From Trichocoleus sp. FACHB-46 (GTDB lineage: Bacteria > Cyanobacteriota > Cyanobacteriia > FACHB-46), in NCBI RefSeq assembly GCF_014695385.1, contig NZ_JACJOD010000006.1, forward strand, positions 186,001 to 250,000: a stretch of 64,000 nucleotides of DNA, given 5' to 3'. How positions within the stretch are numbered: position 1 is the stretch's first letter; every line of letters starts with the position of its first letter. The position numbers and the translations under genes were made by a program. Below are positions 1-64,000 of the stretch, one piece after another. The notes under the pieces are model-generated. The model was not told where the DNA came from. It saw only the letters and a program-made list of their open reading frames with translations, and made no database searches.

Positions 1-667
1 ATTAAAACTGACTGGCAAAATGCAGGTAATTTTGATAGTTAGTACTTTGTTTGTCTTGGCAGTGCCTCTGATCGTGCCCGCAGGCGCAGGTGGCAAACAA
101 TGGGGGCCGCGTTTTTTATTAATCACGGTGCCACTCGTTTCTTTACTAGCAGCAATGCAGCTCAAGCTACTTTTACAAACTTATCAACGCAACCTACAGT
201 TGGCATTATTAGGATTATTTGCTGTATTTTTGACCACTGGTCTGTATATCAACAGTTATTTGGGAGCCGTTGATTTAGCTCGTAATTACCAAGTAATTTT
301 GCCCGCGGTTAAGGGGTTGCGATCGCAACCTGATCCAATAATTGCTATGTCTCATGAGTATGTCGCTCAAGCCCTAGCTCCATCTTTACCCGATAAAACA
401 TTTTTCTTGACTGAAGATAGCCAAGCAGTGAAGCATCTGGGTGGAACGCTATTAACTCAGGGATATAAAAAGTTTTTGTATGTTTGCTACCCCCATCGCG
501 ACTGCAATACTCCTCAAACTAGCCCAGATAATTTAAAGTTTTCGCAAGCAAATCAGCGATTTACGCTACAGTTCTCGGATTTGGGTAAGTTGGGTAAGTA
601 TCCCATCTATGAAGTGTCGATCATGCAGAGTTCTAGCGACGCAGACGCTCCATCTAACCAAGTTTGA
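1..667 (+). CDS. C-terminal part of a polytopic membrane protein (partial)
   Basis: The reading frame is open to the left edge (codons before the first ATG at 20 encode LKLTGK), so this is most likely the end of a longer protein. The visible part has hydrophobic segments near residues 1-20, 30-50 and 58-80, then a soluble tail ending at the TGA at 665-667. A tail after a membrane domain is the layout of GT-C glycosyltransferase-like membrane proteins, and the next gene 25 bp downstream is such a protein. I see no catalytic motif in the retained part, so the function is inferred only from context. Confidence 0.6.
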   Translation, partial: LKLTGKMQVILIVSTLFVLAVPLIVPAGAGGKQWGPRFLLITVPLVSLLAAMQLKLLLQTYQRNLQLALLGLFAVFLTTGLYINSYLGAVDLARNYQVILPAVKGLRSQPDPIIAMSHEYVAQALAPSLPDKTFFLTEDSQAVKHLGGTLLTQGYKKFLYVCYPHRDCNTPQTSPDNLKFSQANQRFTLQFSDLGKLGKYPIYEVSIMQSSSDADAPSNQV

Positions 668-692
668 AATGAGGCATAGATAGCCCAAGCTT

Positions 693-2459
693 ATGTATAA
701 GCACTTTAAAGTTCTTGGATTTAAGTTTGTTGTTTCCCTAGAAACTCTGCTGATCCTGGCGATCGCGATTGGTGTTTTGCTCCGCTTGATTAACTTAGAT
801 AACCGCGAGTTTTGGTACGACGAAGTCTTGTCACTGCTTTTGTCAACCGGGCAAAAAACTGCTTATCGTGGGCCCAAGGATTTACCTGTTGTCTTAGCCC
901 AATACACTCCTTTACTGGACTTACCACCAGAAGCTACAGTCAAGGATGTTGTGAAAACAGTGGTCAACCTCCTGAAAGGTCTTGCAGGCGGAGAGCCCCA
1001 TCCCCCCCTCTTTTTCCTGGCGCAACATCTGTGGCTACGTTTGTTTGGTAATGGAGTGGCAGCAGTGCGAAGCTTGGGGGCCTTACTCAGCGTGGGAGCG
1101 ATCGCCAGTTCCTATGGTTTAGGACGAGTGCTGTTAGGCCATCGTGGTGGCTTGCTCCTGGCGGCACTCCTAGCGACTAATCCTTTTTATCTCTTCCACT
1201 CCCTTAACGTGCGGATGTATGGTCCGCTAGTGCTTTGGGCCGTGCTAAGTGCCTGGGCTCTGCTAGAAATCATTGGTTTCAAGCAGCAGAAAGCCAACGA
1301 TGTTCAACAAAAAGGCCAAAAGACCCAAGAAATTCTTTGGAGCCTCATCTTCATTGGTTCTGTAACGGCTGGACTGATGACGTTTTACCTTTTTGCCTAC
1401 TGGGTAGTAGCTCTGGCGGTCGTGGTGCTCTATTTAGACTGGCGGCGATGGTGGCATCATGGGCTGCGCTTTGGAGCAAGTGTGTTGTTGACTGTTCCTT
1501 GGGTGCTGTGGGGGACTAAACAACAACTCCGGAATGCAGACTTAGGGCGCTTTGATGCTCCAGCGGGCTTTTTAGGAGCTACGATCGCCCATTTAGGAGA
1601 TGTTGTTAATACCCTAGGCACGCATCTGCTCTTGGGAGACTGGGTGACTAGCCTGCCACAAACCATCATCACAACTGCGGGTGTAGCCGTGATCGGGCTA
1701 CTGTTGGTCGCAGTGCCCAGGCTCTGGAAGCAGAGTGAACGGCGAACCTTGGGAGTCGCTTTGATTTTAGGAATTTTCCCCTTACTGCTAGCCCTGGGTT
1801 TGGACGTTGTCACAGGTAAGTTTACTTTGGGGTTTGGTTGGGGAAGGAGTATGATTGTCATCCTGCCCGGATGTTTACTGTTGCTCGCAGTGGGCTTGGA
1901 ACAGGCATTTGTGAGCTGGCGTCAATCGGTAGCTGCGGCTGTTTTGCTGTTGTATATCGGCATTAATGTTGGCGACTTTACCCTCAGACCGCGCTCGATG
2001 TTTCATGAGTTATCAGAGATCATCACCACTACATCCCAGGCAGGGGCTAGCAATCCGACATCTACTTTAATTGTGATGAACTCTCAAGCCTGGGGGCATG
2101 TGATGCGTTTGGCATACTACATTCCTCCTGAAGCACCTGTGACGCTATTAGCGAGAGAGAGCGGTGATTTAGCACCATCCCTAGAAAAGGTTCTGGAGGG
2201 ACAAAGTGTTTCTGAAAAAAGCTGTAAGGAATTCTCAGCATCTAACTGTTTGGCTTCAACTCCAACTGCATACGATCGCGTGCTCTGGTTAGAGAGTGCG
2301 AAACCCGTGTGGTCTCCTAGCACCACCGAAGCTGAAAAACAGCAAGTGCAACAGGTGCTGGATCAGCACTACAACCCAGTCCAAACTCAGCGTTTAACTG
2401 GCACGATGCTTTTGGATGATTTGACCGTCCGTCTTTATACCCGTTCTCCTGCAACCTGA
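693..2459 (+). CDS. GT39/ArnT-like membrane glycosyltransferase
   Basis: 588-residue polytopic protein of the GT-C (GT39, PMT/ArnT-like) type, which transfers a sugar from a polyprenyl-phosphate donor outside the membrane. After the first membrane helix comes FWYDEVLSLL with the Asp-Glu pair (about D43, E44) expected in the first extracytoplasmic loop. Near residue 103 is PHPPLFFLAQHLWLRLFG, typical of the family. About ten further hydrophobic segments follow, then a soluble C-terminal tail from about residue 450. The next gene, a GT2 likely to make the lipid-linked donor, starts 10 bp downstream, so co-transcription is likely. The acceptor (protein, lipid or polysaccharide) cannot be told from sequence. 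Confidence 0.8.
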   Translation: MYKHFKVLGFKFVVSLETLLILAIAIGVLLRLINLDNREFWYDEVLSLLLSTGQKTAYRGPKDLPVVLAQYTPLLDLPPEATVKDVVKTVVNLLKGLAGGEPHPPLFFLAQHLWLRLFGNGVAAVRSLGALLSVGAIASSYGLGRVLLGHRGGLLLAALLATNPFYLFHSLNVRMYGPLVLWAVLSAWALLEIIGFKQQKANDVQQKGQKTQEILWSLIFIGSVTAGLMTFYLFAYWVVALAVVVLYLDWRRWWHHGLRFGASVLLTVPWVLWGTKQQLRNADLGRFDAPAGFLGATIAHLGDVVNTLGTHLLLGDWVTSLPQTIITTAGVAVIGLLLVAVPRLWKQSERRTLGVALILGIFPLLLALGLDVVTGKFTLGFGWGRSMIVILPGCLLLLAVGLEQAFVSWRQSVAAAVLLLYIGINVGDFTLRPRSMFHELSEIITTTSQAGASNPTSTLIVMNSQAWGHVMRLAYYIPPEAPVTLLARESGDLAPSLEKVLEGQSVSEKSCKEFSASNCLASTPTAYDRVLWLESAKPVWSPSTTEAEKQQVQQVLDQHYNPVQTQRLTGTMLLDDLTVRLYTRSPAT

Positions 2460-2469
2460 GGCTTCTTAG

Positions 2470-3696
2470 ATGAGTACTGATCCATCCCGTCCCCTTTTAG
2501 CTCCACCTTCTGGCTCCTTAACAATTAGTGAACCCAAGGTTGATCCTGCCCTCCAACTGGATGCTCCTGAAGCATCTCCTTCTTCTAGCGTTTATTTATC
2601 CCTGGTGATTCCCACTTTCAATGAGAGTGAGAACATTGAAGCCATGATTGAGCTGCTGAGCAAGCTGCTGGATCAGGCGCTTCCAGGTAACTATGAATTG
2701 ATTGTGGTGGATGACGATAGCCCAGACTATACCTGGAAAATTGCGCAGGAGATGGTGAGTCAATATCCGCAACTCCGAGTCATGCGACGGCAGCAGGAAC
2801 GGGGACTCTCCACTGCTGTGATTCGGGGCTGGCAAGTGGCTAGAGGAGAAGTGCTTGGGGTCATCGATGGCGATCTCCAGCATCCCCCAGAAGTTTTGTT
2901 GCAGTTGGTCGCCGAGACGCAGCAGGGGGCAGATTTGGCCACAGCAAGCCGCCATGTCGAAGGAGGTGGCGTGAGTAGCTGGAGTGTGGTGCGGCGGTTT
3001 CTATCGCGTGGCGCTCAATTAATTGGATTGATCATTTTACCGGGGGTGATTGGTCGAGTTTCAGACCCGATGAGCGGCTACTTCTTGGTGCGACGGAGCG
3101 CGATCGCCGGAAAAACGCTGAGTCCTGTAGGCTACAAAATTTTGATTGAAGTGTTGGGCCGAGGCAACATTGGCCGAGTTGCCGAAGTCGGTTATGTGTT
3201 TCAGGAACGCCAAAGCGGCGAGAGCAAGGTGACTTGGAAGCAGTATGTCGAATATCTCCGTCATCTAGTTCGTTTACGTTTAGCCTTGTCTCCCTTTGGT
3301 CGCTTTATCCGCTTTGGCTTTGTGGGGCTAACAGGCTTGTTTGTGGATATGTCGGTGTTCTATTTGCTGCGGGAAGGTTTACAACTAGGACTAACCAGAA
3401 GCAACATCATTTCCGTGGAGTTGGCAATTCTTAATAACTTTCTCTGGAATGATGCCTGGACCTTTAGCGATATTTCTAGTCGGCAACAAGGATGGCGGCA
3501 ACGTGCCAAGCGCTTGCTGAAGTTTAATGTGATTTGCTTGATGGGTTTGATCCTCAATACTCTTATTGTCAACTTTTTGTTCAATGCCTTGGGCATGAAC
3601 CAGTACGTTGCCAAACTGATCGCGATCGCAGTAGTGCTGTTCTGGAACTTCTGGATTAACCTGAAATTGAGCTGGCGGGTCACCGAAGTTAAATAG
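2470..3696 (+). CDS. DPM1-like GT2 glycosyltransferase with C-terminal GtrA domain
   Basis: 408 residues. A disordered N-terminus of about 40 residues precedes a GT-A domain with VIPTFNESENIEAM (about 47-60), IVVDDDSPDYTW (78-89), the DXD-type DGDLQHPPE (133-141) and DPMSGYFLVRR. This is the dolichyl/polyprenyl-phosphate mannose synthase type, which moves a sugar from a nucleotide donor onto polyprenyl phosphate at the cytoplasmic face. From about residue 280 there is a four-helix GtrA domain (FIRFGFVGLTGLFVDM), thought to help flip or anchor the lipid-linked sugar. It sits between two GT39-like genes, which fits supply of their donor. The stop codon lies inside an 11-bp tandem duplication (3685-3706). 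Confidence 0.88.
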   Translation: MSTDPSRPLLAPPSGSLTISEPKVDPALQLDAPEASPSSSVYLSLVIPTFNESENIEAMIELLSKLLDQALPGNYELIVVDDDSPDYTWKIAQEMVSQYPQLRVMRRQQERGLSTAVIRGWQVARGEVLGVIDGDLQHPPEVLLQLVAETQQGADLATASRHVEGGGVSSWSVVRRFLSRGAQLIGLIILPGVIGRVSDPMSGYFLVRRSAIAGKTLSPVGYKILIEVLGRGNIGRVAEVGYVFQERQSGESKVTWKQYVEYLRHLVRLRLALSPFGRFIRFGFVGLTGLFVDMSVFYLLREGLQLGLTRSNIISVELAILNNFLWNDAWTFSDISSRQQGWRQRAKRLLKFNVICLMGLILNTLIVNFLFNALGMNQYVAKLIAIAVVLFWNFWINLKLSWRVTEVK

Positions 3697-3706
3697 AAGT
3701 TAAATA
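3685..3706 (+). repeat. 11-bp perfect tandem duplication across a stop codon
   Basis: GAAGTTAAATA occurs twice back to back (3685-3695, 3696-3706). The first copy contains most of the TAG stop of the upstream GT2-GtrA gene, so the encoded protein is unaffected. It looks like a slippage duplication. Confidence 0.9.
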
Positions 3707-3882
3707 AGAGATAGGCAGCGGCAGCAAAAGCGTCTTGCAAACAGGCGCTCAACCTAAATTTGTGAGAGACTGATCGACTTGAAGGAGAGCACGCAGACGA
3801 GTTGCTGAAATTGGGTGTGGCAATTCATAATCTGGGTGACTGACCTTTGATTCTGGAAAGCGCTTGCTTTGGGTGCTAGCAC

Positions 3883-5667
3883 TTGAAAACTTTGCTTCAC
3901 AGCCGCTGGCTGCATCTCCTACTGCTGTTGTTTTGGCTAGTGATTGGTCTAGGGCTGCGTTTCCTCTGCCTTGACTTGAAATCAGTTTGGACTGATGAAT
4001 TTGCCACTTTGGTCTTTAGCTTAGGGCACAGTTTCAGGACAGTTCCTCTGAATCAAGCGATCGCCCTAGACACGCTCCTGCAACCTCTACAGCTAGAACC
4101 ACAAACAGGAGTCGCTGCGGTACTGGAGCATTTGATGCAGGAGAGTACCCATCCTCCGCTCTATTTTGTGCTGGCTCATTGGTGGCTGCAATGGTTTCCG
4201 TCCCAGGAAGGTTTGGTGTCTATTTGGGCGGCGCGATCGCTACCTGCTATCTTGGGAGCGCTCTCGATCCCCGCGATGTTCGGCTTAGGCTGGCTCGCTT
4301 TTGGGTCTCGCTTAGTTGGGCATCTAGCAGCCGCTGTTATGGCTGTTTCTCCTTATGGCATCTACCTGGCTCAAGAAGCGCGTCACTATACCTTAGCTGT
4401 GTTGTGGGTGATCGCTTCACTCAGTTGCTTGGTTGCCGCTGTGCGATCGCTACGGGCGCATAAACCTTTACCCGTCCCAAGTGGGCTGGGTTGGGTTGCA
4501 GTCAATGCCCTAGGGATGGCCACCCATCACTTCTTTGTTCTAACTTTATTAGCCGAGGCTCTGATATTACTAGGGTTTTGGCTTTTGGCTGCTTGGGCAA
4601 GCCTCTTCAAAAAGCATGAGCAGACGTTTCAGTGGCCAACGCTCAAGCTTTGGGGACGAATTTATACGGTGGCCGCTGGCACCATAGCTGGCATCGTAGT
4701 TTGGCTGCCCACTTGGCAAGCTGTTTATGGCAACCAGCTGACTGATTGGATCTATAGCGGTAGTCGGGCTGGACTCGGTTGGTTCGATCCACTGCTACAG
4801 GCTTTGGTGGGATGGATCACCATGTTGGTCTTTTTACCCATTCAAGCACCGAATCCCGTGGCGGTGATTGTTTCTGGCCTGGGTATGCTGCTCTTTTTGG
4901 TCTGGTCAGTGCCCTTAATTTATCGAGGATTAAGGCAGCAGTGGCAGCACTTCCAGAGTCGCTTAGCGCTGCAAGTATTGGGTGGCTTTGTTCTGAGTGC
5001 GATTGCCCTCTTTTTTGCGATCGCTTACGGGTTAGAAACCGAGATTAACAGCGCCTTTCGTTTCAACTTTGTTTATTTTCCCGCTGTCATTGCCTTGTTG
5101 GGAGCCAGCCTCGCCGCTTTTTGGTCTGGGTCTGTCGGGTCTCAACCGAGGGCATCTACAGCAAGAATAGTGGGTGGTTTCTGGAAATGGTGGCAACCCA
5201 ACGGTAAAACGGTGGTGCTCGTTATTTGGCTGGTTGGTCTGCTGAGTGGCCTAACCGTTGCGACAGGATGGGGTTATCAGAAAACGCATCGGCCTGATGT
5301 AGTGGTGCAGCATCTCCAGCAGGCAGCTCAATCTCCTACCTTGATTGCGATCGCCCATGCGACTCACGGACAAACAGGCAGGCTGATGGGTCTGGCTTGG
5401 GAACTAAAACACCAGCAGACCGCAGGGGCATTAGCCAATCCGCTCTTTTTGCTGGCCCACCAAGATCAAAATCCGTTATCTAGTGCGATCGCACTTCAGC
5501 AAGCTTTAAGCCAATTGCCTCGACCGCTGGATCTATGGTTGCTGAACTTCCCTAATCCAGACGAGACACAGAGTTTAGCTTCCCTACTGGCGGCAGAGCG
5601 CTGTGTGGACGATCCGCAGCACAAACATCGCACTGATGGCTACCGATATCGTTTGTACCGTTGTTAA
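3883..5667 (+). CDS. GT39-like membrane glycosyltransferase (TTG start)
   Basis: 594 residues, many membrane helices. The N-terminus has a hydrophobic helix followed by VWTDEFATLVFSLG with the family Asp-Glu pair (about D38, E39), then THPPLYFVLAHWWLQWF near residue 88, the same signature as the gene at 693. The C-terminal 120 residues are soluble. The frame begins with TTG at 3883; no in-frame ATG precedes the conserved first helix, so TTG is the likely start. It is 186 bp downstream of the GT2-GtrA gene and ends 10 bp before a convergent gene. Probably a paralogue of the 693 gene using a lipid-linked sugar; acceptor unknown. Confidence 0.78.
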   Translation: MKTLLHSRWLHLLLLLFWLVIGLGLRFLCLDLKSVWTDEFATLVFSLGHSFRTVPLNQAIALDTLLQPLQLEPQTGVAAVLEHLMQESTHPPLYFVLAHWWLQWFPSQEGLVSIWAARSLPAILGALSIPAMFGLGWLAFGSRLVGHLAAAVMAVSPYGIYLAQEARHYTLAVLWVIASLSCLVAAVRSLRAHKPLPVPSGLGWVAVNALGMATHHFFVLTLLAEALILLGFWLLAAWASLFKKHEQTFQWPTLKLWGRIYTVAAGTIAGIVVWLPTWQAVYGNQLTDWIYSGSRAGLGWFDPLLQALVGWITMLVFLPIQAPNPVAVIVSGLGMLLFLVWSVPLIYRGLRQQWQHFQSRLALQVLGGFVLSAIALFFAIAYGLETEINSAFRFNFVYFPAVIALLGASLAAFWSGSVGSQPRASTARIVGGFWKWWQPNGKTVVLVIWLVGLLSGLTVATGWGYQKTHRPDVVVQHLQQAAQSPTLIAIAHATHGQTGRLMGLAWELKHQQTAGALANPLFLLAHQDQNPLSSAIALQQALSQLPRPLDLWLLNFPNPDETQSLASLLAAERCVDDPQHKHRTDGYRYRLYRC

Positions 5668-5677
5668 ACAATTGGGA

Positions 5678-6289
5678 TCACTTGGTAAACTGCACCTGAT
5701 AGGCCATTAGCTCTAACCCAGACACAGAAAGGTTGATCGCTTCACAAGCCCAAGTGCTGGCTTGCAACTGCTGAAACGCCGACTCCGTAAGTAAAATCTC
5801 ATTAGTTCGGGCCAGGTCTTCCCCTAGCTTGGAAGCTAAGTTCATCTCGTTGCCGTACAGATCTGCTCCTGCTACCAGCAACACTTCCCCGTAGCCAATG
5901 CCAATGCTAGCGTACAAATCCATTGCATCTGGTAGGCCAGAATTGACAGCCGCTAGGCTTTTTAGGATATCCACCGCAGCGCTCACCGCAGCATCAACAG
6001 TCGGAAAAATCGCAAATAAGTTATCAGCTTCTTGTTTGATTACAGTTCCTCGGTCCTGTTCGACGAGAGGCGTTGCGATCGCACCCAAGCGATGGATCAT
6101 GGCTAGGAAGTGCGTAATGCCATACCGAATTGTGAGTCGAGAAAAGCCCGACATATCCAGCACCAAAATTGCGTGAGTTTCGGCAAAAATGGTGTGAATT
6201 TGAGCGTCAATCTCAGCTGCCTTTTCGGGGTACTCGTTGCGAACTTGAAGTAGGCGGTGCAATTCAGCTTTGGTGTTTTGAGGGTGCAT
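5678..6289 (-). CDS. Small class III adenylate/guanylate cyclase-domain protein
   Basis: 203 residues: a helical N-terminus (about 1-35), then a class III nucleotidyl cyclase homology domain. The first metal Asp is in LDMSGFS (D45) and the second in IKQEADNLF (D89). Lys85 sits at the purine-recognition position typical of adenylyl cyclases. In the transition-state motif N-x3-R, Asn150 is present but the Arg position is Lys154 (NLASK), so activity may be weak or lost. There is no attached sensor, receiver or membrane domain. It is convergent with the GT39-like gene and followed, on the same strand 54 bp upstream, by thioredoxin. Confidence 0.75.
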   Translation of the reverse strand: MHPQNTKAELHRLLQVRNEYPEKAAEIDAQIHTIFAETHAILVLDMSGFSRLTIRYGITHFLAMIHRLGAIATPLVEQDRGTVIKQEADNLFAIFPTVDAAVSAAVDILKSLAAVNSGLPDAMDLYASIGIGYGEVLLVAGADLYGNEMNLASKLGEDLARTNEILLTESAFQQLQASTWACEAINLSVSGLELMAYQVQFTK

Positions 6290-6343
6290 AGAGTCAGGAG
6301 AGATATAGCGATCGCGACTACTTTAGCAACCCTCGCATCCTGC

Positions 6344-6673
6344 CTAAGACTTTCCGGAAACTAATGGCTGTAAACGTTGCACAATCTGTGTCGCCTGCAT
6401 CACACCTTCCATGCGATCGATCGGTTGCCCACCCTTAAATAAGACCAGTGTGGGCAGTGCATGAATTTGGTATTGCGAAGCTAATTCGGGGTAGGTTTCG
6501 GTGTTGATTTTTACGACGCGCAGTTGCTCCTTCATCTGAGCATTCACTTGCTCTAGAATCGGACCCATGACTTGGCAAGGACCACACCAAGGCGCATAGA
6601 AATCTACGAGTGTGGGTAACTCAGAACCAGATAACAATTCTTGAAAATTACTGAACTGTTTTTTGGTAGCCAT
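6344..6673 (-). CDS. Thioredoxin
   Basis: 109 residues, the usual thioredoxin length, covering the whole fold. The redox motif is APWCGPC with C30 and C33; the cis-proline loop is HALPTLVLFKGG. It is a cytoplasmic dithiol donor for disulfide reduction. I chose the ATG at 6673 because the longer TTG start at 6682 only adds three residues. Single-gene spacing on both sides suggests independent transcription. Confidence 0.93.
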   Translation of the reverse strand: MATKKQFSNFQELLSGSELPTLVDFYAPWCGPCQVMGPILEQVNAQMKEQLRVVKINTETYPELASQYQIHALPTLVLFKGGQPIDRMEGVMQATQIVQRLQPLVSGKS

Positions 6674-6873
6674 AATACACAACCCAGTTGCTGATCATTG
6701 CTTTGATCCTAGTGCAAATCTTTTGTGGCTCATCTGTCCTCGGTTAAGGAGTATCTCAGCTAAGGGGCGGTACACAGGTAATGAATCATTACCAAATTTA
6801 GGACTACTCGTTAAGCAACGGAGTGGGGACGTAAATGGCCTAAGATGATTGAGCAATTGGCCACTGAGTTTGA

Positions 6874-7659
<786 letters not shown>

Positions 7660-7684
7660 GGGTCTCGGGAAGGAAATTATTGTA

Positions 7685-7708
7685 GGGGCAATCTCTTGTG
7701 GTTGCCCT
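7685..7708 (+). terminator. Hairpin downstream of fabG
   Basis: GGGCAA (7686-7691) pairs with TTGCCC (7702-7707) around a 10-nt loop. No T-run follows, so it may be a repeat or weak terminator. Confidence 0.35.
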
Positions 7709-7908
7709 CCACTATCGGCTATTGGCTCACTATTAGCTCAGAGCGACTTATCAACATCTGCACCTACATGAAGGCAATATCGCAGTTACTTGATAAATCC
7801 TGAAGCGGACTCTAGAAAAAATTAGTCTCAGCAAGCTAGAACTGTAGAACAAGACCATGATGGTTTAAGGCGCAAATTTCCTAATTGGGACACTGCTGAG
7901 GCAAAGCA

Positions 7909-8496
7909 ATGAGGAATGACGACAGAAAGGCGATCGCCCGTGAACTCAGAAACCATACTCTGATTCTGGGCGGCTTCATTATCTGTATTTGGTTGCTAGA
8001 AATTGTTGATTCGTTTGTTTTAGGCAATGCGCTTAACGTCTTTGGCATTCGCCCTCGAAGTATTAGTGGCCTGCGTGGCATCCTATTTGCGCCGTTTCTA
8101 CATGGCGGCTTAGGACATTTAATGGCCAATACCATCCCTTTTCTAGTGTTGGGATGGTTCGTGATGCTCCGAGAAGTCAGCGACTTCTTCATCGTTAGTC
8201 TGATTACAATTCTGGCAAGTGGCTTAGGCGTGTGGTTGTTTGGCTCCCCTAACTCAATTCATATCGGTGCCAGCGGTTTAATTTTTGGCTACTTTGGCTT
8301 TTTATTATTACGGGGCTACTTTGAAAGAAGCGCGGTAGGGATCGCCTTTTCACTTCTAGTGGGCACTCTCTACGGCAGCTTGATCTGGGGAGTCCTGCCC
8401 GTGAGTAATGGCATTTCGTGGGAGGGCCATTTATTTGGTTTCCTCGGCGGAGTCTTAGCAGCTCGTCTTCTAGCGCGACGCAAAAAACCTATCTAA
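7909..8496 (+). CDS. Rhomboid-family intramembrane serine protease
   Basis: 195 residues, about six membrane helices, compact rhomboid core. The catalytic Ser is in IHIGASGLIFG (S122) and the catalytic His in WEGHLFGFLGG (H174). The helix-2 signature is FLHGGLGHLMANT with H65, H70 and N74. It would cleave single-pass membrane proteins inside the membrane. It has no cytosolic accessory domain. It ends at a strong bidirectional terminator and is flanked by unrelated genes, so substrates cannot be guessed. Confidence 0.9.
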   Translation: MRNDDRKAIARELRNHTLILGGFIICIWLLEIVDSFVLGNALNVFGIRPRSISGLRGILFAPFLHGGLGHLMANTIPFLVLGWFVMLREVSDFFIVSLITILASGLGVWLFGSPNSIHIGASGLIFGYFGFLLLRGYFERSAVGIAFSLLVGTLYGSLIWGVLPVSNGISWEGHLFGFLGGVLAARLLARRKKPI

Positions 8497-8497
8497 T

Positions 8498-8533
8498 AAA
8501 AAGGGTGAGCCAGGTATTAGACTCACCCTTTTT
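8498..8533. terminator. Bidirectional intrinsic terminator
   Basis: AAAAAGGGTGAG (8498-8509) is the exact inverse of CTCACCCTTTTT (8522-8533), with a 12-nt loop. T-runs flank it on both strands, so it can end the rhomboid gene (plus) and the YsnF-like gene (minus). Confidence 0.85.
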
Positions 8534-8584
8534 ACTATTAGCTAAACTGTCCTAGCTGCAATGCAGCCTTCACGAGGCGCTGAG

Positions 8585-9577
8585 TTAGATGCGAGGATTG
8601 GAGCGATCGATAATTCCACGACCTTGGTCGTCAATATCGAGTTCTTCGCGGCGAATTTGCTCTTCCGCCTGCACGGTATCGCGCTCTACTTCTTTGCGGA
8701 TCTTGACTTCTTCCCGCAGCACTGCTTCCTTATGGATGTCAGCTTGCTCTTCGTAGATCTCGACTCGAGCCACTTCTCCTTCGCGGAAATCAGCTTCTCC
8801 AGCGGGAACAGCAGTTCCTGCATTTGTGGGAGTCGTGCGTTCTACAACGATCCGCTCTTTCTCAACTGGAACTTGAACTCGGGTAGTTTCGGTTTCTACA
8901 CGCTTGCCAACATTAACTTCCCCAGTTTTGACGCGGGTCTTGTCAGCAATCAGTCTTTCTTCGTACAGATTCACTTGCTGAGTATTTTGGGCAGACAGAT
9001 TCCGGTCAGTTAGATTGCTGCCAGAAATGTCGCGATCGCCACTGTCAGAGCCTTTCACTTTACTTTCAACTTTGTCCCACGCATCACGAGCAGCATGCTT
9101 GGCTTTATCCCAACCTAAGCCTGCATTACCCTGACGGGTTTCATAGTGGTTCCGTAAGTCTGGCTCAATCTCGTCAAACTTTCTCCCGGTGTTGGCATGC
9201 AGACCATATCCCTCATACCCAGTCTGGTAGGCTGGCTTATAATCGTCATACGTGTGGCCTGGTTCCACATAAGGCCGAGAGTTGTAATTATTGCGCCAGT
9301 AGTCGTCTTCTACAGTAGGGTCAACGGATTCAGCTGCACTCTTACCAACTAAACCCCCAGCGACTGCTCCAACTGCACTACCAATGACTGCACCTACTGG
9401 GCCGCCAATCACACCGCCCACAACTGCACCTACTGTCCCAATTCCAGCGGCACCAATGCCAGTGCCTACGGGGTGAGCACCAGGTTGACCAGAGAGCGGA
9501 TCACGATTCGCATCGGGCTCATGGGTGTCGTTTTTTTGATTCAAATCATGGTTTTTATTTTTGTCTAAATCAGCCAT
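8585..9577 (-). CDS. YsnF/AvaK-like (DUF2382) stress protein with glycine zipper
   Basis: 330 residues. The N-terminal 35 residues are very polar. Residues about 37-80 are a Gly/Ala-rich zipper (GVIGGPVGAVIGSAVGAVAG) that could form membrane-inserting helices. The middle is charged and Tyr-rich. The C-terminus (about 200-330) is a two-part DUF2382 domain (VQVPVEKERIVVERT; EVKIRKEVERDTVQ). DUF2382 proteins of the YsnF/AvaK type are linked to stress and, in Anabaena, to akinetes; biochemical role unknown. AGGAGG lies 6 bases before the ATG, a strong ribosome site suggesting high expression. It stands alone with a 429-bp upstream spacer. Confidence 0.82.
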   Translation of the reverse strand: MADLDKNKNHDLNQKNDTHEPDANRDPLSGQPGAHPVGTGIGAAGIGTVGAVVGGVIGGPVGAVIGSAVGAVAGGLVGKSAAESVDPTVEDDYWRNNYNSRPYVEPGHTYDDYKPAYQTGYEGYGLHANTGRKFDEIEPDLRNHYETRQGNAGLGWDKAKHAARDAWDKVESKVKGSDSGDRDISGSNLTDRNLSAQNTQQVNLYEERLIADKTRVKTGEVNVGKRVETETTRVQVPVEKERIVVERTTPTNAGTAVPAGEADFREGEVARVEIYEEQADIHKEAVLREEVKIRKEVERDTVQAEEQIRREELDIDDQGRGIIDRSNPRI

Positions 9578-10006
9578 ATTTTTCCTCCTGTTTTCTTATG
9601 GTTGGCAAACAACAGACCTAAATTCTGTTTTACTGCCACCTTCCCAGCCTAGGCGGTGGTTTTGGCAGGGCTTTATACCTCAAGTAAGACTTAGGGGATT
9701 TTGATAAATTTTTATGGCTTAAGTCAGATCTAAATCCACTCGATGTAACCCGATCGAGCCAGAAAATCTCCAGCTATAGGTACTTTTCAGCAGAGTGATT
9801 TGAGAAGGGAATAGATAAAGAAACTTTACGATTTTTAATCTTGAGAGTTTGGATAGCTTTGACGACAGCAACATCAGAATTTCATAGCCTCAAGCAAATT
9901 TATAACTTAGGCTTTTTATCCCTGAAGTAGCCTCAATTCTGTAGAGTAATAAGAGGCGATCGCCAGCTTATTCTGTAGTTAAACGTTTATTAATTCTTTG
10001 TTAATC
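9578..10006. other. Divergent intergenic region, 429 bp
   Basis: AT-rich spacer that must hold the promoters for the leftward YsnF-like gene and the rightward gene at 10007. CCACC (9641-) and GGTGG (9655-) can pair around a short loop. I see no coding frame of note, RNA gene or clear operator. Confidence 0.5.
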
Positions 10007-10330
10007 ATGGGTCTAAAAGTTCTTGAACATTTTGATGGCAGCTTTGAGCTAGAGCCAGCTGCTCAAGAGAGTTTATTTAACCTATTGCAAAGTGAAGCTT
10101 TTTTGCAGCAAGTTTCGCAACAGTCGCAGTGCCAGCAAGTAGAATTTACGAAATTATTATTTCAACCTGTGCCTTATAGCACTTCAACTCCTAAAGGAAT
10201 GCCCCACGAATTTGAAAAGTATCATGGGTCTAATAACTATGTGATTGTCAATGTGCCTCCTAATTTTATGTTTAACGCTAAAATTTTTCGGCCTAGCCGC
10301 TTATGTGCGGTTTATCACAAACTTGGATAA
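10007..10330 (+). CDS. Hypothetical protein, 107 aa
   Basis: The frame also allows a TTG start at 9998, but ATG at 10007 is more likely. No signal peptide, membrane helix or known motif is visible. The sequence is mixed alpha/beta in character, with a Gln-rich middle (QQVSQQSQCQQ) and an aromatic/Asn-rich C-terminal half (NNYVIVNVPPNFMFN). It lies 21 bp before the GIY-YIG-like gene, so the two are probably co-transcribed. Function not recognised. Confidence 0.6.
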   Translation: MGLKVLEHFDGSFELEPAAQESLFNLLQSEAFLQQVSQQSQCQQVEFTKLLFQPVPYSTSTPKGMPHEFEKYHGSNNYVIVNVPPNFMFNAKIFRPSRLCAVYHKLG

Positions 10331-10351
10331 AACTATCTCCTTGAGCAGAGT

Positions 10352-10891
10352 ATGACTTCCACAACTAATATCCCTGTTCTCGCTGACCTAGAATATATTG
10401 CTTACATCGATGATGCGGGTCAAGTGAATGACCAGTATCAAGGCAGAGTAGGCGTCTATGCCATTTTTGACCAAGCGAAAATCCTACAGTTTATTGGTTA
10501 TTCTCGCGATATTTATCTCAGTCTTCAGCAACATTTAGTTCGTCGTTCGCAATCGTGTTACTGGTTCAAAGTTCAGACGAGCGATCGCCCTAATCGTACC
10601 GTTCTAGAAGCCATCCGAGATGCCTGGATTGCAGAAAATGGTACTACGCCTATTGGTAATGCTGAGGAGCAAAATCTTTGGAATCAGCCAATTGATGCCA
10701 AGCTAACTATGACCGAGGAAGAACAGACTGATTACCGTGAAGCTGATGAAATAACTCAAGTAAAGTTACTTAAGCGTGTAGCCAGACGCGTCGAAGAACA
10801 AGTCTTAGCAGAATTACAAACCAGAGGTGTGCAAATGCAGATCCGCTTTAACCCTAAATTAAAAGAGACAGGTTTGTTAGATCTCAAATAA
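10352..10891 (+). CDS. GIY-YIG nuclease-like protein
   Basis: 179 residues. The GIY-YIG fold signature is present as GVYAIF (34-39) and QFIGYSRDI (46-54), with His61 and the metal-binding Glu in LEAIRDAW (E86). Aligned to I-TevI (YVGSAKDFEKRWKRH), the catalytic Arg position holds Ser57, so nuclease activity is doubtful. The C-terminal half (about 100-179) is charged and helical. It follows the 107-residue unknown gene by 21 bp and ends before a bidirectional terminator. It may bind DNA/RNA without cutting it. Confidence 0.7.
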   Translation: MTSTTNIPVLADLEYIAYIDDAGQVNDQYQGRVGVYAIFDQAKILQFIGYSRDIYLSLQQHLVRRSQSCYWFKVQTSDRPNRTVLEAIRDAWIAENGTTPIGNAEEQNLWNQPIDAKLTMTEEEQTDYREADEITQVKLLKRVARRVEEQVLAELQTRGVQMQIRFNPKLKETGLLDLK

Positions 10892-10952
10892 TTAGATCCG
10901 AATTTTCAAAAAAGCTAAAGGTGTAGCGATCGCCCCTCATCAGGAAAATCCC

Positions 10953-10987
10953 AAAAAAAGGAGCCTAGTTTATTTAGGCTCCTTTTT
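10953..10987. terminator. Bidirectional intrinsic terminator
   Basis: AAAAAGGAGCCTA (10955-10967) mirrors TAGGCTCCTTTTT (10975-10987) around a 7-nt loop. It closes the plus-strand GIY-YIG gene and the minus-strand rplL operon. Confidence 0.85.
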
Positions 10988-11019
10988 AATTGAGACAAAT
11001 TAAATAGCAGTCATACTGC

Positions 11020-11409
11020 TTACTTGATGCTTGCCTTAGCACCTGCTTCTTCAAGTTGCTTCTTCACATCTTCAGCATCAGCCTTAGCCACGTTTTCTTT
11101 AACGGGCTTAGGTGCAGCTTCAACGAGGTCTTTCGCTTCTTTCAAGCCTAAGCCTGTCAGAGAGCGGACCACTTTCAGAACCGCAATCTTCTTGTCAGCA
11201 GGAACTTCTTCAAGACTGACAGTGAACTCGGTTTGCTCTTCTACTTCTTCCGCAGCAGCAGCGCCAGGGCCAGCCATCATCATCATGCCACCAGCGGGAG
11301 CAGCAGCGCTAACACCGAAAGCTTCCTCGATTTGCTTCACCAAGTCAGCTGCTTCTAACAAGGTCAGAGACTTTAGTTGTTCCAGAATTTGGTCAGTTGT
11401 AGCAGACAT
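11020..11409 (-). CDS. rplL: 50S ribosomal protein L7/L12
   Basis: 129 residues, the usual length. N-terminal dimerisation helices ([20 protein letters not shown]), an Ala/Gly/Met-rich hinge (about 35-55), and the C-terminal domain that recruits GTPase factors ([20 protein letters not shown]). It forms the ribosomal stalk on L10. Last gene of the minus-strand block, 95 bp after rplJ, and followed by a strong terminator. Confidence 0.97.
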
Positions 11410-11504
11410 GAGTTAACTCCTAGAAATTTTTTGCGTAAACCGTTGGGCTAGGAAAGTTAGAACTTGGTAAACATCCAAAATCTAAAATCCAGAAACAAAA
11501 AGCA

Positions 11505-12041
11505 TTAAGCAGCTTGTTGGTCGTCTTTCTCAGACACAGCCTTGATGGCACGAGCCAGAGAGCCAGGAACTTCGTTGATCCCGACAGCCAGCTTGGTAGC
11601 GACACCATTGATTGCCCCAGCAATCTGAGCAATAAGCTGTTCTTTAGACGGTAAGTCACCGATCGCTTTGACATCCTCAGCACTGAGGACACGACCTTCC
11701 ATCACACCGCCGCGAAGCTCAGTCTTCTTCGTGGCTTTTTGGAAATCTTGGTAGGCCTTGATGGCACCGCCAATGTCGTCCTTCACTAGCAAGAAGGCAG
11801 AAGACTGAGATGCAAGTTCAGTCATCGGTTGCCAGGTTTCATCCCCGTCAACCGCAATCCGCATCAGCGTATTCTTAGTTACTGTGCATGTCGCGCCTTT
11901 TGGACGTAAACGTCGCCGTAGATCAGTAATCTCAGCAACACTCAGGCCCTTATAGTCGATCACGAACGCAAGTTGGGCCTCGCTCAACTGTTGTTTGAGT
12001 TCCGCCACGATTGCCTTCTTATCTTCTAGCGTTCTACCCAT
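11505..12041 (-). CDS. rplJ: 50S ribosomal protein L10
   Basis: 178 residues from ATG at 12041 ([16 protein letters not shown], the canonical cyanobacterial start). A GTG four codons upstream would overlap the ribosome site GGAGGTGAT, so the ATG is preferred. Contains the rRNA-binding N-terminal domain ([14 protein letters not shown]) and the C-terminal helix that binds L7/L12 dimers. Preceded by a 286-bp leader with a terminator-like hairpin, a likely regulatory point. Confidence 0.96.
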
Positions 12042-12118
12042 ACTTGATATCACCTCCTTAAAAAAACGCAGAATGCCAAACTTTAACCCGTCCCCTCATC
12101 AAGACAAACGTAAGCCAG

Positions 12119-12147
12119 AAAAAAACCCGGACGTTGAGCCGGGTTAA
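12119..12147 (-). promoter_or_regulatory. Attenuator-like hairpin in the rplA-rplJ spacer
   Basis: On the minus strand AACCCGG (12145-12139) pairs with CCGGGTT (12130-12124) and is followed by a seven-T run (12125-12119). That is an intrinsic terminator placed about 80 bases before rplJ, between rplA and rplJ. It is suited to partial termination or L10-dependent attenuation. Confidence 0.65.
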
Positions 12148-12327
12148 ACACTACAGTGGTTGGTCTTCAAAAACTAGACTGACCAATTACTAGTAGAGTT
12201 AAAACCTCGGCAGGAGATTAAGCAATTTGCGCCTGCTGTCTCTGGCTTTGTTGATTCAATTGGGAACTTGTGGGTAAAACTTGTTGCTCCTCCACTCTGG
12301 AGAATTTGTTTTGATGCAGGACTAACC

Positions 12328-13044
12328 TTAAGCTACGTCAGTCAACTTCAAGTCTCGGAGAGCATTGATGTCTACTTCGATTGAAGGCCCCATCGTTGCA
12401 GAAACAAAAACCGATCGCCAGTAACGACCCTTAGCACCAGAAGGACGGTTGCGGTCAATCGTCTCTTGCAGGGCTTTTAGGTTAGTCAGCAAATCTTCGG
12501 TTGAAAAGTCAGACTTACCAAAGAGAACGTGGACAATTCCCGTCCGATCAGCCCTGAATTCCAGTTTTCCGGCTTTGAATTCTCCGATGGCCTGGCCTAA
12601 ATCAAAGGTAACTGTACCACCTTTAGGGGAAGGCATCAAACCCCGGGGACCAAGCAAGCGACCTAATTTAGCCACTTGAGGCATCATGTCAGGCGTTGCA
12701 ATCAAGACATCAAAGTCCATCATGCCCTTTTGAATCTCGTCAATCAACTCTTCCGAGCCAGCGATATTAGCGCCAGAGTTGTTGGCTTCAGCTACCTTTT
12801 CACCACGGGCAATGACCGCAACCCGAACCGCTTGTCCAGTGCCTTTGGGTAAAGCCACAGTGGTTCTCAGTTGCTGATCAGTGTATTTGGGATCAATCCC
12901 AAGACGAATGTGTGCTTCTGCTGATTCTGTAAACTTCGCAGTTGCTGTCTCTTTCAAGAGGTTGAGCGCTTCTAACGGCTCATACGCTCTTTCTTCTACT
13001 TTTTTGTTCAGCTCTTGGAGCCGACGCGATACCTTTCTTACCAT
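12328..13044 (-). CDS. rplA: 50S ribosomal protein L1
   Basis: 238 residues, full length. Recognised from [20 protein letters not shown], the L1 signature, and [18 protein letters not shown]. It binds 23S rRNA at the L1 stalk and in many bacteria represses its own mRNA. AGGAG lies before the ATG at 13044. It is 68 bp after rplK in the same direction. Confidence 0.97.
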
Positions 13045-13112
13045 TTTCTTCTCCTGGGGTGTTTAACGAAGCGTTGCTTCTCCCCCATAATTAATTGTTT
13101 AATACTCGATTT

Positions 13113-13538
13113 CTAGTCGCCGACCGTAATACCCATGTTACGTGCAGTGCCTTCCACAATTCTCATGGCAGCATCAACATCGTTAGCATTTAAGTCGGGC
13201 AGCTTCGTTTGAGCAATCTCTCGCAACTGAGAGCGGGTGATCGAACCAACTTTTTTAGTATTGGGTTGACCAGAACCCCGGTCTACGCCTGCGGCTTTGC
13301 GAATAAGCACAGAAGCAGGAGGGGTTTTGAGGATGAAGGTGAAACTGCGATCCTCATAAACAGAGATTTCTACAGGAACCACTAGGCCTGCTTGGTCCGC
13401 AGTTCTAGCATTGTATTCCTTACAAAACATCATGATGTTGACACCATGCTGACCGAGCGCAGGGCCGATCGGGGGTGCAGGGTTCGCCTTGCCTGCGTTA
13501 ATGGCCAACTTAATGACCGTAACTACTTTCTTTGCCAT
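13113..13538 (-). CDS. rplK: 50S ribosomal protein L11
   Basis: 141 residues, standard length. N-terminal [20 protein letters not shown], the thiostrepton/GTPase-centre domain, and C-terminal rRNA-binding domain ending [12 protein letters not shown]. Starts 7 bp after nusG, so translationally close. Confidence 0.97.
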
Positions 13539-13545
13539 TTATCTT

Positions 13546-14190
13546 CTAGCTCTGTTTTTGAACCTGATTAAACTCCAGTTCGACAGGAGTGTCCCGCCCA
13601 AAGATGGAAAGCAAGGCTTTAAGCTTGCTCCGCTCTGGACTCACTTCAATCACTTCCCCTTCAAAGTCTTTGAAAGGACCTGAGAGCACCAGAATTTTAT
13701 CTCCGGTTGCCATGTCAATCTTGATGACTGGCTTTTGCTCTTGCGCGCGCTTGAAAATACGTTCCACTTCTGCCGCACCCAAAGGCATTGGCTTCACGTG
13801 GCCTCGTCCGCGTCCATAACGACGCTTTTGCTCAGCGCCGACAAAGTTAATCACATTCGGGGTGTTCTTGACAACCTGCCAAGTTTCATCGTCCATGACC
13901 ATGCGAATTAATACATAGCCAGGGAAGACTTTTTCTTCCGAATTCTGCCGACTGCCATCTTTCCGAATCTTGACAGCAGGAGTTTGAGGAATTTCGACCT
14001 GGACAATTCGCTCGGCGACATCCATCGTTTGGACTCGCTGTTCCAGGTTGGTTTTTACCCGCTTTTCACAACCGGAAGCGACTTGAACGGCATACCAATG
14101 AGAAGCATTCGGATCAAATGACTCTTCATTGGTTTCCATATTCGCTTCTGGTGCGATGGAATTGTATGATTCATCCGATGCAGAAGTCAT
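13546..14190 (-). CDS. nusG: Transcription antitermination factor NusG
   Basis: 214 residues from ATG 14190 (the frame also has TTG at 14193). An acidic 25-residue extension precedes the NGN domain (HWYAVQVASGCEKRVKTNLE; KVFPGYVLIRM) and the C-terminal KOW domain (VLSGPFKDFEGEVIEV). It binds RNA polymerase and couples to S10/Rho. The ATG overlaps the secE stop by one base (TGATG), implying translational coupling. Confidence 0.96.
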   Translation of the reverse strand: MTSASDESYNSIAPEANMETNEESFDPNASHWYAVQVASGCEKRVKTNLEQRVQTMDVAERIVQVEIPQTPAVKIRKDGSRQNSEEKVFPGYVLIRMVMDDETWQVVKNTPNVINFVGAEQKRRYGRGRGHVKPMPLGAAEVERIFKRAQEQKPVIKIDMATGDKILVLSGPFKDFEGEVIEVSPERSKLKALLSIFGRDTPVELEFNQVQKQS

Positions 14191-14411
14191 CAAAACACCT
14201 TTCCTGCGACCCAGTCGAAGAAGTTGTCCACCAAGTAGATGAGGGTTGCAGATAGGGTCACCATCAGCAGTACTGCTAAGGATTCACTGACGAGCTGTTG
14301 ACGACTTGGCCAAACAACCTTATCTAGCTCTTCTTTGGATTCTTTGAAGAAACCAACTGCATCAAATCCTGAACTTTTCTCTTGTGTTTCTACTTCGTCT
14401 TTTTTGGCCAC
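14190..14411 (-). CDS. secE: Preprotein translocase subunit SecE
   Basis: 73 residues with one C-terminal membrane helix (LAVLLMVTLSATLIYLVD) preceded by the amphipathic WPSRQQLVSE segment, the single-helix SecE form. Stabilises SecY. Stop overlaps the nusG start. Confidence 0.94.
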   Translation of the reverse strand: MAKKDEVETQEKSSGFDAVGFFKESKEELDKVVWPSRQQLVSESLAVLLMVTLSATLIYLVDNFFDWVAGKVF

Positions 14412-14645
14412 AATTGCCTATTCCCCTATCAGTGCAGCTATGAGCGGTTTCCCGCTTAAAGTTGGGCAACCCTGCTCAAGAAATCTGCAAGCAAGTATGC
14501 ACTGTTGCTTCGCCCAAAGTAGGAACTCAATTACAATGCTCGGTGGATCGCCCAGACAACAATTCTACTCGAAAGCAGGCGGTTTTAGCCCCCGTTACCC
14601 GTTAAGGAGATACTTCCGAGTAGAACCGTCATGGTAATCATCCAG

Positions 14646-14718
14646 CGCGCCCTGGAGGACTCGAACCCCCGACATCAGGTTTTGGAGACCTGCGTTCTAC
14701 CAACTGAACTAAGAGCGC
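14646..14718 (-). tRNA. trnW: tRNA-Trp (CCA)
   Basis: 73 nt fold cleanly: acceptor GCGCTCT/AGGGCGC with one G-U, D arm GTTC/GAAC, anticodon stem CAGGT/ACCTG with loop CTCCAAA (anticodon CCA), T arm GGGGG-TTCGAGT-CCTCC with one G-U, discriminator G. The 3' CCA is not encoded. It sits between rplS and secE, the usual place in cyanobacteria. Confidence 0.96.
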
Positions 14719-14810
14719 CCAAGTTGAGCTCAGGCTCAACGCTCAGCTTTTGCATTGTAATTCTAAAGCTGCGTTGCGTCAACCTTAGAGCGGTGGCGGC
14801 TGAGCTTGAT

Positions 14811-15173
14811 TTAGAGGGCGCGATCGAAGCGCTGTTTAATGCGAGTTGCCTTACCAACGCGACCGCGTAAGTAGTATAGCTTAGCGCGGCGCACCTTGCC
14901 TCGACGAATCACCTTGATACTATCAATGCGAGGAGAGTTTACTAGAAACACTCGCTCTACACCCACGCCTTGGAAGACGCGACGCACCGTGATCGTTTCG
15001 TTGATGCCACCATTGCGCTTGGCAATGACTACACCTTCATAGGGCTGAGTCCGCTCTTTTCCTCCCTCTTGAATGATGACGCCCACCTTAACGGTGTCGC
15101 CCACATAAATGTCAGGGAGATTCGTCTTTAACTGCTCCGCTTCTATTGAGCGGATAACTTCCTGCGCGTTCAT
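14811..15173 (-). CDS. rplS: 50S ribosomal protein L19
   Basis: 120 residues. L19 signature [20 protein letters not shown] near the C-terminus and [19 protein letters not shown] in the middle. It sits at the 30S-50S interface. The metal-transporter permease gene lies 83 bp upstream on the same strand. Confidence 0.96.
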
Positions 15174-15256
15174 AGGTTTTCAAAAAACTCACAGTCTCCA
15201 ATAGTAACTCGAAGAAGGGCTTTCGGTCTAGTTTTTTGTTTTTAGAATTGCTTTGC

Positions 15257-16114
15257 TTACTGCAATTTTTCCGCATGCAGCGGTGAGGGCAAATAACGTT
15301 TTTGGCGTTGTTGGTAACGGGTCCACCCCAGAACGAGGCTAAAAACTAGGGTGGAGAGCAAGACGACGCTGGCTCCAGAAGCAATGTCAAAGTAGTAGCT
15401 AATGTAGATACCCACAAAGGCGATCGCGGCTCCTAATCCGCCGGAAAGCAGCATCATGGTGCCAAAGCGATTGCTTAAGAGGCGAGCGATCGAAGCAGGA
15501 ATCACGACGGCTGAAATGATTAAAGTTACCCCCAACACTTGTAAAGTCGCCACTAGTAACGTTGCCATCATCAGGGCAAACAGCGTATCCATTGCAAAGA
15601 CTGGTACGCCATGCACCTTCGCTACTTCCCGGTCAAAGCACCAAAACAGCAAGGGTCGGTAGAAGATGAAAACTAGACTGAGCAAGAGCACCGTCACGGC
15701 TGTTACGACCCAGAGGTCTGTAGGCGTAATGCCCAGTACATTACCGAAAAGAGCGGCTTCAAAACTTTGAGTAAAGCTGCGATAGGTGCTGATAACGGCA
15801 ACGCCCAAGGCAAAGCTGGCGGTGGTAACGATACCGATCGCGGCATCAGAGTAGATTTTGCGGCCCGTGAGGTATTGAATCAGCAGGGCAGTGCCAAACC
15901 CCCAGATTCCGGAACCGATGTAGAAGTTGAAGCCTAGAACATAAGTAATTACAGCACCTCCCAAAATGGCGTGAGATAAACCGTGGGCGATGTAACTCAT
16001 GCGTCGGGTGGTGATGTAGACTCCCATGACACCGCACAACAGCCCTGCCATCATCCCGACCCACATGGCTCGACCAAAGAACTCGTATTGAAAAGGTTTG
16101 AGCAGGAACTCCAT
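15257..16114 (-). CDS. Zn/Mn ABC transporter permease (ABC-3 family)
   Basis: 285 residues, about eight or nine membrane helices, ABC-3 family. Motifs include RRMSYIAHGLSHAILGG (38-54) and LGVTLIISAVVIPASIARLL near 205-225, typical of ZnuB/MntB/TroC permeases. Third gene of a binding protein-ATPase-permease operon, 27 bp after the ATPase. Imports divalent metal across the cytoplasmic membrane. Confidence 0.9.
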   Translation of the reverse strand: MEFLLKPFQYEFFGRAMWVGMMAGLLCGVMGVYITTRRMSYIAHGLSHAILGGAVITYVLGFNFYIGSGIWGFGTALLIQYLTGRKIYSDAAIGIVTTASFALGVAVISTYRSFTQSFEAALFGNVLGITPTDLWVVTAVTVLLLSLVFIFYRPLLFWCFDREVAKVHGVPVFAMDTLFALMMATLLVATLQVLGVTLIISAVVIPASIARLLSNRFGTMMLLSGGLGAAIAFVGIYISYYFDIASGASVVLLSTLVFSLVLGWTRYQQRQKRYLPSPLHAEKLQ

Positions 16115-16141
16115 AGTCAGTCCAGACGTTGGGGCAAGAAA

Positions 16142-16978
16142 TTAGACAGATTTAGAAGGTAGAGATTTGTAGAGGGCGGGGGGCAGGTTGGCTTGCATTT
16201 CGTGCAGCAAGGAGGTGGCTCCACTGGCAACCAAAATCCGATCATTTTGCCGAAATACCACCATTTCACCTCGGAAGGTTCTCCCCAAGCTTTCGGGTGT
16301 GAAAACGTCTTTGGGTGGGCCTTGGCAGATCAGGCCGTGGTTGAAGCAGATCACCCAAGGCAGGTGCGTGGCAACCGAATTGAGGTCGTGGGTAGAAATC
16401 AAGATGGCTAAGCCCTGTTGTCCCAACTCGGCTAACAAGTGTAGTAGCTCGTGCTGCACATGCAAGTCCGAACTGCTGGTTGGCTCATCGAGTAACACGA
16501 TTTCGGGATCGCCCACGAGCGCTCGCGCTAGAAACACTCGTTGCTGCTGTCCGCCGGATAGTTCACCGATGGGTTGACGCGCTACATGCTCAATGCCAAC
16601 TCGGCTGAGTAGTTCTCTGGCCTTGGCGCGATCGCAAGCAGAGGGCCAAGGCCAAATCTTTTGTTGTCGATAACGCCCCATCATCACCACTTCTTCTGCG
16701 GTGACAGGGAAACCCCAATCTACTGTCTCTACCTGAGGAACATAGCCTACCTTGATGGGGGAAGTTCCTGGTTTTAAGCGGCGTCCCCGATACCAAACTT
16801 CTCCTGACCAAGGACGCAGCAATCCCACAATCGTCTTGAGTAAAGTACTTTTACCACTGCCTGAAGGCCCCACTAACCCTGAAAACTGGCCTGGGTACAA
16901 AGTGAAACTGACATCTGTAAAAATGGTTTGGCTTTGATAGCCACAGGCAAGATGTTTTACTTCCAGCAAAGGTTGCAT
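16142..16978 (-). CDS. Zn/Mn ABC transporter ATP-binding protein
   Basis: 278 residues. Walker A GPSGSGKST (about 37-45), Q-loop VPQVETVDW, signature LSGGQQQRVFLARAL, Walker B IVLLDEPTSSSD and the switch His in ISTHDLNS. The usual ATPase domain is followed by about 50 extra C-terminal residues. It is 21 bp after the binding-protein gene and 27 bp before the permease gene. Confidence 0.92.
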   Translation of the reverse strand: MQPLLEVKHLACGYQSQTIFTDVSFTLYPGQFSGLVGPSGSGKSTLLKTIVGLLRPWSGEVWYRGRRLKPGTSPIKVGYVPQVETVDWGFPVTAEEVVMMGRYRQQKIWPWPSACDRAKARELLSRVGIEHVARQPIGELSGGQQQRVFLARALVGDPEIVLLDEPTSSSDLHVQHELLHLLAELGQQGLAILISTHDLNSVATHLPWVICFNHGLICQGPPKDVFTPESLGRTFRGEMVVFRQNDRILVASGATSLLHEMQANLPPALYKSLPSKSV

Positions 16979-16988
16979 GCTTTCTACC

Positions 16989-17010
16989 TTATGGCTTGCT
17001 TATGGCTTGG
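16989..17010. repeat. 11-bp tandem duplication at the binding-protein stop codon
   Basis: TTATGGCTTGC and TTATGGCTTGG are adjacent (16989-16999, 17000-17010), 10 of 11 identical. Each contains TTA, so on the minus strand the unit carries a TAA; the right copy supplies the stop of the metal-binding protein gene. Confidence 0.85.
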
Positions 17011-18070
17011 CTTTAGCGGTGGCGGTTGGTCCGACAATGTTGGCCGTTTCTAGGCTATCTACTAGGCTCGGATCACCGCCTAAGTTCTTCGCTAGGATAC
17101 GGAGGTTTTCGACCATCATGCCGATGTAGGTGTGTTCAGGATTGGTATTTTCCATCGCATTGGCCGAGCCTTCACCGGGTAGGTCATCATCACTGGTATT
17201 GTCGGTTTTGACATTGGCTTCGCGGGCAATCTGCTCTTCCACTTTGCTAGGAAATACTTCCGACCCAAAGATAGCAGGGACTTGGGTAGCTCGAATTTGA
17301 TCGATCAACTTAGCGACATCCTGAGCGGAAGGTTCGTTGAAGTCGGAGGGTTGAATGGCACCGATTATGTAAACTCCATATTCACGGGCCCAGTACGCCC
17401 AAGAATCGTGATAGGTCAAGAGTTTGCGATTTTCGGGCGGAATGCTGGCGACCACTTTTCGGGTGACTTGGTCGAGCTGGTCTAAGCGTTGTAGATAGCT
17501 TTTCAGGTTGGCGGCGTAGTAGTCAGCTCCAGCGGGATCTAGAGCGGTGAGTTGCTCAGCAGCTTGCTGAGCATATGCCGCTGCATATTTGGGGTTGACC
17601 CAGAGGTGCGGATTGGGCTTACCGCCTGCTTTAGGGAAGCTGGCATCAAAGATCCACTGGTCTTGTGCGATGGTGTTGGTACCCACTTCGTAGATTTTCG
17701 TCTCTTTGGGCTTAGCAGCCTCAGCCAACTCTAAGGTAGGGACTTCTAGCTGTAAACCATTCGCAATAACTAAATCAGCTTGCTTGATCAACTCACCATC
17801 GGAGGGACGAGGTTCAAAGGTATGAGAGTTGGTTCCTTCTGGAACAATGCCTCTGACATCAGCGCGATCGCCCGCAATATTGCTGACGATGTTCGTCAAA
17901 GGAGCCACCGTGGTGATCACAATTGGCTTATCTTGAGACTGGCGATCGCTCGACTGGCTAGATTGAGCGGAGGAGCTGGCAGGGGCTGAACTAGGAGAAG
18001 TGGCAGTCTGAGTTGGGTTGCAGCCTAGCAGTAGCAAACTCAGAAGTGGCAGAACGACAAAGGGCTTCAT
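17000..18070 (-). CDS. Zn/Mn ABC transporter substrate-binding lipoprotein
   Basis: 356 residues, cluster A-I metal-binding protein. Lipoprotein signal with lipobox LLLG-C17, then a 30-residue Ser/Gln-rich linker. Ligands by alignment: H83 (NSHTFEP), H155 (NPHLWVNP), H221 (TYHDSWAYWAREYGV) and D290 (VKTD). A His at the third position matches ZnuA/TroA, whereas manganese-specific MntC/PsaA have Glu there. There is no long His-rich loop. Zinc is therefore favoured but manganese is not excluded. First gene of the operon; two adjacent palindromes lie 45-75 bp upstream. Confidence 0.88.
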   Translation of the reverse strand: MKPFVVLPLLSLLLLGCNPTQTATSPSSAPASSSAQSSQSSDRQSQDKPIVITTVAPLTNIVSNIAGDRADVRGIVPEGTNSHTFEPRPSDGELIKQADLVIANGLQLEVPTLELAEAAKPKETKIYEVGTNTIAQDQWIFDASFPKAGGKPNPHLWVNPKYAAAYAQQAAEQLTALDPAGADYYAANLKSYLQRLDQLDQVTRKVVASIPPENRKLLTYHDSWAYWAREYGVYIIGAIQPSDFNEPSAQDVAKLIDQIRATQVPAIFGSEVFPSKVEEQIAREANVKTDNTSDDDLPGEGSANAMENTNPEHTYIGMMVENLRILAKNLGGDPSLVDSLETANIVGPTATAKAKP

Positions 18071-18487
18071 CCTGGCTTTCCTTCACGGGGGGCATAGAGA
18101 ATTAGAGCTTTAGCTTGCTTAAACAAGCAATGCCCCGCTGGGGCATCTGAGCGCTAATTTTTCGCTTTTTAAGAATAAATTTGCTTTTGTTTTGCCTAAA
18201 ATCTCTCTAAAGAAAGACTTTAGGTGAAGAGATCCAAGCAATGTTATTTTTTCGTGTCAAGTTAGTCACAATGGCCTGACTTCCCCTTGGTTTGAGTTAT
18301 GAGGAAAAGCGCGGCGAGGAAGAGCGCAGCGATGGGGAAAAGCGATCGCAATTGCCTGATCAGACTGCCTCAGGCTGAGTGTGAGAGAAGTGAACTAGAG
18401 TAGATGTCAGGCTCACGCAGCCCTACCTAGCTGAATTTTCAGTTAAGGCGATTCGTAATTAGTGCAATTATTGCATCGTGATTTCTC
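18071..18487. promoter_or_regulatory. Divergent promoter region with three inverted repeats
   Basis: This 417-bp spacer serves the leftward metal importer and the rightward M16 gene. TTGCTT-AAAC-AAGCAA (18115-18130) is directly followed by TGCCCC-GCT-GGGGCA (18131-18145). Further right CCTAAA (18195-18200) and TTTAGG (18219-18224) form a wider imperfect palindrome. Any could be a metal-regulator operator; none matches a Zur box I would recognise. Confidence 0.45.
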
Positions 18488-21322
18488 ATGTCATTGTCAG
18501 CTTTTGTGCGTCGCGCTACCGGGCCTGCTTTACTCGCCCTTTGCTTAACCACTGTTTTATTGATTTCAAGTGAAACTGCCGCTACCTTGGCACTTCCCAG
18601 CGTTTCTGCCACTCCTAATGCTAAGACTAAGCCTGATATGAAGTCGTCTTCTAGTGTCATGCCTGCTGCTTCCTTGACTCAAGGAGTAAGAAAAACTGTC
18701 CTAGGTAACGGTTTAACGGTTTTAACCAAAGAACTGCACACCGCTCCTGTTGTCAGCGTGCAAGTGTGGTATCGGGTTGGTTCGCGGGATGAACAAGCAG
18801 GTCTCAATGGGATTTCCCATCTGCTGGAACACCTCATGTTCAAAGGAACCAACAATCGTCCGATTCAGTTTGGGCGTTTGTTTAGCGCGCTCGGCAGTCA
18901 GTCTAATGCATTTACCTCCTATGACCAGACGGCCTATTTTGGCACTGTAGAGCGAGACAAGCTGCAAGCGCTGCTAGTTTTAGAAGCAGACCGGATGAAG
19001 AACGCGCTAATTAATCCTGAGCAGCTCAGGAGTGAAAAGCGAGTGGTGGTTTCAGAGTTGCAAGGCTATGAAAATGAACCAGGTTACCGCTTAGAGCGAG
19101 CGGTACGCAGAGCTGCATTTCCCCAAGAGGCTTATGGTTTGACGATTGGCGGCACTAAAGCGGATGTGGAGAGCTTTACGGTTGAGCAGGTGCGAGACTA
19201 CTACCGCAAATACTACAGTCCCAGCAATGCCACGCTAGTAATTGTGGGAGATTTTGAGACTGAACCCACCTTGCAAATTGTCAAATCAGCTTTTGGGCAA
19301 ATTCCGAATCAGGAGAAGCTGGGGACCGCAAAACCCGTACCAGCGATCGCCCCAACTACGCCAAAACCTGTCGCTACTCAGGCACCGATTATGCTGCGAG
19401 AGCCAGGAAGTGCCGCTCTGCTGCAAGCAGTTTATCCATTGCCTAATTTGAGCCATCCAGATGTGCCTGCACTCCAAGTCATGGATTACATTTTGACCGG
19501 AGGCCGTAGCTCTCGTTTGTACCAAGCTTTGGTGGAGTCCGGTTTAGCCAGTGAAGCGGGTGGCTATGCTGCGAACTTACTCAGCTCTGGCTGGTATAGC
19601 TTGTCTGTGACCGCAGCTCCTGGCAAAAAGCTGAGCCAGATTGATCGAGTTTTGCAGCGATCGCTTGCCAATCTCCAAGATAAGCCCGTGAGCAAGGCAG
19701 AACTCCAGCGAGCTAAAAACCAATTACGCGCTTCCCGGCTGCTGCAAAACCGTGATGTCACGAGTCAAGCCATGCAGCTAGCCGATGACCAAAGCGTCGC
19801 GGGAGACTACCGTTATAGCGATCGCTTGTTAGCCGCGATCGCCCAAGTCAGTGCAGCGGATGTGCAGCGTGTCGCCAAGACTTATTTCCAGCCCGCTAGC
19901 CGTACCGTTGGCTTCTTTGAACCGACTCAACTGCAAGCAGACGCCGGAGCGACTGGAGCAGGAACGACCCAAACGACCGAAAATCTTGGTACGGGCAAAC
20001 CCGTTGATCCGGCGGAACTAGGGCGATATCTACCCCCCTTAGAGACAACGACCTCTAAGAACAGCCAAGCCTTGCCAGAAGCAATTACGCTGAAAAATGG
20101 CTTACGCATCCTCTTGCTACCAGACACCAGCACGCCAACGGTTACGCTCAGTGGTCACATTGCCGCTGGCACCGAGTACGACTCCAATGAGAAAGCAGGA
20201 CTGGCTGACTTAACTGCCGAAAACGTGATGAACGGCACCAAAACCAAAGATGCCTTGACGTTGGCTGAAACGCTGGAAGATCGCGGAGCTGACTTAGCCT
20301 TTGATACCAATCGCGAAGGGGTGACGATTGATGGCGATGGCCTAGCAACCGATCTGCCGTTACTGGTGCAAACTTTGGCTGATGTCGTACAAAATGCTTC
20401 CTTCCCTGCCGATGAGGTGGCGTTAAGTCGGCAGCGAGCTTTGAGCGACTTGCAAGAGCAATTAGATGATCCCCGCTCCCTGGGTCGTCGCCAATTTCAG
20501 CAGGCAATTTATCCAGCGAATCATCCCTTCCACAGCTTCCCTACCCCTGAAAGCCTGAGGCAAATTACCCGTGACGATGTAGTGCAGTTTTATCACACGC
20601 ATTATCGACCGGACAAAACCGTTTTGGCTTTAGTCGGGAACTTTGACCCTGCACAGGTGCGATCGCTCCTGAAGCAAAAACTAGGAACTTGGCAAGCAGC
20701 TGGGCAAGCTCCGAAACTCAATTTCCCAACCGTAGCTGCTCCCGAAAAACCGACTTATTTAGCGGCTCCTTTGCCCGGAAAAACCCAATCAGTCACTTAC
20801 TTGGGCTACCAAGGGATCGATCGCCAAGATCCCCGCTATTACGCAGCTTTAGTGCTAAATGAGATTTTGGGAGGTAGTACGCTTTCTAGCCGACTCGGAA
20901 CAGAAATTCGCGATCGCCAAGGACTGACCTACGGCATTTATAGCTATTTCCAGGCTGGCACCTCGGCAGGACCATTCTTGATCTCAATGCAAACTGCACC
21001 CGAAGACTCGCAGCAGGCGATCGATAGCACGTTGGCTTTGCTGAACCAAATGCGTGAGCAGGGAGTCAGTGCATCTGAAGTCGCGATCGCGAAGCAATCT
21101 TTAGCCAGTGGCTATCCGGTGGAACTGGCTGACCCTGAGATTCTCTCTGAGCAAATTCTGCTGAATGAGGTTTATGGCCTCAAGCGGGAAGAGTTGCAGC
21201 AGTTTAGCGACAAGATTCAAGCCGTGAGCGTTGAACAAGTGAACCAAGCCATCCAAGAATTGCTCCAACCGGATCGCTTAGTGGTAGTGACCGCAGGTGC
21301 ACCAGCCGCAGCCGCCCCCTAA
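18488..21322 (+). CDS. Periplasmic double-domain M16 metallopeptidase
   Basis: 944 residues after an ATG at 18488. A hydrophobic signal or anchor lies at about 12-35. The first M16 unit has the zinc motif HLLEH (H111, E114, H115) with the downstream Glu in SEKRVVVSELQGYE. The second unit (about 535-930) keeps the fold but lacks HxxEH (LADLTAENVMNGT at the equivalent place) and carries the RDRQGLTYGIYSYF Arg/Tyr element. So the catalytic and non-catalytic halves are fused in one chain, like pitrilysin-type enzymes. It would degrade peptides in the periplasm. Confidence 0.9.
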   Translation: MSLSAFVRRATGPALLALCLTTVLLISSETAATLALPSVSATPNAKTKPDMKSSSSVMPAASLTQGVRKTVLGNGLTVLTKELHTAPVVSVQVWYRVGSRDEQAGLNGISHLLEHLMFKGTNNRPIQFGRLFSALGSQSNAFTSYDQTAYFGTVERDKLQALLVLEADRMKNALINPEQLRSEKRVVVSELQGYENEPGYRLERAVRRAAFPQEAYGLTIGGTKADVESFTVEQVRDYYRKYYSPSNATLVIVGDFETEPTLQIVKSAFGQIPNQEKLGTAKPVPAIAPTTPKPVATQAPIMLREPGSAALLQAVYPLPNLSHPDVPALQVMDYILTGGRSSRLYQALVESGLASEAGGYAANLLSSGWYSLSVTAAPGKKLSQIDRVLQRSLANLQDKPVSKAELQRAKNQLRASRLLQNRDVTSQAMQLADDQSVAGDYRYSDRLLAAIAQVSAADVQRVAKTYFQPASRTVGFFEPTQLQADAGATGAGTTQTTENLGTGKPVDPAELGRYLPPLETTTSKNSQALPEAITLKNGLRILLLPDTSTPTVTLSGHIAAGTEYDSNEKAGLADLTAENVMNGTKTKDALTLAETLEDRGADLAFDTNREGVTIDGDGLATDLPLLVQTLADVVQNASFPADEVALSRQRALSDLQEQLDDPRSLGRRQFQQAIYPANHPFHSFPTPESLRQITRDDVVQFYHTHYRPDKTVLALVGNFDPAQVRSLLKQKLGTWQAAGQAPKLNFPTVAAPEKPTYLAAPLPGKTQSVTYLGYQGIDRQDPRYYAALVLNEILGGSTLSSRLGTEIRDRQGLTYGIYSYFQAGTSAGPFLISMQTAPEDSQQAIDSTLALLNQMREQGVSASEVAIAKQSLASGYPVELADPEILSEQILLNEVYGLKREELQQFSDKIQAVSVEQVNQAIQELLQPDRLVVVTAGAPAAAAP

Positions 21323-21324
21323 AA

Positions 21325-21350
21325 AATTAGGACAGCAGAATTAGGACAGC
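21325..21350. repeat. 14-bp-period tandem duplication after the M16 stop codon
   Basis: AATTAGGACAGC occurs at 21325-21336 and 21339-21350. The second copy forms part of the following terminator stem. Confidence 0.85.
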
Positions 21351-21367
21351 GATCGCTCTGCTGTCCT
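21344..21367 (+). terminator. Hairpin terminator after the M16 gene
   Basis: AGGACAG (21344-21350) pairs with CTGTCCT (21361-21367), with a loop that holds a HIP1-type GATCGC. No strong T-run, so efficiency uncertain. Confidence 0.45.
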
Positions 21368-21427
21368 AGAGCAAATTGGGTTAACTTAGATCTAAAGATC
21401 AGCTCCTATCAGTACTCCTCGATCTCC

Positions 21428-22252
21428 ATGAACATCCTCAGCAATTTGATTCCTCAAGCGTCTCAGCCACCCCGTGTTAAGCAACGTCGGGGAATCGAGA
21501 TTAAGTCTCCGCGCGAAATTGAGATTATGCGGGAGTCAGCCAAAATTGTCGCGACCGTGTTGAAAGAAATCTCCCAAATTATTCAACCGGGGATGACAAC
21601 TGCTGACTTGGATGCTCATGCAGAAAAGCGGATTCGCGAAATGGGAGCTACACCCAGCTTTAAGGGCTATCATGGCTTCCCTGCCTCCATTTGCTCCAGC
21701 ATCAACAACGAAGTGGTGCATGGGATTCCTAATGCCAAAAAGGTGATTCGCACCGGAGATGTGGTCAAGATTGACACCGGAGCTTACTTCCAAGGCTTTC
21801 ATGGTGACTCTTGCATCACCATTGGCGTGGGAGAAGTGACCCCAGAAGCGGCTAAGTTAATCCGAGTGGCTGAAGAAGCCCTTTACAAAGGCATTGAGCA
21901 AGTCAAAGCGGGCAAGTACCTACTAGACTTGGCGGGTGCGGTGCAAGACCACGTCGAGGCGAACGGTTTCGTGATCGTAGAAGACTACACCGGGCATGGC
22001 GTAGGTCGTAACCTGCACGAAGAGCCTTCTGTATTTAACTTCCGCACTCGCCAAATGCCCAACGTAAAGCTGCGGGCAGGCATGACCCTAGCGATCGAGC
22101 CGATTCTGAATGCTGGCTCTAAAGTCACCCGCACCTTGCAAGACCGCTGGACCGTGGTGACGGTAGATAACTCCCTCTCAGCCCAGTTTGAGCACACCGT
22201 TTTGGTGACTGAAGACGGCTACGAAATCCTCACCGATCGCACCAAAGTCTAG
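21428..22252 (+). CDS. map: Type I methionine aminopeptidase
   Basis: 274 residues, pita-bread peptidase M24. Metal ligands are recognisable in [18 protein letters not shown] (two Asp), [13 protein letters not shown] (His), AIEPILN (Glu) and QFEHTVLVT (Glu). It removes the initiator Met from nascent proteins. The 25-residue N-terminal extension before [15 protein letters not shown] is typical of one cyanobacterial MAP paralogue. Followed by a strong HIP1-containing terminator. Confidence 0.94.
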
Positions 22253-22281
22253 ACTTTAAACGAACCTTTAGACGAACCAAT

Positions 22282-22330
22282 AAAAGAGCGATCGCTTGCG
22301 ACTAGGGTTCTGGAGGGCGATCGCTCTTTT
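22282..22330. terminator. Bidirectional terminator built on HIP1
   Basis: AAAAGAGCGATCGC (22282-22295) is the exact inverse of GCGATCGCTCTTTT (22317-22330). It closes map on the plus strand and the SLH gene on the minus strand. Each arm contains a full HIP1 octamer. Confidence 0.8.
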
Positions 22331-22352
22331 ATGGCTCTATAACCTGATGAGT

Positions 22353-22784
22353 CTATAGCTTGGGGCCGTGTCTCAGTGGTTGACGAGGCCGAGTCATGGT
22401 TTTGGTAGAAATGCCATCAACGCGGCTCGATAAATCTTTGACCTGAGCATTTAGCTCCCGTTGCCGTTCAATCAGTGCTCTAAAGTCGGCCTTGGTCGCT
22501 AAGTTAGCGCGGTTTGTCGGGATCTGCTGCTCGATATTATTCAGGCAAGCATTTAAGCCAGCCGCAAATTCGTAGCGAGTCACGGGGCGATCGCCGCGAA
22601 AGGTGCCATCCGGATATCCAGAAATGCAGCCAGATTGAGGTTGTGGATTGCTGCTAGGAGCATTCGCAGGCGCAGTTTGAGCTAGAGTTTGGCTGGGCAA
22701 GGAGGCGATCGCTGTTACTCCTAATGCGATCGCTATTCCCAAAGAAGACCTGATTGCCTGACCAACAAACGCAACTCTAGACAT
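22353..22784 (-). CDS. Small SLH-domain secreted protein with coiled coil
   Basis: 143 residues. Signal peptide (cleavage near SQTLAQT, about 35), a Pro/Ser linker, then half of an SLH-like unit: CISGYPDGTFRGDRPVTRYE and FAAGLNACL. A helical, probably coiled-coil stretch follows (LATKADFRALIERQRELNAQ). This is the N-terminal part of cyanobacterial SLH-porins (SomA/iron-uptake porin type), but the beta-barrel is missing. It may bind peptidoglycan-linked polysaccharide and tether the outer membrane, or be a porin relic. The clean start, stop and terminator favour an intact small gene. Confidence 0.75.
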   Translation of the reverse strand: MSRVAFVGQAIRSSLGIAIALGVTAIASLPSQTLAQTAPANAPSSNPQPQSGCISGYPDGTFRGDRPVTRYEFAAGLNACLNNIEQQIPTNRANLATKADFRALIERQRELNAQVKDLSSRVDGISTKTMTRPRQPLRHGPKL

Positions 22785-23019
22785 CGCTGCTGCTCCTTGA
22801 CACTAATTCCACCTTATCTGATCAGAATTTGATTGGAGGCCGAGAGTTCCCATCATCTTGCCGTGGTCGGAAACCACTGGCCCTAGTCCCGCATTTATAC
22901 TGACCTTTTCCGTTGTACTTTGTGCTCAAGTGCTGAAGATACGTAGATGCCGCGAGGCCGTCTTTGCGCCTCAGCATTTCTATAAGTCAGTCGTACTTTA
23001 GTTCCTGTCAGAATTGATC

Positions 23020-23502
23020 ATGTTAAATACTTTTGCCCAGCACCTCAATCTTGCTACTACTGATGTTGAAGCTTTGCTAGCCTGCAACTTGTCCGAGTTG
23101 TTGGCAAACCCCGCAGTTCAACAAAAGCTAGCTAGCCTGAATGTTGAGCTACTACGGCAAACCTTACCCACTGCAGGTCAAGTCTTAGCAGAGAACCTGC
23201 CCCCGTTCTATATCTGGTTGAAAACAGAGCTAGATGTGAAGCGGGTGCCAGATAGCCCTGACCATGCCACTCGCTGGGTTGTCAACTTCCTCAACAACCA
23301 AGAAAGCTTAACCCGCTTAGTCGAACTGCACCAACCCGTGCCCCGTCCCGCCATGGAACGCTCCATCCCACGGTTAGTCAGCTTATTTGATGATGTAGAA
23401 GACACCAGCATTCGCCAAGAATGGCAAACCGCGATCGCCGCCCTATGCTTAGTATTAGCAGTCGGAGCCCGCGAAGCAGACAAAACCGCTGTTGCCTCTT
23501 AA
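23020..23502 (+). CDS. Hypothetical protein, 160 aa
   Basis: Start ATG 23020 (a TTG at 23014 is also possible). Soluble, helical, no signal peptide. Notable stretches are ALLACNLSELLANPAVQQKL and DHATRWVVNFLNNQESLTRL; the C-terminus is Ala-rich (AIAALCLVLAVGAREAD). No known domain recognised. It is 198 bp before dusA; two hairpin repeats lie between, so an operon is uncertain. Confidence 0.65.
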   Translation: MLNTFAQHLNLATTDVEALLACNLSELLANPAVQQKLASLNVELLRQTLPTAGQVLAENLPPFYIWLKTELDVKRVPDSPDHATRWVVNFLNNQESLTRLVELHQPVPRPAMERSIPRLVSLFDDVEDTSIRQEWQTAIAALCLVLAVGAREADKTAVAS

Positions 23503-23596
23503 GCTTCAACTCCTTGCACTGCCCCCTCAGTCCCCCAATACTAGGGGAAGCTGGATTCAGAAGTTACAACTATATCCGTACCTTTCTGGAGGAGGT

Positions 23597-23647
23597 CTGG
23601 AGGACGCAGCCGTCCTTCAGCGGGGGTTTGGGGGCAAGCGCCCCCAA
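23597..23647. repeat. Twin-hairpin palindromic repeat
   Basis: CTGGAGGACG (23597-23606) pairs with CGTCCTTCAG (23611-23620) with one mismatch, and TTGGGGGC (23628-23635) pairs exactly with GCCCCCAA (23640-23647). This double hairpin upstream of dusA resembles dispersed REP-like elements of cyanobacteria. Confidence 0.65.
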
Positions 23648-23700
23648 GGGTTCGGCTCTTCAGCAGAGATGAAAAACCAGAGGAAACATCCCTCAAACCA

Positions 23701-24768
23701 ATGACCGCTTTCAGCACAGCACCCGTAACCAACTCATCCCACCGCGATCGCGCCCCCATCGGCAACCCCCTCAGCGTCGCCCCCATGATGGATCGCACCG
23801 ATCGCCACTTCCGCTACTTCATGCGGCAAATCACCCAGCGAACCCTGCTGTACACCGAAATGGTGACGAGTTCCGCAATTTTGCACGGCGATCGCGAACG
23901 ATTACTAGCCTTTTCCCCCGAAGAAAAACCCTTAGCGCTGCAAGTGGGCGGAGATAACCCCAAAGACCTTGCTATCTGTGCCCAAATTGCCGTCGACCTA
24001 GGTTACGACGAAATCAACCTCAACGTCGGCTGTCCTAGCGATCGCGTCCAAAATGGTAACTTTGGCGCTTGCCTGATGGCCCAACCAGAACGAGTGGCCG
24101 ATTGTGTCGCTGCCATAATGCAAGCAACGAGCATTCCAGTCTCCGTCAAGCACCGCATCGGCATTGATGATCGCGATCGCTACGAGGATATGGTGGAGTT
24201 CGTCCAAACGGTTGCTGCCGCAGGTTGTGAGCGCTTCACCGTCCATGCTCGTAAGGCTTGGCTGCAAGGGCTTAGCCCTAAAGAAAACCGCGATATTCCC
24301 CCCCTCCGCTACGCAGACGTGCATCGGCTGAAGCAAGACTTCCCCCACCTATTCATTGAGATCAACGGCGGTTTCACTAGCTTGGCCCAGGTGCAAGAAC
24401 AGTTGTGCTCGGTGGATGCGGTGATGATTGGTCGTGCTGCCTACGATCAGCCTTATCTGTTTGCCCAAAGCGATCGCCTGATTTACGGCGAAGAAACCAG
24501 CCCTTCCACTCGTCAGGAAGTGGCTGAAGCGATGTTGCCATACATTGATTTCTGGACGGCTCAAGGTCTGAAACTTCACAAAATCACCCGTCACATGCTG
24601 CAACTGTTTGCGGGGCAACCGGGAAGCCGAATTTGGAAACGACATCTCACAGAAAATTCTTGTCTCACAGGTGCTGGCTCTGAAGTCGTCCGTGAAGCTT
24701 TAGCGCTGGTATCCAAAGGCGCAACCGCTAGGATGCTTGCAGAGGTCAGCCATTCAAGGAGCGATTGA
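23701..24768 (+). CDS. dusA: tRNA-dihydrouridine synthase A
   Basis: 355 residues, FMN-binding TIM barrel. SVAPMMDRTDRHFRYFMR at the N-terminus, ALQVGGDNP, NLNVGCPSDRVQNGNFGACL with the catalytic Cys in GACLM, VSVKHRIGID, and the helical C-terminal domain (HKITRHMLQLFAGQPGSR). This is the DusA subtype, which reduces U20 in the tRNA D-loop. Convergent with the terminal-oxidase gene, with one base between stops. Confidence 0.94.
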   Translation: MTAFSTAPVTNSSHRDRAPIGNPLSVAPMMDRTDRHFRYFMRQITQRTLLYTEMVTSSAILHGDRERLLAFSPEEKPLALQVGGDNPKDLAICAQIAVDLGYDEINLNVGCPSDRVQNGNFGACLMAQPERVADCVAAIMQATSIPVSVKHRIGIDDRDRYEDMVEFVQTVAAAGCERFTVHARKAWLQGLSPKENRDIPPLRYADVHRLKQDFPHLFIEINGGFTSLAQVQEQLCSVDAVMIGRAAYDQPYLFAQSDRLIYGEETSPSTRQEVAEAMLPYIDFWTAQGLKLHKITRHMLQLFAGQPGSRIWKRHLTENSCLTGAGSEVVREALALVSKGATARMLAEVSHSRSD

Positions 24769-24769
24769 T

Positions 24770-25534
24770 CTACCTCATCTCGACAGATTCAGTCTGGGAT
24801 TCTTGCGCTAACTGCTGTGTAGTAGCCGCGATCGCCACCTGCGTAGCTTCTGGTAAAGCAAGCTTCTCAGCACTGTGCGGGCTTTGGAAGGTTGCTTGAG
24901 CGTCGGTTTGCTGGCAAGCAATCATGGTTTTGACATGCTCTAGCTCATCATCTCGCACTGCCACAAACACATCATAGAGCGTCTCAATTTGGGGACGGCG
25001 CTGCTCCGAACCCAGCGACATTTGAAACTCATCAAACAGGTACATATCACCTTCCAAGTAGTACTTGGTGGCAACTTCAGGTGCGGGCTCGGCCTTGAGA
25101 GCCGCCTCATGTTTTTGTAGAAAGGTGTCGTAAGTCTGGTAGGCATGTTCTTCCACCAACTGCATAAAGTGATAAGCGGTTCGTGGTGAAATCATATAGA
25201 CAGGCACCAGAATCCAGTAGTAGACAAACGCCCCTGCTCGCGCTAGCAATCGATCGAGCCAAAAGCGATCGCCTCCTAGTGCTTCCGCAATCAGGAGATG
25301 GTGCAACTCGTTCCAAGCTTCAGCGAAGTGAATTTTTAACCAATCCGATTTGCGCCACCAGCCCATCGTTTCGTACAGATGCAGCACTGACAGGTAGGCA
25401 AAATAGGGCACCCGCGCCACTGTTTCCAGCACGAAAAAGCGACGGTAGACCTGTACTGACAAATCAGGGCCATCGTCCTCTCTATAGAAGGTATTCAACA
25501 CAGCGACCAGCAAGTTAACCAGCAGGCGAATCAT
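24770..25534 (-). CDS. Alternative oxidase / plastid terminal oxidase (PTOX) family
   Basis: 254 residues, di-iron carboxylate quinol oxidase. Ligands by motif: E37 (LETVARVPYF), E76 and H79 (NELHH), E128/E129 (LVEEHAYQTYD), E197 and H200 (DELEHVKT). The hydrophobic patch RLLARAGAFVYYWILVPVYMI would bind the membrane interfacially. It moves electrons from plastoquinol to O2, relieving over-reduction without pumping protons. Not universal in cyanobacteria. The last 35 residues are a low-similarity tail. Confidence 0.92.
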   Translation of the reverse strand: MIRLLVNLLVAVLNTFYREDDGPDLSVQVYRRFFVLETVARVPYFAYLSVLHLYETMGWWRKSDWLKIHFAEAWNELHHLLIAEALGGDRFWLDRLLARAGAFVYYWILVPVYMISPRTAYHFMQLVEEHAYQTYDTFLQKHEAALKAEPAPEVATKYYLEGDMYLFDEFQMSLGSEQRRPQIETLYDVFVAVRDDELEHVKTMIACQQTDAQATFQSPHSAEKLALPEATQVAIAATTQQLAQESQTESVEMR

Positions 25535-25901
25535 AAAGCGAAATTTCTACAGCTTCTTCTATGAAACTGATGGAACCGTAACTCGCATCAATATTAGGAA
25601 GGAACTCAGGCTGTCATGCAATAGTTTTGGTATTTCCGGATACAGAGCGCTGATAGGCCGTGAAATATTCAAGTTTTACGGGTGGAAAAATTAGAATACG
25701 AAGGTAGATGCTTGGCCGTTGCCGTCATCATCCCTAGCCCCAAAATAGGTAAAAATTATGCTGCTACCAGAGCATAATTAACGTTGGGGCTGTAACAGCG
25801 TTTGCTGCGTTAGGGGTGTCATGGTCACACCGAGTGTTTTGTCATATCTTGATTTTGTTTTGCAGTTTTAATAAGCGATCGAAGAACCTGGAGGAATTGT
25901 G
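25535..25901. other. Divergent intergenic region, 367 bp
   Basis: Lies between the leftward PTOX and rightward HtrA genes and must hold both promoters. The only clear structure is the inverted repeat at 25754-25779. No coding frame or RNA gene seen. Confidence 0.5.
25754..25779. promoter_or_regulatory. 9-bp perfect inverted repeat upstream of the HtrA gene
   Basis: AATTATGCT (25754-25762) and AGCATAATT (25771-25779), 8-nt spacer, about 120 bp before the protease start. Size and symmetry fit a dimeric regulator site; a transcript hairpin is the alternative. Confidence 0.45.
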
Positions 25902-27164
25902 ATGTCGTCCTCGGAGCAACGCTTTTTTCCGCTTCGTCAAATTAGTAGCTACGCCCTGGTGATTGTGTTGAGCGTTGCTTTGACTTTGGCTGTGCTGTGG
26001 ACTTTTCCCTCAGCTTGGCTTCCCAAGGTTTCAGCGCTGATCAATCAAGCCACGCAGATCAGCTCTGCTACCGTGGAAGCTCCTGCTCCTGCGATTGCCC
26101 CCGATGTCGCCCCTAATATCGCGCCTAGCCAAGAAACCAGCCGTAATTTTGTGGCTGATGCTGTGAATCAAGTCGGGCCAGCCGTGGTGCGGATTGACAC
26201 CGATCGCACAATTACCACTCGTCCAGCAGACCCCTATTTTGATGATCCTTTTTTTAGTCCCTTCTTTGGCGATGGCTACTCACGAGCACCACAGGAATAT
26301 CATCAACGAGGTCAAGGCTCTGGTTTCATCATCGATCGCAATGGCATTCTCTTGACCAATGCCCATGTGGTGAGTGGAGCAGATACGGTTAGCGTGACGC
26401 TAAAGGATGGTCGTACCTTCAAGGGAGAAGTGCGCGGTATTGATGAGCCGTCTGACTTAGCAGTGGTGAAAATCAACGGCCAAAACCTGCCTGTGGCTCC
26501 GCTGGGTAACTCTAGCGATGTGCAGGTAGGGGATTGGGCGATCGCCGTCGGCAACCCCTTAGGTCTAGATAACACCGTCACCCTAGGCATCATCAGCACC
26601 CTCAACCGTTCTAGCGCTCAGGTGGGCATTCCAGACAAACGCCTCGACTTTATCCAAACCGACACAGCCATTAACCCTGGCAACTCTGGTGGACCGTTGC
26701 TAAGCGATCGCGGTGAAGTGATTGGAATTAACACCGCCATCCGCGCCGATGCTCAAGGCATTGGTTTTGCCATTCCCATCGATAAAGCCAAAGCGATCAA
26801 AGATGTGTTGATTCGCGGCGGCAAGGTACCCCATCCCTATATTGGAGTGCGCTTGCTCACCCTTACCCCAGCACTGGCGCAAGAATCTAACCGCAACCCC
26901 AATTCTCCTTTTACGGTTCCAGAAGTGAATGGCGTTTTGGTGATGCAGGTGATGCCCAATAGCCCAGCGGCAGCAGCAGGTTTACGTCGGGGTGATGTCA
27001 TTACTACTGTGGACGGCCAATCGGTCAAAACTGCTGAGCAATTGCAGCGATCGGTCGAAAAAAGTCGGGTCAATCAGCCTTTACAGTTGCAAGTGCAGCG
27101 GGGTGAACAAACTCAGCAACTATCCATCCGACCGGGAGATTTGCAAGATGCGCCTCGTTCCTAA
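25902..27164 (+). CDS. HtrA/Deg-family periplasmic serine protease
   Basis: 420 residues from ATG 25902, with GGAGG about seven bases upstream (GTG 25899 is possible). N-terminal signal anchor (LVIVLSVALTLAVLWTF), Ala/Pro linker, then a trypsin-like domain with catalytic H155 (LLTNAHVVSG), D185 (EPSDLAVVKI) and S262 (NPGNSGGPLL), then one PDZ domain (NGVLVMQVMPNSPAAAAGLRR is split across it). This is the HhoA/HhoB/HtrA type of cyanobacteria, which degrades misfolded envelope proteins. The three Deg proteins cannot be told apart by eye. Confidence 0.93.
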   Translation: MSSSEQRFFPLRQISSYALVIVLSVALTLAVLWTFPSAWLPKVSALINQATQISSATVEAPAPAIAPDVAPNIAPSQETSRNFVADAVNQVGPAVVRIDTDRTITTRPADPYFDDPFFSPFFGDGYSRAPQEYHQRGQGSGFIIDRNGILLTNAHVVSGADTVSVTLKDGRTFKGEVRGIDEPSDLAVVKINGQNLPVAPLGNSSDVQVGDWAIAVGNPLGLDNTVTLGIISTLNRSSAQVGIPDKRLDFIQTDTAINPGNSGGPLLSDRGEVIGINTAIRADAQGIGFAIPIDKAKAIKDVLIRGGKVPHPYIGVRLLTLTPALAQESNRNPNSPFTVPEVNGVLVMQVMPNSPAAAAGLRRGDVITTVDGQSVKTAEQLQRSVEKSRVNQPLQLQVQRGEQTQQLSIRPGDLQDAPRS

Positions 27165-27186
27165 ATAAAATGACCTTGAAACTTAA

Positions 27187-27261
27187 GCCCCAACCCCTTC
27201 CCTGGCTGACAAGGGGTGAGAAATTCAAAGTTCCTCTCTGGAGCGGCGAGGGGTTTTGGGA
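27187..27261. repeat. CCCCTTCCCT-type palindromic repeat
   Basis: CCCCTT (27194-27199) and AAGGGG (27211-27216) form an inner hairpin, and the flanks CCCCAACCCCT and AGGGGTTTTGGG are roughly inverse. A related hairpin lies at 40758-40780, pointing to a dispersed family. Confidence 0.55.
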
Positions 27262-27313
27262 GCGGTCAGCCTGGTAACCAACTACGGTTCAATAGCCCTA
27301 CCGAGTCCTTTTT

Positions 27314-28303
27314 ATGCTGGATACCCTGTTCCGTGCTTACACTCCGTTGCTGATTTGGCCAGGGTTAGGGCTATTGCTCCTCCGGTTCGTGCCTGAGCGG
27401 TTTCCTCAGTTGTTGGGGCAAGCCTTGTATTGGGTGGGGGTGCCTTTACAGTTACTGGTGCTCGGACGACAAACTGAGTGGTCCGATCGCGTTGGCTTCA
27501 TTCCAGCGGTAGCAGTCGGGGTGTTGTTGTTGAGCTTGGGGTTATCCTTAATTTTTTGGTGGACTGCACAAAGGCAATCTAGCTTCATAGAAATTACTGC
27601 TGACTCAGCTCCGAGTCCAATCACCTCAACCTCTAGCAGCGCCACAGTATCTCCCAGAGCAAGGCTCGGCAGCTTTATTTTGGCGGCGATGTTGGGGAAT
27701 ACGGGCTTTGTTGGCTTAGCTCTGGCCCAAGTATTATTTGGCATCGATGATCTAGGCTGGGCAGTCCTGTTTAGTGTCACTAGCAATGTGGTGGGCAACT
27801 ACGGCATTGCTGTGTTTATTGCTAGCTACTTTGGCCACAGCGCGACTAAGAATCATTGGTGGATTCAGTTGCGGGATGTAGTAACCGTTCCGAGTACCTG
27901 GGCTTTTTTCTTAGGATTTAGCACCCGTTCAATTGTGCTACCAGAGGCGATCGCGACTGGCCTGGATCAAGCGGTTTGGGTCGTGATGGCTAGTGCTTTG
28001 TTACTCGTCGGGTTACGTCTCGGTTCTATTAAAGGCTGGCGCAGTCTCCAACGTGCTATCTTGCCTACCCTACTAAAAGTTTTGATTGTGCCTGGGTTGG
28101 TGGGACTAGGGGCAACATGCTTTGGTGTAACAGGAGTGCCTCGATTGGTTTTGGTGCTGATGTCGGGTACACCCACAGGGTTGTCGGTGCTGATTTTGGC
28201 GGAGGTTTATAATCTCGATCGCGAGTTGCTCACAGGTAGTATTGCTCTCAGCTTTATCGGGTTGTTGTTGGTACTACCACTCTGGCTGACCTGGTTTAGC
28301 TAG
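27314..28303 (+). CDS. AEC-family (auxin efflux carrier-like) permease
   Basis: 329 residues, about ten membrane helices split by a polar Ser/Thr-rich loop (about 92-118). FILAAMLGNTGFVGLALAQV and VLMSGTPTGLSVLILAEVY are the two family signatures. AEC transporters move small organic acids or similar solutes; substrate unknown. Starts 149 bp after the HtrA gene, past a repeat. Confidence 0.83.
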   Translation: MLDTLFRAYTPLLIWPGLGLLLLRFVPERFPQLLGQALYWVGVPLQLLVLGRQTEWSDRVGFIPAVAVGVLLLSLGLSLIFWWTAQRQSSFIEITADSAPSPITSTSSSATVSPRARLGSFILAAMLGNTGFVGLALAQVLFGIDDLGWAVLFSVTSNVVGNYGIAVFIASYFGHSATKNHWWIQLRDVVTVPSTWAFFLGFSTRSIVLPEAIATGLDQAVWVVMASALLLVGLRLGSIKGWRSLQRAILPTLLKVLIVPGLVGLGATCFGVTGVPRLVLVLMSGTPTGLSVLILAEVYNLDRELLTGSIALSFIGLLLVLPLWLTWFS

Positions 28304-28323
28304 CACTCGTTAGTTATTTCTTA

Positions 28324-29676
28324 TTAATTATTCTTCTGGTCGCCTTTAGTTTTGGTGAAGTCTTCTAGCTTCTTGTTTTCTGGTAACTCAACAAACACTT
28401 TTTCACCTGTTTCTAACCCCTGCAAAACCTGAGTTTGGTTGCCAATCGTAGGACCAATGGTGACAGGTTTAAAGGTGGGCTGATTTTTGGCATCGGTCAC
28501 TAAGACCCCAGTTTGGCCTTCCTGAGTCACGATCGCGACTGTCGGAACGACCAAGGCTTGATCCAACTGTTTGCCTAAAAAGGTGAGATCAACATTCATG
28601 CCCGAGCGCAGCTTGTCTTTCCCCGTCACCAAAGCGACCCGGATTTGGAAAGAAGTTACGTTTTGCTCCTTAACCGCCGCAGGGGCAATCAAGCGGACTT
28701 TGCCCTGAAACACTTGATCGGGAAAGGCATCGGCCACAATCTCCACACCCTGCCCTTCTGACACTTGGTTAATATCTACTTCGGGCACTTCAGCGAGCAC
28801 TTCTAGTCCACTGGCGAGAGCGACGACGGAGGTAGAGGTGGCGGAGGAGTTAGTCGAAGCGGAGGTAGTAGGGGTGACAAACGCTCCTGCTGTGGCGTAT
28901 TTCTGTGTAATGATTCCGGCGAAAGGGGCACGCACAGCCGTATCGTCGATCTGAGTTTGCACGGCTTGAACTCGGCCTTCTGCTTCCCGGACTCGCGCCT
29001 CGGCCACGGCAATATCTTCTGGACGCGAGCCGTTTTGCAAATCTTCTAGACGTCTTCTGGCTTCTCGCACGCCTGCTTGGGTTTGTTCGACACTGGCTCT
29101 GGCTCGGTCAGCTTCACTAATCACTTCGTCCAGGCGATCGCGAGAAATAGCTCCCTCTGCGGCCAAACTTTCGTTGCGGCGGACGCGATCGCTGGCGAGA
29201 GCTAGTCGAGCTTCAGCTTCACGCACTTGGGCTTCGGCTTGGGCCACGCTGGCTTGCACCTGACCAATTGCAGCAGTCGTATTGCCAACGCGAGCCTTGG
29301 CTAGGTTAGCTTGAGCTTGAGATAAATTTGCCTGAGCCTGAGTTAGCTCTGCTTGAAAGGTGCTGTTGTCCATCCGGGCAACCACATCGCCTGCTTCCAC
29401 GCGATCGCCTTGCTCGACGTACAGCTCTTTGACAATCCCGGCTGCTTTGGGGCTGAGATTGACGCTTTGGATGGGGACTAGCGTGCCGTTAGCAGTAATG
29501 CGGACCCGCAAATTTTCAGCTTGCACAGGCACAGTCAACTCGGAAATATCTTCTCGGGGAGCTGCGGCTCGGTTCACGAGGAAGGCAGTTCCGGACACAC
29601 CCAGCACTCCAGCCACAATTAGCCCCAAGATCCAGGGGGTCGGTTTCTCAACTTTGCCAATTATGGGCAGTTGCAT
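28324..29676 (-). CDS. RND/HlyD-type periplasmic adaptor (membrane fusion protein)
   Basis: 450 residues from ATG 29676, preceded by TAGGAG; the frame runs on to 29748 but lacks the family pattern there. One N-terminal helix (ILGLIVAGVLGVSGTAFLV), barrel-sandwich halves around GIVKELYVEQGDRVEAGDVV and VRAPFAGIITQKYATAGAFV, and a long Ala/Glu/Arg coiled-coil hairpin (about 115-255) between. The C-terminal beta-barrel and membrane-proximal domains follow. It links an inner-membrane exporter to an outer-membrane channel. No pump gene is adjacent on its strand. Confidence 0.88.
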   Translation of the reverse strand: MQLPIIGKVEKPTPWILGLIVAGVLGVSGTAFLVNRAAAPREDISELTVPVQAENLRVRITANGTLVPIQSVNLSPKAAGIVKELYVEQGDRVEAGDVVARMDNSTFQAELTQAQANLSQAQANLAKARVGNTTAAIGQVQASVAQAEAQVREAEARLALASDRVRRNESLAAEGAISRDRLDEVISEADRARASVEQTQAGVREARRRLEDLQNGSRPEDIAVAEARVREAEGRVQAVQTQIDDTAVRAPFAGIITQKYATAGAFVTPTTSASTNSSATSTSVVALASGLEVLAEVPEVDINQVSEGQGVEIVADAFPDQVFQGKVRLIAPAAVKEQNVTSFQIRVALVTGKDKLRSGMNVDLTFLGKQLDQALVVPTVAIVTQEGQTGVLVTDAKNQPTFKPVTIGPTIGNQTQVLQGLETGEKVFVELPENKKLEDFTKTKGDQKNN

Positions 29677-30023
29677 GGAAATGCTCCTAGGAAGTAGCCG
29701 CTCGAAATAACCACAAAGACAAGGCTGCGCCCAGCATGGAGAAGGCACGAAATTAAAAGGTGCAATATCCCAATACGCTAGGGCGCAATATTACAAAGTG
29801 TGACATATCTTAGCCTGGCATTGATGGGGCCTTACTTCATCCTACTAAAGGGAGTAAAGCCGCAGGCTCAGGCTAGCGATCGCCCTGTTGCTCACCCTAG
29901 CTGGTGAGTTAACCCATCTAATTCTTGAGCTAGTTTAAGCATGCTTCCGGAAGAACCGGAGAGATGGAAAATGGTGAGCAGAAAATTCTTGCGCGTGTTC
30001 GTCTACTTAACTGAAATTTATTT
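29677..30023. other. Divergent intergenic region, 347 bp
   Basis: Promoter space for the leftward adaptor gene and rightward EndoU-like gene. It holds the 10-bp perfect palindrome CTTCCGGAAG (29944-29953), about 70 bp before the EndoU-like start. No coding frame of note. Confidence 0.5.
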
Positions 30024-31139
30024 ATGAAACGACAGATCAATCAACTTCCCTTTACCGCTAGTTTGGCGCTTGGAGCCGTCTTGTTTAGTCTGGCTATCAG
30101 CAATCTGGCGATCGCTCCAGCCCAAGCTCAAGTGCTGCAATCCGGAACTCTAATTATCACTCAGACCTGCTCAGCCACCAGAGCGATCAATGGCCCCAAC
30201 CCAGGGAACACCAGAGTCGCGAAGAATCAACGCTATCAAGTGATTGGATTTAATAGCGCCGAGCGGCGATTTGTCTTAATTAAAGTCCCTAATGCTAATC
30301 CTGAGCGCCGTTGGGTTAGTGCTAACTGCGGCACCTTCCAAGCAGGTTCGGCTGCTAATGGCAACGCCCCAAATGGCAGTACTAGTGAGACGAGAACTCG
30401 CCCCTCCAATCCTAGCAGTACAACCCTGCTTCCCTTCTTTGATCAATCCAACAACTTAGAAGTACATCGCTTTCCCGCAGGTCGGCCCGCCGATATTACG
30501 CCACCAGCACCTAGCTTGACCGCCTTTGACCAAGCCGTGTTGCAGACTTGTGGCCCCATTGGCAGTACAGTCAATGCCAACCGCTTCAAGCAGCTAATGG
30601 CTAATCATCCTGAGGTGCTGCGCCAAATTCAAACCGCTGTGGGGGGTGAACTTCTACCCGGACGGAATACGCAAGCGGAATTTCTCGATGATCTCACAGC
30701 AGCCTGGTCAGATCGGGGTGGGTTCGAACATATCTTTTGCGGGGAGCTAGAAGGCCCACAGAAAATTGGTGGGCTACACTTTGTCGGTCGCTACCTACAA
30801 TTGCAAAACGAGAAGATAGGGGGCCGCTTAGGTAACAACCTCAACCGCGAAGAAGTAGAGCCCGGCGTGCTTTATACCTTAGGAGTGGTGGTTAAGCGAG
30901 GCAACCAAACCTGGACCGATACGATCAAAGGCTACCCGCTAATCAGCGATGCTCAAGAGATGTTATTAGACGCAACGAAAGCCTTTAAAGTCCGGGGCAA
31001 CGCTCAGGGAGCCTGCTTATATCAAGTTCAAGACCAGCTCACGGGCAAATCTTACCAAGCTGTGTTTGTCAAAGATCGCAATGCCATTGTTACCTTTTAT
31101 CCCGATGCCACACCCAGCGGCAGACCTTGCCGTAGCTAA
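30024..31139 (+). CDS. Secreted EndoU-like endoribonuclease
   Basis: 371 residues. Signal peptide with cleavage near APAQAQ (36), a small N-terminal domain (about 38-106) with Cys49 and Cys102, a disordered linker (107-135), then an EndoU-type domain. The domain shows GFEHIFCGE (H236), GGLHFVGRYLQLQ (H252) and WTDTIKGYPLIS (K302), matching the His-His-Lys triad of XendoU, and it ends AIVTFYPD as in the family. EndoU enzymes cut RNA at uridines, often Mn-dependent; bacterial members include contact-dependent toxins. No immunity gene is obvious next to it. Being exported, it may act on extracellular or foreign RNA. Confidence 0.78.
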   Translation: MKRQINQLPFTASLALGAVLFSLAISNLAIAPAQAQVLQSGTLIITQTCSATRAINGPNPGNTRVAKNQRYQVIGFNSAERRFVLIKVPNANPERRWVSANCGTFQAGSAANGNAPNGSTSETRTRPSNPSSTTLLPFFDQSNNLEVHRFPAGRPADITPPAPSLTAFDQAVLQTCGPIGSTVNANRFKQLMANHPEVLRQIQTAVGGELLPGRNTQAEFLDDLTAAWSDRGGFEHIFCGELEGPQKIGGLHFVGRYLQLQNEKIGGRLGNNLNREEVEPGVLYTLGVVVKRGNQTWTDTIKGYPLISDAQEMLLDATKAFKVRGNAQGACLYQVQDQLTGKSYQAVFVKDRNAIVTFYPDATPSGRPCRS

Positions 31140-31180
31140 GGTGCATCTTTAGGGCGAGGAGAAGCCATAAAAGCTTTTAG

Positions 31181-31245
31181 GGGTTTAGCATTTGAGCCAA
31201 ATTGGGGAGCCAGAAACGTGAATGAGTGCTCCAAATGCTAAACCC
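31181..31245. repeat. Palindromic element A (14-bp perfect arms)
   Basis: GGGTTTAGCATTTG (31181-31194) and CAAATGCTAAACCC (31232-31245), 37-nt loop, between the convergent EndoU and M16 genes. Confidence 0.85.
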
Positions 31246-31292
31246 TTTGAGGGCGATCGCAGTCAACAGTGCCTCATCAACTCCTTTGGGCT

Positions 31293-31357
31293 GGGTAAAG
31301 CATTCAGTTTTGAGTTGATGGTCTTTGCTTCTAGCTCAACGGCTGAATGCTTTACCC
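31293..31357. repeat. Palindromic element B (15-bp perfect arms)
   Basis: GGGTAAAGCATTCAG (31293-31307) and CTGAATGCTTTACCC (31343-31357), 35-nt loop. Related in sequence to element A (shared GGGT--AGCATT) but every difference is matched in the opposite arm. Confidence 0.85.
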
Positions 31358-31385
31358 CTACCGACACCTCTATCACAGGCTACTG

Positions 31386-32894
31386 CTAGCTTGCAGCTTT
31401 GGGTTCTGGGATAGTGATGTCTATGGGAGTGACTTTGACCTTGGGGCCGAGGCTCGTTAAAGGGGGCGCGATCGCTTTAGCGTTACCCACCACTAGCGTC
31501 ACAATATTCTCTGGTTTGAGATATTTTTGAGCCACTCGCTGCACATCAGAACTGGTGGTTGCTTCCACCCCGCGCTGATAGCGGAAGATAAAGTCTGCTG
31601 GGTAGCCGTAGTACTCATAGCGCATTAATCGCGAGAGAGTTTGTTCTGGGTCTTGGAAGTTGAACACAAACGAGTTGAGCACTGAGTCCTTGGCATAAGC
31701 GAGTTCCTGGGTGGAAACAGGAGTAGTGCGAATGCGCTCAATCTCTGCCATAACCGACCGAATAAAGGGCACGGTGGCATCCGATCGCGTTTGTCCCCCT
31801 GCTAGGAATACACCTGGATAATCGTAGCGAGCACTCCAAGCTGAATAGACCGAATAAGCCAAGCCCTGGCGCGATCGCACCTGATTGAATAAGCGTCCAC
31901 CAAAGCCATTTAGTACGCCATCCATCACTGTTAGGGCTGGATAGTCAGGGCTATTGAGTTGGCCGCCCAAGTGCCCCACTTGCACATAACTTTGGGTCAA
32001 TTGCGGTTGATCGACTAGGAAGACCCCACCCTGATTAGCTTGGGTAACCGTTGGTAAAGTCGGCTTGATCGGTTGCGTAGCTTGCCAATCACCAAACTTG
32101 GCCTGAATCAGCGATCGCATTTGTTTGCTGTCAAAGTCACCGACAACGCCCAAAATCATGTTGTTGGGGTGGAAGTAGGTTCGGTAAAAGCTCAGCACAT
32201 CATCCCGCGAAATATTGTCGAGGGTGGCGTATTCCACAATCCGAGCATAGGGGCTGGTTTCTCCATACAGCAACTGTTCAAACTCTCGACCCGCGATGTC
32301 GTCGGGAGTATCATTGCGTCGAGCAATGCCGCCTCTGGTTTGAGTTTTAGCGAGGTCTAGTTTGTCTTGGGCAAAGGTGGGCTGACGCAGAACCTCAGTG
32401 AATAAACCAAATACTTCTCCCAAGTCTTCTGCCAAGGCATCAAAACTGGCACTGCCTGAGGCGGCGCTGATGCCTGTCTCCACAGAGGCAGCCAGTTGTT
32501 CTAAGCGTCGGTTCAGGGTATCGGCGGGATGCTGCTGAGTGCCTCCAGTGCGAAGGACAGTCCCGGTCAATCCGGCTAAACCTACCTTATCGCTCGGTTC
32601 TAGGCGATCGCCTGTGCGAAATAAAGCCGTCCCACTGACGAGGGGCAACTCATGGTCTTCCATCAAGTACACAATGATGCCGTTTTTGAGTTGAAAGCGG
32701 CTGTACTGAGGAATTTGAACTTCTGGTAGGGGAGGGAAGTTTAATTCGGTGTAGTGTTTGGCGGTGAGGGCTGAGGCAGGCGCAGGCCTCAATGCTAGAA
32801 GGAGCAGCGTGAGGAAAGCGAACCCTACGGCCAAACGACGCACAAATTTTCTGCCAAGGCTGCCTTTAGGCAACTGAAACTGCCGCACGATCAA
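31386..32894 (-). CDS. Non-catalytic M16 peptidase-like subunit
   Basis: 502 residues. Signal peptide (LAVGFAFLTLLLLALRPAPASA), then an M16 fold. The zinc motif is absent: the equivalent segment reads KVGLAGLTGTVLRTGG instead of HxxEH. It keeps the Arg/Tyr motif RSRQGLAYSVYSAW of the partner subunit of two-chain M16B enzymes. It lies 60 bp downstream of the catalytic M16 gene in the same direction, so the two probably form a heterodimeric periplasmic peptidase. Confidence 0.88.
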   Translation of the reverse strand: MIVRQFQLPKGSLGRKFVRRLAVGFAFLTLLLLALRPAPASALTAKHYTELNFPPLPEVQIPQYSRFQLKNGIIVYLMEDHELPLVSGTALFRTGDRLEPSDKVGLAGLTGTVLRTGGTQQHPADTLNRRLEQLAASVETGISAASGSASFDALAEDLGEVFGLFTEVLRQPTFAQDKLDLAKTQTRGGIARRNDTPDDIAGREFEQLLYGETSPYARIVEYATLDNISRDDVLSFYRTYFHPNNMILGVVGDFDSKQMRSLIQAKFGDWQATQPIKPTLPTVTQANQGGVFLVDQPQLTQSYVQVGHLGGQLNSPDYPALTVMDGVLNGFGGRLFNQVRSRQGLAYSVYSAWSARYDYPGVFLAGGQTRSDATVPFIRSVMAEIERIRTTPVSTQELAYAKDSVLNSFVFNFQDPEQTLSRLMRYEYYGYPADFIFRYQRGVEATTSSDVQRVAQKYLKPENIVTLVVGNAKAIAPPLTSLGPKVKVTPIDITIPEPKAAS

Positions 32895-32954
32895 TCGAGC
32901 CTCCTGTGGCTATGAATAAAACTGAACATAAGACGAAGAACGGCCATCAGGTAG

Positions 32955-34583
32955 TTATGAAGTTTGAGGTAACAGCCGTCCGATGGTGCGGTTTTCGGGG
33001 CGGAAGGTTTCCCGGGCCACTCGTTGAATATCAGCGGGCGTGACTGCCGCGATCGCATCCAATTCTTCAAACAAATTCCGCCAACTACCCGTTTTGACTT
33101 CGTATTCCAACAGTAGGCTGGCCATGCCAGAGTTGGAGGTGAGCGATCGCAGTAAGCCAGCGCGTGACTGGGTTTTAACGCGATCGAGTTCTTCCGCAGA
33201 GACGGGTTCTGTTTTCAGCCGTTCAATTTCTGAGCGCAAGCTGGTTGCCACCTCATCAACGGTATGGTTGGGGGCAGTCAGGGCATAAAACAGCATCAAG
33301 CTGGGATATTTATCACCGGGAAAACCGCTAAACCCTTGAGCCGAGAGCGCAATCTGCTGCTTTTCTACCAATGACTTGTAAAGCCTCGAAGTGCGTCCGT
33401 CACTCAAGATGCTACCAATCATCTGATAAACCACATGATCGGGATGGTTCATCGCGGGTTGGTGGTAACCCTCTAGATACCAAGGCTGTGAGAGTAAGCG
33501 CACCGTCACTTCTTTGGTTTTGGTTTGGGGTGGCTCCACTACCGTTAGCTTGGGTGGCGCGGAACGAGCTTTGTAACGGCCAAAGTAAGTTTGGGCTAGG
33601 CGTTTTACTTCTGACGGATTCACGTCCCCCACCACGGCAATGGTTAGGTTGTTGGGGACATAATAGGTGTCAAAAAATTGGGCAATATCTTGGCGTGTCA
33701 GGTTTTTGAGATCTTCCGGGTAACCAATGACAGGCCGACGGTAGGGGTGCTTGTCGTAGGCAGCATCTAGAAAAGTTTCGATCATTTGGCCGATCGGTGA
33801 GTTGTCCACTCGCATCCGCCGCTCTTCCAAAATCACGTCTTTTTCTTTGTAGAACTCACGAAACACGGGTTCTAAAAAGCGCTCCGACTCCAGCGACATC
33901 CACAGTTCTAGCTTGTTAGCTGGAAAACTGTAGAAGTAGCGGGTGGCATCTGAAGAGGTAGTGGCGTTGAGGCCCACTCCTCCGGCTTGCTCGACAATAC
34001 GGCCATACTCGTTCTGTTGAACGTAGCTGACTGCTTCAGCCTCAGCCTTCTCAAAAGCTTGCTTGAGCTGAGCCACTTTAGCGGAATTTTTCGCAGCTTC
34101 AGCAGCCCTGATTTGCTTGGCTAAGGTATCTAGGCGATCGAGTACTGCTTTTTCTGCCCGATAGTTCTTGCTGCCGATGCGTTGTGTACCTTTGAAGGCC
34201 AAATGCTCTAGAAAATGGGCGACTCCAGTTTTGCCATCTGGTTCGTCGGCTCCTCCAACATCAGCATAGGTAAGGAACGAAACCACGGGGGCTTGGTGCC
34301 GCTCCAGCACGATAAACTTCAAGCCATTCTCAAGCCGAAACTCAGTCACCCGATCCATGACTCGACCCAGATAGGGCTGAATAGAAGGAGCAGGTGCGGG
34401 AGTCTTAGCCTCAGTTTGGGGGGTGGCCGCAAAGGCTCCACTAGGTAGCATGGCCCAACTCAGCAGGAGGCTAGCCAAACCGATCGCGATCGCTTGTGGC
34501 CACTGGCGCGGTCCTAACCGTGGGATCGGCTGTGGTTTGACGAGCGATGTCAAAACTCGAAAAATTTGATTGAACTGAATCAT
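32955..34583 (-). CDS. Catalytic M16 metallopeptidase subunit
   Basis: 542 residues from ATG 34583; the frame runs to 34664, but the signal-like helix QAIAIGLASLLLSWAMLP fits the shorter start. Zinc site HFLEH (H123, E126, H127), with the third ligand Glu in KEKDVILEERRMR. A charged 60-residue helical insert (ADEPD after strand; AEKAVLDRLDTLAKQIRAAE) follows the active site. It is the first gene of a two-gene M16 operon with the non-catalytic subunit. Confidence 0.88.
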   Translation of the reverse strand: MIQFNQIFRVLTSLVKPQPIPRLGPRQWPQAIAIGLASLLLSWAMLPSGAFAATPQTEAKTPAPAPSIQPYLGRVMDRVTEFRLENGLKFIVLERHQAPVVSFLTYADVGGADEPDGKTGVAHFLEHLAFKGTQRIGSKNYRAEKAVLDRLDTLAKQIRAAEAAKNSAKVAQLKQAFEKAEAEAVSYVQQNEYGRIVEQAGGVGLNATTSSDATRYFYSFPANKLELWMSLESERFLEPVFREFYKEKDVILEERRMRVDNSPIGQMIETFLDAAYDKHPYRRPVIGYPEDLKNLTRQDIAQFFDTYYVPNNLTIAVVGDVNPSEVKRLAQTYFGRYKARSAPPKLTVVEPPQTKTKEVTVRLLSQPWYLEGYHQPAMNHPDHVVYQMIGSILSDGRTSRLYKSLVEKQQIALSAQGFSGFPGDKYPSLMLFYALTAPNHTVDEVATSLRSEIERLKTEPVSAEELDRVKTQSRAGLLRSLTSNSGMASLLLEYEVKTGSWRNLFEELDAIAAVTPADIQRVARETFRPENRTIGRLLPQTS

Positions 34584-34797
34584 GAACTTTGAAGCGAACA
34601 GCACTGATCTACAGGATAAAGACTGCTCAGCCATCTCGTTCGTTTCCACCGCATCTCGGCCCAAAAACTCAGTTTCAGTTTTTACGGATATAGTTGCGAT
34701 CGCCGTGAAAAGATTTGATAACTTACAACGCCGAATCCCGTAACTTCAGCGAGATCAAGCGAAGCTAGAAATAGCAATTAGGTTTGCGTGACGTTCC

Positions 34798-34817
34798 GCC
34801 CAGCCATTTGGTTGGGC
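34798..34817. other. Short hairpin
   Basis: GCCCAGCC (34798-34805) pairs with GGTTGGGC (34810-34817), one G-U, between two minus-strand genes. No T-run on the minus strand; terminator role unproven. Confidence 0.3.
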
Positions 34818-34842
34818 TTTCTGCTGGCTAGCATCACAGAGC

Positions 34843-35136
34843 TTAATGGTTGCGGAGATTTTGGTAGCGGTAGAAGTTAAAGGTGTCGAATAAGCCGCCA
34901 ACTAGACCGCAGACGAAGCCAATAATCACGAGACCTTGAAATGGCTGCCCACTGCCGAATGTAGCCAAAAACTGTAAAACCTGCTTAACTCCCGTTGCCC
35001 CAACCGACTCTAACAAGGGGACGAAGCCTAGTAAAGAGAGACCGATTAAAATAGCTCCCACTAAGATCAGAGGAGCAGTGAAGCTCAAAACACTTGTCAG
35101 CAGTAGCGAACGGAGAAAAGGGGTTAAAATACTCAT
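34843..35136 (-). CDS. Small two- or three-helix membrane protein
   Basis: 97 residues with hydrophobic stretches at about 8-40 and 66-82, ending in a basic/aromatic tail (NFYRYQNLRNH). No family recognised. It is 259 bp upstream of the catalytic M16 start on the same strand and divergent from the MlaE-like gene, so its partner is unclear. Confidence 0.6.
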   Translation of the reverse strand: MSILTPFLRSLLLTSVLSFTAPLILVGAILIGLSLLGFVPLLESVGATGVKQVLQFLATFGSGQPFQGLVIIGFVCGLVGGLFDTFNFYRYQNLRNH

Positions 35137-35458
35137 GCAGGGAAGGATACTCCGGTGGGACTGACAATGAGTATGGGGTAAGCATACTTACTGGTTTCTA
35201 CAATAATCGCGATCGCTCTAATTAAAAGTAGATTTCAAAAATCTTAAATCTTCATTAAAAAGGTTGTTGAAGAACTGTGGCCGATCCCGCCATTTGATTG
35301 AGGCGATCGCTCAGAAACTTAACACTGCTTCATTAGATTGAGTGGGGTTTCACCTTTCAGTCAGGCATTTTCTGACTGTAGTTCTCGAATCATGCTCTAC
35401 CCGAATCAGGATCTATCGGCTTATTCTGGATAAGGTTGTTGCCTGTTACATCCTCCCA
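35137..35458. other. Divergent spacer, 322 bp
   Basis: Contains the promoter region of the MlaE-like permease and the small membrane protein. The permease frame is open from a GTG at 35342, so the right part may instead be coding. Nothing else is evident. Confidence 0.4.
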
Positions 35459-36256
35459 TTGAGCGAAACGACACCCGGTTCCAATTTTGGTTTATGGACT
35501 CAGCGATTGCTGGCAGCGGTTCTGCTAGGTGGACAAGTTCTCATCCATCTCCTAGCCGGTAAGATTCACCGTCGCAACACCCTCGATCAGATGGCAGTGG
35601 CGGGTCCAGATTCTCTGATGATTGCCCTCGTTACAGCTGCTTTTGTCGGCATGGTGTTCACGATTCAGGTAGCGCGTGAGTTTATTACCTTCGGAGCGAG
35701 TAATGCTGTCGGAGGCGTCCTAGCCTTATCTCTCGCTCGCGAACTAGCGCCAGTTCTGACTGCGGTGGTATTGGCAGGGCGAGTTGGTTCTGCGTTTGCG
35801 GCAGAAATCGGCACGATGCAAGTGACTGAGCAGATTGATGCGCTTTACGTTCTCAAAACTGACCCGATTGATTACTTAGTTATTCCGCGCGTGATTGCCT
35901 GCTGCCTAATGCTGCCAATTTTAACTCTCATGTCTTTTGTGACTGGCATGGCAGGCGGCTTATTGATTGCGACGAATCTCTACGACCTCTCGCAGTCCAC
36001 CTTTCTCAACTCAGCCCGGAATTTTTTAGATGTGGGCGATTTACTGAGTTCTGTGATTAAGTCAGTTGTGTTTGGGGCGCTGATTGCAGTCATTGGTACG
36101 AGTTGGGGCCTGACTACTACAGGCGGTGCTAAAGGGGTAGGGCAATCTACAACTACCGCAGTGGTGACAGCGCTATTAGCAATCTTTATCTCTAACTTTT
36201 TTCTGTCCTGGCTGCTGTTTCGGGGCACAGGTAGTGCAGTGCTGGAAGGGTTGTAA
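35459..36256 (+). CDS. MlaE/YrbE-family lipid ABC transporter permease
   Basis: About 265 residues from TTG 35459 (SETTPGSNFGLWTQRLL), the family length; the open frame reaches GTG 35342 but the extra 39 residues look non-conserved. Family signatures AFVGMVFTIQVAREF and LARELAPVLTAVVLAGRVGS, and EIGTMQVTEQIDAL. About five membrane helices. MlaE permeases move phospholipids between the two membranes; in the cyanobacterial/chloroplast line (TGD1 type) they import lipids. No ATPase or MCE gene is adjacent. The DUF3119 gene starts about 50 bp downstream. Confidence 0.88.
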   Translation: MSETTPGSNFGLWTQRLLAAVLLGGQVLIHLLAGKIHRRNTLDQMAVAGPDSLMIALVTAAFVGMVFTIQVAREFITFGASNAVGGVLALSLARELAPVLTAVVLAGRVGSAFAAEIGTMQVTEQIDALYVLKTDPIDYLVIPRVIACCLMLPILTLMSFVTGMAGGLLIATNLYDLSQSTFLNSARNFLDVGDLLSSVIKSVVFGALIAVIGTSWGLTTTGGAKGVGQSTTTAVVTALLAIFISNFFLSWLLFRGTGSAVLEGL

Positions 36257-36306
36257 AGCCGCAACCCCTTAGAATAGTAGTGCACTCAACAAGAGGGTTA
36301 GCACCT

Positions 36307-36705
36307 GTGACTGCCACTCCTGCTTCCAACCAATCCACTTCTGTCGTGGAGCTATCGCCTAGCTACGTTTTGCCAGTGGTCCTGGTTTTGGGTGCGGTGC
36401 CGCTTTTGCTAGTTCAAGTTTGGGTTGGCTTGGCGATCGCGCTATTTGGCCTATTCTTGCTGTTCCAAGCCGTCACACTGCGCCTACGTTTTACTTCTAC
36501 CGATTTAGACATTTATCGTGGTGAAACATTAATTCGCCGTTTCGCTTACCAAGATTGGCAAAACTGGCAGATCTTTTGGCCTCAGGTACCCATTTTGTTT
36601 TACTTCAAGGAAGTGCAGAGTATTCACTTTCTGCCCATCTTGTTTGACCCTAAAATGCTGCAAACTTGTTTAGAACAACATTGCCCCAAAGCGAATTCCA
36701 ACTAA
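36307..36705 (+). CDS. DUF3119 family membrane protein
   Basis: 132 residues from GTG 36307, with AGAGGG nine bases upstream (a longer GTG start at 36280 is less likely). Two close membrane helices (VLPVVLVLGAVPLLLVQVWV; LAIALFGLFLLF) and a PH-like C-terminus (LDIYRGETLIRRFAYQDWQN). Cyanobacteria- and plastid-lineage specific; function unknown. It sits between a lipid permease and DUF3086/PlsY. Confidence 0.82.
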   Translation: MTATPASNQSTSVVELSPSYVLPVVLVLGAVPLLLVQVWVGLAIALFGLFLLFQAVTLRLRFTSTDLDIYRGETLIRRFAYQDWQNWQIFWPQVPILFYFKEVQSIHFLPILFDPKMLQTCLEQHCPKANSN

Positions 36706-36730
36706 GAAATATAGTTTGTGATAATTTCCT

Positions 36731-37807
36731 ATGAACTCAGACGAACTTCCAACGCCAGAACCCACCTTTGAAGTCAAGCTATCTCCGCAGCCGTTGAACT
36801 TTGGGGACGCGATCGCCGAGATAGGGCCGAATGGTACCGCAGACCCAGCCCAAAGAGTGGCTGAGTTGGAGCGTCGAGAGCAAGCGTTACAACAAGAGAT
36901 CCAAGCCCTGCAAGCAACCTTAAAGCAGCAACAAGACGAACTAGCAGAAACCCAGGCCACAATGGGGCGCTTGGTGCAAGAAGGGCTGCGGGAATTAGAG
37001 CAGCGCAAGCAGACGCTACAAATTGCTGTAGAGCAGTTGGAGCGACGGCAAGAGCGCGTTCGGACCGAAATGCGAACCACCTTTGCGGGCGTGTCTCAAG
37101 ACCTAGCAATTCGGGTGCAAGGATTCAAAGATTATTTAGTGGGTAGCCTGCAAGACTTAGTCAATGCAGCTGAAGAACTGGAACTCGTACCTGAAGCAGA
37201 AGAAGCTCCAGTAGCGGTGGTGACGGAAACAAAGTCAGCAGAGCGCCAAGCTGCCCCCAATCCGCAGTTCGCGGAGCAATCTTTTCAAGACCAAACCAAG
37301 CAAATTCGTAGCTTACTCGATCGCTATCGCAACTCACCCGACTACTATGGGCCACCGTGGCAGTTGCGACGCACCTTTGAGCCGGTCCATGCTGAGCGGG
37401 TGTCCAACTGGTTTTTTACCCAAGGGGGCCGCGGAGCACTGCGGACAATGGGCAGCCGCTTACAAAATATTTTGGTTTCTGCTGCCATTGTTTCCATTTT
37501 GCGTCGGCTGTACGGCAACCGCGTCCGCACTCTGATCTTGGCTAATACCCCGGAACGATTGGGCGAGTGGCGACGCGGTTTGCAAGATTGCTTAGGCATC
37601 TCTCGCGCTGACTTTGGTCCAGAGCAAGGCATTGTGCTATTTGAAGCGCCAGAGCCGCTGATTCAAAAAGCCGATCGCTTGGTCCAAGAAAATCAATTGC
37701 CGCTGATCATTGTGGATGACACAGAAGACCAAATTAGCTTGTCTCTATTGCAGTTTTCCCTGTGGTTGGCTTTTGCACCGGACCCTCAAATGCCAAGATT
37801 TTTCTAG
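36731..37807 (+). CDS. DUF3086 family coiled-coil protein
   Basis: 358 residues, soluble. Residues about 40-110 form a long Gln/Glu-rich coiled coil (ELERREQALQQEIQALQAT). A variable linker follows, then a conserved C-terminal domain (about 200-358) with YYGPPWQLRRTFEPVHAERV and LEVEL of conserved aromatic residues. Function unknown. 25 bp after DUF3119 and 44 bp before plsY, all one direction, so it likely works with lipid metabolism or envelope structure. Confidence 0.82.
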   Translation: MNSDELPTPEPTFEVKLSPQPLNFGDAIAEIGPNGTADPAQRVAELERREQALQQEIQALQATLKQQQDELAETQATMGRLVQEGLRELEQRKQTLQIAVEQLERRQERVRTEMRTTFAGVSQDLAIRVQGFKDYLVGSLQDLVNAAEELELVPEAEEAPVAVVTETKSAERQAAPNPQFAEQSFQDQTKQIRSLLDRYRNSPDYYGPPWQLRRTFEPVHAERVSNWFFTQGGRGALRTMGSRLQNILVSAAIVSILRRLYGNRVRTLILANTPERLGEWRRGLQDCLGISRADFGPEQGIVLFEAPEPLIQKADRLVQENQLPLIIVDDTEDQISLSLLQFSLWLAFAPDPQMPRFF

Positions 37808-37851
37808 AGACTGAATGAGTTTGCAATCTGAACGGGTGAGGGGAAAGAGGC

Positions 37852-38547
37852 ATGGCACTTTGGCTAGCGGTGAACGCGATTCTGTTAGGGGTGGCTTATC
37901 TTTTGGGGTCAGTTCCACCAGGGTACTTAGCAGGTCGTTTGCTCAAAGGCATTGATATTCGAGAGCATGGTTCTGGCTCTACAGGCGCTACCAATGTCTT
38001 ACGGACTTTAGGCAAGGGTCCAGCGATCGCAGTCTTGCTGATTGACATCTTGAAGGGAGTTCTCGCGATCGCCTTGGTGCGTTGGTGCTATTCCTTAGCA
38101 CAAACCCAAGCACTCGCAACAGCAGCAGGCAGCGTCGCAAGTGGCTCAGCCTTGGATTGGATGGTGACGCTAGCGGGTCTGGCGGCGCTACTGGGACATA
38201 GCAAATCAATTTGGCTCAAGTTCACAGGTGGTAAATCAGTAGCGACTGGTTTAGGGGTGTTGCTGGCACTGTCTTGGCAAGTCGGTTTGTCCACCTTCGC
38301 CGTTTTTGGTGTGGTGATGGCAGTTTCGCGAATTGTCTCGCTCAGCTCTATTACAGCGGCGATCGCGGTGTTGGTGTTTATGGTGCTGCTCGGCCAACCT
38401 TTGCCTTACCAGTTGTTTGCGATCGCGGGTGGCTTGTATGTAGTGCTGCGGCACCGCGCTAATATTCAGCGACTATTGGCAGGGACCGAACCTAGAATTG
38501 GGCAGAAACTAGCTTCAGAGTCAGAGCAAGGGTTGGAGAGCAACTAG
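37852..38547 (+). CDS. plsY: Acyl-phosphate:glycerol-3-phosphate acyltransferase PlsY
   Basis: 231 residues, about five to seven membrane helices. Signatures LLGSVPPGYLAGRLLKG, HGSGSTGATNVLRTLGKG and FTGGKSVATGLGVLLA are the three PlsY motifs. It makes lysophosphatidate from acyl-phosphate at the start of phospholipid synthesis. Overlaps the convergent next gene by four bases (CTAG). Confidence 0.95.
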   Translation: MALWLAVNAILLGVAYLLGSVPPGYLAGRLLKGIDIREHGSGSTGATNVLRTLGKGPAIAVLLIDILKGVLAIALVRWCYSLAQTQALATAAGSVASGSALDWMVTLAGLAALLGHSKSIWLKFTGGKSVATGLGVLLALSWQVGLSTFAVFGVVMAVSRIVSLSSITAAIAVLVFMVLLGQPLPYQLFAIAGGLYVVLRHRANIQRLLAGTEPRIGQKLASESEQGLESN

Positions 38548-38840
38548 TTATTGTAACGACCCCATTTGAGTAAGGCAGTCACGATATAGAGCACGATCGC
38601 GGAGCCAATAATGGCAGGGATAATGGGCACACCTTCAATCCGCCACTCTAAAAATCCGAAGCTGAGATTGTATTGCCGCTTCAAGAGGTTGGTGGTCCAT
38701 TCACCCAGCCACACCCCTGCCAACCCGATGATGAGCAAACCGAAGATCTTGCCGGGGATTTGGCGAGGAATCAGCATGTTACCCACGCCAGCACACACCA
38801 TTGCAATGACAAGTTGTACAAACAAACGAGAGATATCCAT
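38544..38840 (-). CDS. Small integral membrane protein
   Basis: 98 residues with three hydrophobic stretches (about 6-24, 30-45, 72-90) and IPGKIFGLLIIGLAGVWLGEW in the middle. The pattern recalls GlsB/YeaQ-type transglycosylase-associated proteins, but the match is weak. Convergent with plsY. Confidence 0.6.
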   Translation of the reverse strand: MDISRLFVQLVIAMVCAGVGNMLIPRQIPGKIFGLLIIGLAGVWLGEWTTNLLKRQYNLSFGFLEWRIEGVPIIPAIIGSAIVLYIVTALLKWGRYNN

Positions 38841-38924
38841 TCCAGCCTCTCTGGTAACTTCTGATAAATATGTGTATCTAAGCTACCACTGGCCATCCTG
38901 AAACTAGAAAAAGTAGCCAAAATG

Positions 38925-38957
38925 TAGAGGAGGTGCCTGCCAAAGGCACCTCCTCTA
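38925..38957. terminator. 14-bp perfect hairpin
   Basis: TAGAGGAGGTGCCT (38925-38938) and AGGCACCTCCTCTA (38944-38957), five-nt loop, between two minus-strand genes. Very stable, but the T-run after it on the minus strand is short (CATTTTGG). Confidence 0.6.
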
Positions 38958-39015
38958 AACTTAAAACGCTATCCTATAACCGAAAAACGACCACCGAAAA
39001 GGGAAATGAACGCGA

Positions 39016-39387
39016 TTACTTCTGACCCGTTACTTTGCTAACTAGGTTGCGAGTACGATCAATTTTCTTCTCCAAGCCACTAGTTTCGGGGACAGCTTCT
39101 TGGTCAGGCTTGATCTCCCTAGTGTAGGGATCTTTCATCTTGGTTGGGTCTTGGCCTTCTTGTTGGCGGCGTTGATATTCCTCTTCCCGAATGCCTGTGC
39201 CAGCGCGGATACTATAGGCCCGGTCTATCTTCTCTTCAGGGGTTAAAGTGTTGCTGGTGCTGGCAGAAGCGTAGCTAGGTTGCTGTAAAAAGGCTAATGA
39301 GCCACCTAGACTAATTAACGTAATCAATCCCAAAACTAGGACTTGTTGCAGTAGGGCTTTCCCTAACTTCAAGAAAATTCCTGGCAT
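39016..39387 (-). CDS. Secreted or membrane-anchored small charged protein
   Basis: 123 residues. N-terminal hydrophobic helix (VLVLGLITLISLGGSLAFL) with a possible cleavage near SYASAS, then a charged, Glu/Lys/Arg-rich tail (REEEYQRRQQEGQDPTK; LEKKIDRTRNLVSKVTGQ). The tail looks extended and helical. Conserved-looking only in general cyanobacterial style; no function recognised. Confidence 0.6.
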   Translation of the reverse strand: MPGIFLKLGKALLQQVLVLGLITLISLGGSLAFLQQPSYASASTSNTLTPEEKIDRAYSIRAGTGIREEEYQRRQQEGQDPTKMKDPYTREIKPDQEAVPETSGLEKKIDRTRNLVSKVTGQK

Positions 39388-39495
39388 TAAAATTCCCTCA
39401 TAATCTATTAACTCAGGCTGAAAGGCATCCTACAAGCCAGCGATCGCACTGCCTTCTGTCAGAGGGAACATTCTGGCTATACAAAGCATCTTGCC

Positions 39496-40629
39496 CTATG
39501 CTTTTGGGCTATTGGATTGGATAGGTTCCCAGGACTGGTGAATCTTGAGACCTCGACTTTCCATGATCTGCTCAAATAAGTCGGTGGGTAGGGCTTGTTC
39601 TACAGGCCAAACGCCTGGTTTCTTGAGTTTGCCCGCCAACATCAGCTCCGCCAAAGTCCCTGTGCCATACCCTGCTGCGATCGCCGTATTTTCGTGAACT
39701 AAAGTAGAGCAACAACGAACCGCCTCGCCTGCTTTTTGACCCGTGACTTCAGAGCGAATAGCGACACCAATGCCACTAAAGCGATCGGTAAAATCGGTCA
39801 TACGATGGCTGACCTGAGACAAAAACTCAATCACCGCAGAGTTCCGCAGCCAGCTAGAAGGCCACCAGTGGGCAACGCTCCAAGTGAGATAGTTATAAAA
39901 ATCTGGGACAGTCCCAAACTTCGTGACTACAGTTTTCACTTCAGGGAAGGTGTCGGGCAGCGTAAAGGCTTCGGGCATGTCAAACCAGTAAACCCCAGTT
40001 CGCCCGTAAGGTGCCGGAAACTGAATGGCTTCGCGATCGCTATAAGGCTTGATTTCCTGCCATTCGTTATCTCTCCACACCTCAAAGGGACGGCGCAGAC
40101 CTAAAAACGTGGTTCGCATCACCGTAATGCCAGCACCTCCCGATCCACCCACCACATAGCTTAAGTGGATGCGCTCCGGTTGGTCTAACTGCTCGACGTC
40201 CCGGCGCACCATGCTGTTGGAGATGCCTGGAAAAATTCCAGTATTCACGATCGCGGTGACGCCTGCGGCTGCGGCTTCTGCCTTGTAATCCACCGCTTTG
40301 CAGGTAAAGGAGCGATGATCACTCACATCGAGATAATCCACGCCCAGCTCAATACAGGTTTTGAGCACACTGGCATCGCGATAGGGAAAAGGCCCTGCAC
40401 AGTGGATGACCAATTGGGATTGGCCGATCGCCTCTCGGACTCTATCGGATTCTGCTAAGTCAAGCGCTAGAAACTGGACCTGCGGACCTAAGCGATCGCC
40501 AACCGCTTGTCCAGCGATCGCATCTCGCCCAGTAATCGTAATCTGAGCTTGTGTATGAGCTGCAATATCTGCTGCCACACTGCTGCCGATCCGCCCACTG
40601 CCACCGAGAATTAAAATTTGCTCCGTCAT
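39496..40629 (-). CDS. Saccharopine-dehydrogenase-like NAD(P)-binding protein
   Basis: 377 residues from ATG 40629. Rossmann motif ILILGGSGRIGSSVA (5-19) and the family's VIHCAGPFPYRDASVLKTC and GVDYLDVSDH. The saccharopine dehydrogenase NADP-binding family covers many uncharacterised oxidoreductases, some acting on membrane lipids or carotenoids; substrate unknown. Same strand as crtO, 165 bp downstream of it. Confidence 0.85.
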   Translation of the reverse strand: MTEQILILGGSGRIGSSVAADIAAHTQAQITITGRDAIAGQAVGDRLGPQVQFLALDLAESDRVREAIGQSQLVIHCAGPFPYRDASVLKTCIELGVDYLDVSDHRSFTCKAVDYKAEAAAAGVTAIVNTGIFPGISNSMVRRDVEQLDQPERIHLSYVVGGSGGAGITVMRTTFLGLRRPFEVWRDNEWQEIKPYSDREAIQFPAPYGRTGVYWFDMPEAFTLPDTFPEVKTVVTKFGTVPDFYNYLTWSVAHWWPSSWLRNSAVIEFLSQVSHRMTDFTDRFSGIGVAIRSEVTGQKAGEAVRCCSTLVHENTAIAAGYGTGTLAELMLAGKLKKPGVWPVEQALPTDLFEQIMESRGLKIHQSWEPIQSNSPKA

Positions 40630-40757
40630 CAACCCAACACAAATCAACTCAGCAAAGGGACACAGCCCCGTTTTTATAGTTCACCAGCTTCACCGAGTTT
40701 CTACCTCAGTAGTGGGAACGACCTTTTTCTCTACTTAAAGACTGAACTATCGAATTT

Positions 40758-40780
40758 CCCCTTCCCTATGAGAGAAGGGG
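40758..40780. repeat. CCCCTTCCCT-type hairpin repeat
   Basis: CCCCTTC (40758-40764) and GAAGGGG (40774-40780), followed by CGAGGG. Related to the element at 27187-27261. Confidence 0.55.
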
Positions 40781-40794
40781 CGAGGGATGAGGTC

Positions 40795-42489
40795 TTAAGA
40801 CATCCGAAACACTGATTTCGCGACTGACTTGAGAGAATTACCCGCATCAGAGATAGCTGATGCGAACGGTTGTTGAGCGTGGATGAAGACACGGGCACAG
40901 TTACGCCCAGGCATCCCAGAAATAGATCCACCCGGATGCGTCCCTGCTCCAGTCAGGAACAGCCCGTCAATCGGTGTTTTGTAGTTTGCCAGCTCTGGAA
41001 GCGGGCGGAAGAACACCATTTGATCAAGGGTCATGTCGATGTGGTAGTAGTTGCCCTTGTAAGAGCCTAAGCGCTCTCCTAATTCAGCAGGGCTTTCTAC
41101 CCGACGGGCAATGACAGAGTGTTTCAGATTGGGAGAGTAGTCTGCCAGTTTTTCCACACAGCGATCGGCCACTTTGTTTTTTAGCTCATCCGTCCACCCG
41201 GTACCGCGTAGCCCAGTGCCTTCTGCACCATGAATTTGGTAAGGGGCAAAGAACTCGATCCAGACTGTATGTTTGCCTTCAGGAGCTAGTGAGGGGTCGA
41301 GCATTGAGGGCATGACCACATACATGGATGGGTCAGAATCGGGGATATTGCCCACGCTCGCTTCACTGTGAGCCATTTCTACATGCCTGACAGAATCGGC
41401 AATCAAAATCGAACCGATCGAGTATTCATCTTGATGGTTATAGCGCTCAAATCGTAATGGCTCCGAGAGAGCGAGGTCAATCTTGAGGATTGTTTCGTTG
41501 TTGTTGACAATCCGCCGCTCCAGACGCTCCCGTAATTCCGGATCAGCACTATCCACATCCGAGTGATCCATACATTGCAGGAATAGCCGCTTCGCATCAA
41601 TGTTGGAAATCACGCCTTTGGTGGCTCTGTATTCGGTGCCACCCGCCACCCGAACGCCCACCGCTTTCCCGTCATCGATCAAGACTTTTTCTACATGCTG
41701 ATCGGTCAGGACTTTACCGCCCAAGCTAGTCACTAAATTCAACAGAGCTTTGACTAAGGCCCCAGTGCCGCCTTTGGGCCGAGCCATACCGGGGTTGTGG
41801 CGCATTGCCATCATGATCGCGCCTACCGCATTAGTCTTTTGGGAAACGGGAGTACCCAACTCGGCAGCTAATCGAGCCAGAGGAGCCTTCAAAAACTCAG
41901 AATCAAACCACTCGTTGAGAATGTCTTCCGCGCTGGTGAGCATCGTGCGGATAAAGTCCAGCGTCTTGTTGGTAGAGCCAATGACAGAAAATAGGTCTTT
42001 CATCTTTTTGATGTCGTAGTTGCCCACGATATCAATGATGGATTTGGGTGGCGCATTGAAAATCGGTACCATCGAGCCAATGACCCGCTGCCAGAAATCT
42101 GTGTACTCCGCATACTTCTGTGCATCTCGTTCACTGTAGCGAGCAATCTCTGCACAAGTCTTTTCAACCGAGCGATGGCCTAAAAAGTATTTGCCGTCAG
42201 GGTGAGGACAGAATACGACCGGATCGCAGTAGAGGTACTCCAAGCCATATTTTTCTAGTTCCAGTTCCTCTACAACCGGACCTAAGTGGATAAATTCATG
42301 GTCGATCGCGCAGAGATTGAACTGAAAACCAGGAGCTTCTTTAGGTAAAGCTTCTTCCGTGGTTGCTGCGCCACCCGGCACAGACCGCTTTTCCAATAGG
42401 AGAACGCTATAGCCCGCTTTGAGTAGGTAAGCAGCACAGACCAAACCATTGTGGCCTGCACCAATAATGACAACGTCGTATGTTTCCAT
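40795..42489 (-). CDS. crtO: Beta-carotene ketolase, CrtO type
   Basis: 564 residues, phytoene-desaturase-like flavoprotein. FAD motif VIIGAGHNGLVCAAYLL (7-23), EKRSVPGGAATTEE, FNLCAIDHEFIHLGP, ARPKGGTGALVKALL, and the C-terminal GAGTHPGGSISGMPGRNC. These closely follow the Synechocystis CrtO ketolase that makes echinenone from beta-carotene, as opposed to CrtI/CrtP desaturases. Echinenone also supplies the chromophore of orange carotenoid protein. The start codon (42489) is followed upstream by a 12-bp minisatellite. Confidence 0.9.
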   Translation of the reverse strand: METYDVVIIGAGHNGLVCAAYLLKAGYSVLLLEKRSVPGGAATTEEALPKEAPGFQFNLCAIDHEFIHLGPVVEELELEKYGLEYLYCDPVVFCPHPDGKYFLGHRSVEKTCAEIARYSERDAQKYAEYTDFWQRVIGSMVPIFNAPPKSIIDIVGNYDIKKMKDLFSVIGSTNKTLDFIRTMLTSAEDILNEWFDSEFLKAPLARLAAELGTPVSQKTNAVGAIMMAMRHNPGMARPKGGTGALVKALLNLVTSLGGKVLTDQHVEKVLIDDGKAVGVRVAGGTEYRATKGVISNIDAKRLFLQCMDHSDVDSADPELRERLERRIVNNNETILKIDLALSEPLRFERYNHQDEYSIGSILIADSVRHVEMAHSEASVGNIPDSDPSMYVVMPSMLDPSLAPEGKHTVWIEFFAPYQIHGAEGTGLRGTGWTDELKNKVADRCVEKLADYSPNLKHSVIARRVESPAELGERLGSYKGNYYHIDMTLDQMVFFRPLPELANYKTPIDGLFLTGAGTHPGGSISGMPGRNCARVFIHAQQPFASAISDAGNSLKSVAKSVFRMS

Positions 42490-43143
42490 GAAATGAAGCT
42501 CCGAAGGCGTAATCCTAAATCAATCAAGTAGGTGGGATAACAGCTTAGGTTTAGACTCAGTTTTGGACCCAGTTTTGGGCTGACTTTTGGGCTTAGGTTT
42601 GGCGATCGCGTTAGTTCAGTCTCGTCCATCAGCTTTCGCTAACCTTTGGCCTCAGCACCAAATCGAAAATCGCATAGAGCTAAGCCACAAACCGCACCAG
42701 CCGTCTTTAGACGGAAGTGCACGATCTAAACAGACTCTAAGAAGCTGTTAGGAGAAAACTAATTAAGTTAATCAAAAAATAACTTTTTATAGTTTATGAA
42801 TTTTAGCCTGACAAGAAGTATCAGCAAAAGAATATAGATTTTTCGAAGTGATTCTATACCTTTGGGTGGATGACGGAACTAATTATATTTATCAAATCTT
42901 TGAATGTTTCTTGAATATTAATAAAAACTAGCTTTAGATTGCTGCTGACCTGAAAATTTATAACTTTAGTTATTCTGCCAATTCTAACTAGATATGCTAA
43001 CCTTTGTGCAACACCAAATCAAAGGTTTCTTCCTACTGAAACAGCCTTTTTTATCAGCCGGGAGAAGGATGAACCTGGCTAACCGCCTGAGTAATCTCAG
43101 AGATAGTTCCGATCCTAATGATTACTAGCAGGAGAGTTTAGAA
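42490..43143. other. Large divergent intergenic region, 654 bp
   Basis: Largest gene-free stretch. Left part holds the 12-bp repeats (42558-42605). CCGTCT-TT-AGACGG (42701-42714) is a small hairpin. The centre (42770-43000) is AT-rich, and the right end has AGCCGGG/CCTGGCT (43058-43082), an imperfect stem about 60 bp before the hemerythrin gene. No coding frame or RNA gene recognised. Confidence 0.5.
42558..42605. repeat. 12-bp-period minisatellite
   Basis: CAGTTTTGGACC, CAGTTTTGGGCT, GACTTTTGGGCT and TAGGTTTGGCGA follow one another exactly 12 bp apart, about 70 bp before the crtO start. Confidence 0.75.
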
Positions 43144-44187
43144 ATGGTAACAACGCTTGACGATACAAAGCGGATGATGATTGGTACCAAGCTAGCTGAT
43201 ATTAAAGCTCTTCAAGAGCTGGTCATCGCTAATGAGCAAAGATTCATCAGCGAAATCAATGACCAAGATATTCGTCATCGTTTCCAAGAGATGCTCAAAG
43301 ATGACCAGAAGAACATGGGCGTCTTGGAAACCGTAATTGTGCAGTACGGTATTAAGTCTGAGCCTAAGCAAACCATCCGTCAGTTCGTTGACAAGTTACA
43401 AGAATTGATGGGCGGTTCTGAGCTAAGCATTTTTGAGAAAGTGTTCCAGCATGAACTACTTAAGCATCAACTAGTGATGAGCGGAGTGGTCGTCCACAAA
43501 GCGGCTCAGAAAGTCGGCGCTGACGTTGAACTCGCCATCACTCCCCTCAACACCGTCAACTTTGAAAACCGGGCGCACCAAGAGCAACTCAAGGGCGTAC
43601 TAGAAGTGCTAGGTGTGCGTGAACTCACCGGACAAGAAGCGGATCAAGGTCTGTGGGCACGGGTACAAGATGCCGTTGCTGCTCTCTCTGGTGTAGCGGG
43701 CAGCGTGATCACTCAGAACTCGGATAAATCTGACCTGAACATCCAAGATGTGATCCGTTTAGACCACAACAAGACCAACACTCTGTTTACCGAAATCCTA
43801 GGTTCTAACGATCCTCAAAAGATCCAAGAGTACTTTGGTCAGCTTTACAAAGACTTGAGCGTTCATGCTGAAGCAGAAGAGCGGGTAGTTTATCCTGCTG
43901 TGCGTCCCTTCTACGGTCAGAATGACACTCAGGAGCTATACGACGAGCAAGCTGAGATGAAGCGCAAGCTTGAAGAAATCAAGGCTCTCAGCCCTGCTTC
44001 TTCCGAGTTTAAGGATAAAGTGCGCCAGTTGATGGAAGCGGTGGGCGACCACATCCGTCAAGAAGAGAGCACTATGTTTGCGGCAATTCGCAACAACCTC
44101 AGCAGCGATCAGTCTGAGCAATTGGCAACTCAGTTTAAGGCTGCTAAGAGCCAACTTCAAGATCAAATGTCTGCTTCTAAGAAGTAG
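43144..44187 (+). CDS. Hemerythrin HHE protein with helical N-terminal domain
   Basis: 347 residues. N-terminal half (about 1-185) is an all-helical, ferritin/DUF892-like domain. C-terminal half (200-347) is a hemerythrin-type bundle with iron-ligand motifs LDHNKTN, VHAEAEERVVYP and HIRQEESTMF. Such proteins bind a di-iron centre and O2 or NO, or act in iron handling and oxidative stress. A 654-bp AT-rich region precedes it. The C-terminal half is a clear paralogue of the next gene. Confidence 0.85.
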   Translation: MVTTLDDTKRMMIGTKLADIKALQELVIANEQRFISEINDQDIRHRFQEMLKDDQKNMGVLETVIVQYGIKSEPKQTIRQFVDKLQELMGGSELSIFEKVFQHELLKHQLVMSGVVVHKAAQKVGADVELAITPLNTVNFENRAHQEQLKGVLEVLGVRELTGQEADQGLWARVQDAVAALSGVAGSVITQNSDKSDLNIQDVIRLDHNKTNTLFTEILGSNDPQKIQEYFGQLYKDLSVHAEAEERVVYPAVRPFYGQNDTQELYDEQAEMKRKLEEIKALSPASSEFKDKVRQLMEAVGDHIRQEESTMFAAIRNNLSSDQSEQLATQFKAAKSQLQDQMSASKK

Positions 44188-44241
44188 TTATTAACTGCAT
44201 TTGAATCATTATCTGTTTAGCAAACCTCAATAACCTCAATG

Positions 44242-44269
44242 TTCCCACCACTGTAGTGGTGGGAATTTT
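44242..44269 (+). terminator. Intrinsic terminator between the hemerythrin genes
   Basis: TTCCCACCACT (44242-44252) is exactly inverse to AGTGGTGGGAA (44255-44265), followed by TTTT. It separates or attenuates transcription into the second hemerythrin gene. Confidence 0.75.
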
Positions 44270-44309
44270 CTAAGTTTTGCAAGTAGCAACATCCAAGGAG
44301 TTGCAAGTG

Positions 44310-44786
44310 ATGGCTAAGGACAAGAACCAAAACATTCTGGATTTAATTGCTACTGACCACCGCAAAGTTGAGCAGATCTTTTCTCAAATTGAGAGTGCGT
44401 CTAATTTAGAGCAGTTATATCGATACTTCAACCAGCTCTATAAGGAAGTCAATTTGCATGCGCGGGCCGAAGAACTTGTTTTCTACCCTGGGCTGAGAGA
44501 GTACGAGGATACAGATGCAATGATCGCCGAAGCAGAATCAGAGCATGAAGAGGCGGCTGCACTTTTAGAAGAAATTAAAGCCCTTAGCCCTGACTCAGCC
44601 GAGTTCAAAGAAAAAATTGCTGAACTGAAGAAAGCTATTCTGCACCACGTGCAGGAAGAAGAGTCAGAAGTATTTGAGACTGCGCGAGATGGCATGGATG
44701 AGCAGCAACTCAAGCAGCTAGGCCAAGAGTTTCAGGAAGCCAAAACTAAACTTGAAGATGAGGTCGTAGAAGCCGCTTCTCTCTAA
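44310..44786 (+). CDS. Hemerythrin HHE domain protein
   Basis: 158 residues from ATG 44310, with AAGGAG nine bases upstream (a TTG frame at 44277 has no such site). Single HHE bundle: TDHRKVEQIF, LHARAEELVFYP, HHVQEEESEVF. IKALSPDSAEFKEKI mirrors IKALSPASSEFKDKV of the preceding gene, so the pair came from duplication. Likely iron/oxygen-reactive; physiological role open. Confidence 0.88.
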   Translation: MAKDKNQNILDLIATDHRKVEQIFSQIESASNLEQLYRYFNQLYKEVNLHARAEELVFYPGLREYEDTDAMIAEAESEHEEAAALLEEIKALSPDSAEFKEKIAELKKAILHHVQEEESEVFETARDGMDEQQLKQLGQEFQEAKTKLEDEVVEAASL

Positions 44787-44988
44787 AGCTGCGAAGCAAC
44801 TGGGCGATCGCCTAGTTAAACCGCCAATTGAGTTGATTACCTAAGTTGAAATTCCAGCAAAGCCAAAGAATTTAGCAAGTTGGTAATATCCCCTTATAGG
44901 GTTCGATCGCCGTATGAAGCGTTGAGTGCAACGCCTCGTGCGGTTTAATTTTTTGAGAAAACGAGTAGGTTGGGTAGATGATAAGAAA

Positions 44989-45357
44989 ATGATGCGTTGC
45001 CAAACTGCTTGGGTCACGATCGCTGCCACTGATTTCGATCGCTTGCTGGAGTTTTATCGCCAATTCTTGCAGCAAGACCCTCAGCTTCTGTTGCCAAATG
45101 TCTATGCTGAGTTTCGGCTTCCGGGGTTAAAGTTAGGAATTTTTAAGCCGAAAACTAGCCATCAATCAGAGTTTCAAGCTCCAGAACATAGTGCCATGAG
45201 TTTGTGTTTGGAGGTGGAAGATTTAGACACAGCGATCGCTCAATTAGAGGCGATCGCTGCTCCTCCCCTAGGTGAAATCATTGTGGCTACTCATGGGCGT
45301 GAAATCTACGCTTACGACCCGGAAGGGAATCGTTTGATTTTGCATCAAACTATTTAG
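44989..45357 (+). CDS. VOC-family (glyoxalase-like) protein
   Basis: 122 residues from the ATG pair at 44989/44992; the upstream GTG frame at 44926 adds non-conserved residues. Two beta-alpha-beta-beta-beta modules: AWVTIAATDFDRLLEFYRQF at the start and a second half ending YAYDPEGNRLILHQ with the typical DPEGN. VOC proteins bind a metal and act as isomerases, dioxygenases or resistance proteins; the substrate is not evident. Confidence 0.82.
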   Translation: MMRCQTAWVTIAATDFDRLLEFYRQFLQQDPQLLLPNVYAEFRLPGLKLGIFKPKTSHQSEFQAPEHSAMSLCLEVEDLDTAIAQLEAIAAPPLGEIIVATHGREIYAYDPEGNRLILHQTI

Positions 45358-45459
45358 ACAATAGATGAAACCGAGTCTAGGTAAGGCTCAGCGAAGGCAG
45401 ATGTAATAGGCGATCGCGGCCGTTAATCACTATAGAACTGTATAGGCGATCACACAGAG

Positions 45460-45471
45460 GGTAATATTACC
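45460..45471. promoter_or_regulatory. 12-bp perfect palindrome upstream of the Crp-like gene
   Basis: GGTAATATTACC is perfectly self-complementary, about 175 bp before the regulator start. Confidence 0.4.
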
Positions 45472-45569
45472 AGGGCCAGTTTTGCTACGGTGATAGTTAG
45501 ATTAAGAGTGATTACTATGTGCTTCACCAACGCCATTTACTTCGATCAAAGTTAATCGCTTGAATGACA

Positions 45570-45592
45570 CCTTGAATTCAAATGATTCAAGG
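45570..45592. promoter_or_regulatory. 8-bp inverted repeat before the Crp-like gene
   Basis: CCTTGAAT (45570-45577) and ATTCAAGG (45585-45592), 7-nt spacer, about 55 bp before the start. Size and position suit autoregulation by a Crp-family dimer. Confidence 0.45.
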
Positions 45593-45645
45593 CTCTAAGT
45601 TTGGCTGTCCTTGGCGTCCTGTCACCCTACAACCTCACACAGAAG

Positions 45646-46389
45646 ATGGACTCAACATCGACTCGTCTGCCAAAAGGCCAGCAAATTCAAAATCGCTTGC
45701 TGGCTAAATTACCCAGTCAAGAGCTGGAACTTCTGCGTCCTCACCTAGAGGAGATTGAGCTGACTCATGGTCAACCCCTGATTCTGCCCTATGAGCCGAT
45801 TCCCTACATCTACTTTCCGACTACGGCACTCGCTTCTTTAGTGACGGTGTTGGAGGATGGGGCAACTGTAGAGTCTGGTTCGGTTGGCTGTGAAGGCGTT
45901 GTGGGTTTGCCTGTCTTCTTAGATGCTGGCATCACTCCGATGCAGAACATGGTCCAGATTCCGGGGCAGGGCATCCGAGTTAGGTCAGACATTGCCAAGG
46001 CTGCCTTCGATCGCCGGGGAGACTTCTATAGCTTGATTCACCGTTATATCCATACTCTCCTGGTTGTCGCGTCGCAGTCCGCTGCTTGTAACCGCCATCA
46101 CGCCATAAAAATGCGGCTCAGTCGCTGGCTACTGATGAGTAGTGATGGGGTAGGTTCAGAGGAGTTGGCTTTAACCCAGGAGTTTCTAGCAACGATGCTA
46201 GGAGTGAGACGCTCTGGCGTGACAGAAGCAGCTCTACAGCTACAGCAGGAGCAGTTGATTTCCTATGGTCGAGGCAAGATCCGGATTCTAGATCGGAAAA
46301 GATTAGAGGCATCATCTTGTGAGTGCTACCAAATGGTTAAGAATGAATTCGCTCGCCTGTTGAGTTTGGAAAGCGATCGCCCACGTTAG
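45646..46389 (+). CDS. Crp/Fnr-family transcriptional regulator
   Basis: 247 residues from ATG 45646 (a TTG frame starts at 45601). N-terminal cNMP-type beta roll (YIYFPTTALASLVTVLEDGATVESGSVG is spread over it) with degenerate phosphate cassette, so cAMP binding is doubtful. Helical dimerisation region, then a winged HTH: QEFLATMLGVRRSGVTEAA and YGRGKIRILDRKRLEASSC. The Cys pair SSCEC near the C-terminus is unusual. Effector and targets unknown; the palindromes upstream are candidate self-sites. Confidence 0.85.
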   Translation: MDSTSTRLPKGQQIQNRLLAKLPSQELELLRPHLEEIELTHGQPLILPYEPIPYIYFPTTALASLVTVLEDGATVESGSVGCEGVVGLPVFLDAGITPMQNMVQIPGQGIRVRSDIAKAAFDRRGDFYSLIHRYIHTLLVVASQSAACNRHHAIKMRLSRWLLMSSDGVGSEELALTQEFLATMLGVRRSGVTEAALQLQQEQLISYGRGKIRILDRKRLEASSCECYQMVKNEFARLLSLESDRPR

Positions 46390-46506
46390 CTAGTTGCTAA
46401 CCGCGTCCTCTATCTCCGCGCTAAAACACTGCGGAAACAGGGCGGCTGCAAATGTATTGGCATTATTAGCAGGAAGCATTCCGACTGGGAACTCTAAATT
46501 TTATTA

Positions 46507-46536
46507 GAGTGCTTTAGCGTGGAGTGCTTTAGTAGC
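46507..46536. repeat. 15-bp-period tandem duplication
   Basis: GAGTGCTTTAG recurs at 46507-46517 and 46522-46532, upstream of the polyamine-linked operon. Confidence 0.75.
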
Positions 46537-46567
46537 CTTGTGAATCACCGTAAGTTGAGGGAAGCCT

Positions 46568-47557
46568 ATGCCCGTACAAGTGCAAACCCAGCGATCGGGC
46601 CGCTTTATGGACCCTTGGCCTTACTTAACCTTGGCTACAGCGGTAGTAATGTTGCTGGCGTTAATCAATGCTGGTTTTGTAGGCAAGACGTTGCTCGCCA
46701 CGAGCCTGAATGTAGACCCTGAAGAAGCGACAGAACTCCAACCCATTCAGGTTGAAAAAACACCGATTGGCGCATTGCGAATCGACACCGAAGCTACGAT
46801 TCCAGACAACCAGTGGGTCACCTACGAAATTCAACTGCGCGATCGCCAAGGCAATCTACTCGCCAGCGGGATTAAGCAAGCCTGGAGTGAGTCAGGCACT
46901 TGGAATGAGGAAGGCGAATCGGGCACTTGGCAAGAATCCGATTTAACGGGTGGTTTGGATGTCCGCCCTAACCAATCCGAACCCATGACGATCGCGATTC
47001 AGGTTTTGGACTATACCAACACTTCCGGGCAAGAAATTGATCAACCTGTGCCGATCACAGTCACAGTGCAGAATGGGGTGGTGGATGGTCGCTATCTCTG
47101 GGCTGGGTTGATCGGCACCACTAGTTTAGCCCTGTTGTCGTTAGTCGCTGTTCCGCTTACAGGTGCTCAGGTCATCGAAAAGACTATCCCAGATAGCGAT
47201 GTGGGCGATCGCGCGGTAATGGGTGGGAGCGATCGCTTGGTGCGGGTCACAGTAGACATTACCTCTGATGAAACTTCTCCGAAAGCATTAGAAGTCGAGT
47301 TGTTCGTTAAAGACCAGAACGGTGAGCAGATCTATACCAATTCGTTTCCGGTCAAGCTCAGCTTGTCTAAAGAAAACGGCAAAGTAGATGAAGGCACTGG
47401 TACACTCACCGTGTTCTTTCTACTAGAGCCGCGCAGTTCCTATGGCTTCTACGCCGAAGTGGTTCCTGATGGCCCAATTGACAAAACCGAATTAGTCGTT
47501 CGGGATGGAGCCAAGACTTTAATTCCTGTTCAGGTGGTTCACCTAAAAACCATTTAA
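46568..47557 (+). CDS. Bitopic membrane protein with extracytoplasmic beta-rich domains
   Basis: 329 residues; GAGGGA precedes the ATG. N-terminal helix (LTLATAVVMLLALINAGFV, about 20-39), a beta-rich domain (50-175), a second helix (LWAGLIGTTSLALLSLVAVPL, about 177-197) and a second beta-rich domain (220-329) with VTVDITSDETSPKALEVEL. The middle carries a short duplication, ESGTWNEEGESGTWQESD. No known family. It leads a tight operon with polyamine genes, so it may sense or anchor the complex at the membrane. Confidence 0.75.
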   Translation: MPVQVQTQRSGRFMDPWPYLTLATAVVMLLALINAGFVGKTLLATSLNVDPEEATELQPIQVEKTPIGALRIDTEATIPDNQWVTYEIQLRDRQGNLLASGIKQAWSESGTWNEEGESGTWQESDLTGGLDVRPNQSEPMTIAIQVLDYTNTSGQEIDQPVPITVTVQNGVVDGRYLWAGLIGTTSLALLSLVAVPLTGAQVIEKTIPDSDVGDRAVMGGSDRLVRVTVDITSDETSPKALEVELFVKDQNGEQIYTNSFPVKLSLSKENGKVDEGTGTLTVFFLLEPRSSYGFYAEVVPDGPIDKTELVVRDGAKTLIPVQVVHLKTI

Positions 47558-47563
47558 CTCAAT

Positions 47564-47591
47564 GTTTGTTGGTCCCTATTTGTTGGTCCCT
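47564..47591. repeat. 14-bp perfect tandem duplication
   Basis: TTTGTTGGTCCCTA occurs twice in a row (47564-47577, 47578-47591), seven bases after the stop of the 46568 gene. Confidence 0.9.
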
Positions 47592-47610
47592 ATAAGTTAG
47601 GAATGAGATC

Positions 47611-47838
47611 ATGACTTCTGCATTTGCGATCGCGGCTCTCCTGGTTACAGGTATTACTCTCACCGCTGGGTACACCCAGAGTTCTTCGCTACACCTCCGA
47701 GAAGAACGGCAACCGATGTATTGGCCCCGATACGGCACCAGTTTATCGGGTCGCTACCACAACCGCCTTTGGCTGGCTAACCCGGAACGGACCAGCTACG
47801 GTGAGTTTCGTGGGGGTGGCCCTGGAGCAGGCAAGTAA
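47611..47838 (+). CDS. Tiny secreted/anchored protein ending FRGGGPGAGK
   Basis: 75 residues. N-terminal hydrophobic segment (AFAIAALLVTGITLTAGY), a Tyr/Arg-rich middle (PMYWPRYGTSLSGRYHNRLW) and a Gly-rich C-terminus FRGGGPGAGK. The TAA at 47836-47838 is one base before the ATG of the aminopropyltransferase gene, so it is likely translated as part of the operon. The competing frame at 47624 runs over the same bases but would give that enzyme an odd N-terminus. Confidence 0.65.
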   Translation: MTSAFAIAALLVTGITLTAGYTQSSSLHLREERQPMYWPRYGTSLSGRYHNRLWLANPERTSYGEFRGGGPGAGK

Positions 47839-47839
47839 C

Positions 47840-49459
47840 ATGACATCTCTAGGGCAAGCGACCATGCAGGCTGGGGAGCCAGAAAATCTCAGTCTAAGTC
47901 GGCGGCAGCGGCATTTGTTGTTAGCAGCAACGGCGATTTCTTCGAGTTGTGGATTAGCAATTGAACTGCTGCTGGGCACTTTGGCGAGTTACTTAGTTGG
48001 CAATCAGGCGCTTGCTTATGGGGTGGCAGTGGGTGGCTTTTTAGCCGCGATGGGAGTTGGGTCTTATTTAAGCCGATTCATTGCCGTTCCTGACTCAGCC
48101 AATGAACTAGTAGCAGTTCAGTCAGAGAGCGATCGCCTGCGACAGGAGCAGCAGCAACTCCTAACCACCTTTGCCCAGATTGAACTTGCGATCGCGCCGC
48201 TGAGTGCGCTGCTGCCACTAGGGCTATTCATTTTATTTGTGGTCAACGGTCCCGTCTGGATTGGGTTGTTTCTAGTGACGTTGCTGTTGGGCACCCTGGC
48301 AGGTTTGGAAGTGCCGCTGCTGACTCGAATCTTGGAGCAAGAGGCGGGAGTACGAGATGCTCTCTCTGGGGTTTTAGCGCTGGATTACTTGGGGGCACTG
48401 GTGGGGTCGTTGGCGCTGCCTGTGGTTTTGTTACCCACAGTAGGGATGTTTCCGTCGGCGGCGTTGATTGGGGCGTTACCTGCTCTCATGGTGTTTGCCC
48501 TCGGTCGGACTTTCCCCCAACTACGACGTTGGCGGCGCTGGGGTCTAGTGGTTTGTTTTGGCCTCTTTGCCTTGGCTCCGCTGACTGTGCCATTGGGCGA
48601 TCGCTTGGAAAACACGCTCTACAACGCCCCAGTGATCAGCCGTATTCAGTCGCCTTATCAGCGGATTGTGCTGACTCGCCAAGCAGGAGACGTGCGCTTA
48701 TTTCTGGATGGAGATTTGCAGTTCTCCACCTTAGATGAGTATCGCTACCACGAAGCTCTGGTGCATCCCGCCATGAGTGCCAGTCGCGATCGCCGTCGAG
48801 TACTACTGATGGGCGCAGGAGATGGCTTAGCGCTGCGGGAAGTGCTGAAATGGCCCGAAGTGGAGCGGGTATTGTTAGTTGACCTAGATGCAGCAGTGAT
48901 TAATTTGGCGCGACGACATCCCTTTCTCGTGCAAGCCAATGCTCACGCTTTGGATGATCCGCGTGTAGAGGTCAGGCAGGCGGATGCTTTCTTAACCGTA
49001 CCGACGCTGCCCGAAACCTTTGATGTGATTATTGCAGACTTTCCAGACCCCGACCGAGACACACTTGCTAAGCTCTATGCTCAAGGCTTTTATCAACGTT
49101 TATTAACCCGCTTAGCGCCTGCTGGAGTATTGGTGACGCAGGCATCGAGTCCCTTTTTTGCCCCGCGAGCCTTTGCCTGTGTCGCCGCAACGCTGGAATC
49201 AGTTGGTTTATCGGTGCATCCTTACGTCACGGATGTCCCCAGCTTCGGGCCTTGGGGCTTTGTTTTGGCAATGCGTGCCCCCTTGCAAGCTGCAACGCTG
49301 AAGTTACCTGTTGCCACCAAGTTTTTGACGGAACCACTGTTGCAACAACTCTTCCAACTGCCTAAAGATGTGCAACTTGGCAATGTAGAAATCAATCGCT
49401 TAGCAAACCCAGTGCTGGTGAAGTATCAAGCTGATCCACGTTGGGCAGCTTATCACTAA
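47840..49459 (+). CDS. Membrane-anchored spermidine-synthase-like aminopropyltransferase
   Basis: 539 residues from ATG 47840. N-terminal half has about six or seven membrane helices (LLLAATAISSSCGLAIELLL onward). C-terminal half is a spermidine-synthase fold: LDGDLQFSTLDEYRYHEAL, SAM-analogue loop MGAGDGLALREVL, acidic LLVDLDAAVI and DFPDPD in place of D-S-x-D-P. It should transfer an aminopropyl group from decarboxylated SAM, perhaps to an acceptor at the membrane. The SAM decarboxylase gene is two genes downstream. The longer frame from 47624 is rejected because it overlaps the small gene. Confidence 0.85.
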   Translation: MTSLGQATMQAGEPENLSLSRRQRHLLLAATAISSSCGLAIELLLGTLASYLVGNQALAYGVAVGGFLAAMGVGSYLSRFIAVPDSANELVAVQSESDRLRQEQQQLLTTFAQIELAIAPLSALLPLGLFILFVVNGPVWIGLFLVTLLLGTLAGLEVPLLTRILEQEAGVRDALSGVLALDYLGALVGSLALPVVLLPTVGMFPSAALIGALPALMVFALGRTFPQLRRWRRWGLVVCFGLFALAPLTVPLGDRLENTLYNAPVISRIQSPYQRIVLTRQAGDVRLFLDGDLQFSTLDEYRYHEALVHPAMSASRDRRRVLLMGAGDGLALREVLKWPEVERVLLVDLDAAVINLARRHPFLVQANAHALDDPRVEVRQADAFLTVPTLPETFDVIIADFPDPDRDTLAKLYAQGFYQRLLTRLAPAGVLVTQASSPFFAPRAFACVAATLESVGLSVHPYVTDVPSFGPWGFVLAMRAPLQAATLKLPVATKFLTEPLLQQLFQLPKDVQLGNVEINRLANPVLVKYQADPRWAAYH

Positions 49460-49475
49460 GGAAGAGAGGTGGAGG

Positions 49476-50081
49476 ATGATCACATTAGTTTGGCTTGGCG
49501 TGATTGCAGTGGTGGTAGTTGGTGTAGTTTTGGTCGTGCGCCAGTCGCAGGGGCGTTTACCCAATCAAGGCGATCGCGCTCAACTACCTTCCCTAGCCCG
49601 TACCATCTTCACCTTAGAGGTGGGAGATATTGTGCAATACATGGGCACCGACTGGGTCGTAGAGGGCAAGCTCACCTACGACAGCAACGGCTACACCTGG
49701 CTAGAGTACTTGTTGCAAGATGGCGATCGCCTCCGCTGGCTTTCCGTAGAAGAAGATGACCAAGTGGAAGTCAATTTCTTGGAGCCAACCCAAGGTTTAG
49801 ATATTCCTAGCACGCCTCCCACGCATCTCACGTTTGGCGGTGTGGCTTATCGGCAAGTGGAAGCGGGCACAGCGCGAATGACTCGTGCCGGCACCACCTT
49901 AAACCGCCAAGCCGAACAATGCCGCTACTTTGACTACGCCGCCTCTGATGACGCCTCTAACGACCAAGTGCTCTCCGTCGAAGATTGGGAAGGAGGTTTA
50001 GAAGTCACAGTCGGAACTCGGATTCGTCCTACGGCTCTGACTCTGCTACCTGGGGATGGTCACCGAGTTTATGGTGCCTAG
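49476..50081 (+). CDS. DUF4178 membrane-anchored protein
   Basis: 201 residues, one N-terminal helix (VWLGVIAVVVVGVVLVV) then a DUF4178 domain: VGDIVQYMGTDWVVEGKLTY, WLEYLLQDGDRLRWLSVEED and a second half with YRQVEAGTARMTRAGTT. DUF4178 genes recur with aminopropyltransferase and SAM decarboxylase genes in bacteria, some near PspA; role unknown. Starts 16 bp after the enzyme gene. Confidence 0.82.
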   Translation: MITLVWLGVIAVVVVGVVLVVRQSQGRLPNQGDRAQLPSLARTIFTLEVGDIVQYMGTDWVVEGKLTYDSNGYTWLEYLLQDGDRLRWLSVEEDDQVEVNFLEPTQGLDIPSTPPTHLTFGGVAYRQVEAGTARMTRAGTTLNRQAEQCRYFDYAASDDASNDQVLSVEDWEGGLEVTVGTRIRPTALTLLPGDGHRVYGA

Positions 50082-50135
50082 GTTTCTCCTTTTTTTTAGA
50101 TTTTTCCCTTTTTTATAGATGATTGGCGATCGCTC

Positions 50136-50507
50136 ATGACCACCTCCACACTTAGCTCTCACCATCTCTCCGCGATTCTTCCGGCTGCCGCCGCTGTATA
50201 TTACTGGACAGAAGCTGATTTTCTCAGCTTGCTGCAAAGCGTGGTTGGGCAAGTCGGGTTGACGATAGTAGGAGAGCTGGCATTTACCTTTCAGCCCCAC
50301 GGCATTTCTGCGATCGCCATGCTAGCGGAATCCCATGTGGCTCTGCACTTCTGGCCAGAGAAAGGCAAGGTCACGGTTGACATTCACGTTTGCGATTTTG
50401 AGCAAGGCAACCAGATTAAAGCTGAACAATTAGCGCAACTGCTGAGCCTGCAAATTACAGGTGAGAGTTGTGTAGAGCATTGGCACTGTTTGTCGATTAC
50501 TAGTTAA
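50136..50507 (+). CDS. speD: S-adenosylmethionine decarboxylase proenzyme
   Basis: 123 residues. The self-cleavage site is AESHVALHFWPEKG: E65-Ser66-H67, where Ser66 becomes the pyruvoyl group. H71 and C86 (DIHVCDFEQ) are spaced +5 and +20 from Ser66, as in the Thermotoga enzyme (S63, H68, C83). It makes decarboxylated SAM for the aminopropyltransferase of the operon. Last gene of the cluster, 54 bp after DUF4178. Confidence 0.9.
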   Translation: MTTSTLSSHHLSAILPAAAAVYYWTEADFLSLLQSVVGQVGLTIVGELAFTFQPHGISAIAMLAESHVALHFWPEKGKVTVDIHVCDFEQGNQIKAEQLAQLLSLQITGESCVEHWHCLSITS

Positions 50508-50654
50508 TCCTGTGGTAGGGAAAACTGGGAGGGCTGTTGTGAGTAGATGAATGGGTAGCTTTTTTTACCTCTTTTGGTTGTATGTAAGCCGATTTGAACT
50601 TAGGGGGAATTATGGAGATAGCATCCGCCTAGCGATTTCTCGGCACTACCAACC

Positions 50655-53600
50655 ATGCAGACTTCGGTAAACGACTTAACCTTGTCCCAAAGCTTTCTAA
50701 TGAAAGTGATTAATGGGATGCCTGACCCCATTTTCATCAAGGATCGTCAACACCGATGGCTGTTTCTCAATGATGCCTTCTGCGAGTTTTTAGGCCATAG
50801 CCGCGAGACTTTACTAGGCAAATCAGATTATGATTTCTTTCCGCAACACCAATCAGAGGTCTTTTGGCGGCAAGATGAGCTGACCTTCACGACGGGCAGG
50901 CCTCAGGAAAACGAGGAGAGCTTTACCAATATCCGTGGAGAAACCTATGTCATTGCCACGAAAAAATCAGTCTTTGTGGATGACACAGGCAATACTCTGC
51001 TGATTGGCAGCATTCGCGACATCAGCGCAGCGAAGCGTGTCGAAAACGAACGCCAGCAAATCGAAGCAGAACGCCAGCGATCAGCTCTGGCTCTACAACA
51101 GCGTGAAGAGCAAGTGCGCTTATTCATCGAACATACCCCTGCGGCAGTGGCGATGCTCGATCGCGAGATGCGCTACCTGATGGTGAGCCGCCGCTGGCTA
51201 GAAGACTACGGTTTAGGCGATCGCGACATTCAAGGTTGTTGTCACTACGACCTCTTTCCAGAAGTTCCCGATCGCTGGCGGGAGGTGCACCAACGTTGTT
51301 TGGCAGGAGCGGTGGAATGCTGTGACGAAGAAGTGTTTGCCAGAGCAGATGGCACGGCAGATTGGCTGAAGTGGGAAGTACGGCCTTGGTACGAGCGCAC
51401 TGGCGAAGTGGGCGGCTTGATCATGTTTACCCAAGTGATCACTAAGCGCAAGCAGGCAGAATTGGCCCTGCAACAAGCCAACGAAGAATTAGAGTGTCGG
51501 GTGGAAGTCCGAACCGCCAAGTTGCAGCAACTCGTCGCTCGACTCCAGCAGGAAATTGGCGATCGCGAAGCCAGTGAAGAACGCTTCCGAGCCATCTTTG
51601 AAAACTCTGGCATGGGAATTGCGGTCGTGGGGCCAGACCTGAAGTTTCGCCAAGCTAATTCTTGCTGGCAACAATTGCTGGGCTACAACGCAGCCGAATT
51701 ACCCACCATGACCCCTCAAGACCTGACCTTGCCGGAAGATTGGGCGATCGAAGAACCCTTGTGTCTAGCTTGCATCATGGGCACGAGAGACAGTTTTCAG
51801 CGAGAACGCCGTTTTCTTTGTGCTGACGGTACCTTAGTCTGGGCCAACTTAACCGTTTCCACCATTCGAGATGCCAGGGGGCAGTTTCAATTCTTTGTGG
51901 CGATGGTGGAGGACATTACCGAACGCAAACGGGCAGAGGATGAACGCCAGCAAGCGGAATCAGAGCGCGATCGCTTCTTTACCCTGGCTGGCGATATGTT
52001 GGGCATTGCTGGAGTGGATGGCTACTTCAAGCGGATCAACCCCGCCTTCGAGCACACACTGGGTTACACAACTGAGGAGTTGACGGCTCAGCCATTCCTT
52101 GATTTTGTCCATCCTGAGGATCAATCAACGACCGCTGCCGAGGCGGCCAAACTTCTGAGTGGCAAAGGCAGCATTTCTTTCGAGAACCGCTACCGTTGCA
52201 AAGATGGCTCCTACCGCTGGCTCTCTTGGACTTCCACACCCTACGCGCAAGAAGGGCTGATCTACGCCACTGCTCGCGATATTACCGAGCGCCAGCAAAC
52301 CGAAGAAGCGCTCAAAGCTAGTGAAGCCCAGTATCGCGACCTAGTGCAGACGGCTAACTGTATCATTCTCCGCTGGGATACAACTGGCACGGTTCGGTTT
52401 ATTAATGATTACGGAGCCCGCTTTTTTGGCTTTGCCACAGGCGAACTGATTGGTCAGAATGTGGTTGGCACCATCGTTCCTGAAACCGAAACCTCTGGCC
52501 GAGATCTGCAAATGCTGATGATCGCCATTCATCAGCACCCCGAGGACTACGCTCACAACGAAAATGAAAATCGCTGCCAAGATGGACGACGGGTGTGGAT
52601 TGCCTGGGCGAATAAACCGATTTTGGATGAACAAAATCAATTGGTAGAAATCCTGTCGGTGGGCACGGATGCGACCGAGCGCAAACAGACGGAAGAAGCT
52701 TTGCGTCAGAGCCAGAAGCGCTATGCCACTTTGGCTGCCACGGTTCCGGTGGGCATCTTTCGGACCGATGCCGAGGGTGGCTGTATCTATGTCAATCAGC
52801 GCTGGTGTCAGATTACGGGTCTGACTCCCTCAACAGCTAAGGGTATCGGTTGGGCGGGGGCGATTCATCCTGAAGATAGCGATCGCGTCTCGCTCGTATG
52901 GCAACAATCTATCCAGGCTAAACAAGCCTTCCGCCTGGAGTATCGCTTTCAGCGTCCTGATGGCTCCATTTCCTGGGTTTTTGGTCAGGCAGTGGCAGAA
53001 AAGGGCATTGAGGGCGGAGTGGTAGGTTATGTAGGCACCGTGACAGATATTAGTGAACGGAAGCTGGTTGAAGAGGAGCGCAAACAAGCAGAAGCGCAAT
53101 TGCAACAGCAAACCACAGACCTGGCCGCCGCCCTGCAAGAACTCCAGCGCACCCAGGCCCAAATGGTGCAAAGCGAAAAGATGTCGAGCCTGGGGCAATT
53201 AGTGGCAGGAGTCGCCCACGAAATTAATAACCCAGTCAACTTTATTTATGGCAACCTCAGCCATGCTCGCACCTACACGCAAGATCTGTTGGGCTTGGTG
53301 CAGCTTTACCAGGAATACTACACCACGCCAGTTCCAGCGATCGCTGCTGAAGCAGAGGCCATTGATCTAGAGTTTCTGTTAGAGGATTTGCCGAAGCTGC
53401 TTGATTCGATGCAGGTGGGAGCCGAGCGGATTCAGAAGATCGTGACTTCGCTGCGGACTTTCTCGCGCATGGATGAGGCCGAGGTGAAAGCAGTAGACCT
53501 ACATGATGGCATCGACAGCACCGTGATGATTTTGCAGCATCGCCTCAAAGCTAAGAGCGATCGCATTGAAATTCCAGTGATTAAGCATTACGGCGATTTG

Positions 53601-53987
53601 CCACGGGTAGAATGCTACGTCGGCCAACTGAATCAGGTGTTTATGAATATCTTGAGTAATGCCATTGATGCACTAGAGGAGGCGCTAGAGCAGGGTAAGC
53701 ATTTTATCCCCACGATTCAAATTCAAACCGAACTAACTCCTCATCAGGAGGCAATCATTCGGATTTCAGACAATGGTTTAGGCATTCTTGCCGCCATCCA
53801 GCAACGACTCTTTGATCCTTTCTTCACAACTAAAGCGGTGGGCAAAGGCACAGGCATGGGGCTGTCAATCAGCTATCAAATCGTCACCGAAAAGCATGGT
53901 GGCTCACTGGCTTGCACCTCCCAACTGGGTCAAGGCACCGAGTTCGTGATTACAATTCCGTTGCACCAAGCTGCTCACCTTAACTAA
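50655..53987 (+). CDS. Six-PAS hybrid-free sensor histidine kinase
   Basis: 1110 residues, no membrane helices. Six PAS/PAC units begin at about residues 12, 155, 305, 440, 565 and 690 (for example GMPDPIFIKDRQHRWLFLND and ENSGMGIAVVGPDLKFRQAN). A short coiled coil follows, then the HisKA box with phospho-acceptor H855 (GVAHEINNPVNF) and HATPase N, G1 and G2 boxes (NILSNAIDALEE; ISDNGLGI; GKGTGMGLSISY). There is no receiver domain and no response-regulator gene adjacent, so its partner lies elsewhere. 148 bp after speD. Confidence 0.92.
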   Translation: MQTSVNDLTLSQSFLMKVINGMPDPIFIKDRQHRWLFLNDAFCEFLGHSRETLLGKSDYDFFPQHQSEVFWRQDELTFTTGRPQENEESFTNIRGETYVIATKKSVFVDDTGNTLLIGSIRDISAAKRVENERQQIEAERQRSALALQQREEQVRLFIEHTPAAVAMLDREMRYLMVSRRWLEDYGLGDRDIQGCCHYDLFPEVPDRWREVHQRCLAGAVECCDEEVFARADGTADWLKWEVRPWYERTGEVGGLIMFTQVITKRKQAELALQQANEELECRVEVRTAKLQQLVARLQQEIGDREASEERFRAIFENSGMGIAVVGPDLKFRQANSCWQQLLGYNAAELPTMTPQDLTLPEDWAIEEPLCLACIMGTRDSFQRERRFLCADGTLVWANLTVSTIRDARGQFQFFVAMVEDITERKRAEDERQQAESERDRFFTLAGDMLGIAGVDGYFKRINPAFEHTLGYTTEELTAQPFLDFVHPEDQSTTAAEAAKLLSGKGSISFENRYRCKDGSYRWLSWTSTPYAQEGLIYATARDITERQQTEEALKASEAQYRDLVQTANCIILRWDTTGTVRFINDYGARFFGFATGELIGQNVVGTIVPETETSGRDLQMLMIAIHQHPEDYAHNENENRCQDGRRVWIAWANKPILDEQNQLVEILSVGTDATERKQTEEALRQSQKRYATLAATVPVGIFRTDAEGGCIYVNQRWCQITGLTPSTAKGIGWAGAIHPEDSDRVSLVWQQSIQAKQAFRLEYRFQRPDGSISWVFGQAVAEKGIEGGVVGYVGTVTDISERKLVEEERKQAEAQLQQQTTDLAAALQELQRTQAQMVQSEKMSSLGQLVAGVAHEINNPVNFIYGNLSHARTYTQDLLGLVQLYQEYYTTPVPAIAAEAEAIDLEFLLEDLPKLLDSMQVGAERIQKIVTSLRTFSRMDEAEVKAVDLHDGIDSTVMILQHRLKAKSDRIEIPVIKHYGDLPRVECYVGQLNQVFMNILSNAIDALEEALEQGKHFIPTIQIQTELTPHQEAIIRISDNGLGILAAIQQRLFDPFFTTKAVGKGTGMGLSISYQIVTEKHGGSLACTSQLGQGTEFVITIPLHQAAHLN

Positions 53988-54004
53988 AACTATCAGAGCT
54001 AGCA

Positions 54005-54673
54005 ATGGTAACGACATTTGCAGAACTTTTGTTGGATCATGGAGCCGCAGCTTTCGATCAACAGTTGTGTTTGAGTGAATTGCTCGGCGAGCATACTTGG
54101 TGGTTTGACATGGAAGCTGGCACGTTGGAGTTTAATGAAACTTTGACCTTTCCAGTGCAAATTCTAGGCAGTGAGTCAGATAGTAGCCAAACCTGGTTGT
54201 GGAGCTGGGCTAATGCAGAGAGTCATATTCCTGAACAGTTGTTGCAAGATGCATTGGAGTTAGCGGCTTTTGGCGATCGCGCTGCAATTGCTGAACTTAA
54301 GCAACCACAACTATCGCTTAGCGATGAAATCAACGGCCATGCTTTATCAATGGTTGCGAGTGGGCTTTGCAAAGCGAATGCTTATTACTGCGCTCCCTAT
54401 GCAGGTGGAGCTTTGTTCGTCTTACTCAAGCAAGCCAATTATCGTTGGCCGATTGATGACCCGATCGCCCGAATTGCCTTTGTGTTTCCCCAGTTCATTT
54501 CAACTTTTGCACTCAGCAATCATCGCCAAGCCTTTGCCTATTACCTCAGCTTTTACAACTTAGAAGTTTCAGAGCGAGAGAACTATGTACTGGGACGGTT
54601 TAACGGCGATCGCGTAATTACAGCAAAATTCGATCAAAACCAGCGCTTGATTGAATTGACAACACAAGATTAG
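54005..54673 (+). CDS. DUF6882 family protein
   Basis: 222 residues, soluble. GEHTWWFDMEAGTLEFNE and FPVQILGSESDSSQTWLWSWAN are the DUF6882 hallmark; a second half from about 105 has AFVFPQFISTFALSNHRQAF. Function unknown. It starts 17 bp after the histidine kinase in the same direction, so co-transcription is likely, though I know no link between the families. Confidence 0.8.
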   Translation: MVTTFAELLLDHGAAAFDQQLCLSELLGEHTWWFDMEAGTLEFNETLTFPVQILGSESDSSQTWLWSWANAESHIPEQLLQDALELAAFGDRAAIAELKQPQLSLSDEINGHALSMVASGLCKANAYYCAPYAGGALFVLLKQANYRWPIDDPIARIAFVFPQFISTFALSNHRQAFAYYLSFYNLEVSERENYVLGRFNGDRVITAKFDQNQRLIELTTQD

Positions 54674-54679
54674 GACCAA

Positions 54680-55258
54680 TTAACCGAACTTGTCTTTCCA
54701 TTCGGGACGGAGGAGACCGTAAAGATACATATCGTGGCGATCGCCGCTGCGATGGATAAACTCTCGATACACGCCTTCACGCTGAAACCCAAGCTTCTCG
54801 TATAGGGCGATCGCGCGATCGTTGTAGCTAAAGACAGTGAGTTGGATACGGTGCAGGTTTAGCTCCTCGAAGGCAAAGGTCAGCGCCAGTTGCATCGCCT
54901 CAAAGCCATAACCGTGGCCCCAGTGCTCCTCCCCAATGGCAATGCTGATCCAGCTCACTTGGTGATTCCACAGGATGCCGTCTAGTTCTACATAGCCCAA
55001 TAGCATGTCATTGGGGGCTGTAACCGCAGGCTCATTGCTGCTGACAGCACGCACCGCAAAGATGAAAGCATGATTAGATTTTTGGCGTTCTTCTAACCAT
55101 TGACCTAAAAACGCTTCAGAGTAGGGGTAAGCAGGCTGAGCATCTAACAACCGTAAAAAGTCAGATTGTTGATACCAATGCGCCAAAGCGGGTAAGTCTT
55201 GGGGCATCCAACTAGTTAATCGGACTCGGCTTCCAGACAGCGAAGTTTTAGCCAGCAT
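54680..55258 (-). CDS. GNAT N-acetyltransferase (RimJ/RimL-like)
   Basis: 192 residues. Whole GNAT fold: VRLTSWMPQDLPALAHW at the start, acetyl-CoA loop HWGHGYGFEAMQLALTFAF, and LYEKLGFQREGVYR near the C-terminus. RimJ/RimL-type enzymes acetylate protein N-termini or small amines; target unknown. Convergent with DUF6882 with six bases between. Confidence 0.88.
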   Translation of the reverse strand: MLAKTSLSGSRVRLTSWMPQDLPALAHWYQQSDFLRLLDAQPAYPYSEAFLGQWLEERQKSNHAFIFAVRAVSSNEPAVTAPNDMLLGYVELDGILWNHQVSWISIAIGEEHWGHGYGFEAMQLALTFAFEELNLHRIQLTVFSYNDRAIALYEKLGFQREGVYREFIHRSGDRHDMYLYGLLRPEWKDKFG

Positions 55259-55323
55259 GAATCACTACACTCTGCTGCCCACCAGTTCTGCCACTCGCTC
55301 TATAACCCTCAAACTTAAAGGCA

Positions 55324-55713
55324 TTAGCTGTCAGACTGTCTGGCTAAGAATTGCCGCAAACTCAAAAGCGCCACGGTTTGCCCCGCATTTAGCGGTAGGA
55401 GCGAAACCCCTTCCAGCCGCGATTGCAGCCAACCGTCGCCCCAGCACCACTCATGGAAGCCATCAACGCCTTGACTTAAGAGCAAGCGCAGACAATTTGG
55501 TTCCGCCACATCCACCTGATGCTGAATTGCGATCGGACCCAGCCAACTGGTAAATGATAGCCCAGCATGCAACTGTTCTGGCAATCCGGGGGATAAGCGT
55601 TCTGGCCACAACCACTTTTGCAGTTGAGCGGGTTGGAGCAAACTATCCCGAATGTTAGCGGCTGAGGCGTTGACCTCAATTCGCAAGTTGCTTTGTTGAA
55701 AAGTACCCCACAT
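55324..55713 (-). CDS. SRPBCC-like small protein
   Basis: 129 residues. LRIEVNASAANIRDSLLQPA then QKWLWPERLSP match the start of SRPBCC (START/Bet v1) folds, and the C-terminal helix (AGQTVALLSLRQFLARQ) fits. These domains hold hydrophobic ligands. Same strand as, and 65 bp upstream of, the GNAT gene. Function unknown. Confidence 0.65.
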   Translation of the reverse strand: MWGTFQQSNLRIEVNASAANIRDSLLQPAQLQKWLWPERLSPGLPEQLHAGLSFTSWLGPIAIQHQVDVAEPNCLRLLLSQGVDGFHEWCWGDGWLQSRLEGVSLLPLNAGQTVALLSLRQFLARQSDS

Positions 55714-55937
55714 AAGCTTGAATGGCGGCTCCGCAGATCAGTTGGTTCTCTAGTTCTTTCAGTATGCCAAGTTCAGGCAGTTCTTAGCCGAACCGTGAGC
55801 AACGCGATCGCTTTGGCTGCGTCCCTGGCTTGCTTCAGGACCAGAAAGACCTTGGCGAGATCCTGGCGATCGCTCCCAAGGCCATCAACCCACAACTTAG
55901 AATAGAAATAGTGAATTAAGAAATGTAAGGTTTTTTC

Positions 55938-56834
55938 ATGGCGGATCAGTTAATGCGGGCAACTGCGGCTGATGGCGGCATTCGAGCGGTAGGAGTGATT
56001 ACAACTCGCCTCACCGAAGAAGCTAGACAGCGGCATCAGCTCTCCTATGTAGCAACAGCAGCTCTGGGGCGTACCATGTCCTCCGGATTGCTGTTGGCCT
56101 CCAGTATGAAACGGCCCGGATCGCGAATCAACATCCGGATTCGCGGCAATGGACCTTTGGGCGGCATTTTAGTCGATGCGGGCTTAGATGGAACTGTTCG
56201 CGGATATGTCGATAATCCAGAAATTGAGCTACCTCCCAATGACAAAGGCAAATTGGATGTCGGTGGTGCGGTAGGTCACGAAGGTTATGTGTATGTGGTG
56301 CGGGATGTGGGCTATGGCTATCCCTACTCCAGCACTGTAGAGATCGTCTCTGGTGAGGTTGGGGAGGACATCGCCAACTATTTAGTGACTTCCGAGCAAA
56401 CTCCTTCAGCCTTGGTGGTGGGCGTATTCGTCGGTGCGGAAGGTGTAACCGCATCAGGAGGCTTGTTGATCCAAGTCTTGCCTAAAGCGGCTCGCGATGA
56501 AGAACTAGTAGCAACTCTAGAGTCTCGCATTGGCCAATTGTCTGGGTTTACCCCGCTGTTGCAAGCAGGCAAAACGCTGCCAGAAATGTTCGAGCAACTG
56601 TTGGGTGATATGGGATTAGAAATCTTTCCAGAAACTCAGTTAGTCAGGTTCCACTGTGGTTGCTCCTTCGATCGCATGCTAGGGGCGCTCAAGATTTTGG
56701 GCGAAACGGAACTGCAAGACATGATCGAAAAAGACAACGGCGCTGAAGCCACCTGTCACTTCTGTAATGAGGTTTATCAAGCCAGCAGTGATGAACTAGC
56801 GCAACTGATTTCCGAGTTGCGAGCCGAATCCTAA
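55938..56834 (+). CDS. hslO: Redox-regulated chaperone Hsp33
   Basis: 298 residues, full Hsp33. The zinc/redox centre is C240-x-C242 (RFHCGCS) and C273-x2-C276 (ATCHFCNE). N-terminal domain includes LGRTMSSGLLLASSMK and GNGPLGGILVDAGLDG. Oxidation releases zinc and turns on holdase activity. Stands alone in front of the repeat-rich membrane protein gene. Confidence 0.94.
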   Translation: MADQLMRATAADGGIRAVGVITTRLTEEARQRHQLSYVATAALGRTMSSGLLLASSMKRPGSRINIRIRGNGPLGGILVDAGLDGTVRGYVDNPEIELPPNDKGKLDVGGAVGHEGYVYVVRDVGYGYPYSSTVEIVSGEVGEDIANYLVTSEQTPSALVVGVFVGAEGVTASGGLLIQVLPKAARDEELVATLESRIGQLSGFTPLLQAGKTLPEMFEQLLGDMGLEIFPETQLVRFHCGCSFDRMLGALKILGETELQDMIEKDNGAEATCHFCNEVYQASSDELAQLISELRAES

Positions 56835-56919
56835 CGAAAGTCCGGGAGGCTAGAGAAAGTCTACGAAGAGTGTCATCTAAACCTAAAGATTTGACTTTTT
56901 GGGGCTTGAGGAGGGTAGG

Positions 56920-56991
56920 ATGACAACTACTGCATTTGCTTTGGAGCAGCCAGAGCCGCTGCACTACGAATTGTTAGGTGGGAGTTGTTAG
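56920..56991 (+). CDS. Candidate 23-residue upstream ORF
   Basis: AGGAGG (56909-56914) lies five bases before an ATG that reads MTTTAFALEQPEPLHYELLG, then GSC, and TAG at 56989-56991. This ribosome site is the best in the spacer. The ORF ends seven bases before the ATG of the next gene, so it may be a leader peptide that couples translation, or a truncated gene start. No homologue recognised. Confidence 0.4.
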   Translation: MTTTAFALEQPEPLHYELLGGSC

Positions 56992-56996
56992 GTGGG
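56971..56996. repeat. 14-bp-period tandem duplication in the upstream ORF
   Basis: TTGTTAGGTGGG at 56971-56982 and again at 56985-56996. The second copy supplies the TAG of the upstream ORF. Confidence 0.88.
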
Positions 56997-56998
56997 CT

Positions 56999-59083
56999 AT
57001 GACCAGAGATCGCGGAACTCCAGACCGTAGGCCAGCCGATCGGCCTCTCCGGATGAAGAATTCAAGCAACCCCGACCGCCCCCCTGCTCCTCGCCCCTCA
57101 ACCCATCCGACTCCGCGTCCTGTGGTCAGAGCTGTACCTCCAGACCCAGTTCGGCCTGTGGTTTCGACGCTCGGTCAGACGGAGCAACCTGCTTATGCCG
57201 TACCGGGGTCTGCTCCCCCGCCGCTGACTCAGCCCCCTAGCCCGCGCGATCGCAGACGGTTACGATTGCCCACAAGCATAAGATTTTGGGGCTTGACTAC
57301 CTTGTTGCTTACGGGAGGAGCGGCAGTTGTCTCGGTGGCGTTGTTGGTCCGATCACCTGCGTTGCCGAATTGCCCCTCGATCTTCTGGCCGATGGCATCT
57401 GCTTCCATGCGGCTCTACTGTGCTCAAGTTGCAGCCAACAAGCAGACCGTGAAGAATTTGCTAGAGGCGATCGCGCTAGTTCACAACTTGCCTCCCGATC
57501 ATCCTTTGCGGTCCGATATTGACCGCTCGATTCAACAGTGGTCATCAGATATCCTCAACTTGGCTGAGACTTCTTTCAACGCCGGCAAGCTTGACGAAGC
57601 GATCGCTACAGCTCGCAAGATTCCAGAAAACACATCGGCTCATGCCCTTGTGAATGAACGGATCGAGCGCTGGCAATCGATTTGGGAGAAGGCAGAGGCG
57701 ATTTATCAAAAATCAGAATCCGCCATGCGAGAGCGCAAGTGGCATCAAGCCTTTACCGAGGCAGTGCGCTTGCTTTACGTGGGTAATACCTATTGGGAAA
57801 CCACGAAGTATCAAGAACTCAACGAGCGCATTCGAGTTGCTAGGGAAGAAGGCAACAAGTTAGCCAAGGCCGAAGAACTGGCGGATATTGGCGGTCTCGA
57901 CAATTTGCTCAAGGCGGTTAAGTTGGCGGAGTCGATCAGCCCCAACAGTTACATCTATAAAGAGGCACAAACCGCGATCGCCAAGTTTGGTCGCAAAATG
58001 CTGAACTTAGCCCAAGCGACGCTAGAGGAACGCAACGCAACAGAAGCGATCGCCATTGCCCGTAAGATTCCTGATAGTGCCAACTTAGAGGAAGAAGCGC
58101 AAGACTTTATTGATCTGGCTGATGCTCAAGCTCAAGCCTGGCAAGGGACGGTCGCAGACTTAGAAGCCGCGATCGCTCAAGCGCAAAAGCTCGATCGTAA
58201 GCGTCCCATGTACGCTAGAGCCCAGCAGTTGATTACCCGCTGGCAGCGAGAAATTGAAGGTGTCGCCCATCTCGATCGGGCCCGTCAATTAGCGCAAGGG
58301 GGGACTCCGAATGCCTTAGGATCGGCGATCGCAGAAGCAAGTTTGGTCAACCGCTCCAATCCTCGCTGGGATGAAGCTCAGAAAGAAATTGCTCGCTGGC
58401 GCGGCCAAATTGAAACTACGGAAGATCGGCCTTACCTCGATCGCGCGGATGAATATGCCTTGGCGGGAGATGCTAACTCGCTGCAATCCGCGATTAATGA
58501 GGCCAGCCAAGTCGGTCCAGGTCGCGCTTTGTACGGTGAGGCCCAAGACAAGATCCGCCAGTGGACCAGGGAAATTCAGCGGCAGCAAGACCAACCCTAC
58601 CTAGACCAAGCAAGAGCCTTTGCGAGCAGTGGAGATTTGCCCAGTGCGATCGCTACCGCCGACCAAATCACCTCTGGTCGGGCGCTCTATGATGAGGCGC
58701 AGGATGAAATCCGCTCTTGGCGCAGCCTAATTCAAGCAGAGCAAAATTGGCAGGAAGCTCAAAGCTTAGCGACTGCCGCAACCCCAGATGCCTTAGCAGC
58801 GGCGATCCAAAAAGCGGATCAAATTCCCGCCTCCAGTTCCCTACGAATTGATGCTGAATCCGCCATCAATCAGTGGAGCCAATCTATTTTAGTGCTGGCC
58901 CAAAACCAAGCCAACTATGACTTACCCAGTGCGATCGCGATCGCCCAAAAGGTTCCCGCTCGTACGGAAGCCTATGCCCAAGCCCAGCTCCAAATTGGCG
59001 AGTGGCGGAAGGCTCTACAACCCCCTGAACCTCCTAAAGTTCTTGTAGAACCCACTCCTCCACAGATTCGCCCGATCAACTAA
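56999..59083 (+). CDS. Repeat-rich single-pass membrane protein
   Basis: 694 residues from ATG 56999 (GTG 56978 is in the same frame). A basic, Pro/Arg-rich cytoplasmic tail of about 100 residues precedes one helix (LTTLLLTGGAAVVSVALLV). The rest is an array of roughly 40-residue helical repeats containing variants of SAIAIAQKV-P and EAQxxIxxWxxxI (for example GRALYGEAQDKIRQWTREI, GRALYDEAQDEIRSWRSLI). The pattern resembles TPR-like scaffolds for protein-protein contacts. It ends Pro-rich. Convergent overlap of four bases with the next gene. Function unknown. Confidence 0.75.
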   Translation: MTRDRGTPDRRPADRPLRMKNSSNPDRPPAPRPSTHPTPRPVVRAVPPDPVRPVVSTLGQTEQPAYAVPGSAPPPLTQPPSPRDRRRLRLPTSIRFWGLTTLLLTGGAAVVSVALLVRSPALPNCPSIFWPMASASMRLYCAQVAANKQTVKNLLEAIALVHNLPPDHPLRSDIDRSIQQWSSDILNLAETSFNAGKLDEAIATARKIPENTSAHALVNERIERWQSIWEKAEAIYQKSESAMRERKWHQAFTEAVRLLYVGNTYWETTKYQELNERIRVAREEGNKLAKAEELADIGGLDNLLKAVKLAESISPNSYIYKEAQTAIAKFGRKMLNLAQATLEERNATEAIAIARKIPDSANLEEEAQDFIDLADAQAQAWQGTVADLEAAIAQAQKLDRKRPMYARAQQLITRWQREIEGVAHLDRARQLAQGGTPNALGSAIAEASLVNRSNPRWDEAQKEIARWRGQIETTEDRPYLDRADEYALAGDANSLQSAINEASQVGPGRALYGEAQDKIRQWTREIQRQQDQPYLDQARAFASSGDLPSAIATADQITSGRALYDEAQDEIRSWRSLIQAEQNWQEAQSLATAATPDALAAAIQKADQIPASSSLRIDAESAINQWSQSILVLAQNQANYDLPSAIAIAQKVPARTEAYAQAQLQIGEWRKALQPPEPPKVLVEPTPPQIRPIN

Positions 59084-62000
59084 AGTTTGGAGCTACTCCC
59101 TTGAGCCACCTGTTGATAAAAGGACTCAAGCGCTTTCACACAACTTGAGTCATCAAAAAGTTGGGCATGGCCTTGGGTAATGCGCTGCTCGATCTCCTGC
59201 CGCCACGCAGAATCTAGCCCTAACTTAACTGCGATCGCCACATATTCTTCTGGAGTAGCCGCGATCGCCTCCGGGATGCTCAAAGCTTGCAAAATTCCTG
59301 CTGCATGTCGTCCTCGCATAAATTCGCCTGGGCAAGTGACGACGGGTAAGTTACAGGCGATCGCCTCTAGGGTGGTATTGCCGCCAGACCAGTCAAACGT
59401 ATCCAAAAAGATATCGGACAGTAAATTGAGCTGCAAATACCCTGCTTGGTTTTGTCGAGGCAAAATCACACAATAGTCCTCGCTGTTTAAGCCCACGGCT
59501 GCAAAAGCCCGCTGTAAGCGCTGACGAAACTTTTCAGTGACAGCAGCACTAAAGTGAGCGAGAAAAGCAAACTGGGCGTCGGGGACTTGTTGGGCGATCG
59601 CGGCAAACACAAAGTCGTACTGCGGCAGGTACTTGAACAGTGACTGACAAGACAAATAGACCACCGCATCGGGGCGCAATCCAAAATCAGCTCTAGTCTT
59701 AATTAGCTCGGGAATAGTAGGTTTGGCATAGGCAATACCGATTTGGGGTAGCCGCACCAATTGCTCGGAGTAGTGTTCCTCGCCATTCTCTGGTTCCATC
59801 AGGTCGCTAGAGAGGAAATAGTCAACCGTGGGTAAGCCCGATGTCACCGGATGCCCCCAAGTCAGACATTGCACCGGAGCCAAACGCAGACTGGCAATCT
59901 GGCTAGCTTTGGGATGCATGCCAATGTCGAGGAACGTGAGTACGTGTAGTTCATCGTTTAGAATTTGCTGACACATGCCTGTCAAATCGCCAGAAATCTG
60001 ATGAAAGGCATCGCTGTAACGTTGAATTCCCTGCGTAATCGCGTCCTGCTCTCGATTCAGGGAATAGCAATGAATTTCAAATTTTTCGCGATCGCAATGA
60101 CGCAGCCAACCCAAAAACAACTTGCCGACTGTATGCAACCGTAGACAGTCTGATAGGTAGCCAATGCGAATTTTGCCGCTTGGACTTAAAGGTGGCATCG
60201 GTCGATCTTGCACCCACTGGGGATAGTTGGTCGCCATAATCTGATGCACCAACAGCCCGTATTGTTGTTGTAAAGCGCGATCGTTTTCACCCTGGTAAGC
60301 CAGATAGAAGTTAGCGTAACGACTAATACCTTCAAGGGCATTTTTGCTAGCTTCTGGCGTAGATAAGTCGAGTTCAGCCCCAATGCGGGCTAAGCCTTGA
60401 CTGAACCGCTGCCGAGATACTGCAATCTCCTCGGTGGTTGCGTACAGAATAGGTAAAGTTAACTGCTGGGCTAGCTTGAGAGAAAGATCATTCGGTAGCA
60501 AACTCAAAGCATCGGTAGCAGCGGCGATCGCGGCTTCAGTTTGGCCGTCATCTCGCAAGGCAGAAATTAGGTCAAAGTAAAGCTTTGTGGCAGTCGGATA
60601 AGCCTGCACCGCTTCCCGGTAGAGCTGAATGGCCGCGTCGTACTGCCCCAAGCGCTGAAAACAATCGCCCAAGCACTTATAAACTCGCTGAATTAGTTCC
60701 GGGGCGACTCCTGTTTTCTCGGACCTGAGAAACTTCTGATACCGCTCGATCGCCGCTTGGTATTTGCCTTGGCGGTACAAAGCGAAGCCTAGATAAAAGT
60801 CGGCCTGCATGCGAGACTCATCTGCCTTGGCTTTATAGGCAGTGCCCAAATCCTGGAGCGCAACCGGATCGCGAGGGCTCAGTTGGTGAGCTTTTTCCAG
60901 AGCTTGAATGGCATCTTCTAGCTGATGCTCTGCGATCAAGCTTCTGCCCATCTGCTGGTACTGCTCATAGGTTTCGAGGTTTGCGGGTGGCGTGGGTAAA
61001 GAGAGCGCTACAGGCTGAGGTGGCAGAGCCGCTTGGCTAATAGGGCTGGCAATAGGGCTAATACCAGAACTGGTGTCAGAGCTGCTATCTAGAGCAATTA
61101 AGCGTCGATTATCCACCGCTGCGATCGTCATTGGAGCACTGTAGGGCGTTGATGGAGGTGCTTGCTGAGCTGCTGCCATCAACGTTTCACTCACAGTTTT
61201 CGCCATCTGGAGCCAAGAGAATTGTTTAGCCTGCTCTAAGCCTGCTTTGATTAGTGGGTCGCGCAAAGTTGGGTTCTGCACATTTTGCAGCGCGGCAGTC
61301 AGTCCTGCAACATCTGAGGCCTTGACGTAAAGGGCAGCTTGACCCGCCACCTCTGGGATGGAACCATTGGGGCAAGTAATGACAGGACAACCACAAGCCA
61401 TTGCTTCTAAAATAGGTAGCCCAAAGCCTTCGTACTGGGAAGGGTATACGAGCGCGATCGCTCCAGCATAGGCCATTCGTAATTCGGCATCGTTGAGTTG
61501 CAGCAGATGAACTCTAGTGCCTGCGGGTAAACAAGCACTCAGATCAGGTTCCAGCGTGGAGTTTCCACCTGTGCAAACAATACTGAAGTTGGCAGCATTC
61601 GCGAGTTTGGCAAAGGCTTTGCAAAACAAAATGGTGTTCTTGTAGCCGTTTCTCGTGCCGACCATCAAGAAATAGGGTTGCGTAATCTGGTGCTTCTGTT
61701 TAAACTCATTCACCTCTGCGTCACCAGCCGGGACAAAACTGGGTTGTACCCCACAAGGCGCAACGGCGATCGCTTCCGGAGCAATGTAAGGAAAGAGTTT
61801 AGCTAAGTCCCGTGCAGTATTTTGAGAAATTGCGATGTAACGGTCAGCATGCTGAATGGCATAGTGCTTGACCCGCCACATAAACTCGTCTACATCCCAG
61901 CCAATTTGCTCCGGAATCATGTCATAGGCCATGAATACCGAAGGCGTTGAAATCGGAGTGGTGTAATAAGTGGAAATAAATAAGCTAGCCTGCTCCTCGT

Positions 62001-63423
62001 CACAAATTTGCTGAAGAATGGCGCGATCGAGAGCAGCGTTGCTATAGCTATAGGGCGGAATGAGGCGATAGCGAATCCCAGGAACTCTCGGCGCAGAACC
62101 ATTACGGTCTAACACTAAAAGATGATCAGCAAAATTGCTTCTAGACCATTCCGCTAACAAAGTTGACCAAACACGAGCAATACCAGTATTAGAAAACTGA
62201 AAGAACATGCCATCAATGACAATCTTAGGCATTTTATTCAGGTAATACTTTTGAATAAAAATGCCGCGATTACGGACATGCAACTTCAATTGATTGAGTC
62301 GCCCATCTCGACCTGTTGTATTTTGGTTATGGGTAAATAATTGATGCTTAATATCTTCAGGAATTGGAGTGAGTGAATACCCACTGGATTTAGCGCGATG
62401 ACAGAAGTCAACATCATCCCAATATCCTGGCCCATAGTCTTCGCACCAACCACCAAAGCTTTCTAAAACCTGTTTTTTGACACACAAAGCCCAGCCTTCT
62501 AAATAAACTTCCCCAGTTTCAGTTTGTTTAGGGCCTGGGCCTGCCAATCCTTCGCCAGCAAGCTGACATAGGTAGGGAACCGGAGTAGTCAACACCTCAA
62601 TGTCGTTATTAAGAAATAAAATATACTCGTTGCTGGCAACTTGAATTCCTTGATTATTTGCTGCGGCAAAACCTCGGTTTTCAGAATTGCGAATTAACTT
62701 AATATTATGAGTCTGACAAAATCTCTTTAGAGCATCTCTGGTAGGGGGTTGACTACCGTTGTCAATAAAAATAATTTCAATATCAGATAAATGCTTTAAG
62801 TTGCGTCCCCAAATTTCTAATAACTCACCGTGATCCCACCAAGGCACAACGATACTCGTGGAATAAGCTACCTTATCTAAAGGATTTGTATTTTTATGCG
62901 CTTTACTAGCTTCTACCCAAAAACAGCTCTGTCCGTGGGACCAACAATCTGCAATGCTAATGTCACGAAAGCCAGCTTTTGCGAGCAATTGACGTAATCG
63001 AGGAGCCGTAAAACCAGTTTTGTGAAACTCACCCGGATGACTTTGAAGACCAAAGATAGTATCAAGCTGCCAGCCCCAACGCTCTGATTCGGGTTTATCA
63101 AGCCATTGCCGCAAGCACCATTCTAGGTTGGGCAAATTCATGACGAGTTGGCCTTCCGGCTTTAGAACTCTAGCCCACTCTTTTAATACTTGAGGCACCT
63201 CATACTTACTCAGATGCTCTAGCATGTGCTCAGTAAAAATTTCATCCACACTACTTGGAGGAAATGGCAAATTAAAAATATCCATTTGGGTAATATTTGG
63301 ACCAGCTAAATATTGGTCTACATTGATATACCCTGGTTTGATTTTTCGGCCACAACCCAAATATAGTTTTAAAGGATTAGCTGTTTGCTGAATGGATTGA
63401 TTAATCATTGGTTTTGAATTCAA
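59080..63423 (-). CDS. Methyltransferase-GT2-GT4-TPR-GT41 fusion glycosyltransferase
   Basis: 1447 residues in one uninterrupted frame. Approximate order: class I SAM methyltransferase (15-175; LYLGCGRKIKPGYINVD, FTEHMLEHLSKYEV); GT2 (188-395; FIDNGSQPP, LFLNNDIEVL, WDDVDFCHRAK); GT4 (396-780; PCGVQPSF, PSQYEGFGLPILEAMACGCP); TPR repeats (814-1010; GRSLIAEHQLEDAIQALEKA); GT41 SPINDLY/OGT-like (1080-1440; LSCQSLFKYLPQYDF, DTFDWSGGNTTLEAIACNLP). It could add several sugars to a glycan or protein in sequence. GT41 proteins O-glycosylate Ser/Thr with TPRs choosing the substrate. A second GT41 gene lies upstream. Confidence 0.88.
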   Translation of the reverse strand: MNSKPMINQSIQQTANPLKLYLGCGRKIKPGYINVDQYLAGPNITQMDIFNLPFPPSSVDEIFTEHMLEHLSKYEVPQVLKEWARVLKPEGQLVMNLPNLEWCLRQWLDKPESERWGWQLDTIFGLQSHPGEFHKTGFTAPRLRQLLAKAGFRDISIADCWSHGQSCFWVEASKAHKNTNPLDKVAYSTSIVVPWWDHGELLEIWGRNLKHLSDIEIIFIDNGSQPPTRDALKRFCQTHNIKLIRNSENRGFAAANNQGIQVASNEYILFLNNDIEVLTTPVPYLCQLAGEGLAGPGPKQTETGEVYLEGWALCVKKQVLESFGGWCEDYGPGYWDDVDFCHRAKSSGYSLTPIPEDIKHQLFTHNQNTTGRDGRLNQLKLHVRNRGIFIQKYYLNKMPKIVIDGMFFQFSNTGIARVWSTLLAEWSRSNFADHLLVLDRNGSAPRVPGIRYRLIPPYSYSNAALDRAILQQICDEEQASLFISTYYTTPISTPSVFMAYDMIPEQIGWDVDEFMWRVKHYAIQHADRYIAISQNTARDLAKLFPYIAPEAIAVAPCGVQPSFVPAGDAEVNEFKQKHQITQPYFLMVGTRNGYKNTILFCKAFAKLANAANFSIVCTGGNSTLEPDLSACLPAGTRVHLLQLNDAELRMAYAGAIALVYPSQYEGFGLPILEAMACGCPVITCPNGSIPEVAGQAALYVKASDVAGLTAALQNVQNPTLRDPLIKAGLEQAKQFSWLQMAKTVSETLMAAAQQAPPSTPYSAPMTIAAVDNRRLIALDSSSDTSSGISPIASPISQAALPPQPVALSLPTPPANLETYEQYQQMGRSLIAEHQLEDAIQALEKAHQLSPRDPVALQDLGTAYKAKADESRMQADFYLGFALYRQGKYQAAIERYQKFLRSEKTGVAPELIQRVYKCLGDCFQRLGQYDAAIQLYREAVQAYPTATKLYFDLISALRDDGQTEAAIAAATDALSLLPNDLSLKLAQQLTLPILYATTEEIAVSRQRFSQGLARIGAELDLSTPEASKNALEGISRYANFYLAYQGENDRALQQQYGLLVHQIMATNYPQWVQDRPMPPLSPSGKIRIGYLSDCLRLHTVGKLFLGWLRHCDREKFEIHCYSLNREQDAITQGIQRYSDAFHQISGDLTGMCQQILNDELHVLTFLDIGMHPKASQIASLRLAPVQCLTWGHPVTSGLPTVDYFLSSDLMEPENGEEHYSEQLVRLPQIGIAYAKPTIPELIKTRADFGLRPDAVVYLSCQSLFKYLPQYDFVFAAIAQQVPDAQFAFLAHFSAAVTEKFRQRLQRAFAAVGLNSEDYCVILPRQNQAGYLQLNLLSDIFLDTFDWSGGNTTLEAIACNLPVVTCPGEFMRGRHAAGILQALSIPEAIAATPEEYVAIAVKLGLDSAWRQEIEQRITQGHAQLFDDSSCVKALESFYQQVAQGSSSKL

Positions 63424-63442
63424 AGTTATCTTGAATTGGAGG

Positions 63443-64000
63443 CTAAAAAAGCTTGTTGATGAACGACTTTTGATAGAAATTTTCTAATGCCTTGACACAG
63501 GTAATATCGTCATAAAGGCGGGAATGGGCAGCCTTGATTTTTTGGGAGATTTGATGACGCCACTTGGGATCTAGGCCTAAACGAGCTGCAATTTGAATGT
63601 ATTCTGCCTCGTTAGCAGCGATCGCCTCTGTCATTCCTAATTGTTTGAGCACGGCGTAGGAGTGGCGGCTACGCATCATTTTTCCAGGGCAAGTCACCAC
63701 AGGTAAGTGACAAGCGATCGCCTCTAGAGCAGTATTGCCTCCTGACCAACTAAATGTATCTAGAAACACGTCAGCAATGCCATTTAAGCTTAAGTAGCTA
63801 TTGTGCCCTTGGCGAGGCAAAATCGCGCAGTAGTCAGGGCTTTTGAGGCCATACTGAGCAAAAGCTCGCTCTAAACGCTGAGAGAACTTTTCAGTAATCG
63901 CAGCACTTTTGTGCGAAATAAAAACAAATTGTGCTTGCGGTACTTGTTGAGCGATCGCAGCAAAAATGTAATCATATTGAGGGAGATATTTAAATAGAGT
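63443..64000 (-). CDS. GT41 (SPINDLY/OGT-like) glycosyltransferase, C-terminal part (partial)
   Basis: The frame is open to the right window edge: codons before the first Met at 63820 read LFKYLPQYDYIFAAIAQQVP, so this is the end of a longer protein. It matches the GT41 end of the next gene nearly residue by residue (DTFSWSGGNTALEAIACHLP versus DTFDWSGGNTTLEAIACNLP). It stops 19 bp before the fusion gene's start in the same direction, so they are a tandem pair and probably one operon. Confidence 0.85.
   Translation of the reverse strand, partial: TLFKYLPQYDYIFAAIAQQVPQAQFVFISHKSAAITEKFSQRLERAFAQYGLKSPDYCAILPRQGHNSYLSLNGIADVFLDTFSWSGGNTALEAIACHLPVVTCPGKMMRSRHSYAVLKQLGMTEAIAANEAEYIQIAARLGLDPKWRHQISQKIKAAHSRLYDDITCVKALENFYQKSFINKLF

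Follow-up and report, generated by a model that had tools for sequence, protein, structure and literature searches.

A SpeD-linked, membrane-fused aminopropyltransferase cluster of cyanobacteria with a small lysine-ended partner protein

The locus described here raises the question of which molecule receives the aminopropyl group from an aminopropyltransferase (APT) that is fused to a membrane domain and encoded close to a SpeD-type AdoMet decarboxylase. The cluster is located in a 64,000-nucleotide stretch of the Trichocoleus sp. FACHB-46 genome, the whole of which is referred to as the window. A preliminary description of this DNA listed five same-strand genes separated by gaps of 53, 1, 16 and 54 nt, and the coordinates of the open reading frames agree with it. 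The genes, here g1 to g5, and their parts are as follows (positions in the window):

46568-47557, + strand: g1, two-pass membrane protein of 329 aa (AF2, pLDDT 94.9)
46685-47080, + strand: predicted outside beta-sandwich of g1, residues 40-171 (AF2)
47165-47551, + strand: predicted inside beta-sandwich of g1, residues 200-328 (AF2)
47611-47838, + strand: g2, 75-aa anchored or exported protein with an invariant C-terminal Lys, proposed acceptor (body-only HMM, dN/dS)
47812-47838, + strand: g2 tail codons, GGGPGAGK and stop (pattern search, 194 genomes)
47840-49459, + strand: g3, membrane-fused APT of 539 aa (NF002956, PF01564, AF2 pLDDT 90.9)
47900-48622, + strand: membrane domain of g3, seven helices, residues 21-261 (AF2, conservation)
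48623-49456, + strand: catalytic SpdSyn-fold domain of g3, residues 262-539 (VIA-align, residue counts in 58 sequences)
49476-50081, + strand: g4, DUF4178 protein of 201 aa with an N-terminal membrane helix (PF13785, 1.7e-40)
50136-50507, + strand: g5, divergent class 1b SpeD-type AdoMet decarboxylase of 123 aa (PF02675, 4.2e-17; alignment)

The dN/dS values against two congeners are 0.11 for g1, 0.17-0.19 for g2, 0.04 for g3, 0.04-0.05 for g4 and 0.06-0.08 for g5, which shows that all five, including the tiny g2, are genes under purifying selection. Family scans name g3, g4 and g5 by the models given above, and neither g1, g2 nor the other tiny proteins discussed below matched a Pfam or NCBIfam model at gathering score. 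No PspA/CesT-Tir pair and no SPFH protein is encoded among the five genes. A defence system and a phage origin were both considered and rejected: the sole PADLOC match (mads_2) falls on the methyltransferase-like part of g3, and the PHROGs matches are limited to SpeD and one weak methyltransferase match.

The product of g3 scores 550 bits with NF002956 (PRK03612), above the curated cut-off of 472, and matches PF01564 with 3e-33. As the preliminary description had stated, it is an APT with SAM and acid motifs fused to about seven helices; the AF2 model contains seven helices and a domain of the SpdSyn fold, and the motif residues are kept. The structure-search list of g3 was filled by matches to the catalytic domain, whose closest matches in VIA-align are 1uir, a Thermus APT (Z 35.4), and 6bq2, a thermospermine synthase (Z 33.9). 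This domain carries D299/E300/Y303/H304/E305, GxGDG, D400, D403, PSFGxWG and R302. In 58 APT sequences, 51 of them cyanobacterial and seven from other bacteria, the donor-site residues are invariant, with D400 kept in 58/58 and D403 in 57/58. The putrescine-site motif PTYPSG is replaced by VPSFGPWG in g3 and by PSFGxWG in 58/58 sequences. Pyrobaculum SpeE has the PSF motif as well, and a thermospermine synthase has the similar IPSYADIWGW. Arg302, directly before the acceptor-site Tyr303, is also invariant, the aligned soluble enzymes having I, V or Y at this position; we propose that it may bind the carboxylate of a C-terminal lysine.

The membrane domain of the transferase contains the invariant residues E42, Y51, E157, R163, D182 and Y183, as would be expected if a charged ligand were handled there. 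The mean number of Lys and Arg residues in the successive loops of g3 alternates strictly (2.2, 0.03, 0.9, 0.2, 2.5, 0.1 and 3.3). Together with the seven helices and an N-terminus inside the cell, this predicts that the catalytic domain lies outside, and outward-facing catalysis by g3 is slightly favoured on the grounds of this predicted topology.

DUF4178 is encoded in 36 of 194 cyanobacterial genomes, which were sorted by neighbourhood into type A (n=21, window included) and type B (n=15). The type A order is g1-g2-APT-DUF4178, in some genomes with SpeD adjoining; in one member DUF4178 lies apart from the g1-g2-APT unit (L044, L172). The type B order is DUF4178-APT followed mostly by a FemAB/GNAT protein. 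Many type B members have a full-length DUF350, and their APT is about 30-36% identical to the type A enzyme. When the type A enzyme was used to scan about 85,000 species genomes, 80 loci were kept. All are cyanobacterial, and marine Synechococcus, Cyanobium and Prochlorococcus are among their hosts. Most of the 21 type A genomes and most of these 80 further loci show the type A order. Of 93 distinct loci, 88 extend far enough upstream to look for g1, which adjoins the APT in 81 of them, and 84 extend far enough downstream to look for DUF4178, which follows the APT in 77 of them. The tie of the transferase to SpeD and DUF4178, put forward in the preliminary description, was examined by looking for relatives without them: SpeD is present in every type A genome but often not adjacent, and the tie to DUF4178 holds in the fraction of loci just given. 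The absence of DUF350, also noted there, is true locally, none being found in the window's whole genome. In relatives, however, a half-length DUF350 is part of the cluster: it occurs in 13/21 type A genomes, mostly divergent and adjoining g1, and in 0/173 others.

The product of g5 scores below the cut-off of TIGR03330. Its residues S66/H71/C86 match S63/H68/C83 of T. maritima, which bears out the active-site spacing reported for it earlier. The window's genome encodes one SpeD (g5) and one APT (g3), both in the cluster. Neofunctionalised SpeD proteins with ornithine or arginine as substrate are described in PMC10407285; the location of the genome's sole SpeD beside its sole APT would argue for AdoMet as the g5 substrate. 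SpeD is present in 21/21 type A genomes and in 80/173 others (Fisher 4e-7, uncorrected for kinship). In 12 of the 21 it is encoded in or beside the cluster and no other APT is present; ten of these 12 cluster SpeDs are divergent (about 53-72 bits) and two are canonical. The remaining nine encode a canonical SpeD away from the cluster and also a soluble enzyme of the spermidine-synthase type, in most cases beside SpeD or fused to it. It follows from this 12/0/0/9 split that the membrane enzyme depends on SpeD and does not merely stand in for SpdSyn. Two earlier suggestions are thereby strengthened: that decarboxylated AdoMet is supplied by SpeD and used by a membrane-bound enzyme, by the presence of SpeD in all cluster genomes, and that the acceptor is something other than free putrescine, by the nine genomes that keep a separate soluble enzyme. 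The carboxyspermidine route to spermidine was rejected for the window's genome, in which no nspC match was found.

The comparative signal of the cluster points to the tiny gene g2. A search with an HMM of the g2 body lacking the last 12 residues, which is blind to the tail, found 83 distinct cyanobacterial homologues, and all 83 end in Lys. Selection bias as the source of this count was rejected, as 55/55 distinct homologues found by plain tblastn end in Lys as well as the 83/83 from the body-only HMM; about 9% of conserved neighbour genes do so. The other tail positions vary in the 83 homologues: F is found at -10 in 79, G at -8 in 82 and P at -5 in 63, and residue -2 is G in 62, A in 18 and V in 3. 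The pattern GGGPGxGK-stop occurs 13 times in the 194 genomes, always at this cluster, and the reversed control occurs once. In picocyanobacteria the tail has drifted to FQGRGPxxAK with the Lys retained, and in some loci (L047, L048, L052, L134 and L156) the tail is kept on a different body. Both Lys codons are used, which indicates that the constraint acts on the protein; a nucleotide-level constraint through overlap with the next start codon was rejected for this reason and because the distance to the next gene varies. A P-loop reading of GGGPGAGK was likewise discarded, as the Lys is the last residue, no Ser or Thr follows it and the motif drifts to GRGPxxAK in picocyanobacteria. A few g2 proteins have lipobox-like cysteines and the remainder an N-terminal hydrophobic anchor or signal, so that g2 is expected to reside outside the cytoplasm. 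Very probably, then, this membrane aminopropyltransferase forms a module that is conserved in cyanobacteria, is linked to SpeD, has an obligate Lys-ended partner there and does not serve plain spermidine synthesis.

The protein encoded by g1 was initially described as bitopic, which the AF2 model does not support: two membrane helices (17-37 and 175-197) flank one beta-sandwich (40-171), and a second follows at residues 200-328. Foldseek and VIA-align matched the ectodomain alone, to generic beta-sandwiches (GOLD-like, subtilisin C-terminal domain). In hhalign (E 5.5e-9, probability 96%) the ectodomain shows homology to the one carried by DUF4178 proteins of proteobacteria. In three genomes g1 and g2 are found away from the transferase, which is still present; the two remain together elsewhere, with the tail GGGPG(S/A)GK.

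Close relatives of the transferase also occur on 13 plasmid records. In the fully read records, a small anchored protein or a lipoprotein ending in Lys is encoded near the transferase in six genera, which is suggestive and not an unbiased count, since these non-cyanobacterial reading frames were chosen by eye from their position and C-terminus. They comprise small proteins of Ensifer (...LGGGPESGK), Novosphingobium (...SGYTGPSHK and ...GGSYGPTHK), Burkholderia stagnalis (...SSYGSHK, with a lipobox), Gemmatirosa (...ARFRHGK) and Tritonibacter (...LNSNRVK) and a 510-aa lipoprotein of Alteromonas (...SFRNRGPSSGK). What they have in common is the C-terminal Lys, their bodies being either unrelated or too short for a judgement. 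The record of B. arboris was read in part; that of B. cenocepacia was read over a shorter stretch, which showed no partner ending in Lys. In Novosphingobium, Gemmatirosa and Tritonibacter, a half DUF350 of 69-74 aa, which matches the half-length DUF350 of type A genomes, precedes the transferase, and the ectodomain of the second DUF4178 protein is homologous to the g1 ectodomain. The Novosphingobium and Burkholderia clusters also encode a flavin amine oxidase that bears a twin-arginine signal and, in most cases, a lipobox-like Cys; this would be consistent with chemistry outside the cytoplasm. A likely counter-example is Rv2599 (DUF4247) of M. tuberculosis, the exported member of a related operon, for which a primer printed in PMC3726780 implies the C-terminus GDDA and not Lys.

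We tentatively propose that the cluster is dedicated to aminopropylation in the envelope and that the C-terminal Lys of g2 is the acceptor at the outer face of the membrane. Decarboxylated AdoMet would be made in the cytosol by the SpeD encoded by g5 and presented, or passed across the membrane, by the seven helices of g3, and the SpdSyn-fold domain, predicted to face outward, would transfer the aminopropyl group. The likeliest acceptor would be the epsilon-amine of the g2 C-terminal Lys, giving an N-epsilon-(3-aminopropyl)lysine tail, and g1 and the membrane-anchored g4 could act as scaffold or regulators. The acceptor role of g2, drawn from association and from one invariant residue, is a plausible suggestion that we hold with less than even confidence. 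We know of no precedent for decarboxylated AdoMet outside the cytosol. The wider statement that bacteria of several phyla aminopropylate the C-terminal Lys of small envelope proteins at the outer face of the inner membrane, using an enzyme whose fused transporter would export or present decarboxylated AdoMet, is doubtful at present.

Alternatively, g3 might aminopropylate a free polyamine such as homospermidine or spermidine; its membrane domain would then export or import the product, and g2 would be a subunit. The relationship of the catalytic domain to Thermus aminopropylagmatine/triamine and thermospermine synthases and the PSF motif described above fit this alternative. The window's genome also contains a gene of the deoxyhypusine-synthase family, which in bacteria usually stands for homospermidine synthesis, so that homospermidine is probably present. 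Several bacterial APTs form N1-aminopropylhomospermidine in vitro (PMC11107197). The invariant C-terminal Lys and the recurrent Lys-ended proteins would, however, be left unexplained, and nine genomes have soluble APTs alongside. Fusions of this kind reportedly failed to complement a SpdSyn mutant, and we regard a free polyamine as an unlikely acceptor. A lipid or another small molecule of the envelope, which the preliminary description had suggested, is similarly unlikely; g2 would then be a subunit for docking or regulation, its C-terminal Lys mimicking the acceptor or placing it in position. The enzyme is membrane-embedded, and in other bacteria such clusters are accompanied by SPFH/band-7 and PspA-like proteins tied to the state of the membrane, but no conserved gene for lipid binding or synthesis was found in the neighbourhoods read, no motif points to a lipid, and the comparative signal leads to g2. 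Least likely is a separate assembly or sorting signal in the g2 tail, with the Lys read by g1 or a carboxypeptidase in an envelope complex of g1 and g2 and the transferase acting elsewhere: the split of g1-g2 from the transferase in three genomes makes them a unit of their own, but these genomes retain the transferase, and in phyla that lack g1 as such, Lys-ended proteins still adjoin this transferase.

Pairs of SpeD and membrane SpdSyn fusions are already known as an aminopropylation system, and the new element is the Lys-ended partner. As an obligate partner it makes the question of the acceptor directly testable, as a C-terminal peptide shifted by +57.058 Da. If aminopropylation of the g2 Lys is true, it would be a new protein modification comparable to deoxyhypusine or the silaffin lysines and an extracytoplasmic use of decarboxylated AdoMet. 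It would also explain why cells without a spermidine synthase keep SpeD and would give the PspA/DUF4178/DUF350 envelope operons a biochemical output. For annotation, the name "polyamine aminopropyltransferase" of this protein should not be taken as evidence for spermidine synthesis.

The closest known systems are the clusters of AdoMetDC, membrane/SpdSyn fusion and DUF350 reportedly described by Li et al. in 2019 (Biochem J 476:2579), who are said to have inferred an acceptor other than putrescine and to have seen the lack of complementation mentioned above. As here, SpeD is paired with a membrane-fused SpdSyn-like protein and the acceptor is thought not to be putrescine; those clusters have DUF350, whereas the window's genome has the two-pass g1 and the Lys-ended g2 instead. 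To our knowledge, as far as checked, a Lys-ended partner was apparently not put forward as acceptor in that work. Compared with a cluster of AdoMetDC, membrane SpdSyn fusion, DUF350 and DUF4178, the window cluster shows the linkage of SpeD and DUF4178, and because its genome has no DUF350 it is filed as a variant of that kind. Related operons are treated in the relevant passages of Manfredi et al. 2024 (PMC11237479), which cite Li et al. 2019 for the aminopropylation of other substrates. The PspA/CesT-Tir operon given there contains a 7TM-spermine synthase, DUF350, the Ctha_1186 lipoprotein and DUF4178. It resembles the present cluster in the 7TM-fused spermine synthase, DUF4178 and an exported small protein or lipoprotein, and differs in its PspA/CesT pair, which g1-g5 lack; in these passages g1 and g2 are not named and a C-terminal Lys is not mentioned. 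The modification does occur naturally, as lysine epsilon-amines of diatom silaffins bear aminopropyl units, although silaffins are eukaryotic, are modified at internal lysines and serve silica deposition (PMC4557024). The Novosphingobium, Gemmatirosa and Tritonibacter clusters (L161, L165 and L166) have the order SPFH-DUF4178-DUF4178-tiny-half DUF350-APT(-amine oxidase-SpeD). They differ in that the ectodomain, free in g1, is fused to a zinc ribbon and DUF4178, and in having a half-size DUF350 and in some cases an amine oxidase, neither of which is found in the window. They share with it an APT that is 37-41% identical, a tiny Lys-ended protein encoded upstream and a DUF4178 protein with a g1-like ectodomain.

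The region upstream of the cluster carries two related ORFs of 347 and 169 aa, which were judged by eye to be hemerythrin-like, together with a VOC-like ORF and an ORF for a Crp/Fnr-like regulator (262 aa). The order of these genes is kept in both congeners of the window's genome, and the regulator could control the cluster.

43144-46389 of the window, ORFs upstream of the cluster

A half-length DUF350 gene of about 70 aa adjoins g1, which encodes the two-pass membrane protein, in divergent orientation at five loci from other genomes. Within the 194-genome sample this gene is restricted to genomes with the type A cluster (g1-g2-APT-DUF4178), and in the window's genus it has been lost.

L036 1182-1394, minus strand, half-length DUF350
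L039 1099-1305, minus strand, half-length DUF350
L045 4498-4704, minus strand, half-length DUF350
L049 11558-11800, plus strand, half-length DUF350
L051 3763-3987, minus strand, half-length DUF350

The catalytic domain of the membrane-fused aminopropyltransferase APT contains about 60 additional residues near residue 320 in two related genomes. At another locus, a transposase ORF splits the APT gene at about residue 411.

L033 7004-7182, additional APT stretch
L034 7460-7698, additional APT stretch
L043 6226-7398, IS605 OrfB-type transposase ORF with one part of the APT gene on either side

Two genomes contain, outside the cluster, a short unrelated ORF ending in NCS.DT..GGRSGSGK-stop, perhaps a fragment or another Lys-ended protein.

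L183 768-863, plus strand, short Lys-ended ORF
L186 1399-1527, minus strand, short Lys-ended ORF

The second cyanobacterial DUF4178-APT cluster, type B (L053-L067), is accompanied by a FemAB/GNAT-like protein and a full-length DUF350. In the alignment of five type B APTs, the C-terminus bears a segment of VFAKG plus Gly/Ser-rich sequence flanked by two hydrophobic stretches, and DFTxP stands in place of DFPDP, so that the catalytic Asp of spermidine synthase is replaced. Since SpeD is also absent altogether from 9 of the 15 type B genomes, the reaction of this cluster may be different.
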